Made by a program: the position numbers and the translations under genes. This document shows positions 1 to 28,567 of a stretch of DNA of 28,567 bases, in pieces. The notes beneath the pieces were generated by a model, which did no database searches, had not been told where the DNA came from, and was given only the letters and a program-made list of their open reading frames with translations. Position 1 is the stretch's first letter. Each line of letters begins with the position of its first letter. Origin of the DNA: a virus; the IMG/VR virus record IMGVR_UViG_3300010938_000117, positions 1 through 28,567 of that record, one strand, 5' to 3'.

Positions 1-78
1 TACAATCTTCCCGAATACTTTAGCGGATGGGAATTTGAGAGCGAAGAAAAATACAATGAATTCTTAAATTTAAAATAA
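1..78 (+). CDS. 3' end of an unidentified gene (25 codons)
   Basis: An open frame runs from the window edge to TAA at 76-78 and encodes the last 25 residues of a protein (ending EKYNEFLNLK). No start is visible. In lambda-type order the gene before a gpW-like gene and the portal is the large terminase, so this could be the terminase C-terminus. The residues visible do not identify it, and a small regulator and a terminator separate it from the head genes. Confidence 0.5.
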   Translation, partial: YNLPEYFSGWEFESEEKYNEFLNLK

Positions 79-137
79 AGGATAACCCGGATGCCTATAT
101 CACAAAAAAAATTTGAATTTGTGCAATGGAGGGAGAT

Positions 138-329
138 GTGAGCTTCGGTTGCAAAATGATTAATCCGCAGGAAATTAAGAACATAAGAAAACAAGCTGGG
201 CTTACGCAAGCTCAGCTTGCGGAGTATTTGGGATTGGGATCACAATCCCGAATTTCCGAATATGAAAGAGGGAAAAGAAGACCAAGCAAAAGTGTTGTGA
301 AACTTTTGCTTATGCTTAAGAAGAAGTAA
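138..329 (+). CDS. small XRE/Cro-type HTH regulator
   Basis: About 63 residues that are almost entirely one helix-turn-helix domain of the XRE/Cro family. The pattern 'IRKQAGLTQAQLAEYLGLG' followed by 'SRISEYERGKRRPS' is the typical helix 2, turn, recognition helix and ERG motif. The start is uncertain: ATG at 126 has no ribosome binding site, GTG at 138 follows GGAGGGAG by about 5 nt and is chosen, and ATG at 156 would still keep the domain. The gene is followed directly by a strong terminator and then by an operator-like palindrome (411-425) before the head operon. It may therefore regulate late genes or itself; that role is inference. It has no effector domain. Confidence 0.8.
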   Translation: MSFGCKMINPQEIKNIRKQAGLTQAQLAEYLGLGSQSRISEYERGKRRPSKSVVKLLLMLKKK

Positions 330-353
330 AATATTTTATTATTAAAATTTTCT

Positions 354-393
354 AATCCGTACATCAATGTCCAGCGATGTACGGATTTTTTTT
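354..393 (+). terminator. rho-independent terminator
   Basis: A perfect 12-bp inverted repeat (AATCCGTACATC / GATGTACGGATT) with a 10-nt loop is followed directly by a run of T residues ending at 393. It closes the transcription unit that ends with the XRE gene and separates it from the head operon. Confidence 0.93.
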
Positions 394-410
394 GTTCTCT
401 TAAATAACTA

Positions 411-442
411 ATAGATATTTTCTATCTGTAAATCTAATTTTG
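411..442 (+). promoter_or_regulatory. putative late promoter with overlapping operator
   Basis: TAATTTTG at 435-442 matches the Bacteroidota -7 consensus TAnnTTTG and lies 23 nt before the first head gene. The -33 region is occupied by the palindrome-like ATAGATATTTTCTAT (411-425). That sequence differs at one base from the early-region operator ATAGATATTATCTAT at 22872-22886. No clear -33 TTG is visible. The placement between a strong terminator and the first gene of the long structural operon supports a late promoter under repressor control. Confidence 0.5.
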
Positions 443-464
443 CATCAGATAAAATAAGGATAAA

Positions 465-974
465 ATGCAAGAGAAGATTTATAAGGGTGTTAAAAACAGC
501 TGGATTGAGCCGGCAGATTTTTCAACTGCCGAATATAAGCTTTTGCTTTCAATCCAACATCCTTCCCAAGCAAATCCTGTTGAGTTTCAATCAACAGTAG
601 AAAATAATCAATATAAGTTTGAAATTATTCCTGCAGATACAGAACAGCTTAGAGATGGTTATTGCGTTTACAATATTCGTGCGATTAATCTTATTGATGC
701 AGATGATATTCAATTCGTTTCTTCCGGAGTAGTCTATGTTACCCCATCAAATATTTCTTCAATGTCGGAACCTGCTTATGCTCTTTTGATGGTTGAAAAA
801 TTAAAAGCTGCAATATTATCACTCTCATCCAAAACTACTCAGTCAATTGTAATTGACGGGGATTCATACAGCTATCAGGATATTGATAAACTTACAAAGC
901 AGTTAGATTATTGGGAGCGCAAAGCAGGGATTAAAAAACAAGTTAAAGTTTTAGCGAGGTTTGTGAATGAATAA
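465..974 (+). CDS. gpW-like head-tail joining protein with N-terminal extension
   Basis: 169 residues. The C-terminal part (about 100-158) has the layout of lambda gpW: a helix 'LLMVEKLKAAILSLSS', a small hairpin around an 'IVIDGDSYSYQDI' stretch, then a helix 'DKLTKQLDYWERKAG'. Lambda gpW is only about 68 residues, so the first 100 residues are an extra, beta-rich domain resembling small Ig-like phage modules. In lambda, gpW completes the filled head before tail joining. Position supports the call, since W lies directly before portal B in lambda and here the gene overlaps the portal start by 8 nt (967-974). The start at 465 follows AAGGAT. The gpW assignment rests on pattern and synteny only. 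Confidence 0.6.
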   Translation: MQEKIYKGVKNSWIEPADFSTAEYKLLLSIQHPSQANPVEFQSTVENNQYKFEIIPADTEQLRDGYCVYNIRAINLIDADDIQFVSSGVVYVTPSNISSMSEPAYALLMVEKLKAAILSLSSKTTQSIVIDGDSYSYQDIDKLTKQLDYWERKAGIKKQVKVLARFVNE

Positions 975-2493
975 AACTATCGCAAAAATATTATTCAAGA
1001 TTCCTTTCATTCGTAGTATCGGAAAAAGTCAAGCGGATATAATTATACGTGCTTATAAAGCAGCACAAGCAAATCGTTTTACGTACAATTGGCTTGTTGA
1101 ATACGGCAGTATTAACAAGGAAATCAAACAGGATTATAAAGCACTGCTTTACAGAGCAAGAGATTTATGGAATAATAATGATTATGTGCGTGCTTATCGA
1201 AACAGAATAAGGGTAAACATAATCGGACCAGATGGAGTTATCTTACAAAACCGTGCTATTAAGTCAAATGGCGATGAAGATGATTTAGCAAATCAGGCAG
1301 TTGAAAATGCTTTTTACGATTGGATGAAGCCGGAGAATTGCACTCTTGCCGGTAATATTACTTTTGATGAACTTACTTATCTATGGCTTGATCAATTGAA
1401 AAGAGATGGAAATGTATTTATAAGAAAAGTAATTGCACCTGATACAAAATATGGTTTTGTATTGGAACCGCTTGAAGTTGATTTACTTGATGTTGATAAG
1501 AATGAAGAACTATCAAATGGCAATGTGGTTATTCTCGGAATTGAGTTTAATAAAATCCGCAAGCCGGTTGGTTATTGGTTTAAGCAGCAGAAAATGAAAG
1601 ATGAATTAACTGCGGTTAATTCTGTTATTTATAATTCAAACAATTCGGTTAGAGTGCCTGCAGAACAAATAATCCATTACTTTGACCGTGAAAGAAGCAA
1701 TCAGGTTATCGGTGTTACATCGCTTGCATCAATGATGTTAACGATGCACACGCTTGAAGGATACGAACAAGCTGCAGTTATTGCTGCAAGAATTGGTGCT
1801 GCAAAAGCAATGGTGATCGAATCAGAAAATCCGCCGGTTGAAACTGCTATTGGAGAAGAATCATCAAACAATAATGTAAGATACGATAATGTAAGTTACG
1901 GCGAAGTGTTATATCTGAATCCCGGAGAAAAATTAGCTTCATTTAATCCTGATTATCCACGAGATCAATATCCTTCATTCATAAAATCAGTTTTGAGAAA
2001 AATGGCTGCCGGACTTGGTGTTGCTTATGCAAACTGGGTTGGTGATCTGGAAAGTGTTAATTATTCATCAATGAGAGGGGGGACAATAGATGAAAGGGAT
2101 TTGTGGAAGTTAGAACATAAGAGGTTTGCTGAAAATATTCTTAAGCCAATTTTCTCGGAGTGGCTTAAATATGCTTTGATACAAGGCAGAATAATAATTG
2201 CAGGCAGGGTTGCAGATTATGATGAATACGAAAGATTAAATTATCCTGAATTCCCGGGAAGAAAATACGATTGGGTTGACCCTCTTAATGATGTGCAATC
2301 AGTTGAGTTAATGCTTAAAAATAATCTTACTACTCTAACTGAAGAACACGCAAAGATGGGGAAAGATTTTCGTGATTATCTGAAGGTGAGGAAAAGAGAG
2401 ATTGAAGCGCTGAAAGAAATAAAGCAAGCAGAGCTTGAGTTACTGCAAAAAGAAAATGAATTAAAATTATTAAAATCTTCTACTGGAGAGTAA
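967..2493 (+). CDS. portal protein, lambda gpB family
   Basis: 508 residues, the usual length for lambda-type portals (Phage_portal_2). It forms the dodecameric ring at the head vertex through which DNA enters and leaves and to which the tail docks. Family signs are 'NNDYVRAYRNRIRVNIIGP' near residue 75, a long wing region with 'FIRKV', 'GVTSLASMM' in the middle, and the family motif 'NYSSMRGG' followed by 'DERDLWKLEHKRFAENILKPIF' near 360-395. The last 50 residues form a charged coiled coil, perhaps facing scaffold or capsid. It overlaps the gpW-like gene upstream and is 1 nt from the protease-capsid gene downstream, so the three are probably translated together. Confidence 0.92.
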   Translation: MNKTIAKILFKIPFIRSIGKSQADIIIRAYKAAQANRFTYNWLVEYGSINKEIKQDYKALLYRARDLWNNNDYVRAYRNRIRVNIIGPDGVILQNRAIKSNGDEDDLANQAVENAFYDWMKPENCTLAGNITFDELTYLWLDQLKRDGNVFIRKVIAPDTKYGFVLEPLEVDLLDVDKNEELSNGNVVILGIEFNKIRKPVGYWFKQQKMKDELTAVNSVIYNSNNSVRVPAEQIIHYFDRERSNQVIGVTSLASMMLTMHTLEGYEQAAVIAARIGAAKAMVIESENPPVETAIGEESSNNNVRYDNVSYGEVLYLNPGEKLASFNPDYPRDQYPSFIKSVLRKMAAGLGVAYANWVGDLESVNYSSMRGGTIDERDLWKLEHKRFAENILKPIFSEWLKYALIQGRIIIAGRVADYDEYERLNYPEFPGRKYDWVDPLNDVQSVELMLKNNLTTLTEEHAKMGKDFRDYLKVRKREIEALKEIKQAELELLQKENELKLLKSSTGE

Positions 2494-2494
2494 A

Positions 2495-4372
2495 ATGAAT
2501 AAACTAAAAGAAAGAAAACCGGAATATAAAAATATTTTCAGCCGTGAAGCCAATATAGTCCGTGTTGATGGTACTGAAGGATTTGAAAATGTTATTGCAA
2601 CAGAACAGCCGGTAATTGTTTTTGATTGGTTTGAATTTAAGCCAATCCGTGAAATGCTTTTAATTGACGGTGTTGAGCTGCCTGAATCGAAACAAGTTGT
2701 GCTGCTTGATTCACATTCGAGATTTCAGCTTAGCGATATAAAGGGTTCAACAAGAAACATTCATCCTGAAAATGATGAAAGATTAGGGAGAGTTTTGGTT
2801 GGAACTACAGTGCTTGCGCACAATGCGGAAGATGAAAAGCAATTGATTAGAGATGGTCATCTCACAAGCACATCAATCGGTTATCAGGTTTACGATGATT
2901 ACACAATCAGGATACCACCGGGAAAATCTACAGAAGTGAACGGAAGGGTAATTAAAAATGAATTTGCAAAGCGAGATTTATTAGTGAGAACAAAATGGCG
3001 CTTGCTTGAAAATTCATTGGTTGCAATCGGAGCAGATAGTGCTGCAAAATTCAGATCATACTTTGATGAATTAGAAGATGGCGATCTCGAAAGAATTCTG
3101 GAAGAAAAAATAGAAAATAAATTAACAATCAAACTAAAGGAGAAAAAAATGGATAATCACGCAGCTGAAACACACACTGAGGAGTTGAAGAGAGTCAGCG
3201 CAATTCAAAAACTTGCTGAGGATTTCAAAGACAAGGTCAAGGGGGTTGATCTTAAAACCGTTGCGAATGCTTTTGTTACAGGCGAGAAATCTGCAAGAGA
3301 TTTTTCTGACTTCATTTTGAAAAATATGGTGCAGGAAAATCAGTCTGCAATAAACAAGCCCGTTGTTGAACTCGCTCCCAAGGAAATTAAAGAATACTCA
3401 ATCGGAAGAGCAATAAGATCTTTGCTCACAGGTGAGAATTGCTTTGAAGCTGAAGTAAGCCGTGAGATGGCTAAAAAATTTGGCGAAACAAAAGGTATCT
3501 ATGTACCGCACGAAGGAGTTGCTGTTAAATTACAGAGAGATTTAGCTGCAGGTGGTACCAACACAGGTAAAGAGTTGGTGGGAACTGATCTTCTTGGCAA
3601 TCAATTTATTGATTACCTATATAACAAGATGATCGTTTCAAAAGCAGGTGTTCAATTCTTAACTGGCTTGCAGGGAAATGTTTCAATTCCGAAATTATCT
3701 TCTTCTGCCGGATATGGTTGGGCTGCAACTGAAAACGCTGCATTAGCAGAAGGAACACCGGGAACTTTAAGTGTTGATTTATCGCCAAAGAGAGGTGGAA
3801 GATATGTTGATGTTTCTTCTCAGCTATTGATTCAGGGAAATCCGTCTGCTGAAAGATTAGTAGCAAATGATCTTGTTAAATCTGCTGCAGTAGCACTCGA
3901 TGCTGCAATACTGCACGGTTCAGGAACAAGCGGTCAGCCAAAAGGTGTAGCTGCTACATCCGGAGTTGGCAGTGTAACTGGCACAAGTATTACTTACGCT
4001 GGGTTGATGGAATTTATCACTGATGTTGAAACTGCAAACGCCGATGCTGAGACAATGGCATTTATCACCAATCCAGTTATACGTGGTACATTTATGACCA
4101 AACCTCAAGTCTCCGGACAACCAGTTTATTACATTAATTCTAACAAAGAATTATTTGGTTATCCTGTTTATGCAACTAATCAGGTTAATTCCGGTTATAT
4201 GTTCTTCGGCGACTGGACTCAGGTACTCGTCGGTTTATGGGGGGGACTTGAATTGTTGGTTGATCCTTATACACAAGCTACAAGTGGACTGGTAAGATTG
4301 ATTGCAAGTCAGTTTGTAGATATTGCAGTAAGACATCCTGGTGCATTTTCAGTATCAAGCAATATTTCTTGA
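2495..4372 (+). CDS. prohead protease fused to HK97-fold major capsid protein
   Basis: 625 residues holding two phage head proteins in one frame. Residues about 15-190 resemble HK97-type prohead protease (family U35), with a likely catalytic His at 74 ('LLDSHSR') and Ser at 125 or 127 ('HLTSTSIGY'). Residues about 219-300 form a helical delta/scaffold-like region. Residues about 300-625 are an HK97-fold capsid, with 'GKELVGTDLLGNQFIDYLYNK', 'IPKLSSSAGYGWAATENAA', 'DAAILHGSG' and a C-terminal 'VDIAVRHPGAF'. The protease normally cuts the delta domain from capsid subunits during head maturation. Protease-capsid fusions are known in other phages. Here an internal start at 3149 with a strong ribosome binding site would also yield capsid alone. 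Confidence 0.9.
   Translation: MNKLKERKPEYKNIFSREANIVRVDGTEGFENVIATEQPVIVFDWFEFKPIREMLLIDGVELPESKQVVLLDSHSRFQLSDIKGSTRNIHPENDERLGRVLVGTTVLAHNAEDEKQLIRDGHLTSTSIGYQVYDDYTIRIPPGKSTEVNGRVIKNEFAKRDLLVRTKWRLLENSLVAIGADSAAKFRSYFDELEDGDLERILEEKIENKLTIKLKEKKMDNHAAETHTEELKRVSAIQKLAEDFKDKVKGVDLKTVANAFVTGEKSARDFSDFILKNMVQENQSAINKPVVELAPKEIKEYSIGRAIRSLLTGENCFEAEVSREMAKKFGETKGIYVPHEGVAVKLQRDLAAGGTNTGKELVGTDLLGNQFIDYLYNKMIVSKAGVQFLTGLQGNVSIPKLSSSAGYGWAATENAALAEGTPGTLSVDLSPKRGGRYVDVSSQLLIQGNPSAERLVANDLVKSAAVALDAAILHGSGTSGQPKGVAATSGVGSVTGTSITYAGLMEFITDVETANADAETMAFITNPVIRGTFMTKPQVSGQPVYYINSNKELFGYPVYATNQVNSGYMFFGDWTQVLVGLWGGLELLVDPYTQATSGLVRLIASQFVDIAVRHPGAFSVSSNIS
3149..4372 (+). CDS. nested in-frame capsid product from an internal start
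   Basis: ATG at 3149 lies in the frame of the fusion gene and is preceded by AAAGGAG (3136-3142) with a 6-nt spacer, as good a ribosome binding site as any in the window. It falls exactly at the junction between protease and delta/capsid domains (Met219 of the fusion). Initiation here would give a 407-residue delta-plus-capsid protein, so many capsid copies could be made for each protease copy. The site is seen directly; its use is inferred. A comparable logic is lambda's nested C/Nu3 genes. Confidence 0.65.
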   Translation: MDNHAAETHTEELKRVSAIQKLAEDFKDKVKGVDLKTVANAFVTGEKSARDFSDFILKNMVQENQSAINKPVVELAPKEIKEYSIGRAIRSLLTGENCFEAEVSREMAKKFGETKGIYVPHEGVAVKLQRDLAAGGTNTGKELVGTDLLGNQFIDYLYNKMIVSKAGVQFLTGLQGNVSIPKLSSSAGYGWAATENAALAEGTPGTLSVDLSPKRGGRYVDVSSQLLIQGNPSAERLVANDLVKSAAVALDAAILHGSGTSGQPKGVAATSGVGSVTGTSITYAGLMEFITDVETANADAETMAFITNPVIRGTFMTKPQVSGQPVYYINSNKELFGYPVYATNQVNSGYMFFGDWTQVLVGLWGGLELLVDPYTQATSGLVRLIASQFVDIAVRHPGAFSVSSNIS

Positions 4373-4447
4373 ACTTAATCCGTATAGAATGCCTCCTCAA
4401 TGTGTGGTGGCTGGTAATCACTGCCAGCCACTATGCTGAGGTTAAGT
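4373..4447 (+). other. structured intergenic hairpin after the capsid gene
   Basis: Nested inverted repeats: ACTTAA (4373-4378) with TTAAGT (4442-4447), CCTCA (4395-4399) with TGAGG (4437-4441), and GTGGCTGG with CCAGCCAC around a 9-nt loop. No T-run follows, so it is not a classical terminator. It could stabilise the upstream capsid mRNA or partly block transcription, which would make capsid more abundant than the connector proteins. Confidence 0.6.
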
Positions 4448-4470
4448 AACAAAAAATAAAAGAGGTTAAA

Positions 4471-4683
4471 ATGAAATTATTAGTTTTAAGATCGTTTATC
4501 TATAATGATTCAGTTGCAAATGCAGGAGATGTGATTGATGTTGAAGACGAAGAACTTGCAACGGTATTAATCGGATCAAATAAAGCTGCGATTCAGAAAG
4601 AAGAAGAAAAACCAGAACCTGAACCATTTACAACTGAAAATCAATCTGCATTAGTTAAAGGCAAGAAGAAAAAAGATGCTTGA
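4471..4683 (+). CDS. small head-tail region protein of unknown function
   Basis: 70 residues. The N-terminal half has a small beta fold pattern ('VLRSFIYNDSVANAGDVIDVEDEEL') seen in many short phage proteins encoded next to the capsid. The C-terminal half is acidic then lysine-rich and probably disordered. It sits in the slot of lambda FI, but no similarity to FI can be claimed. AGAGG precedes the ATG, and its end overlaps the next gene by 8 nt. A structural or assembly role is inferred from position alone. Confidence 0.6.
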   Translation: MKLLVLRSFIYNDSVANAGDVIDVEDEELATVLIGSNKAAIQKEEEKPEPEPFTTENQSALVKGKKKKDA

Positions 4684-4984
4684 TTTAACTGATGAAGTAA
4701 ATGAAGTTTTGGACAGTGAAGCAGGGCGAGATGCTATCTTAGACTTGGCATCTCCACCCGCTTCAAAGTCCATTCGAATTATTTTCAAAAGAAATTTTTC
4801 CAAAACAATTGTTGATGGAGTTGAATGGGAAACTTATGAAGTTTATGTTTTGGGCAAGCCTGAAGATTTTGCGGATGCCAAACAAAATGATATGATAACT
4901 GTTGACAATGAAAATTTTAATATTGAACATATTGAACTACCAAATTATAACGGATTCGTTAAGGTGAGGTTAACTAAAAAATGA
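4676..4984 (+). CDS. putative head-tail connector (FII-like position)
   Basis: 102 residues, predicted mostly beta, with 'KSIRIIFKRNFSKTIVDGVEWETYEVYVLGKPEDF' and a C-terminal beta pair. Its length and its place between capsid and tail terminator match lambda gpFII, which joins head and tail. The sequence itself does not prove the family. It overlaps both neighbours (4676-4683 and ATGA at 4981), so translation is probably coupled. Confidence 0.5.
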   Translation: MLDLTDEVNEVLDSEAGRDAILDLASPPASKSIRIIFKRNFSKTIVDGVEWETYEVYVLGKPEDFADAKQNDMITVDNENFNIEHIELPNYNGFVKVRLTKK

Positions 4985-5457
4985 CAAGACGGGAATTTAT
5001 TACTAAAAAAATAATCGGATATTTATCTAACATTAGCACTGCAAATGGTTATTTGACAAATGCAGGAACAATTGTTAAGCATTGGGATACACAAATAACT
5101 CCGAATCGTGCTGATGTTGATATGGATATTAATGTAAGAGATATATCGAATGAACATATTGAAAATCATATCGAGACTTTAAATTTTCAGTTTATTCTTA
5201 GCTGCAAAAATTCAGATAATTATTCTAAGTTGAATAAAATGATTTCTGATGTTCAGAAAGCTTTAACCGATGAAAATAATTTAATTGATTTACAAAGTTC
5301 TGTCAATTCAAGGGTACGGTGGAGAGCAATAGCAGAGGAGATTGAAAAGACAAGGGAAAATGATACAGAGATTGCTTATGCATCAGTAACGATGGCTCTG
5401 GATCACCGTTACACGGAAAAATTTGAACCAGATTTTACAAATTATCAGGAGATATAA
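4981..5457 (+). CDS. putative tail terminator protein (gpU-like position)
   Basis: 158 residues with an alpha/beta layout typical of tail terminators: an N-terminal helix ('REFITKKIIGYL'), a beta pair around 'DVDMDINVRDIS', 'FILSCKN', a helix ('YSKLNKMISDVQKAL'), and a final strand before 'DHRYTEKFEPDFTNYQ'. Such proteins cap the tail tube after it reaches the length set by the tape measure and then bind the head connector. Assignment rests on this pattern and on its place just before the tube gene, as in lambda U-V. Confidence 0.6.
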   Translation: MTRREFITKKIIGYLSNISTANGYLTNAGTIVKHWDTQITPNRADVDMDINVRDISNEHIENHIETLNFQFILSCKNSDNYSKLNKMISDVQKALTDENNLIDLQSSVNSRVRWRAIAEEIEKTRENDTEIAYASVTMALDHRYTEKFEPDFTNYQEI

Positions 5458-5460
5458 AAA

Positions 5461-5895
5461 ATGGCAATAGCATCAGGAACACCAATAACAGGTGGAAACG
5501 GCACACTAAAAACAGGCGCTTCCGGAGGAGCTTACGGTACTTTAACCGAATACAAAGTTAAGAATGTAAATCTGACAATATCAGGGGGTGCAATTGATGT
5601 AACTGACAGCGGAGATGGAAATTTCCGAAGTAAGGTACCGCACAAAAGAGCAGAATGGAACGGCAGCGCTGAAGCTATATTGAAAGCAGGTGACACTGAA
5701 CTTGCAGTAAATACTAAATACTCGCTTGCAGTTGTTGCTGAAGATACAAGCGGTGATGAAATTTACTGGCTTGGTGATGCAATCATAACTGAAATCGGAG
5801 TAGCAATCCCAATTGAAGGGGAGGATGCAGTAAGCAGATCAATTAATTTTGTCGGAGCAGGATCAATCGCTAAGGTTGATAACACTGCTTCTTAA
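5461..5895 (+). CDS. major tail tube protein
   Basis: 144 residues, almost all beta strands, with glycine-rich turns and 'YKVKNVNLTISGGAIDVTDSGDG', the strand and loop pattern typical of tail tube subunits ('DVTDSGDG' is a common signature). The product would polymerise into the hollow tail tube around the tape measure. The gene starts 3 nt after the tail terminator gene and is followed by the tail chaperone gene, as expected in siphophages. There is no sheath gene nearby, so the tail is probably non-contractile. Confidence 0.78.
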   Translation: MAIASGTPITGGNGTLKTGASGGAYGTLTEYKVKNVNLTISGGAIDVTDSGDGNFRSKVPHKRAEWNGSAEAILKAGDTELAVNTKYSLAVVAEDTSGDEIYWLGDAIITEIGVAIPIEGEDAVSRSINFVGAGSIAKVDNTAS

Positions 5896-5932
5896 TCAAC
5901 AAATCATTCACAAAACATTGAGGAGTAACATT

Positions 5933-6448
5933 ATGGAAAGAAAAACATTTTCTTTCAAACTCTTGGACGGCAAGGAGTATAAATTTGCCGAAAGAAATCG
6001 AGAAGATATTGATTTCGGTTATTTCCAAAACCGATTGAGGTCTGAACGATTTAAGTTTATTCAGGAAAATGTTATTGATGAAACAGATCGGCTTGCTTTA
6101 CTAAGACTGGAAGTTGATAAAATTTATTCTGATCAAGAAATTGGAATTTTTATTCTCAGCAATTTACAGGAACAGTTAAAGCTTGTTTATGCATCTTTCA
6201 AGGTGATGCAGCCAGAAATTCCTTTCGATGAGTTCAGCAAATTAGTAAATCAGAATTTGGTAAATGAATTAACAAAGCTGATATCCGATCTTGAAAAACC
6301 TGAAGAAATTTTTGACGATGTTATTACTAAAGAGCTTGGTATAACACAAAGCAAACTTGCAAGCTGGAATAAGGAACAGCCGGCATTGTATAAGTGGCTT
6401 AAGAAAGCCGGTAATATACAGCTGAAAAAAAAAGAAGTGAAGGGTTAA
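5933..6448 (+). CDS. tail assembly chaperone, short form (G-like)
   Basis: 171 residues from ATG 5933, chosen because AGGAG lies at 5921-5925; an upstream in-frame start at 5849 would overlap the tube gene and has no good site. The protein is mostly helical after an N-terminal beta part ('KTFSFKLLDGKEYKFAER'). Its place between tube and tape measure is that of lambda G and its relatives, which bind the tape measure and recruit tube subunits. The frame ends with three lysine codons in a run of nine A residues shortly before the stop, which is the likely slip site for the longer GT form. Confidence 0.78.
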   Translation: MERKTFSFKLLDGKEYKFAERNREDIDFGYFQNRLRSERFKFIQENVIDETDRLALLRLEVDKIYSDQEIGIFILSNLQEQLKLVYASFKVMQPEIPFDEFSKLVNQNLVNELTKLISDLEKPEEIFDDVITKELGITQSKLASWNKEQPALYKWLKKAGNIQLKKKEVKG

Positions 6449-6642
6449 GCCGGGAAGTTGCTGAAGCTTTGGTGCTTGCTACATATCCAGGAATTGATAT
6501 TGGGAAAATAACTCAAAGAAATTTTATGATGTTATTAGAGCAAGCACCAAACATTACATCATACAGATTAAACGGAAAATTAGAAAATGAAACTGAGCGG
6601 GACAGAAGAAAAAGATTGAAGGAACAATATCTGAATGGCTAA
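5933..6642 (+). CDS. tail assembly chaperone, -1 frameshifted long form (GT-like)
   Basis: A -1 slip on the A-run at 6425-6433 (A AAA AAA at 6427-6433, then G) joins residues 1-167 of the G-like protein to an open -1 frame from 6433 to the TAA at 6640-6642. This adds 69 residues, from RSEGLSREVAEALVLATYPG through to RKRLKEQYLNG. The added part has no start codon or ribosome binding site of its own, yet stays open and protein-like across the whole gap and ends 8 nt inside the tape measure gene. The same G/GT arrangement is conserved in tailed phages. Transcriptional slippage on nine A residues is an alternative route to the same product. Confidence 0.85.
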
Positions 6643-8305
6643 AGACAAAAAAATATTTTTAGCAGAGTTTGATGCAAATAATGAACCTTATCTGAAGAAG
6701 CTTAGTCAAGCGGAGCTTGCGACTAAGAAAGCTTCAGAGAGGATTCAGAGTTCTGTTAGTAAAATTGGTCAATCTTTTATAGCATTATCGGGGACTTTTG
6801 TTTCGCTCAGTTTTATAAAATCATCTATTGACGCTTATGTTGAAAGTGCCAAAAATCTTGAAAAGCTTGAAAGAGCTTTTGGGAAATTAAGTACTGCGAT
6901 GAAAATGTGGATTGACAAAATGGAAATGTCAACGAGATTTGGTGATGAAGAAATAACATCAGCGATGGCGAGAATCGGATTATATGTAAAAGAAGAAACT
7001 CTACTTAAAAAACTTACAGAGGCAACTATTGATTTTGCAGCTGCTAAAGATATGGATTTGACAGCTGCTGCAGAGTTAGTTACAAAGACAATCGTAAGCA
7101 GTAATAATGCGCTTGCACGGTACGGCATAAACATCGATACAACAAGCGATTCGCTATCAAAAGCAAATCAGATACTTGAACAATTTTCTGTGATGCAGGG
7201 AATGGGTAAACTATCAACTGACAGCGCTACGGATAGTCTCCTTGCACAAGAAAAAGCATTAGAAAATATGAAAGAACAATTAGGCGAAAACCTTTTGCCT
7301 ATATGGAGCACATTTCTTGAAACTCTTAATCAAATTATTTATTCATTCAAAGTATTGTTTCAAGCTATTTCTGGTAATCGTAATTTTTCTGATTTATTTG
7401 TTCCCATCAATGAATTGATTGCAAGAGATGAAAGACAAAAAGAAATTGGGCAAAAACTTTTGAATGAATTTAGGGGGCGCAATCCACTTGGCATAAGCAG
7501 TTTTGATCAGGTTAAACAGCAGATTGCAGGCGTTATACCTATTGTTGGGAGTGATAATGAAAAAGTTAAAACTGGTAAATCGAAAGAAGATAGAAAAAAG
7601 ATTTTTCCTCTTGATGCTTTAGGATTTGATTATACATTGCCTCCAAGGGAAACTAATTTTCCCACGATGGAAGAAGCAGCAGCAAATATGAAAGAAGTGT
7701 TTGCTAAGAATCTTGAAGATATAATGCTTGAAAAAACTACTGAGTGGCTTGAAGAAAGTGCAAATAATTTTCTTGACAGAATGAATCAGGTTAATTCAAT
7801 TGCTTATCAGTTTCAAAGTATTTTTAATATTGCTGCGGATTCTTTCGTTGGTAAATTGGTTTCAGGTGTTGATACTGTTGTATCAATTCTTAATTTATTA
7901 TCATCCATAAGTCAATTAGCAAGCGGACAGGCATTTTTCGGACTAACTTTTGCAAAGGGGGGAACAGTTATAAATAAAAACGGAAGATTAAGTATTGGTG
8001 AAATTCCTCGTTTTGCAGGTGGTGGAACTTTTATGGTTCCGCCGGGATACAGCGGAGACAATTATCCAATAATGGTTAAAAGTGGTGAGAGGGTTGATAT
8101 TACTCCAACTTCACAGGTTCCACATATCACTCAACTTCTGAGACAAATAAATAATTCGATTCAGGCAGCAACAAAAACAAATGTTAAAACAAGACAAATA
8201 CCTGTAGTAGTTAATCTGCAGCTTGATGGCAAATCACTTACTCGCACAAGCAAACACTTTGAAAATAATCTTGTAAGAGGCGGGCAGAATTTCGATGAGT
8301 TATAG
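6635..8305 (+). CDS. tape measure protein
   Basis: 556 residues. Such proteins fill the growing tail tube and set its length. Signs are the N-terminal 'LSQAELATKKASERIQSSV' coiled segment, hydrophobic 'SFIALSGTFVSLSFI', a long helical body with Ala-rich stretches ('DFAAAKDMDLTAAAELVTKT'), a hydrophobic segment near 415-440, and a C-terminal 'ARFAGGGTF...GERVDITP'-like region that is very common in phage tape measures (here from about residue 470). It is short for the family; at roughly 0.15 nm per residue it would suggest a tail near 80 nm. It overlaps the GT frame upstream and the next gene downstream (8295-8305). Confidence 0.88.
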   Translation: MAKDKKIFLAEFDANNEPYLKKLSQAELATKKASERIQSSVSKIGQSFIALSGTFVSLSFIKSSIDAYVESAKNLEKLERAFGKLSTAMKMWIDKMEMSTRFGDEEITSAMARIGLYVKEETLLKKLTEATIDFAAAKDMDLTAAAELVTKTIVSSNNALARYGINIDTTSDSLSKANQILEQFSVMQGMGKLSTDSATDSLLAQEKALENMKEQLGENLLPIWSTFLETLNQIIYSFKVLFQAISGNRNFSDLFVPINELIARDERQKEIGQKLLNEFRGRNPLGISSFDQVKQQIAGVIPIVGSDNEKVKTGKSKEDRKKIFPLDALGFDYTLPPRETNFPTMEEAAANMKEVFAKNLEDIMLEKTTEWLEESANNFLDRMNQVNSIAYQFQSIFNIAADSFVGKLVSGVDTVVSILNLLSSISQLASGQAFFGLTFAKGGTVINKNGRLSIGEIPRFAGGGTFMVPPGYSGDNYPIMVKSGERVDITPTSQVPHITQLLRQINNSIQAATKTNVKTRQIPVVVNLQLDGKSLTRTSKHFENNLVRGGQNFDEL

Positions 8306-9716
8306 TATTAAAATAGGTGGTATTGATAAGTCAAATTATGTTGTAGATATAGATAATATATCTATAATCAGAAAAAACAGAACAGGAGAGCCGGTATCTG
8401 ATATAATAAAAATTAAAATTGTTAAAAATTATGCAGGTTACATTACAGAGGGAACTGAAGTAGAAATATTTGAAGGTAATGTGCCTATTTGGTGGGGCTA
8501 TGTAACAAGATTAAAAGATGATCTTGTTTATAAAACAATTGATGTTGCACCGCTTGAATTTAGGCTTGCTTCTTATCCGCTTTATTCAACTGCTTTGCAT
8601 AATAAAATTATAGATGTTGCAAACTGGGGAGGTGCAAAAACTTTTTCGCCTTCAAATGTTAACACTACATCAGACAGAATTACAATAACTTCTCACGGAT
8701 TTACTTCCGGTGATGTTGTGGCATTAAAATCAACAGGGACATTGCCTTCGCCTTTACAAACTAATGTGCAATATTCGGTATCTGTGATTGATGCAAATAC
8801 AATTGAATTGATGGATCCGCCTGTTGGTGCGCCTGGTTCAGGAATAGTTGATTTAATAACTCAAGGTTCTGGCACGCATAGTATAACAAATAATTTAGAC
8901 TTAAATAAATTTTGCAGATATGATAATGTTTATCTGCCTAATGTAAGTATCGAATGGCTTTTGAAATCGATGTTTGCAGTGATTGGCGCAACTTTAACTG
9001 TTGAAAATCCTCTTTATCCATTTGAAAGCAGAAGTTTGAGTTTGAGTAATGTTGCATTGGATTATAATATGATGAAAGTAATCGGATTGCCTTATGCTAC
9101 ATCTACTCCGGATGAAACTGATAAACCGCAAATACTAAATTGCCTGCAGTTATTTCAAAGATTAGTTCAGATTTTCAAAATGACTTTTGTTACCTACGGA
9201 AGTTTAGGCAGTAAGAATTATGCGCTTTTAAGAACAGCTTCTTATTCAAAGTTTGATTTTAATAATCTTTTAGTTGAAGATTATGAAACGGAAGATATTT
9301 TTAACGATGCTGATTCAGTTTATGGCGTTGAGATGCTGGCATCAACAATTGGGGGGACCTGTAGGAATTATTATAATTCCACAACAAAAACTGCATTAGT
9401 CGAAGGTGCGAGCATCAGTTCATCTAATCCGCAAAATCTTTATCCGTTCCCAAGTAATCTGAAAATATTGGTAAGATATGCAAGCGGAAGCGGTCATCCA
9501 ACTTATCATATAGAATTTGATACTTCGCCAATACCGACTGAAAAATATATACCAATTACATCTTGTATTGATGGTTATTATCAAGCGATTGAAAATGATG
9601 TACAGTATGAGAGCATTACAGCAAAAGCAGTTAATTATCTTACAATGATTAACAAAGCGCCTGTTGTCTATTGTGATATTAATCTTAAAAACAGACAAGT
9701 GGAGATTTACCAATGA
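8295..9716 (+). CDS. tail tip / hub-like protein
   Basis: 473 residues. The N-terminus ('SIKIGGIDKSNYVVDIDNISIIR' split by strands, then 'EGTEVEIFEGNVPIWWGYV') has the beta-rich pattern of tail hub or distal tail proteins that form the ring at the tail tip. A separate insert at about residues 112-200 ('TSHGFTSGDVVALKSTG' then 'YSVSVIDANTIELM') looks like an added small beta domain of the kind often found in phage adhesins. The C-terminal half carries a further alpha/beta part. It overlaps the tape measure gene by 11 nt and the next gene by 4 nt (ATGA). The exact family is not identified. Confidence 0.6.
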   Translation: MSYSIKIGGIDKSNYVVDIDNISIIRKNRTGEPVSDIIKIKIVKNYAGYITEGTEVEIFEGNVPIWWGYVTRLKDDLVYKTIDVAPLEFRLASYPLYSTALHNKIIDVANWGGAKTFSPSNVNTTSDRITITSHGFTSGDVVALKSTGTLPSPLQTNVQYSVSVIDANTIELMDPPVGAPGSGIVDLITQGSGTHSITNNLDLNKFCRYDNVYLPNVSIEWLLKSMFAVIGATLTVENPLYPFESRSLSLSNVALDYNMMKVIGLPYATSTPDETDKPQILNCLQLFQRLVQIFKMTFVTYGSLGSKNYALLRTASYSKFDFNNLLVEDYETEDIFNDADSVYGVEMLASTIGGTCRNYYNSTTKTALVEGASISSSNPQNLYPFPSNLKILVRYASGSGHPTYHIEFDTSPIPTEKYIPITSCIDGYYQAIENDVQYESITAKAVNYLTMINKAPVVYCDINLKNRQVEIYQ

Positions 9717-10249
9717 TTTTTGGTGATCAATATCCGGTAATTGAAGGAATATCGAGTGGAATAAAAACACTTTTGATTAACAGCAATCTTGAGCCGGATT
9801 GGATACAACCAAATGAAATAGAACATCAATCAGTGATAAATGGTTACAGAAGTTATACAAGGGTATCACTCCCACACGCTGAATTTAAGGTAATAGTTAA
9901 TTTATTTAAGTACGCTAATCCCGGACAGGCGTTCTGGAATATTTATCAGTACTTGGGGCAGGATGTTTATTTTTATCCGCACGGCAATAACGAAACAATA
10001 AAAATAAAAGCACACTTAGTTGATATTACACCGTTTTATTTAGAACAGCCGTGGCATTATGATGCGTGCGAGTTGATTTTAAGAAGTGTGGAACCGGTAA
10101 GTTACACACAAGAAAGTTTTGACAGAATATTAATTACAGGCGATGGTAAACAAGTAAAAACTAAAGATGGAAAGAACATATCAATTAAAAAAGGTACTGC
10201 CGTCGATAGTCAAAAACCTGATGATGGGGGCGGTGCTTATGATATTTAA
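9713..10249 (+). CDS. tail tip protein of unknown family
   Basis: 178 residues, beta-rich, with 'FKVIVNLFKYANPGQAFWN' and 'HYDACELILRSVEPVSYT', a pattern similar to the distal tail domains that end in a strand reading '...RSVEP'. The last 40 residues are polar and repetitive in character (GDGKQVKTKDGKNISIKKGT), perhaps a flexible link to fibres. It overlaps the hub gene by ATGA and is the last gene before the signal-peptide genes begin. Function is inferred from position. Confidence 0.55.
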   Translation: MIFGDQYPVIEGISSGIKTLLINSNLEPDWIQPNEIEHQSVINGYRSYTRVSLPHAEFKVIVNLFKYANPGQAFWNIYQYLGQDVYFYPHGNNETIKIKAHLVDITPFYLEQPWHYDACELILRSVEPVSYTQESFDRILITGDGKQVKTKDGKNISIKKGTAVDSQKPDDGGGAYDI

Positions 10250-10271
10250 GAAATTTAAGGAGATAAATAAA

Positions 10272-11354
10272 ATGAAAAAAATATTTTTGCTGTTAATGCT
10301 CTTAACTTACTGTGGTTTTGCACAAACAACCACTACAATAAACGAGCTGAATACTAAAACAAATTTAGATTCGGCAGATTATTTTATAATTGCACAAGCC
10401 ACAGACAGTGCAAATTATAAAATTCCATTTGACGCAATTGTGGATAAGATAGAAGATTCCCTTGCGAAATCACAAATTGCATATAAGAATGCTTACAATA
10501 CTTTTTTATATCCACAAACATTAAATGGATTTACTTCTGGGGGGTCATCTACTTTTAATTCAAACGCAACTTTTAACGGTACCACTACTGTAAACGGTGG
10601 AATTACTTTTAATTCCCGACCAACTTTTTATGGTGCATTATTTAACGCTGCAGATTATGGATTGATAAGATTTAACGATTCAACTTATTTCTATTACGGA
10701 CAAACTACATTTTACAATAATCCGGTTGTATTTGACGGCAACAGTCCAATAACTCTTTATGGCAATCTTAATACGATAGCGGGAGCAAAAATAAAAATTC
10801 CATCTGCAATATACTCTGCTGATTTTACAGCGCTTGGATATGTTGGTTCAGATGGTTCGGGGGCTGTTGTGTTTGATTATGGATCGAGTGCATCCAACCG
10901 AGATACGCTTGCATCAAGGAAGTATGTCAGAACGAATTATTTTGATTTGAATTATAACAATACGATAAGCGGAAATAATACTTACTTAGGTACAAACACT
11001 TATACAAATACAACTTACTTTGACGGTATAACTCAGGTAAGAGGAGCTTTAGTAATACAGATTGATTCCGTTGCTGTTACCTCGGATGGAACATTCTATG
11101 TTACGAGTGGTACAGGCAAAGTGGTATTACACAATTCAACAGGTTCTTCTAAAACCATAACAACAATATCCGGCGGTAATCACGGGCAGGAAATAACTTT
11201 GATTTGCGGACCATCATCAGATCCGATTGTTATTAATAATGGGACTAATGTCAAACTTTCTGGTGGTGTAAACTTTACGATGGATGGCTATGATAATGTT
11301 ACTTTAGTAAACTATTGGGGGGTTTGGATAGAAATAGCAAGAAGCAATAATTAA
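10272..11354 (+). CDS. tail-fibre-like protein with a signal peptide
   Basis: 360 residues from ATG 10272, chosen because AAGGAG lies at 10257-10262; the longer frame from 10167 would overlap the previous gene. Residues 1-18 form a signal peptide (KK, 'IFLLLMLLTYCGFAQ'), with likely cleavage after FAQ or just before the Q. The next part, 'TINELNTKTNLDSADYFIIAQ', is the N-terminal pattern of phage tail fibres. The body is rich in Thr, Asn, Gly and Tyr with repeated 'FNGTTTVNG'-like strands, as in trimeric beta-helical fibres. A secreted fibre is unexpected, because virion parts assemble in the cytoplasm. It heads a run of exported genes. Confidence 0.7.
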   Translation: MKKIFLLLMLLTYCGFAQTTTTINELNTKTNLDSADYFIIAQATDSANYKIPFDAIVDKIEDSLAKSQIAYKNAYNTFLYPQTLNGFTSGGSSTFNSNATFNGTTTVNGGITFNSRPTFYGALFNAADYGLIRFNDSTYFYYGQTTFYNNPVVFDGNSPITLYGNLNTIAGAKIKIPSAIYSADFTALGYVGSDGSGAVVFDYGSSASNRDTLASRKYVRTNYFDLNYNNTISGNNTYLGTNTYTNTTYFDGITQVRGALVIQIDSVAVTSDGTFYVTSGTGKVVLHNSTGSSKTITTISGGNHGQEITLICGPSSDPIVINNGTNVKLSGGVNFTMDGYDNVTLVNYWGVWIEIARSNN

Positions 11355-11365
11355 TGGAGATTAAA

Positions 11366-12364
11366 ATGAAAAAAATAATTTTATTTCTGATTTTGTTTTT
11401 TATAGCAGTTGGATATTCTCAGACAACAAAGAATATTTCAATTTACAGAGGCGATCAAACAATTCTGGAATTTAAGATACTTGGAAATTATTCAAGTTCT
11501 TTATTTCAATTTTATGTTAAAAGAAACAGAAATTTTGGAACGCCTTATCTCATTGTAAAATCATCGACCGATACTTCACAGATTAAAAAAGTTTATTCAG
11601 CCCCCTACACAACTGTCAAAGTCTATTTAAAAAATTACGACACTTACGATATAGTAAGTGCAAAAAATGTTTATGATCTTGTAAGGGATTCAGTTTATAC
11701 TGTCTTCACTGGCAACTTTGATTTGAGTTTTGATGTTGCGAATGATCTTAGCAATTACATATTTGATTATTATTACACTAAAGATCAAACGAGACAAATA
11801 GCTGGCGATAGTGCTAATGTTGCTTTGACTAAAGCAAAGCAAGCAATATCCGATTCTTTAGGACAGTATTTACAAGTTGGTGATTGGAGCAAAATAGTTG
11901 ATGAATACCCATTGACTACAGCGAGACTTTTATATCAACCAGCAGGACAGTTGAATTTATATTCAGCACCGATAACAAGTTTTTTGGATTTAGGTATTAC
12001 CGCTTCAAAGGTCGGAATACAGATAAAAGATTCATTGGGTGCGGTAGGACAAGATTTGTTACCGAAAGGGCAGGCATTGTATAGTTTAGGTTCATTAGAC
12101 CATCTATGGTATGGACTTTATGTTTATCGAGAAATAAATGTTCTTCATTCAGCATTTGAATTTAATGCACCCAGAGACGCTTTTGTAAAGATGGATTTAG
12201 GAAATGTTGATTTTAGGAACGGGGATGGAACTAATGGTGGTTCTGTTAAATTTACGGGGCAGATAATTGCTCCTTATATCCCTGCTCAGGCAGATACAGC
12301 AGGATTGCCAGTAGGGACTTTGTATTACGACACTAATGGTTTTATAAAGAGGAAAGCCAATTGA
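11366..12364 (+). CDS. baseplate/fibre-like protein with a signal peptide
   Basis: 332 residues from ATG 11366, with GGAG at 11356-11359; ATG 11354 is in frame but has no site. Residues 1-20 form a signal peptide ('IILFLILFFIAVGYSQ'). After it comes 'NISIYRGDQTILEFKILG', close to the N-terminal domain of phage upper baseplate (BppU-like) proteins. The C-terminus ('LPVGTLYYDTNGFIKRK') is a common end of phage fibres. A middle stretch (about 145-180) may be a short coiled coil. Its last codons overlap the TTG start of the next gene. Confidence 0.68.
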   Translation: MKKIILFLILFFIAVGYSQTTKNISIYRGDQTILEFKILGNYSSSLFQFYVKRNRNFGTPYLIVKSSTDTSQIKKVYSAPYTTVKVYLKNYDTYDIVSAKNVYDLVRDSVYTVFTGNFDLSFDVANDLSNYIFDYYYTKDQTRQIAGDSANVALTKAKQAISDSLGQYLQVGDWSKIVDEYPLTTARLLYQPAGQLNLYSAPITSFLDLGITASKVGIQIKDSLGAVGQDLLPKGQALYSLGSLDHLWYGLYVYREINVLHSAFEFNAPRDAFVKMDLGNVDFRNGDGTNGGSVKFTGQIIAPYIPAQADTAGLPVGTLYYDTNGFIKRKAN

Positions 12365-13569
12365 AAATTTTAATATTTATACTGTTTACTTCTGTAGTCT
12401 TTCCACAGAAGTTAATATTTAATATTCCTGCAAGTGTGGCGGGAAATATTGATTATGATAATCATTTTATTGATTTCTTTTATGGCGGAAGAAATATTTA
12501 CGACAATACTGGCATAACTCGAAATCTAAGGCATTCAGGGTTTTTCTTTTTTGAAGATACTTTATTTGCAATAGATTCAAGTTGGATAGATTCAACTTAC
12601 CACGATGCCTTCAGAATAAGATATAATCACGGAGATATTTTTCCCCATTATGTTAACAACCAAGACACAGGCAGACATTCTATCTTTCAATATCAAGGAG
12701 AATATTTTTCTACCGATGAAGAGGAAGCTGTTGCCACAATGGGATTTTGGATAAATAGAAACGATTTGAACGGCAATGGTTTAATATTCTTAACGGTACA
12801 GGGGGAATCTTATATTTTAAGTGCTTCTAATGTCGGAATAAAAGGATATTCGGATAATATTTGGGAAGTATCTAAGGTAATAGATAATTATAGTTACTTG
12901 AAAATTAAACTTTATAATTATAAATATGCCAATCTTTATTTGTTTTTCAGACCTTCAATTTATGGTAATAATCCAGTAACCCAATTAGTTATTTATAACC
13001 CGACAATAATTTATTCGCAAAATATTAACCCATATAAAAGATATACCTCTTTAGCAGAAAAAGATACAAGTGTTTCAAGAGGGAAAAGAATTTTATATGT
13101 AGGTGATTCACAATATAACGATGGATACTTCCATAAAACTTTAGCCGAATATACAGGTGCAGAAATTATAGATGAACATTATGGTGGTTATAGGATGGCT
13201 TACTCACCTACAAGTTGGTTTTATCAAGACACAATTAAGAATAAAGTTTTTGCTGTTCCTAATGTAGATATTTATTTCTTTCCTATTTCTTCAAATGATA
13301 ATCCAGGCGGAAATACAAGGCAGAGTGCTATTGATTCTGTTAAATATTTTTACCCTGTTTACGGAGATCCGCCAGATACAGTAACAGCGAAGCTGGCAAG
13401 ATTTAATTCTTTAAGTGAATCTGATAAAGCAAGCATATTCGGATTTCAGCAAACTTATTCTGCATATATAGAACAAATAAAAGCACTTAATCCAACAGCA
13501 AGAATTATATTAGCTTCAGTTCCTATTGGTGCGGTTCAGGAACTATGGCGGGTGGAGTTGATAGTTTAG
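12361..13569 (+). CDS. SGNH/GDSL esterase, N-terminal part (frame broken)
   Basis: 402 residues starting at TTG 12361, which overlaps the upstream stop. A signal peptide ('ILIFILFTSVVFPQ') is followed by a beta-rich, perhaps carbohydrate-binding domain (about 20-235). The SGNH hydrolase domain then begins: 'ILYVGDSQYNDG' carries the nucleophile Ser250 and 'PISSNDN' is block III with Asn312. The frame drifts into an unrelated tail after 'IILASVPIGAVQ' and stops at 13567-13569. The catalytic Asp and His lie in the next frame (13545-13874). Such enzymes remove acetyl groups from surface polysaccharides and often occur on phage tails. Confidence 0.78.
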   Translation: MKILIFILFTSVVFPQKLIFNIPASVAGNIDYDNHFIDFFYGGRNIYDNTGITRNLRHSGFFFFEDTLFAIDSSWIDSTYHDAFRIRYNHGDIFPHYVNNQDTGRHSIFQYQGEYFSTDEEEAVATMGFWINRNDLNGNGLIFLTVQGESYILSASNVGIKGYSDNIWEVSKVIDNYSYLKIKLYNYKYANLYLFFRPSIYGNNPVTQLVIYNPTIIYSQNINPYKRYTSLAEKDTSVSRGKRILYVGDSQYNDGYFHKTLAEYTGAEIIDEHYGGYRMAYSPTSWFYQDTIKNKVFAVPNVDIYFFPISSNDNPGGNTRQSAIDSVKYFYPVYGDPPDTVTAKLARFNSLSESDKASIFGFQQTYSAYIEQIKALNPTARIILASVPIGAVQELWRVELIV

Positions 13570-13874
13570 GATATGGTATTTGGCAACCACCTTATTCTCC
13601 TGCTGAGAGAATATTAAATGCGTTACCAAACCATATATTAAAACAGAGTCAAATTAGGGCATTAGCAACAAAATACGGAATAGAATATATAGACTTGATG
13701 GGAACTTTTACAAACGGAGTTAATAATGGGGATGGTGTAAGATTGGATTTTTATAACTTCAATCAATTTTGTGCTGATGGTGTACATTGGGATTTACAGA
13801 GTGGTGAAATCAAAAAACGGATAGCAATTTTATTAAAGGATTATCTAAAAGGTGCTTATGAATATGTCCCTTAG
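13545..13874 (+). CDS. SGNH/GDSL esterase, C-terminal part in the -1 frame
   Basis: 109 residues that complete the hydrolase. 'YGIEYIDLMGTF' is block IV-like and 'CADGVHWD' is block V with the catalytic Asp78 and His81 of this fragment. One missing base near 13537-13541 would join the two frames as '...PIGAVQGTMAGGVDSLGYG...', a smooth reading through the domain. No classic slippery heptamer is present, so a natural indel or a sequencing error is more likely than programmed frameshifting. ATG 13545 has only a poor ribosome binding site. If the break is real, both halves are probably inactive alone. Confidence 0.75.
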   Translation: MAGGVDSLGYGIWQPPYSPAERILNALPNHILKQSQIRALATKYGIEYIDLMGTFTNGVNNGDGVRLDFYNFNQFCADGVHWDLQSGEIKKRIAILLKDYLKGAYEYVP

Positions 13875-14184
13875 CATAACTCTTTTAATTATATCGGCAG
13901 TGTCTAAGGGCATTGCCGATTATATAATATTTAACACTGATTATATGCAGAAAAGATATTATGGACAGAAAAGAAATTTTCTGCAAAAGTATTTGCCATT
14001 TTTATTTGATTGGTGGCATTTCTTTGATGCAATAAGAATAAGTTGTTTTATAATTCTGATTATTATGTTTTTAGGTTCACAATGGTGGTGGTTTTTTGTA
14101 ATATTTTTTTTACACGGTTTAATGTTTGAGATAGTTTATGGATTTAAGGAAATATACAATACAAAAGAAAGGAATAGGCAATGA
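13858..14184 (+). CDS. small integral membrane protein
   Basis: About 108 residues from ATG 13858 (AAAAGG at 13847-13852). GTG 13852 and ATG 13864 are alternative starts. Three hydrophobic segments are visible: 'SITLLIISAVSKGIADYIIF', 'ISCFIILIIMFLG' and 'WWWFFVIFFLHGLMF'. A basic stretch with many Tyr, Lys and Arg residues lies between the first two. No family is recognised. It is embedded in the exported cassette, overlapping the esterase upstream and the lipoprotein downstream (ATGA). Its C-terminal coding sequence is partly repeated 2.2 kb downstream at 16311. An anchor or superinfection-exclusion role is conceivable but unsupported. Confidence 0.65.
   Translation: MNMSLSITLLIISAVSKGIADYIIFNTDYMQKRYYGQKRNFLQKYLPFLFDWWHFFDAIRISCFIILIIMFLGSQWWWFFVIFFLHGLMFEIVYGFKEIYNTKERNRQ
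14116..14162 (+). repeat. direct repeat copy A (47 nt)
   Basis: This stretch inside the end of the membrane protein gene matches 16311-16357 at 41 of 47 positions, and all six differences are transitions. In the membrane protein frame it encodes GLMFEIVYGFKEIYN. Confidence 0.85.
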
Positions 14185-14564
14185 GAAACTTTTTTATGAT
14201 TCTTGTTTTATTCATTATGGTTGCAGTGATTAGCTGCAACGCTCAGCCAAGAAGTAATTATGAAATCAGGGTTGAACCTGTTGTCTCAGCTGTTAAATAT
14301 CATTTCTTTTTAGAAAAAAAATCCTCATCTGATTATAGACTGGTTGAAGATGCAGATTATTTAAATCCAAGCGTAATAGACCTTAAACTTGTTACTACTG
14401 CAAATGTTTATACAGTCGTGAACCTTCCGAATGATGGTTCTGAGTATAAAGTAGGTGTCGTTGCTGAAGATAGCGCTGGTTATTATAGTGCGATGGCTAC
14501 TGCAATAGTTAATGTTGGTACAATACCTAATAAACCTTCTGTAATTACATTTAAGAAATTATGA
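14181..14564 (+). CDS. putative lipoprotein with an Ig/fibronectin-like fold
   Basis: 127 residues. The N-terminus ('FFMILVLFIMVAVISCNAQ') is a signal peptide with a lipobox-like 'VISC', so Cys20 is probably lipidated and the protein anchored in a membrane. The rest resembles a single fibronectin type III-like domain ('YEIRVEPVVSAVKYHFFLEK', 'EYKVGVVAEDSAGYYS') followed by a short proline-containing tail. It overlaps the genes on both sides by ATGA. A host-surface role (lysogenic conversion) is as plausible as a virion role. Confidence 0.62.
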   Translation: MRNFFMILVLFIMVAVISCNAQPRSNYEIRVEPVVSAVKYHFFLEKKSSSDYRLVEDADYLNPSVIDLKLVTTANVYTVVNLPNDGSEYKVGVVAEDSAGYYSAMATAIVNVGTIPNKPSVITFKKL

Positions 14565-14935
14565 AGATTGTAATTTTATTTTTATTGTTTTATTCTTTTT
14601 CTTTTGCTCAAACGGTTTCGGTAACGGATACAACGAGCTTAATAAAACTACAGTTCAGTGAACCAATGTTACTAAGCAGTTTGACAAAAGATAAATTCAG
14701 TGTCTTTGATAGTTTGAAGCAATATAAAATTTATCGCCTTTTTGTTATTGCTTCTGATACATCGGCAGTTGCTTTGGAAACAGAACGATTACATTATAAA
14801 ACAATAGTAACGGTTAAGGCGGATAGTGTTAAAGACAAGGCAGGTAATTTAATAAAAGATGAAAATAAAACTTTTCTTATTTTTAACGGACTTGATACAT
14901 CAAGAGTAAAAAAACCAATAATCAAGGTAAAGTAG
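14561..14935 (+). CDS. exported Ig-like (Big_5-type) protein
   Basis: 124 residues with a signal peptide ('IVILFLLFYSFSFAQ'). The mature part has the pattern of bacterial Ig-like domain 5: 'IKLQFSEPMLLSSLTKDKFSV' near the start and 'VTVKADSVKDKAGNLI' near the end, a layout widespread in secreted proteins of Bacteroidota and relatives. One domain fills the whole mature protein. The start overlaps the lipoprotein stop (ATGA), and the next gene begins 1 nt after its stop. Function is unknown. Confidence 0.62.
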   Translation: MKIVILFLLFYSFSFAQTVSVTDTTSLIKLQFSEPMLLSSLTKDKFSVFDSLKQYKIYRLFVIASDTSAVALETERLHYKTIVTVKADSVKDKAGNLIKDENKTFLIFNGLDTSRVKKPIIKVK

Positions 14936-14936
14936 A

Positions 14937-15707
14937 ATGAAAAGACTAATTTTTGGCATAGCCATTATACTGTTAAACATCTCAGTTCATCCCCAGAGTG
15001 AATTGTTACTGCTGATGGGTGATGATGCAATCTGGTCACCTTTAAATATAACAAGCGCAACTCTTGTAAGTTGGTATGATGGTGATGTTGGTTTGCAACC
15101 GTTTGGTAGTGGAGTCCAGTGGGTGGGAAAATCGGGGAATGGGGAAATTGCTTATTCAAGTTATTTAAATCCTGCTAATAACCCAACCGCAATTAGTAAT
15201 GGATTAGATGGACATACTACAATAAGATTTGATGGAACGAGTGATTATTTAAAAGATACTATTACAATAGCACAACCAGTTACTTATTATTTAGTGATGA
15301 AACAAATAACTTGGACTGACGGCGATAATATAATAGGTGGTGGTGGTGATGCGACTTTATTGAGACAAAGAACCTCAACCCCAAATTTAAGTATTTATTC
15401 GGGCGTGGGATGGACTGCCAATAACACAGATTTAGCAGTTGATACTTGGGCTATTGTAAGGGTTGTTTTTAATGGTGCTTCTTCTTCGATTAAAATAAAT
15501 AATAACATAGCTACAACTGGAAATGCTGGCACAGCAGGGGCAACAAGATTTTGTTTGGGTGCTTATGTGGTGGTATCTAATGAAGGTATTAGTGATTACG
15601 CTAATATCGAGGTTGCTGAAATTATAATTTGTCAAGGTACTGTTTCGGCGGAAGATGATGCTAATATAATGGCTTACTTACATAAACGATATCCAAGTTT
15701 ACCGTAG
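14937..15707 (+). CDS. exported LamG/concanavalin-like protein
   Basis: 256 residues with a signal peptide ('LIFGIAIILLNISVHPQ'). The mature part reads like a LamG or concanavalin-A-like lectin domain: 'LVSWYDGDVGLQPFGSGV' at the start, 'TIRFDGTSDYLKD', 'PVTYYLVMKQ', 'WAIVRVVFNGASSSIKINN', and 'YANIEVAEIIICQGTVSAED' with a final 'IMAYLHKRYPSLP' helix. That last stretch is typical of LamG-like domains placed at the C-terminus of phage and secreted proteins. It could bind sugars on the host surface. It is only 1 nt from the Ig-like gene. Confidence 0.65.
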   Translation: MKRLIFGIAIILLNISVHPQSELLLLMGDDAIWSPLNITSATLVSWYDGDVGLQPFGSGVQWVGKSGNGEIAYSSYLNPANNPTAISNGLDGHTTIRFDGTSDYLKDTITIAQPVTYYLVMKQITWTDGDNIIGGGGDATLLRQRTSTPNLSIYSGVGWTANNTDLAVDTWAIVRVVFNGASSSIKINNNIATTGNAGTAGATRFCLGAYVVVSNEGISDYANIEVAEIIICQGTVSAEDDANIMAYLHKRYPSLP

Positions 15708-15733
15708 ATTAAAAAGATAAATGATTTGTCAAA

Positions 15734-15850
15734 ATGATGACAGTAGCATATATATATTTAATATTTTTCTTGTTCACCTGGTACTTTTATAGACTGATAA
15801 GAAATAAATATTTAACCATCTTTAATAAAAATCTTAGGAGCGAAAAATGA
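15734..15850 (+). CDS. tiny single-span membrane protein (38 aa)
   Basis: ATG 15734 opens a 38-codon frame with a hydrophobic segment 'VAYIYLIFFLFTWYFY' followed by a basic tail (RLIRNKYLT...KNLRSEK). Its TGA overlaps the next ATG (ATGA at 15847-15850), the same coupling used throughout this region, and it fills a gap otherwise without genes. No good ribosome binding site is visible, so support is moderate. Confidence 0.4.
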   Translation: MMTVAYIYLIFFLFTWYFYRLIRNKYLTIFNKNLRSEK

Positions 15851-16296
15851 AAAAACTATTTTTAATCTTGGCTTTGTTTGTACTTGCAGATTACGGATTA
15901 GCACAACAGACTTATTTCAAGCATCTTGAATATAATTCCGATACTTCTGCAGTTTTTAATCTTTACAAAAAGTACAAATTTATGAATGTAACGGTTGAAA
16001 ACACTGGCTCGGTAACTTGTACTTTGTATGTTAAAGGCGGCACAATCAAGAAAAACTCCGTATCAGGATTATGGGATGTACATAACTACCAATATCAGGA
16101 CACAACTTGGTATGATGTACCAATGCGAACAGAGGCTTGGGACATAGCAAACACCATAATTTTAACCGCTGGGCAATCTAAAAGTTATCTTGTAATCCGT
16201 GAAGCACTTGATTTAATAAGAGTATATACAAGCAACACAAGTGGAATGTCTGTGGATGTATTTATTGAGGTATTTGAACTGAGCGGATGGAGATAA
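15847..16296 (+). CDS. small exported beta-rich protein
   Basis: 149 residues with a signal peptide ('LFLILALFVLADYGLAQ'). AGGAG lies at 15836-15840. The mature part is a beta sandwich-like pattern ('YKFMNVTVENTGSVTCTLYVKGG', 'IILTAGQSKSYLVIREAL', 'DVFIEVFELSGW') similar to small phage adhesin or decoration domains with 'N-T-G-S' turns. No family is named with confidence. It is the last exported gene of the cassette and is followed by the second copy of the 47-nt repeat. Confidence 0.62.
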   Translation: MKKLFLILALFVLADYGLAQQTYFKHLEYNSDTSAVFNLYKKYKFMNVTVENTGSVTCTLYVKGGTIKKNSVSGLWDVHNYQYQDTTWYDVPMRTEAWDIANTIILTAGQSKSYLVIREALDLIRVYTSNTSGMSVDVFIEVFELSGWR

Positions 16297-16310
16297 TTAC
16301 AAATGTAAAT

Positions 16311-16373
16311 GGTTCAATGTTCGAGATAATCTATGGACTTAAGAAAATATACAATACCATATATAGTCGCTAA
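16311..16373 (+). pseudogene. remnant of a membrane-protein gene; direct repeat copy B
   Basis: Positions 16311-16357 match 14116-14162 (41 of 47). In frame this reads GSMFEIIYGLKKIYNTIYSR and stops at 16371-16373, a second version of the C-terminus of the membrane protein at 13858-14184. No upstream part of that gene remains here. The first codons of the fibre gene (ATG 16333) overlap it in another frame. The same MDLRKYTI reading exists in copy A from 14138. Confidence 0.6.
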
Positions 16374-17871
16374 AGTTAAGGAACTCTCCGAGAATGCTGG
16401 AGCGGTTTGGGGCAATATTACAGGCAATATTGCTAACCAGACTGACTTGCAAAATGCTTTATCATCCAAGCAAGACACTTTGCAAAGTGGAACAAATATC
16501 AAAACAATAAACAATCAAAGTTTATTAGGAAGTGGAGATATATCGGTTGGAGGAGGAACATTTTCTGGTACTTTAGATGATGTTCCCGATGGTACTACTT
16601 ACAAAAGAGTTACACAAACAGAAAAAAATACTTGGAATAGTAAAGCTGATGGAACTCATACTCACGCAATATCTGATGTAACAAATCTACAAACGACTTT
16701 AAATAATAAGGCGGATAGCGTCCATAGTCATATAATATCTGATGTTATAAATTTGCAAACAACACTTGATGGTAAAGCTAATAGTACTCATAATCATACA
16801 ATATCAGATGTAACTAACTTACAATCAACCTTAGACAGTAAAGCCAATAGCACTCATAGTCACATAATATCAGATATAACTAATCTACAAACAACCTTAG
16901 ATGGTAAAGCAAGTGTAACTCATAACCACAATCTTAATGACCTGGCAGAAAAATCATATAATAGCTTAACAGACAAACCTGACTTATCAAGTCTGCATAC
17001 ACACGCAAATAAAGCATTGCTTGATACATACACACAAACAGAAGCTAATTTAGCCGATGCAGTAAGTAAAAAACATAATCACTCTAATCAAACATTATTA
17101 GATAGTTTAACCAATAGTGGGGATGGTAATTCATTTTTAGCTAATGACGGAACTTATAAAGCAGTATCAGGTGGTGGTAGTTATGATATAATTACTGCAA
17201 TGAGACAAACTCCTTTTATTTACACTGATTTTCTCGGTCCTGCTGGTGCTGCCACAATAGAACCTCATATACCATTTGATGTTATATTGTTAAACTCAGC
17301 TGTACAGGGAAAAATACCTGGAGAGCTAAACCATCCTGGTATTTTAAGAATATATTCGTCAACTACTGCTAATTCAGGCGCTTATATCTTAACTGATACA
17401 TCAGCATTCCTATTATCTGGCAATGAATTCTTTGAATTGATTTTTCAGCATCGTGTTGCAAGCGGAACAAACACTACTTTAAGATTTGGCTATTTAGATA
17501 CAACAAACTTTTCTGACGCAGTAGATGGTGCTTACTTTGAAGTTCCAGCAAATTCGTTAGCTTTAGTTGGTAAGACTGCTTCAAACTCAGTAAGAAGCAC
17601 AACAGGAACTTCTTATACATTAACGATAAATACTTGGTACAGAGCAAGATTAATATTAAATGACAATGCAACTTTAGTCACTTTTTATTTGTATGATGAT
17701 AACGGAACATTACTTTGGTCTAATACATTGGCTACTAACATACCAACAGCTGCAGGCAGAGAAACTGGAGCTGGGTTAGTAATTACTAACGCTGGGACAA
17801 CCCAAACACTTTTAGCTTATTTTGATTGGATGGCAGCTGGATATTTAGGCAATAGAAAATTAACAAGATAA
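16333..17871 (+). CDS. tail fibre with His-repeat shaft
   Basis: 512 residues without a signal peptide, unlike its upstream neighbours. After an N-terminal part (to about 105), four near-identical 22-residue units occur, each with H-x-H, ISD, NLQ(T/S)TL and a KA close (16654-16917), plus a partial fifth. HxH repeats in phage fibres bind metal ions along the axis of a trimer. The C-terminal part (about 290-512) is a beta-sandwich, LamG-like tip with 'YFEVPANSLALVGK' and 'TWYRARLILNDNATLVTFYLYD', probably the receptor-binding end. No clear ribosome binding site precedes ATG 16333, where the repeat remnant lies. Confidence 0.82.
   Translation: MDLRKYTIPYIVAKVKELSENAGAVWGNITGNIANQTDLQNALSSKQDTLQSGTNIKTINNQSLLGSGDISVGGGTFSGTLDDVPDGTTYKRVTQTEKNTWNSKADGTHTHAISDVTNLQTTLNNKADSVHSHIISDVINLQTTLDGKANSTHNHTISDVTNLQSTLDSKANSTHSHIISDITNLQTTLDGKASVTHNHNLNDLAEKSYNSLTDKPDLSSLHTHANKALLDTYTQTEANLADAVSKKHNHSNQTLLDSLTNSGDGNSFLANDGTYKAVSGGGSYDIITAMRQTPFIYTDFLGPAGAATIEPHIPFDVILLNSAVQGKIPGELNHPGILRIYSSTTANSGAYILTDTSAFLLSGNEFFELIFQHRVASGTNTTLRFGYLDTTNFSDAVDGAYFEVPANSLALVGKTASNSVRSTTGTSYTLTINTWYRARLILNDNATLVTFYLYDDNGTLLWSNTLATNIPTAAGRETGAGLVITNAGTTQTLLAYFDWMAAGYLGNRKLTR
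16654..16917 (+). repeat. four tandem 66-nt coding repeats
   Basis: Units 16654-16719, 16720-16785, 16786-16851 and 16852-16917 each encode 22 residues beginning with T/V-H-x-H. Their nucleotide sequences have drifted at third positions, so they are old or gene-converted rather than freshly duplicated. Copy number could vary and change fibre length. Confidence 0.9.
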
Positions 17872-17900
17872 ACTATTTAAAAAATAAAGGTAATACAGTT

Positions 17901-18086
17901 ATGTCAGATATTGATTTTGAAAGAGCGGTTATAGAACGGCTCACCCGTATTGAGACAAAATTGAATAACGGTATTAATAAAGTACAGGAAGACCACGAAA
18001 AAAGAATAAGATTTCTTGAACGTGGTTTATGGATAGCTATTGGTGTATTTACATTAGCACAAATAATAATAAACATAATTAAATAA
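17901..18086 (+). CDS. XhlA-like lysis-associated protein
   Basis: 61 residues: an N-terminal amphipathic helix or short coiled coil ('FERAVIERLTRIETKLNNGI') with acidic and basic residues, then 'RIRFLERGLWIAIGVFTLAQIIINIIK', a single C-terminal membrane span. This matches the build of the XhlA/haemolysin-like proteins that accompany holins in phage lysis cassettes. Position supports it, as holin and endolysin genes follow within 700 nt. Confidence 0.7.
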   Translation: MSDIDFERAVIERLTRIETKLNNGINKVQEDHEKRIRFLERGLWIAIGVFTLAQIIINIIK

Positions 18087-18095
18087 GAGAATAAA

Positions 18096-18308
18096 ATGGA
18101 TAAATTTATTATAGAATTTAGCAAAAACTGCGAATGCTATAAAGTTATCTTTGGTAATATGGATGTTGATTTAGAACAAATATTCCGTGCAATTAGAGGT
18201 ATTTTAATCTCTTTAAGCTGGGATGAAGAAGTAATAAATAACTATATAATTGAATTAGCAGAAGAACTCAAACAAAATAAAGGAGAAAAAGATGGAATGG
18301 TTATTTAA
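18096..18308 (+). CDS. hypothetical protein in the lysis cassette
   Basis: 70 residues, acidic, mostly helical after residue 25 ('DLEQIFRAIRGILISLSWDEEVINNYIIELAEEL'), no membrane span. It overlaps the next gene by 17 nt, with the downstream ribosome binding site inside it. No family is recognised. It could modulate holin timing, but that is only position-based. Confidence 0.55.
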   Translation: MDKFIIEFSKNCECYKVIFGNMDVDLEQIFRAIRGILISLSWDEEVINNYIIELAEELKQNKGEKDGMVI

Positions 18309-18579
18309 TCCCGAAGTATTATTTGTAATTGCAGTACTTGGGATGCTTTCGCATTACCTGAAGAAAAAAGTACGAGGCGAAGATTTAGTGGATATTGCTA
18401 CATATTTCAAAACACATCTTAAAAGTTTGCTGCTTTCTTCGATAGCAACTGCAATCGGATACGCTTCGTATATGTCTTTATTAGCAAGAGGTGATTTAGG
18501 AGATGTTCTTACAGTGTTCGCAATAGGTTATATGAGCGATTCATTCTTTAATAAATGGGGCAACAAAATTGAACCTTAA
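18292..18579 (+). CDS. putative holin
   Basis: 95 residues with two or three hydrophobic segments ('VLFVIAVLGMLSHYLK', 'LLLSSIATAIGYASYMSLLA', 'VLTVFAIGYMSDSFFNKW') separated by a charged cytoplasm-like loop (KKKVRGEDLVD). Size, membrane layout and place directly before the endolysin are those of a holin, which forms the timed membrane lesions that release endolysin. GGAG precedes the ATG. The end overlaps the TTG start of the endolysin gene. Confidence 0.65.
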   Translation: MEWLFNPEVLFVIAVLGMLSHYLKKKVRGEDLVDIATYFKTHLKSLLLSSIATAIGYASYMSLLARGDLGDVLTVFAIGYMSDSFFNKWGNKIEP

Positions 18580-19129
18580 ACCACTTTCAATAAAATTTCT
18601 TATTGATTTCGGGAAGCAATACGGGATTGACCCCGCTATATTATTTGCCATCGGGAAAAAAGAAAGTAATCTTACTCATACAAAAGACGGGCAAATAATT
18701 CATCGCTTTGAACCGCATATTTACAACGGCTTTATCAAAGTAAAAGAGGGCAAACTTAAATTCCATCCTGCATTGCCTTCGCTTGATGAACATTGGATAA
18801 ACAAACACTCAGAATCAGAAATAAGAAAACTTTCAACTTCTTACGGAGTTTTCCAGATAATGGCTTGGCATTATCCGATGTTTAACTATAAAACCGTTGA
18901 TGAAATGATTGACCGTTGGGAAATTGAAGAAATACATATTCAAGATTTTTGCAGATTTTGTCTTTTATACAGGCAGGGGAAATTTCTTGAAGCATTAAGA
19001 AAACCTGACTTTGATAAAATTGCTTTAATGTATAACGGTGCTGGATACAAAAACAATAACTATGATACAGACCTTGAAAATTATTTCAAAGAATATAAAG
19101 AGCGGATAAAAATATTAGAGGCAAAATGA
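18569..19129 (+). CDS. endolysin, N-acetylmuramidase family
   Basis: 186 residues from TTG 18569 inside the end of the holin gene. The pattern is that of the N-acetylmuramidase-type lysins: 'DPAILFAIGKKESNL' with the likely catalytic Glu32, 'IIHRFEPHIYNGF', 'STSYGVFQIMAWHYPMF' and 'DKIALMYNGAGYKNNNYD'. The enzyme would cut the glycan strand of peptidoglycan at the end of infection. The domain fills the whole protein, with no separate wall-binding module or signal peptide, so it depends on the holin for access. It overlaps the next gene by ATGA. Confidence 0.82.
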   Translation: MNLKPLSIKFLIDFGKQYGIDPAILFAIGKKESNLTHTKDGQIIHRFEPHIYNGFIKVKEGKLKFHPALPSLDEHWINKHSESEIRKLSTSYGVFQIMAWHYPMFNYKTVDEMIDRWEIEEIHIQDFCRFCLLYRQGKFLEALRKPDFDKIALMYNGAGYKNNNYDTDLENYFKEYKERIKILEAK

Positions 19130-19707
19130 AATACAAAATTTTATTTTTCTTAGGAATATTACTTGTAGTATTCTGGGCAGGTATATTCACACAAAAAAAA
19201 ATACACAAATGTCCGAAATCAGAAGTTGTTATTGACACGGTTTATAAGTTTGTTGAAATAGAAAAGCAAAAACTTGTCCCTGTATATTACCAAAGAACAA
19301 GAACAGATACAATCTACAAAGACAGTGTAAGAACTATTGAAGTTAAAAAAGAATTTGTAGCTGAAAAAGATACAACCTTTGATGATGATTTGCTTTGGCT
19401 GAATGTTAAATATATCTCAGATATTCCTTTATCATTTAATTCTTATTTTGACATCAAAGCAAAAGTAAAACAAACAGAAGTAATTAAAACAATCCCGATA
19501 GAAAAAACCTTTAATCCAAGATTTCTCTTAGAAGGCGGAATAAAGATAATTAGCGACTCTGATAACTTACACTACTTTGCTAATGCTGGAGTTAATTTAA
19601 TTTCAACAAAATATTTCAAGATACCTATTTATTACGGTGGAGTTTATAATCCTGAATTAAAAACAATCCAATCAAGTTTTAATATATCAATAAAATTGGA
19701 GTTTTAA
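19126..19707 (+). CDS. membrane-anchored periplasmic protein, spanin candidate
   Basis: 193 residues. Residues 4-21 are a membrane span ('ILFFLGILLVVFWAGIF'). The next part is a charged periplasmic stalk with repeated strand patterns ('RTRTDTIYKDSVRTIEVKKEF'), then a C-terminal part rich in beta strands ('NPRFLLEGGIKII', 'FANAGVNLIST', 'PIYYGGVYNPELKT') ending in 'SFNISIKLEF'. A final Phe after alternating residues is typical of outer-membrane beta-strand proteins. Coupled by ATGA to the endolysin, it is well placed to link inner and outer membranes, as spanins do. No known spanin family is recognised. Confidence 0.5.
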   Translation: MKYKILFFLGILLVVFWAGIFTQKKIHKCPKSEVVIDTVYKFVEIEKQKLVPVYYQRTRTDTIYKDSVRTIEVKKEFVAEKDTTFDDDLLWLNVKYISDIPLSFNSYFDIKAKVKQTEVIKTIPIEKTFNPRFLLEGGIKIISDSDNLHYFANAGVNLISTKYFKIPIYYGGVYNPELKTIQSSFNISIKLEF

Positions 19708-20720
19708 TGTCTGGACAAACAGAACTAACTGAGTTTCAGAAAATAATTGACAAGAAAAGAAAGCGTGAGAAACTAAAAGAACAGGAAAAGATAATAAGTG
19801 AACTTATTAAGGAAATAGAAAACAAAAACAGAATGCTTGAGGCATACGAAAATATGCCTAAGCTCCCGCCTCAGAAAATCATAGAAAAAAAATACAAACA
19901 TAAAGACGAAGGCACAGTGCTTGCTTTGCTGTCTGATATTCACGCCGAGCATAAAATAACAAGACAACAAACAAACGGAATAAATGAGTACAACTTAGAA
20001 ATCTGCCAAAGAAGACTTGATAAGTTTGCAATTAATCTTATCAAACTAACTGAGAAGAAAAGAGACATTATAAACTTAGATACTTTGATATTAGCATTGC
20101 TTGGAGATTTTATACACGGTTTCATACACGAAGAATATCAATCCACAAATCTATTAACTCCGATTGAAGCAATGATGTTTATTACAACAGAATTAACCAA
20201 AGTGATAAACTTCATTTCAGAAAAAGGTAAATTCAAAAGGATTGTTGCAGTTTGTAAAGTCGGAAATCATTCCAGGACCACTGATAGAGTTTACTCAAGC
20301 AATGAAGCAAAAGTAAGTTACGAATGGGCTATCTATCACGAACTTGCAAGGCGTTATCCAGAAATCGAATGGGTTATTGAAGAAGGATATTTTACTTATT
20401 ATAAAATTTATGATTTAACTGCAAGATTTCATCACGGACACGAAATAAAATATCAAGGCGGAATAGGCGGATTATATGTTCCTTTATTAAGATATGTAAC
20501 GAGAGTAAATAAGCAGCAAAGAGCAGATTTTGATTGTATTGGACATTTCCATTCAATGGATTTCCTAAGAAATGCAGGAATACTCATCAACGGCTCTGTA
20601 TGCGGATTTGACACTTACGCACAAAGAAAAGGATTCGCTCCCGAACCACCACAGCAAACTTTTCAGATAATAGACAGCAAAAGAGGACTTACAACAAACG
20701 AACCAATATTATTGGAGTAA
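19707..20720 (+). CDS. phage metallophosphoesterase
   Basis: 337 residues. Residues 1-65 form a lysine- and glutamate-rich coiled coil. The rest is a calcineurin-like phosphoesterase with all main motifs in order: 'LLSDIHAEH' (Asp77, His79), 'LLGDFIHG' (Asp134), 'VGNHSRT' (Asn187, His188), 'FHHGHE' (His243/245) and 'GHFHS' (His280, His282). These bind two metal ions. The substrate is unknown; such enzymes in phages may act on nucleic acids or nucleotides. The start overlaps the upstream stop (TAATG). It is encoded after lysis genes and just before the attachment site, where accessory genes often sit. Confidence 0.85.
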   Translation: MSGQTELTEFQKIIDKKRKREKLKEQEKIISELIKEIENKNRMLEAYENMPKLPPQKIIEKKYKHKDEGTVLALLSDIHAEHKITRQQTNGINEYNLEICQRRLDKFAINLIKLTEKKRDIINLDTLILALLGDFIHGFIHEEYQSTNLLTPIEAMMFITTELTKVINFISEKGKFKRIVAVCKVGNHSRTTDRVYSSNEAKVSYEWAIYHELARRYPEIEWVIEEGYFTYYKIYDLTARFHHGHEIKYQGGIGGLYVPLLRYVTRVNKQQRADFDCIGHFHSMDFLRNAGILINGSVCGFDTYAQRKGFAPEPPQQTFQIIDSKRGLTTNEPILLE

Positions 20721-20722
20721 AT

Positions 20723-20971
20723 ATGAACAAAAAACTAATTGAAAAAATAGACTCTTATAGATTACTTACTAAACCAAAAAAACTTTTATTGACAAGTGAA
20801 CAATTAGAATTTTTCAAATATTGCAGAGAAAAAGAACCAGTAGTATCTTATAGAAGTATGGCTGAAATATGGAGAGACTTTGGCTGGGGGAAAATAAGTC
20901 GTTGTACAATAACGGAATATTATAAAAAAGTTAAGGAAGGAAATTACGAAATTTTAAGGGAGAAAAAATGA
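20723..20971 (+). CDS. hypothetical protein, possibly DNA-binding
   Basis: 82 residues, basic, helical. The stretch 'SYRSMAEIWRDFGWGKISRCTITEYYKKVKEG' could form a helix-turn-helix, but the match is weak. It starts 2 nt after the phosphoesterase gene and overlaps the next gene by ATGA, so it belongs to the same unit. No family is recognised. Confidence 0.55.
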   Translation: MNKKLIEKIDSYRLLTKPKKLLLTSEQLEFFKYCREKEPVVSYRSMAEIWRDFGWGKISRCTITEYYKKVKEGNYEILREKK

Positions 20972-21348
20972 ATTTAAATAATTTTTGTACATCGCTTGAT
21001 GTTAAGAAAAAAAATTTTGATAAATTTGCCGAGTTGATTAGAAATCAGTTTAACTTTGGTGGAGTTAAATACCAACTTAACGAAGAAAAAGAATTCACCG
21101 ATCAGATTTGCGAAACTTTTCCTGGTGAAACCGGAGTGGATTGGGTGCTTGGAACAATGATGAAATATTTAGGTCGTTACAAAAATTTTGGACAGGAGAA
21201 AGATTTGTTAAAAATAGCAACTTATTGTTATATCCTTTGGCTGAAAGCTGGATTCCATCTTGCTGAGGTGCATAATGAGGATACAAAATCCCAGACAGTA
21301 ACTACTGACATAGATAATTATAAATTTGTGCAAGATATTACAAGATAA
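20968..21348 (+). CDS. small conserved-looking protein, DUF3310-like pattern
   Basis: 126 residues. The core reads 'GGVKYQLNEEKEFTDQIC', 'GVDWVLGTMMKYLGRYKN' and 'EKDLLKIATYCYILWLKAGF', which resembles small phage proteins of the DUF3310 or nucleotide-pyrophosphohydrolase-like type (G-N-x-x-K-Y-x-x-R-x-x-x plus a D-L-x-K-A helix). The match is from memory and approximate. The gene stops 6 nt before the tRNA fragment and is the last gene of the rightward late unit. If the phage integrates at this tRNA, the rebuilt tRNA would sit directly behind this gene. Confidence 0.55.
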   Translation: MNLNNFCTSLDVKKKNFDKFAELIRNQFNFGGVKYQLNEEKEFTDQICETFPGETGVDWVLGTMMKYLGRYKNFGQEKDLLKIATYCYILWLKAGFHLAEVHNEDTKSQTVTTDIDNYKFVQDITR

Positions 21349-21354
21349 AGACTT

Positions 21355-21396
<42 letters not shown>

Positions 21397-21406
21397 ATTT
21401 TATAGC

Positions 21407-21426
21407 TTTATTCTATTTTTATTCTA
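21407..21426. repeat. direct repeat TTTATTCTA x2
   Basis: TTTATTCTA occurs at 21407-21415 and 21418-21426, an 11-nt period or about one helix turn, between the tRNA fragment and the integrase gene. Possible integrase or accessory-protein binding sites. Confidence 0.5.
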
Positions 21427-21471
21427 AAGAAATATAGATTTTATTTAATATTGTTGCATATTGTTTTTAAA

Positions 21472-21495
21472 TTTCCCTGACATTTTCCCTGACAT
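21472..21495. repeat. tandem repeat TTTCCCTGACAT x2 at the integrase end
   Basis: Two perfect adjacent 12-nt copies (21472-21483 and 21484-21495) run up to the stop codon of the integrase gene. Tandem repeats beside attP are typical of integrase arm-type sites. Confidence 0.6.
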
Positions 21496-22463
21496 TATTT
21501 TATCTCTGGTGCTATCTTACGGATGTCAACATCGACATAATATTTTAATGTTGTGCGTATATCTTTATGCCTCATTAGTTTTTGTAATTTATATGGACTC
21601 ATTCCGTTCTGTGCTTGGATGGTGCCAAATTTTCTTCTTAGATCATGTAAGCTGTATTTAGGCAAATTTAATTTTTCAAGTGCTCTGTACCAGAATTTCA
21701 ATCCATCTTTTGAATAATTTAGAAGTTTATCTTTCGATTTAGGAATTAATGCCAGCAGTTTTTCGAGACGATCGTAAATAGGGAATGAATCAACTCTTTT
21801 ATCTTTTGTGGTTTTTACTTTTATTATTTTTTCATTTAAGTCAATATCGTTCCAGGTCAATGATAAAACTTCGTTTCGCCTGAAGCCGGTTAGCAGCAAA
21901 AATTTTACAAGACAATACTGATTAAGATTATGTACACGCAAATACCAAAGCAATTTATGCAGATGTTCATCAGGAATGATTCTTTTAAAGGTTTGCTGTG
22001 GCTTAAACTTAAAGTTAATCGGATTTTCTGAAATATAATTTTTCTTTATGCACCAATTAAAAAATATTTTCAGGTGATTAAGATAATTATTGACGCTGTT
22101 CTCAGATAATCTTTCCAATAATTTTACACGAAACATTTTCATTTGGTGGGGATTGTAAGATGTGAGAAGGTTATCGCCTTCGTTCTGGACTAAAGTTTTA
22201 ATCGCAACGATGTAATTGGTTATATATTTTGTTTCTAAAATTTTTTCCTGAAGAAATTCCTGCGCAACATCTATAAGGGTTATTTTATTTATTGCAAATC
22301 GATGATGCTTTATATTGATTGCATCTTCATACTTTTTCTTTAGCTCAAGTGCGATGGATTTATTTGCTGTAGTGGCTTTAATCCTTAATGATTTTTGTTT
22401 GTGTTTGCCATCTACATAGTAATCAATCCACCAATAATTGCCACGTTTATAGATTGATGCCAT
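21495..22463 (-). CDS. int: tyrosine recombinase (phage integrase)
   Basis: 322 residues, the usual length. Residues about 1-50 form an arm-binding-like N-terminus ('IYKRGNYWWIDYYVDGK'). About 60-150 is the SAM-like core-binding domain. About 160-322 is the catalytic domain with 'LLTGFRRNEVLSLTW' (Arg195), a Lys in the 'VKTTKDKRVDSFP' hairpin, 'SLHDLRRKFG' (His273, Arg276), 'LMRHKDIRTTLKYY' (His299) and the nucleophile Tyr308. It would recombine the attP core at 21355 with a host tRNA-Ala gene. It is read leftward and overlaps the repressor gene by 17 nt, so the two are probably co-translated. Confidence 0.95.
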   Translation of the reverse strand: MASIYKRGNYWWIDYYVDGKHKQKSLRIKATTANKSIALELKKKYEDAINIKHHRFAINKITLIDVAQEFLQEKILETKYITNYIVAIKTLVQNEGDNLLTSYNPHQMKMFRVKLLERLSENSVNNYLNHLKIFFNWCIKKNYISENPINFKFKPQQTFKRIIPDEHLHKLLWYLRVHNLNQYCLVKFLLLTGFRRNEVLSLTWNDIDLNEKIIKVKTTKDKRVDSFPIYDRLEKLLALIPKSKDKLLNYSKDGLKFWYRALEKLNLPKYSLHDLRRKFGTIQAQNGMSPYKLQKLMRHKDIRTTLKYYVDVDIRKIAPEIK

Positions 22464-22776
22464 CGTTTTCCTTCAGTTCTTTAATTTCCTGTTTTAATTT
22501 TTCAGTTTGCTTTCTCAAGCGCATTATCTCTTCACGCATTTCAAGCAGTTCACCTGCATAATAAGTTCTCGGTTCGCTTACTCTGGACGATGGAGTATAA
22601 AGGGGAATACCGATTTCAGCTAATCGGAGTTGGAATTTCATTGTGAGCCTCTTAAGATTGAGTGACAGTGTATTTTGTGCAATGCCAAGCGCCTTTGCTG
22701 CCTTAGCTTGTGTACCATAAATATTCCTAATACGATCTTTGTAGTATTTTTGTGCCTCTAATTTTTGTAAATCCAT
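22447..22776 (-). CDS. HTH repressor-like protein with a C-terminal coiled coil
   Basis: 109 residues from ATG 22776, chosen because AAGGAGG lies 7 nt before it; a TTG six codons upstream would put that site inside the gene. Residues about 15-45 form a helix-turn-helix ('YGTQAKAAKALGIAQNTLS'), then 'RLAEIGIPLYTP'. A coiled coil follows from about 70 ('GELLEMREEIMRLRKQTEKLK'), probably for dimerisation. There is no peptidase (LexA-like) domain, so induction by RecA-driven self-cleavage is unlikely. The gene is divergent from the early genes and faces the operator region, the usual place for a lysogeny repressor. Confidence 0.78.
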   Translation of the reverse strand: MDLQKLEAQKYYKDRIRNIYGTQAKAAKALGIAQNTLSLNLKRLTMKFQLRLAEIGIPLYTPSSRVSEPRTYYAGELLEMREEIMRLRKQTEKLKQEIKELKENDGINL

Positions 22777-22792
22777 TTGATTTGCCTCCTTC

Positions 22793-22856
22793 AAAAAAAA
22801 ATTTTTTTAAAAAAAAATAAATACCCCTTGACAAATGATTTTTATTTTTATAGTTT
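22793..22856 (+). promoter_or_regulatory. early rightward promoter with A/T-tract upstream element
   Basis: TTGACA at 22828-22833 is followed 17 nt later by TAGTTT at 22851-22856 (TATAGT, 15 nt apart, is an alternative). Long A- and T-tracts at 22793-22820 lie directly upstream and could act as an UP element or bend the DNA. Operators lie just downstream. Confidence 0.6.
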
Positions 22857-22871
22857 AAATGTAGATAATTT

Positions 22872-22886
22872 ATAGATATTATCTAT
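22872..22886. promoter_or_regulatory. operator O1
   Basis: ATAGATATTATCTAT, an inverted repeat with 6-nt arms and a 3-nt centre. An extra half-site TAGATAATT lies just to the left at 22862-22870. Differs at one base from 411-425. Confidence 0.65.
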
Positions 22887-22906
22887 CGATTATCTCGGAA
22901 TCACGA

Positions 22907-22919
22907 TAGATAAAATCTA
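22907..22919. promoter_or_regulatory. operator O2
   Basis: TAGATAAAATCTA, with the same TAGAT/ATCTA arms and 3-nt centre as O1, 34 nt further right. Confidence 0.6.
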
Positions 22920-22924
22920 AAAAT

Positions 22925-22963
22925 ATCAGTCCTTAAAATATAGGACTGATTATTACTTTTTTT
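22925..22963 (+). terminator. hairpin with T-run in the early leader
   Basis: ATCAGTCCT and AGGACTGAT form a perfect 9-bp stem with an 8-nt loop (22925-22950), followed by TATTAC and seven or more T residues. It lies between operators O2 and O3 and before the first early gene, so it could be an attenuator or an insulator between divergent promoters. Confidence 0.65.
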
Positions 22964-22971
22964 CAAAATTA

Positions 22972-22986
22972 TAGATAAATTATCTA
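22972..22986. promoter_or_regulatory. operator O3 abutting the first early gene
   Basis: TAGATAAATTATCTA is a 15-nt palindrome (7-nt arms around one base), ending 5 nt before the ATG at 22992. It occupies the place where a ribosome binding site would normally lie. Confidence 0.65.
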
Positions 22987-22991
22987 CAAAA

Positions 22992-23174
22992 ATGAAATTA
23001 TTAGTTAAATATTGTGTTAACAAAGAAATAGGTTATGGCTGGTATGGAAGCATAGAAGAAATGAAAAGAAAACTTAGAATAAAATATCTAAAAAAATTCG
23101 GCAAATATCAGCTTACACATTGGAGGATTCTAAAGGATGAAAGACAAACTAAAAAGTTTGCCGCTGGATCGTAA
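22992..23174 (+). CDS. first early gene, small basic protein
   Basis: 60 residues, very basic, with 'GYGWYGSIEEMKRKLRIKYLKKFGKYQLTHW'. No family is recognised. It has no ribosome binding site; an operator palindrome lies in its place. It overlaps the next gene by 38 nt. A small early regulator or host-takeover protein would fit the position. Confidence 0.5.
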   Translation: MKLLVKYCVNKEIGYGWYGSIEEMKRKLRIKYLKKFGKYQLTHWRILKDERQTKKFAAGS

Positions 23175-23373
23175 ATTACTTTTCACAGTTCAGGAGGTTT
23201 CTGTTCTTACCGGTCTTGCGCCTGCCTTTATTTCGCAAGCGATTGAAAATGGTGAAATAGAAATAACATCCTTCTTTGGACATAAAAATCCGAAAATATC
23301 ACGCCAGGCACTCCTTAAATGGATTAAATCTAATTCTTATTATAAACAACAAAACATAGAGGTGCGGTTATGA
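23137..23373 (+). CDS. putative excisionase / HTH DNA-binding protein
   Basis: 78 residues. 'LFTVQEVSVLTGLAPAFISQAIENGEIEIT' followed by 'PKISRQALLKWIKSN' is the layout of excisionase/AlpA-like winged HTH proteins (a 'T-x-x-E-V-x-x-L-T-G' helix, then an 'I-x-x-x-A-L-x-x-W-I' helix). Such proteins direct the integrase towards excision or regulate early genes. Being the second early gene, opposite the integrase, fits a xis role. It overlaps the next gene by ATGA. Confidence 0.65.
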   Translation: MKDKLKSLPLDRKLLFTVQEVSVLTGLAPAFISQAIENGEIEITSFFGHKNPKISRQALLKWIKSNSYYKQQNIEVRL

Positions 23374-23780
23374 AGTACTTATATCTTTCCTTGCTATTTA
23401 TTTTATTGGCTTCATTCGTTTTCTTGTACGATAAAGTCGATGCAATAATAATTGTTTTACTATCCTTTTTTTCAGGATTACTTACAACATCCCTCCTTAC
23501 ATTATCAAAAAAAGCAGATTACGAAGCAGAGATTTTAGAACTCAAGAATAAAAATGATGAGAGTTCTAAAAAACTATTTTCGCTTGCTAAAGATTACAGT
23601 AATCTTATGAAAGAGAAAAAGATTATGCAGGAAATAAATGAAGAGTTTTATGAAAAATTTGCCCACGAAAAAGAAAGAGCCGATAAACTTTTCATTCAAC
23701 TTGATGCGCTCAAAGTCCAGTACAATAAATTAACGAAGCTTGGTCCAAAGAAGGAAACAAAAAATGAACTTCCGAATTAA
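23370..23780 (+). CDS. membrane-anchored coiled-coil protein
   Basis: 136 residues. Two hydrophobic segments ('YLYLSLLFILLASFVFLYD' and 'IIIVLLSFFSGLLTTSLL', about 2-46) form a hairpin in the membrane. About 48-125 is a long heptad-like coiled coil ('EAEILELKNKNDESSKKLF', 'HEKERADKLFIQLDALKVQ'). No family is known to me. It could tether replication or exclusion functions to the membrane; that is speculation. Confidence 0.6.
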   Translation: MKYLYLSLLFILLASFVFLYDKVDAIIIVLLSFFSGLLTTSLLTLSKKADYEAEILELKNKNDESSKKLFSLAKDYSNLMKEKKIMQEINEEFYEKFAHEKERADKLFIQLDALKVQYNKLTKLGPKKETKNELPN

Positions 23781-24030
23781 ATTCCTGAAAAGAAATCTTG
23801 CAAAGATTCGCCGTCATTTTCATTGTTTAGAGGATTGGGAAAAAGAATTTGTGAAAATGATTGCGCAGAGAATTAAAGATGGTGAAGAAATAAACTATCA
23901 CCAATTTAATCAAATAAAATTTATTGCGGAGGAAATGCCAATTAATGGACGAAATAACAAAAGAAAAAGCAGTCTCTCGGTTAAAAAAGTTCGGACCAAT
24001 AAACACAACTATACAAAATCTGAGATATAG
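23764..24030 (+). CDS. small basic early protein
   Basis: 88 residues from ATG 23764 (AAGGAA just upstream; an earlier in-frame start at 23740 has no good site). It is strongly basic, with a helical core 'CLEDWEKEFVKMIAQRIKDGEEINYHQFNQIKFI', a pattern seen in small phage nucleic-acid-binding proteins. The C-terminal 30 residues are lysine- and arginine-rich. It overlaps both neighbours. Function unknown. Confidence 0.55.
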   Translation: MNFRIKFLKRNLAKIRRHFHCLEDWEKEFVKMIAQRIKDGEEINYHQFNQIKFIAEEMPINGRNNKRKSSLSVKKVRTNKHNYTKSEI

Positions 24031-24301
24031 ATTAGGTCTTTCTTCCGATGAAGTTGATGAACTAATTTATGATTTATACAAAGACGAAGTCGTCTCTTAC
24101 TATAAGTGTGGATATTCATTTTATTACATAAATGCTCATACTGATTTAAGATTAAGAGATATAAAATTCATACTTCGGAAATCAGGAATTGAATTAAAAA
24201 AAATAAAATACAAACAAAAATATATTATTGTTAGATCAACAAAAGTCCCTTCGTATTGGGACAGAAATAATATCATAACAAAAGCAATAAGAGGAGGTTA
24301 A
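23945..24301 (+). CDS. winged-helix-like early protein
   Basis: 118 residues from ATG 23945, with GGAGGA at 23928-23933. 'AVSRLKKFGPINTTIQNLRYRLGLSSDEVDELIYDLYKDEVVSYYKCGYSFYYI' (seen here in parts: INTTIQNLRYRLGLSSDEVD, then the wing) is a winged-helix pattern, perhaps a DNA-binding regulator. The C-terminal part is basic. No family is named. Confidence 0.55.
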   Translation: MDEITKEKAVSRLKKFGPINTTIQNLRYRLGLSSDEVDELIYDLYKDEVVSYYKCGYSFYYINAHTDLRLRDIKFILRKSGIELKKIKYKQKYIIVRSTKVPSYWDRNNIITKAIRGG

Positions 24302-24302
24302 A

Positions 24303-24533
24303 ATGAATAGTTTGATTGATGATCTGAAAGTCATCATTGAAGATGGAGACAAAGCAATGAGTGTTTATTTATTCCTTAAATATCGTAATCTTTTTGATGA
24401 AGAAATGCTTAGAGCTTATAATATCAAGAGAAAACAGGAATTGTGCAATCACACACTTCCAGACGGAAAATCTGCAATGATTTATATTGCCGGAGCAGGC
24501 ACTTGCCAGATTTGTGGTTGGGACGATTTTTAA
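24303..24533 (+). CDS. small protein with a zinc-finger-like C-terminus
   Basis: 76 residues. After a helical N-terminus, 'LCNHTLPDG' and 'GTCQICGWD' provide one Cys-x-His and one Cys-x-x-Cys pair, enough for a zinc site. GGAGG precedes the ATG by 6 nt. Similar small zinc-ribbon-like proteins are frequent in phage early regions. Function unknown. Confidence 0.6.
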   Translation: MNSLIDDLKVIIEDGDKAMSVYLFLKYRNLFDEEMLRAYNIKRKQELCNHTLPDGKSAMIYIAGAGTCQICGWDDF

Positions 24534-24549
24534 TATTGGGGGTGCAGTG

Positions 24550-25089
24550 ATGAAAAATTCTAAATATGCAGAATTGCTGACAAAATATAAAAACAGAGAA
24601 ATGACCCGTGAAACAATTTTGATGACTTATGAAATTTCTAAAGAAAGTTTGCGCAAGCTAATTGATTATTACAACATACCATTTTGGGATCTGCAGAAAA
24701 ACTATAATGATTTAGATGTGAATGAAATAAAAAATTTACTTGCGAAAGGTTACTCGAAGTATAAAATAGCAGCAATACTTAAATGCAGCTATGATAAAAT
24801 AAAAAATTTTTGCAGGCATAATGGAATTAAAACTATTGACGGCAGATTGAAAAGAAAAAATCCTGAAAGAGATAAAGAAATATTGAATTTATACAAGCAA
24901 GGAATTTCTATAAGAGAGATTGCGAATAAGTTGAGAATAACTTATCAATCTGTTTATGAAGTACTCAGAAAGTTGGGTGCATTTCAGAAGATAAGAAAAG
25001 TTAAAGTTGTTAGAGAAAGCGGAAAATATTATCATCCTAAAAGAGACAAAAGTCCGTATGCACAAATGTTCTACACTTATAATAATTAA
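24550..25089 (+). CDS. protein with repeated resolvase-type HTH motifs
   Basis: 179 residues from ATG 24550; the longer frame from 24487 overlaps the zinc-finger gene. GGGGGTG lies upstream. Three HTH-like units follow one another: 'TRETILMTYEISKESLRKLIDYY' (about 20-40), 'VNEIKNLLAKGYSKYKIAAIL' (about 57-85) and 'DKEILNLYKQGISIREIANKL' (about 115-145). They resemble the C-terminal DNA-binding domains of resolvases and Mor/sigma-like regulators. It could be the activator of later genes or an origin-binding protein. Confident as DNA-binding, not as to role. Confidence 0.65.
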   Translation: MKNSKYAELLTKYKNREMTRETILMTYEISKESLRKLIDYYNIPFWDLQKNYNDLDVNEIKNLLAKGYSKYKIAAILKCSYDKIKNFCRHNGIKTIDGRLKRKNPERDKEILNLYKQGISIREIANKLRITYQSVYEVLRKLGAFQKIRKVKVVRESGKYYHPKRDKSPYAQMFYTYNN

Positions 25090-25119
25090 ATAAATTTTAG
25101 ACAATTGAGGAGGAATAAA

Positions 25120-25242
25120 ATGGAAACAATAATTTATCTGGCGGGTTGGCTTGCAATGATTGCAGCAAGCATCAAGATGAATGAAAATTATAAGCTCAAA
25201 AAAGAAGTAAAAGAGCTTAAGAAAAAATTGGGCAAGGAATAG
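25120..25242 (+). CDS. tiny membrane protein (40 aa)
   Basis: A 40-codon gene with one of the best ribosome binding sites in the window (GAGGAGG at 25107-25113, 6 nt before the ATG). Residues 3-18 are hydrophobic ('TIIYLAGWLAMIAASI'), followed by a lysine/glutamate coil ('YKLKKEVKELKKKLGKE'). It ends 2 nt before the GTG of the primase gene. Its function is unknown, but the site and spacing argue strongly that it is real. Confidence 0.75.
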   Translation: METIIYLAGWLAMIAASIKMNENYKLKKEVKELKKKLGKE

Positions 25243-25244
25243 TA

Positions 25245-26390
25245 GTGGATAAAGTAGCCTTTATAAAACAAAATTTGAAGCTCACGGAATTACTTAGAAT
25301 GCTTGCTATCCATCCAAACAAATCAGGTTTTATCAAAAGCATTTATAAGGATGAGAAAACTCCATCGCTTAAAATCTATCCTGAGAGCGACAGTTACTAT
25401 TGTTTCGCAACTTCACAGGGGGGTGATATTATTCAATTCTACAGCGATTTTTACAATCTGTCTGTAGATAAAAGCATAGAAGAACTTTATAATTTAGCCG
25501 GCGGTGGAAGAAATATCCAGATTCATTCACGGAAAATTCCTGCTGCAGCAAAGCAAAAAGAAAGAGATTTTAAGAAGTGCCTTACTAAAGACGAGCTTTA
25601 TGCTTATGAAGAAATTCTGGCTTTAACTAATGAGCATAGTGCTTTCAGAGAAATTCAATTACTTCGACTCAACAATAATAAAAAGATTTTTAACGAACTC
25701 TATAATTATTGCCGGAAATATTCTAAAGCAGATTCTTTTCGTAATTACTTGCATAGTCATCGTTGCTATGATGATAATGCAATTGATAAATTCAAACTCT
25801 TTTACATCGGTGATTATTTTGAAGTTAATAATCATTTGAAAAAAACATTTCAGATGTCCGAATTGAAAGCATCCGGAGTGATGAATGAAAATGGAAATTT
25901 AATTTTTGCAAAACATCGGTTAATCATTCCATATCTCCATAACGAAGAAATAGTTTATTTAAGAGCAAGATTTTTTGATAACGGAAATCCAGTCACAGAA
26001 GGAATTAAATATATAGGACTGAGAAACGATGCGCTAAATGTAAATACAGCAAAGCGTCTTTTTAATTCTGATGTGCTTGGCAAAATGGCTCCGTCAGATC
26101 AGCTTTACATTGTTGAGGGTGAATTGGATGCAATATTACTTGACAATTCAGATGTCTTTGCGGTTGCTATTCCTGGCGCTGGAAATATGCCATCGGATAA
26201 ATGGTTACACAAAATGAAACAATTCCGGGTAAATATTATGGTTGACTCGGATGAAGCAGGAAAGAAGTTAAAGGAACGGCTTATTCAGAAGTTAAAAGAA
26301 TTATCTATAAGCTACAACGAAATTATAATTGACGGTTATAAAGACATAACCGATTACTGCTTGGGCAAAATTTATAAAACAAGTATTTGA
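25245..26390 (+). CDS. Toprim primase with a degenerate CHC2 zinc finger
   Basis: 381 residues from GTG 25245. The N-terminus aligns by eye with the DnaG zinc-binding domain ('DEKTPSLKIYPES...YYCFATSQGGDIIQFY'), but of the four ligands only Cys53 remains: Ser32 and Lys35 replace Cys and His, and Thr56 replaces the last Cys. The Toprim core is complete: 'YIVEGELDAILL' (Glu291) and 'IMVDSDEAGKK' (Asp334, Asp336). It would make primers for phage DNA synthesis. It stands directly before the helicase gene, as expected for a phage replication pair. Confidence 0.85.
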   Translation: MDKVAFIKQNLKLTELLRMLAIHPNKSGFIKSIYKDEKTPSLKIYPESDSYYCFATSQGGDIIQFYSDFYNLSVDKSIEELYNLAGGGRNIQIHSRKIPAAAKQKERDFKKCLTKDELYAYEEILALTNEHSAFREIQLLRLNNNKKIFNELYNYCRKYSKADSFRNYLHSHRCYDDNAIDKFKLFYIGDYFEVNNHLKKTFQMSELKASGVMNENGNLIFAKHRLIIPYLHNEEIVYLRARFFDNGNPVTEGIKYIGLRNDALNVNTAKRLFNSDVLGKMAPSDQLYIVEGELDAILLDNSDVFAVAIPGAGNMPSDKWLHKMKQFRVNIMVDSDEAGKKLKERLIQKLKELSISYNEIIIDGYKDITDYCLGKIYKTSI

Positions 26391-26402
26391 GAAATTAATA
26401 TA

Positions 26403-27722
26403 ATGCCTAAAATATTATCCGATAAATTGAAAGAAGCAACGGAGATCAACGAGCAAATAGAAATCACGCCTCAAATTAAAAAGCTAAAAGAAGCAATAGA
26501 ATATATAAATTCGAAATATGAGTTTCTTTTTAATGTTGTAACTGCTGAGCTTGAATTCAGGGAAAAAGGCGAAAAAGATTTCCGTTTCTTTCAGGATAGA
26601 GATTCCCGCAATATCAAAGTGGAAATGGCTTTGAGGGGACTTAAGCTCTCTCAAGATGATTTGCGTGATTTACTTTATTCAAAATATGTAAGTAAACACT
26701 TTCATCCATTCCAAGATTATTTTGATAAAATACCAAAATATGATGGCAAGTTTGAATATAAAGATAAAAAGATTGTAAAGCTTATAAGTGGTCGGGATTA
26801 CATAAAAGAATTTTGTGATCAGGTCTATCTAAAAAACGAAGCGCTTAGAACTTATTTTGTTGAGGGCTTTAGAAAGTGGTTTGTTGGATTAGTGGTTTCA
26901 ATATATGATGACGAAATAAGTATGTATAAAATAAACCAAATATGTTTAATACTTGTAGGTAAGCAATCAAGATACAAAACTACATTTTTTGAAAGTATTG
27001 TACCAAAGCATTTGCGCAACAATTATTTTTATTCAGGCAGTTTTAACTTTGGCGATAAAGATAACGAGAAACGAATGGCAACGAAGATATTGATGTCTAT
27101 GGAAGAAATGGCATCATATAATAAAACAGATATCGAAATAGTTAAAGCAAAAATCACTCAGCCAAGAATAGTTGTTCGTCCTGCTTTCTTCAAGGCTGAT
27201 GTAAGATTAAAAAGGCGTGTAAGTTTTGCAGGAACACAAAACAACGTTGAGTTCCTGAAGGATGATACCGGCTCAAGAAGATTTCTAATTATTGATATTG
27301 AAGACATTAAAATAGATGATAATTTTCCGATTGATAAAATGTATGCTCAAGGTTTGCAACATTATAGAGATGGCTTTCAGTATTGGTTTGATAGATCCGA
27401 AATAGAACAACTCGAACTTATTAACGAACAATTCCAACTTAACTCTTTTGAGAGTGAGCTTATACTAACAAATTTTGAAATTCCCGAGGAAGGGTATAAT
27501 GGTCCAATGCTTAGATATTACACCGCAACGGATATTGCAGTCAAGTTAAGTAAAGATAATAATATCAATGTCAATAATACAGTGAGAAAAAATATTGGGG
27601 CAGCAATGCAGCGATATGGCTTTAAGAAGATATCAAAACGCTTAAACGGTAAACCAAGTTATGTTTGGGTTGTTAAAGAAAAAATAAGTACGGAGATTAA
27701 ATTAAATGATGATGTTATATAG
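26403..27722 (+). CDS. VirE-type replication helicase/ATPase
   Basis: 439 residues, of the virulence-associated-E (VirE) type P-loop proteins that serve as replicative helicases in many phages and islands. The Walker A reads GKQSRYKTT (186-194), with Tyr191 in place of the usual Gly. 'ILMSMEEM' (Glu234, Glu235) is Walker B. 'FAGTQNNVEFLKDDTGSRRFLII' (about 275-297) contains the sensor Asn and arginine finger typical of the family. The first 150 residues are a mixed domain, perhaps primase-interacting. It is followed by the inverted-repeat array, so origin binding nearby is plausible. Confidence 0.82.
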   Translation: MPKILSDKLKEATEINEQIEITPQIKKLKEAIEYINSKYEFLFNVVTAELEFREKGEKDFRFFQDRDSRNIKVEMALRGLKLSQDDLRDLLYSKYVSKHFHPFQDYFDKIPKYDGKFEYKDKKIVKLISGRDYIKEFCDQVYLKNEALRTYFVEGFRKWFVGLVVSIYDDEISMYKINQICLILVGKQSRYKTTFFESIVPKHLRNNYFYSGSFNFGDKDNEKRMATKILMSMEEMASYNKTDIEIVKAKITQPRIVVRPAFFKADVRLKRRVSFAGTQNNVEFLKDDTGSRRFLIIDIEDIKIDDNFPIDKMYAQGLQHYRDGFQYWFDRSEIEQLELINEQFQLNSFESELILTNFEIPEEGYNGPMLRYYTATDIAVKLSKDNNINVNNTVRKNIGAAMQRYGFKKISKRLNGKPSYVWVVKEKISTEIKLNDDVI

Positions 27723-27730
27723 TTTAACTG

Positions 27731-27930
27731 TTGTAGTAAGTAGTAACTCATATCTCTCTCTATATGTAGGGATTTATAAAATAATGTATATAACTGCATA
27801 CAACTTAACAACTTACGGAGAGTTGTCAAAATCAGTTACTACTTACTACAAATGCAAAAAGTTGCGAAATTTTATTAAAAACAAAACTTTTTGTAGTAAG
27901 TGTCGTAACTACAGTCATATCTTACTACAA
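27731..27930. repeat. array of inverted TTGTAGTAAG repeats
   Basis: Four copies in alternating orientation: TTGTAGTAAGTAGTAACT at 27731-27748, its perfect 18-nt inverse at 27834-27851, TTGTAGTAAGT followed by gtc and GTAACT at 27891-27910, and the inverse CTTACTACAA at 27921-27930. Inside the first pair two smaller hairpins occur: CATAT/ATATG (27749-27766) and ACAACT/AGTTGT (27808-27826). The array lies between helicase and gpZ-like genes, where no convincing gene is found. It could be a replication origin, a regulator-binding array or a structured RNA. Confidence 0.8.
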
Positions 27931-27944
27931 CTGAAAGGAGACAA

Positions 27945-28526
27945 ATGAAAAATATTAACACCAACAAGATTAGTTATCTTTTTGGCTCTCACAAGAAAGA
28001 TAGTAACAAAATAATCAGGATGGCTGTAAATAGAGCAGCGAATGATGCAATATCTGCAGCTCGTAAAAAGATCAGGGATGACTGGAATATTCCACTTAAA
28101 GAATTAACAGATAAAAATATTGTAAAGTTTTTTCCTGCCAGGGGAGACAAGATAACAGCATCTTTTGAAATAAAATATCGTGGTGTTCCGCTCATTAAGT
28201 ACAAAATTAAACCTAGGAGAGTAATTAAAAAAAGGACAAGAGAGCAATTAACGGTTGAAGAGCAAAAAGGTAAGCCAAGAAAAATTAAGGGTGCATTCAT
28301 TGCTCAAACTAAACTAGGAATGAATGTTTATATGCGAACATCAAAATCAAGACCGATTAAGATAAGATCTAATCCAAGAGTATGGTTTATTTTGCCTATT
28401 GCTAAGTTGTACGGTCCTAGTGCAATGCAATTGTATTCGGCGAAACAAACTAAGGATGTAATTAAAAACAAATACTTTGTACAATATAAAAAAGAATATG
28501 ATAGACTTCTAAAAACAAAAATTTGA
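27945..28526 (+). CDS. minor tail protein Z-like
   Basis: 193 residues against 192 in lambda gpZ. The pattern agrees along the length: 'RMAVNRAANDAISAARKKIRDD' near the start (gpZ: AMAINRVASSAIS...), 'GVPLIKYKIKPRRVIKK' in the middle, 'KGAFIAQTKLGMNVYMR' and 'PIKIRSNP' later, and a C-terminal 'LYGPSAMQLY' with a helix. gpZ completes the tail before joining to the head. AAAGGAG precedes the ATG. In lambda, Z lies between FII and U; here it lies after the replication genes, probably just before the terminase genes. Confidence 0.75.
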   Translation: MKNINTNKISYLFGSHKKDSNKIIRMAVNRAANDAISAARKKIRDDWNIPLKELTDKNIVKFFPARGDKITASFEIKYRGVPLIKYKIKPRRVIKKRTREQLTVEEQKGKPRKIKGAFIAQTKLGMNVYMRTSKSRPIKIRSNPRVWFILPIAKLYGPSAMQLYSAKQTKDVIKNKYFVQYKKEYDRLLKTKI

Positions 28527-28567
28527 AAGGTACTTCCTGAAGATACTGTTACGACTGCGACGCTACT

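Follow-up and report, generated by a model that had tools for sequence, protein, structure and literature searches.

The fusion gene of the phage studied here encodes an S78-like prohead protease, a delta domain and an HK97-fold capsid in a single reading frame, and at the border between the protease and the delta-capsid part it carries an in-frame ATG behind a Shine-Dalgarno (SD) sequence. We conclude that this site is, in all likelihood, a working nested translation start that yields the fusion and a delta-capsid precursor from one gene, and from it we infer the two products, their ratio, their co-assembly and the self-release of the protease. The argument draws on the window, by which we mean the whole stretch of DNA analyzed (an AT-rich IMG/VR viral record of 28,567 bases), and above all on its relatives, here given as loci with L numbers.

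Results

The C-terminal part of the fusion has the HK97 capsid fold, matching PF05065 (E 8e-31), phrog_617 (E 9.9e-80), the chain 8gta_A (E 4.3e-32) and also TIGR01554, and in a fold search the modeled capsid matched HK97 chains (Table 1). Positions 8-262 of NF045541 ("prohead protease/major capsid protein fusion protein") align to fusion residues 30-288 with E 2.9e-23, a match that puts a prohead protease of the S78 type in the N-terminal part of the ORF that encodes the capsid. The score of 82.3 bits does not reach the curated cutoff of 525 bits, and on sequence grounds we regard the window fusion as a relative, not a member, of this narrow model. A profile search with PF04586 gave no match in the window fusion and weak matches in its relatives L018 and L174, while TIGR01543 scored E 0.022 against the window fusion. 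Residues H74 and S127, which we take to be catalytic, are invariant across the 29 rows of the alignment. The AlphaFold model of the 625-residue fusion (mean pLDDT, 75.8; pTM, 0.49) contains a beta-rich protease domain at about residues 29-188, a helix spanning 223-243, and the capsid beyond about residue 295; Met219 falls in the low-confidence linker, four residues ahead of the first delta helix.

Table 1. Features of the fusion gene and its surroundings, in window coordinates
Feature	Position	Strand	Basis and remarks
Portal gene upstream; its stop adjoins the fusion start	967..2493	+	PF05136; coordinates
GGAG Shine-Dalgarno of the fusion's own start	2485..2488	+	Sequence; -6.4 kcal/mol
Protease-delta-capsid fusion ORF	2495..4372	+	625 aa; PF05065 at 369-620, NF045541 and phrog_4523 on the N part, phrog_617 over 79-623
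S78-like prohead protease domain, residues about 29-188	2579..3058	+	AlphaFold model; NF045541, N part
Linker region, residues about 189-222, containing the nested start	3059..3160	+	pLDDT <50 at 189-198 and 207-222
AAAGGAG internal Shine-Dalgarno	3136..3142	+	Sequence; -8.7 kcal/mol
AAAAAA (A6) spacer; A7 run when the A of ATG is added	3143..3148	+	Sequence
Internal ATG, codon 219, in frame	3149..3151	+	Sequence; (3149-2495)/3 = 218
Predicted nested gene, 407-aa delta-capsid precursor	3149..4372	+	Predicted from the internal start
Helical delta (scaffold) domain, residues about 223-290	3161..3364	+	Model; putative scaffold role, after HK97
HK97-fold capsid domain, residues about 295-625	3377..4369	+	PF05065; 8gta_A by fold and sequence

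Elsewhere in the window, a tyrosine integrase gene (21495-22463, minus strand; PF00589, phrog_1) makes it probable that the phage is temperate, and a Minor_tail_Z (GPZ) match lies at 27945-28526, at the far end of the contig, past the integrase and replication-type genes. The best-scoring relative of the window fusion, L186, comes from an Ignavibacteriales MAG (37%); a host of that kind would be a guess, as the tree puts the window in no starred group.

The initial annotation had reported an AAAGGAG and a well-spaced in-frame ATG at the border between the protease and the delta-capsid domains, and the coordinates confirm it (3136-3151; codon 219 of 625). The predicted SD duplex is -8.7 kcal/mol at 3149 versus -6.4 at the fusion's own start at 2495; among 30 hand-picked gene starts of the window, with a mean SD of -6.0, two are stronger than the internal site and two are equal to it. 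The exact pattern AAAGGAG-N6-ATG occurs twice in the 28,567 bases, both strands considered (at 3136, and at 18279 ahead of an ORF at 18292), compared with a mean of 0.11 in shuffled sequences, where two occurrences were reached in 1 of 100. The looser pattern AAGGAG-N4-9-ATG occurs five times versus 1.64 expected, a count reached by 4 of 100 shuffles. Because the window is AT-rich and the looser pattern is matched this often, the site could be luck by the evidence of the window alone, and the argument is carried by the relatives. An internal promoter was considered as the source of a short product and gained no support: the 18 sigma-70-like matches between 400 and 5500 are no excess over the 17.3 found in shuffles, though one of them (3122-3150) overlaps the internal site.

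At least 68 phage records match the fusion, 22 of them across at least 80% of the query. Relatives were chosen by likeness to the window protein, as the best 80 of 421 viral relatives and the best 80 of 82 genome relatives; L001, L012, L013 and L109 were removed as duplicates. Nine of the 68 phage records entered the set, and phages R4C and RcBaka were read separately, outside the counts. The matches listed comprise 187 capsid-bearing loci, counting the window: 172 are fused, 1 is split and 14 lack a protease in the ORF, 3 of the latter (L051, L071, and L113) being open at a contig end; the 172 are the fused genes among the matches listed, not the whole family. From the set, 101 representatives, window included, were picked greedily below 70% identity. 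The site in each gene was taken to be the linker ATG with the best SD, a rule under which some picks may be wrong (that in L011 probably is) and under which the controls were also run. Phage ES18, supposed to carry a fusion, was dropped, its putative coat gene being separate. A quick tree intermingles the fused and split forms; its starred branches force at least five changes, and the fused and split labels cluster no more than shuffled labels do. With the two states alternating within the family tree, fusion and fission of protease and capsid genes may be frequent.

Absence of the site from relatives, which the initial annotation had named as grounds for giving up the idea, was looked for and is not what the genes present: among the matches listed, each of the 172 fused ORFs, window included, has an in-frame ATG at its border, and in 126 of 172 the SD predicted ahead of it reaches -5 kcal/mol or better. 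The two best-scoring relatives read AAAGGAG-ATAAAA-ATG (L002) and AAGGAG-AGAAAAAA-ATG (L186).

Presence of the ATG alone is modest evidence, control segments having one in 77% of cases: the border ATG is found in 101/101 representatives versus 523/675 equal-length segments of the same genes (Fisher p 7e-11, the segments not being independent). An SD of -5 or better is found at the border in 75/101 versus 123/675 of the segments (p 7e-29, again with segments that are not independent). It accompanies 13% of the other internal ATGs (n = 1356) and appears in 17/101 and 1/101 of the same linkers when these are read in frames +1 and +2, which contain any ATG in 72 and 4 of 101. The adjacent delta-to-capsid stretch yields 14/90, and linkers with a single ATG, where the rule leaves no choice, yield 40/59. 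When codons were shuffled within each gene so as to preserve the protein, 200 shuffles averaged 45.4 and peaked at 55/101, versus the observed 75. By the segment, frame, neighboring-stretch, shuffle and single-ATG controls, both the residues and the codons of the border are arranged for an in-frame SD. The controls for position, frame, codon choice and neighboring stretch favor a maintained start, one that persists even among far-removed relatives and probably lets these phages make plain capsid protein alongside the fusion.

Synonymous divergence in related pairs is low at the SD codons (0.01, 0.08) and low at most downstream codons too, and in the 122 of 877 pairs that were usable (from 47 genes) clear extra synonymous conservation at the SD was not found. 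At 8 of 12 loci where the capsid ORF lacks a protease, that ORF opens with an SD-ATG at about -5 or stronger, and 7 of those 8 start 74-98 aa before the capsid profile; the predicted nested product of the fused genes has a median length of 435 aa, with the capsid profile beginning a median of 90 aa in. The strength of the site SD correlates weakly with that of the next gene (Spearman 0.20, p 0.053).

Several other properties of the border are those of a start. At the border ATG, GC content is down to 41%, from 54-62% in the flanks (40-90 bases upstream, 20-90 bases downstream). Structure is also lower at the site than elsewhere in its own linker in 96 of 101 cases. Composition accounts for this low structure, since site windows fold as weakly as sequences shuffled from their bases; a further effect of local RNA structure was looked for and not found. 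The border Met is followed in about 79% of cases by E, S, T, D or K, unlike other internal Mets, and this next residue so looks N-terminal. In the KILRDASGNLVRA-type group, whose delta begins like MKILRDASGNLVRA, residues ahead of the Met are variable and the Met marks a rise in conservation, in a profile of 21 rows (the KILRD group) that is partly biased, its rows having been selected for RD or RN in the ten residues that follow the Met, and in which 4 rows are of other types.

The border SD falls short of -5 in 26 of the 101 representatives and is weaker than -4 in 18. Eleven of these 18 weakest sites belong to named cyanobacteria (L155, L173, and L187) or to the tree group that holds cyanophage S-CBS3 (L011, L034, L036, L060, L087, L089, L091, and L092). 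Mean gene SD was -3.3 and -3.2 in the two cyanophages checked versus -6.0 in VP882 and -4.7 in ep3, calculated from hand-picked genes (S-CBS3, 38/46; S-LBS1, 39/52; VP882, 35/71; ep3, 40/51; window, 30) from which mostly short or overlapping genes were left out. All 18 of the weakest sites retain the ATG, and 16 are still less structured than their own gene. Weak-SD sites may thus belong to hosts that rely less on the SD. The cyanophage or cyanobacterial fusions L006, L011, L155, L173 and L187 keep the border ATG with an SD that is weak or absent, and such fusions should be useful for the study of SD-independent starts.

Other domain combinations were also considered. In Pseudomonas phage F10, the fusion partners are a ClpP protease and a capsid from a different Pfam family (PF00574, PF25209), the kind of fusion described for phage MD8 in the accessible text of PMC8508860. 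Where the ClpP domain ends, 12 of 12 genes (F10 with 11 of 80 loci, the remaining loci being mostly near-copies) have an ATG with an AGGA-type SD ahead of it, a site that was chosen after looking, as one common to the genes. Codon shuffles of these genes (300) gave a mean of 6.0 and a maximum of 11/12, and the observed mean energy was reached by 1 of 300. Stronger SD-like ATGs, to -12.1, lie inside the ClpP domain of F10-type genes (F10 and 15 of 80 loci). The ClpP-type fusions give a signal similar to that of the S78-type set and weaker. Fusions of the F10/MD8 type, with a border SD-ATG in the 12 of 12 genes looked at, are found at L196:4387-6468 and at L252-L276.

Rhodobacter phage RcBaka has a gene (L277:1454-3496) annotated as "major capsid and protease fusion protein," whose capsid is like that of F10 (36%) and whose protease end, by our own reading of the sequence, appears to be of the S78 type. 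An AAAGGA-type SD and an ATG follow the protease at codon 214 (-5.6), and codons 93 (GTG, -6.0) and 172 (-5.7) score slightly above this border codon. We take the F10-type and RcBaka sets as support and not as proof.

In phage R4C, the fusion gene encodes 629 aa, and its strongest linker start is codon 189 (CGGAGG, -9.5). The accessible text of PMC10276861 assigns the 415 copies of the virion's major capsid protein to this gene; a text search of that paper, as far as its text was accessible, did not find the word "protease." The deposited capsid chain, at 268 aa, fits the last 268 of the 629 residues, so the modeled R4C shell has neither protease nor delta. This chain fits a nested start, and it fits equally well the synthesis of full-length protein followed by later cleavage, the two products being indistinguishable from a virion chain without delta.

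Discussion

Our model is that ribosomes entering at the SD of 2495 would make the 625-aa protease-delta-capsid fusion, while those entering at 3136-3151, on the same mRNA and in the same frame, would make a 407-aa delta-capsid precursor of the HK97 gp5 kind. Since the two products share the delta and capsid domains, they would be expected to co-assemble. The fusion, as the minority subunit, would carry the protease into the prohead by way of this shared part, and the protease, once inside, would cleave the delta domains and release itself. A few fusions among many plain capsids fits the stronger internal SD of the window; in ten genes, the internal SD was stronger than that of the fusion in 6, equal in 1 and weaker in 3, so the ratio is one that we infer. 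According to the accessible text of PMC10275583, the HK97 scaffold can be one-to-one with the capsid, and a one-to-one protease is therefore possible in principle.

If only the full fusion were made, the protease could instead be trimmed from each subunit by proteolysis of the linker, and the internal SD-ATG would be incidental to the residues there. The linker is indeed modeled at low confidence, as an open cleavage site would be, and its residues alone raise the number of SD-like strings, the shuffles averaging 45 of 101 versus 18% of control segments. We nevertheless consider this unlikely: the observed 75 exceeds every one of the 200 shuffles, the other two frames of the same linkers fall far below it at 17 and 1, and the universal ATG among the matches listed, the GC dip and the rise in conservation at the Met are all unpredicted by proteolysis. 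Somewhat less probable still is an unused relic of a formerly separate capsid gene, left behind when loss of a stop codon fused the two. This idea keeps some weight because fused and split states alternate on the tree, in the manner described above, and split homologues begin at a similar place. A relic would, however, be expected to decay across such divergence, and codon choice still favors the SD; moreover, a 55-row group (support 94, under the 95 mark) contains 54 fused families, and its single "split" row, L154, starts at base 14 of the contig, none of its first 36 codons being a start codon.

The A7 run at 3143-3149 suggests two further explanations. Together with the SD-like string upstream it might be a programmed -1 slip site that ends translation and releases free protease, and a -1 shift would indeed run into a stop two codons on in the window and four codons on in L186, which also has A7. 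A7 occurs at the start in 2 of 101 representatives, whereas the ATG with its SD is general, and A-rich spacers precede other starts of the window; slippage was therefore rejected as a general mechanism, and we consider it very improbable. A sequencing indel in the same run could have joined two ordinary genes, given that the -1 and +1 frames past it stop within 2 and 12 codons and a single base would separate them. The two best-scoring relatives are nevertheless fused, L002 without A7 and L186, as are 172 of 187 loci among the matches listed, and this source of the fusion was rejected as scarcely credible. A maintained nested start thus remains our preferred reading of the border site.

Whether the same holds for phage protease-capsid fusions at large is a separate question, on which we lean somewhat toward a positive answer. 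Nested in-frame capsid starts would then be a general and repeatedly evolved property, found with S78 and PF05065, with ClpP and Phage_capsid_4, and with the S78-like and F10-like pair of RcBaka; fusion would be tolerated as the capsid keeps its own ribosome site, and each annotation of "one protein" would hide two. The odds of this general reading are lowered by the stronger SD-like starts elsewhere in the F10 and RcBaka genes.

If the proposal is true, a large family of phage capsid genes annotated as encoding one protein encodes two, and changing a single codon would suffice to test how protease dose is set in these heads. The proposal bears as well on cryo-EM work such as that on R4C, in which the gene given as the source of the 415 subunits codes for a protease-like domain too.

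That such fusions are known elsewhere, as the initial annotation had stated, is borne out by the phage record matches, phrog_617, NF045541 and the accessible text of PMC8508860. Protease-capsid fusions are described in what was accessible of PMC8508860 (Pseudomonas MD8 gp5), PMC6536676 and PMC11409702 (LC2 and LC3); these, like the members of phrog_617 and NF045541, appear to be the same kind of one-gene fusion as that of the window. In the accessible text of the MD8 paper (PMC8508860), the word "internal" has 0 occurrences and a nested start is not described, and its reference list includes the paper on the lambda C/Nu3 overlap. An internal capsid start is likewise not described in the accessible portions of PMC13274417, PMC6536676, PMC10305713, PMC7996906, PMC10457771, PMC8508860, PMC3185693, PMC10276861, PMC11409702 and PMC10275583. 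In the literature searched, which gave partial coverage and included few subscription papers, no account was found of a protease fusion with a nested start for the major capsid protein.

Known already, then, are nested genes for a protease and its partner, as in lambda C/Nu3, and protease-capsid fusions; the window would add to them a nested start that serves the major capsid protein. In lambda, an in-frame internal start in the protease gene C gives the downstream domain, Nu3, alone and in a different amount. The window fusion would resemble this system in drawing a protease and its partner from one frame through an in-frame internal start: past the protease domain, its gene has an in-frame start codon with an SD. 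By the position, frame, codon-choice and neighboring-stretch controls, though not by clear extra synonymous conservation in related pairs, this site is conserved more than the protein alone would require. The nested product of lambda is a scaffold and its capsid gene is separate, whereas the predicted product of the window is delta and the capsid itself, so the site would work like C/Nu3 without being an instance of it. If the proposal is true, the nested-gene logic of C/Nu3 extends to the major capsid protein, and several unlike domain combinations can be compared. The tripartite capsid gene of Gifsy-2 joins a ClpP-like protease, a central domain and a capsid in one gene. In herpesviruses, the UL26 protease-scaffold and the UL26.5 scaffold alone share their C-terminal part; there a separate internal mRNA is used, whereas an internal ribosome site is proposed for the window fusion.

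There is also a likeness in the arrangement of parts to HK97, whose delta domain is described in the accessible text of PMC8508860 and in which the gp4 protease stands next to the delta-capsid precursor gp5. Protease and capsid are two separate genes in HK97, whereas in the window a single gene would supply both the protease-bearing fusion and the precursor.

Follow-up and report, generated by a model that had tools for sequence, protein, structure and literature searches.

The closest described systems are the rep-ori modules of SaPIs and PICIs, such as SaPIbov1, SaPI1 and EcCICFT073, in which the origin lies directly 3' of the gene for the initiator helicase. The C-terminal domain of SaPI Rep recognises iterons directly 3' of the rep gene, apparently with two hexamers (PMC7581432). 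PICI origins have an A+T-rich region between two iteron sets 3' of rep, and a cloned PICI rep-ori replicates (PMC6092414). Isolated from the rest of the protein, the C-terminal domain of SCCmec Cch2 binds repeats that lie downstream of the Cch2 gene (PMC7581432). The record of Streptococcus phage Sfi21 holds an annotated 302-bp non-coding 'origin of replication' (PER element) directly behind the 3' end of a gene for a D5-type helicase (domains PF03288 and PF19263), where the arm GCTTTAGTTACTTAGTTAC is mirrored over a 71-nt spacer with 89% A+T. Arrays of the Sfi21 type can serve as decoy origins and thereby stop a phage from replicating (PMC6356513). In phage P4, crr is found immediately 3' of the alpha (primase-helicase) gene, and its short type 1 repeats occur on both strands.

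A comparable array is present in the window, the whole stretch of 28,567 nucleotides of an uncultured phage that was analysed. An earlier sequence-only reading had described it as an array of inverted repeats with primase, helicase and gpZ-like genes as neighbours, and domain matches identify all three. The features of the region are as follows.

24487-25089: repeated-HTH protein (HTH domains, PF02796, 2e-11)
25245-26390, plus strand: separate DnaG-type primase gene with a CHC2 zinc ribbon and a Toprim domain (PF01807, Zn_ribbon_DnaG, 9.6e-9; PF13155, Toprim_2, 5e-8)
26403-27722, plus strand: VapE-family SF3-like helicase gene, 439 aa, proposed replication initiator (PF05272, 8e-34; phrog_1313 DNA helicase, 5e-56)
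27447-27680, plus strand: coding region of the predicted C-terminal winged-helix domain (residues ~349-426), proposed to bind iterons (AlphaFold2)
27731-27748, plus strand: left arm, two tandem GTAGTAA iterons (27733-27739 and 27740-27746)
27752-27830, no strand: A+T-rich spacer, 71% A+T, proposed melting region
27834-27851, minus strand: right arm, two tandem iterons (27836-27842 and 27843-27849)
27893-27900, plus strand: additional iteron GTAGTAAG (motif count)
27906-27912, minus strand: degenerate iteron, TAACTAC on the plus strand
27921-27928, minus strand: additional iteron GTAGTAAG, just 5' of the gpZ ribosome binding site
27945-28526, plus strand: gpZ-like minor tail or tail-completion gene, a neighbour outside the proposed origin (PF06763, 4.8e-9; phrog_27, 3e-19)

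The array starts 8 nt past the helicase stop codon. The perfect inverted pair that had been reported is exact, with arms TTGTAGTAAGTAGTAACT and AGTTACTACTTACTACAA of 18 nt each and 85 nt between them. It is the top long-spaced inverted repeat of the window with a score of 18, and the next unrelated one scores 11. Each arm consists of GTAGTAA twice in tandem, a repeat with a period of 7 nt (run of 7; p 0.01 from shuffles). The core GTAGTAAG occurs four times within the 200-nt region and once elsewhere in the window, against 0.33 copies expected window-wide, and a count of five was reached in none of 100 shuffles. Both of the shorter copies noted ahead of the gpZ gene are found, with a degenerate third one between them. 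The description of the array as alternating is correct as to the array but not as to strict alternation, the order of orientations being ++ -- + - -. Among all 79-nt stretches across the window, 12% have a lower stability than the spacer. Two inner hairpins, also noted earlier, are seen in the RNA fold of the array (z-score -4.7); most of the fold energy comes from the 18-bp pair itself.

It had been stated that the region has no convincing gene, and the 80-aa ORF that runs across the array (27706-27948) has no match in 11 relatives. Rfam and tRNA scans returned no match, and there is no DnaA-like box within 400 nt of the array. The promoter scan was at chance level, with 4 matches versus 2.9 expected; at 27805-27832 there is a weak promoter-like match, and no terminator-like site was found. 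GC skew, which had been proposed as a check, shows no switch across the window and is uninformative because nearly all genes are on one strand.

The nearest solved relative of the helicase is PDB 7pds (profile sequence match, E 1.6e-32). The AlphaFold2 model of the helicase has a mean pLDDT of 86.6, and a Foldseek search with this model gave 7pds, 'PriRep1 with dsDNA', as the top match (1.4e-17). At the C-terminus the model has helices at residues 349-357, 375-386 and 392-404 and strands at 370-373, 408-414 and 417-426 (block pLDDT 81-91). This helix-strand-helix-helix-strand-strand order at 349-426 is read as a predicted winged helix.

The window array resembles the SaPI and PICI rep-ori in several respects. 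It is located directly 3' of the helicase gene, its short tandem iterons form two sets (27733-27746 and 27836-27849) around the A+T-rich region, and the VapE/SF3-type helicase is related by sequence and structure to PriRep1 and has a predicted C-terminal DNA-binding domain. It differs in that the window has a primase gene of its own, separate from the helicase gene, its iteron is GTAGTAAG, and it belongs to an ordinary tailed phage, which encodes a portal (PF05136, 4e-83), a capsid (PF05065, 8e-31), a muramidase and tail proteins. A PICI satellite is ruled out by these genes, since PICIs lack structural genes and need a helper phage. The Sfi21 origin is likewise non-coding and 3' of a helicase gene and has mirrored tandem iterons around an A+T-rich spacer, however, the Sfi21 helicase belongs to the Pox_D5/DUF5906 branch and not to PF05272, and the iteron is AGTAACTA. 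P4 likewise has short repeats on both strands directly behind its helicase gene, but it has a fused primase and helicase, separate ori and crr, and the iteron GGTGAACA. The window locus is not a P4 alpha/crr origin, as its primase and helicase genes are separate and its iteron is not GGTGAACA. Cch2 of SCCmec, with its putative origin, is similar in the helicase C-terminal domain and in the repeats in the intergenic region 3' of the helicase's own gene; it differs in having few 5-nt direct-repeat iterons, inverted repeats that are dispensable for binding, and another primase. An iteron plasmid origin of the RepA/pi type does not fit, as DnaA-like boxes are absent within 400 nt and the proposed initiator is a helicase. 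The sequence-only reading had held that the array fits no standard feature class; helicase-adjacent iteron origins are in fact known from SaPIs/PICIs, Sfi21 and P4.

Conservation of the motif in related phages had been named as a further check, and the motif is conserved. In the viral collection the helicase most similar to that of the window is the one of L001 (67% identity), and this locus has about 11 copies of GTAGTAA in the same place, between the helicase and the gpZ-like gene; other helicase loci have the motif too. The viral collection was also scanned for GTAGTAAGTAGTAA without regard to genes, which returned at least 120 stretches. Among the stretches listed, four or more clustered copies are found in L001/L073, L085, L008, L042, L109 and L047, and a VapE-type helicase gene ends at the array in L001/L073, L085, L008, L042 and L109. 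L047, with a short tandem TTACTAC run and no helicase, was treated as unrelated. L041, which has a VapE-type helicase, carries a variant array, and L002, a 35% helicase relative, has a single motif copy only. In the set collected by helicase homology (76 viral loci, 80 genome loci, the window and L001, 158 in all), the 700 nt downstream of the helicase hold 90 copies of GT[AG]GTA[AG]G in total and the 700 nt upstream a single one, raw counts that are not independent because some fetches overlap the same contigs (e.g. L001/L126). The order of orientations is +++-++---+-- in L001/L126 and +++-+---++ in L125. A homologue of the primase is present in L001, L125, L127 and L128. A 36% helicase relative (L201/L127) is located in an Ignavibacteriales genome, where the downstream region is without a GTAGTA array; this relative is a hint of the host group of the window phage.

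The layout recurs at helicase loci with other repeats. After similar downstream regions were removed, 115 loci were left, named phages included, and a strong inverted pair was defined by a score of at least 12 and a spacer of 40-180 within 600 nt downstream. Such pairs are present downstream in 45 of 115 loci, upstream in 1 of 107 and in none of 115 Markov-randomised sequences (Mann-Whitney p 6e-14). Of the 26 strongest cases, 20 have arms made of tandem repeats with a period of 7-10, and the spacers are richer in A+T than their flanks in 41 of the 45 loci (mean 72% vs 62%, p 6e-12). When over-represented 8-mers were used to find iterons with no prior motif, many loci were seen to have an iteron of their own downstream of the helicase that is absent upstream. 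Iteron types among these helicases include TGTAGTAAG and GGTTGTAAG, and the following, among others, were found as downstream 8-mers.

L183, L193 and L170: iteron GGTTGTAA
L163: iteron GGTTGTCA
L141, L149, L150, L153 and L156: iteron AGGTAACA or AGGTTACA
L161 and L152: iteron GGGTAAGA
L128: iteron TGTAGTTA
L138: iteron CCTGTAAC

The iteron sequence varies with lineage while the layout recurs. A partial Mantel comparison of iteron similarity with the C-terminal domain, in which the ATPase domain served as the control, gave r 0.08 and p 0.10 and thus no clear covariation over and above general relatedness. Bacteroidota genome loci, including L205, L231, L243 and L252, have VapE genes with GGGTAAG or GGTGTAAG arrays and spacers of ~120-170 nt; as these arrays are in bacterial genome contigs, the design also occurs in integrated elements. 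Among cultured phages, Staphylococcus phage vB_SauS_320 (L288) has nine copies of GATGCAAC and Paenibacillus phage Bloomfield (L291) nine copies of CTGCAACA 3' of the vapE gene, and these repeats are candidate origins. A TATAT-type stretch beside a GA/CT-rich run is present in the spacers of the window (27752-27775), L131 and Sfi21; it may be a common melting element, or else it is due to chance.

It is very probable that 27731-27930 is the replication origin of the phage, because the motif is conserved, the array is 3' of the helicase gene and there is published precedent. The origin or iteron array was one of three interpretations offered by the sequence-only reading, and it is the one that is strongly supported. 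Several observations count against it. More than half of the helicase loci have no strong inverted pair within 600 nt, the window spacer is only moderately A+T-rich, GC skew has no switch (with nearly all genes on one strand), and the iterons show no clear covariation with the C-terminal domain. By analogy with the related systems named above, the VapE-family helicase would act as the initiator at the adjacent origin, its C-terminal winged helix reading the short iterons GTAGTAAG. The opposed tandem pairs that flank the spacer may place two helicase hexamers face to face; the spacer would melt and the hexamers would load. The DnaG-type primase would then prime bidirectional synthesis by the host polymerase.

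Other roles for the array have to be weighed against a replication origin. The array could be mainly an operator that controls the late operon headed by the gpZ-like gene, with its iterons bound by a regulator of the phage or by the helicase itself, which would then be autoregulating. The position of the last iteron directly ahead of the gpZ ribosome binding site is consistent with this, as is the weak promoter-like match in the spacer, and origins bound by initiators often regulate their neighbours too. However, the array follows the helicase gene whichever gene comes downstream. Homology to the gpZ-like gene is found only in L128 (by BLAST) and L001 (by position) and not in L125, L131 or L162, the promoter matches are at chance level, and an operator accounts neither for tandem pairs mirrored over an A+T-rich spacer nor for the Sfi21 origin. 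A main role as an operator is unlikely; regulation of the late operon may be a secondary role of the array.

The low fold z-score would suit a structured RNA or a processing or termination element formed by the 18-bp inverted pair, and a folded RNA was another of the interpretations offered earlier. The fold energy derives from the pair itself, however, and the scans returned no Rfam match and no terminator-like site. Copy number and the order of orientations differ among relatives while the motif is kept, therefore there is no common hairpin and the array does not belong to a structured RNA family. An RNA role is thus very unlikely. The remaining interpretation was a binding site for the repeated-HTH protein (the protein at 24550), weighed here as a role unconnected to replication. 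This protein does have HTH domains and a weak partial homologue in L001, but none was found within the few kb of flank at L125, L131, L128, L144, L162, L165 and L181, which have the same or nearly the same iteron, and this role is highly improbable. As for chance or mutational simple repeats, the A+T-richness of the window might favour them, however, no shuffle matched the motif count and the conservation in place among relatives refutes them; they can be set aside with near certainty.

A helicase-adjacent iteron origin is an already known function, and its wide spread is the less expected part. A partial literature search found no paper that joins VapE phage helicases to iteron origins, and the breadth of the layout may already be known to specialists. 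The two-sided layout has been described as unique to one class of phage satellites, whereas here it is found in an ordinary tailed phage, which weakens the satellite-only argument and suggests that satellites and phages share one pool of helicase-origin modules. It seems somewhat more probable than otherwise that the VapE/D5-type helicase genes of phages, satellites and integrated elements have one common 3' origin design, in which mirrored pairs of tandem iterons (period 7-9) surround an A+T-rich spacer and the iteron switches by lineage. If so, the common design would be no hallmark of PICIs, and the sequences of many uncultured phages could reveal their origins and which initiators have a specificity in common. 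For the window phage, the putative origin and its initiator were placed from sequence alone, and the simple rule of an array 3' of the helicase yielded comparable arrays at dozens of other loci.

Comparison with L001 also bears on the completeness of the record. In L001 the gpZ-like gene is followed by the terminase genes, and these by the HTH/portal block (gpZ end at 5444, terminase at 5516-7949, HTH at 8678). By this comparison, ~3 kb with the terminase genes are absent between the end (28526-28567) and the start (1-126) of the window. The record is therefore incomplete at its ends and represents a nearly complete, permuted phage genome. A separate cluster of inverted repeats is located at 22813-22988 (22860-22878/22970-22988 and 22868-22888/22904-22924), with the divergent HTH/integrase genes on one side and the early operon on the other, and resembles the operator region of a lysogeny switch.
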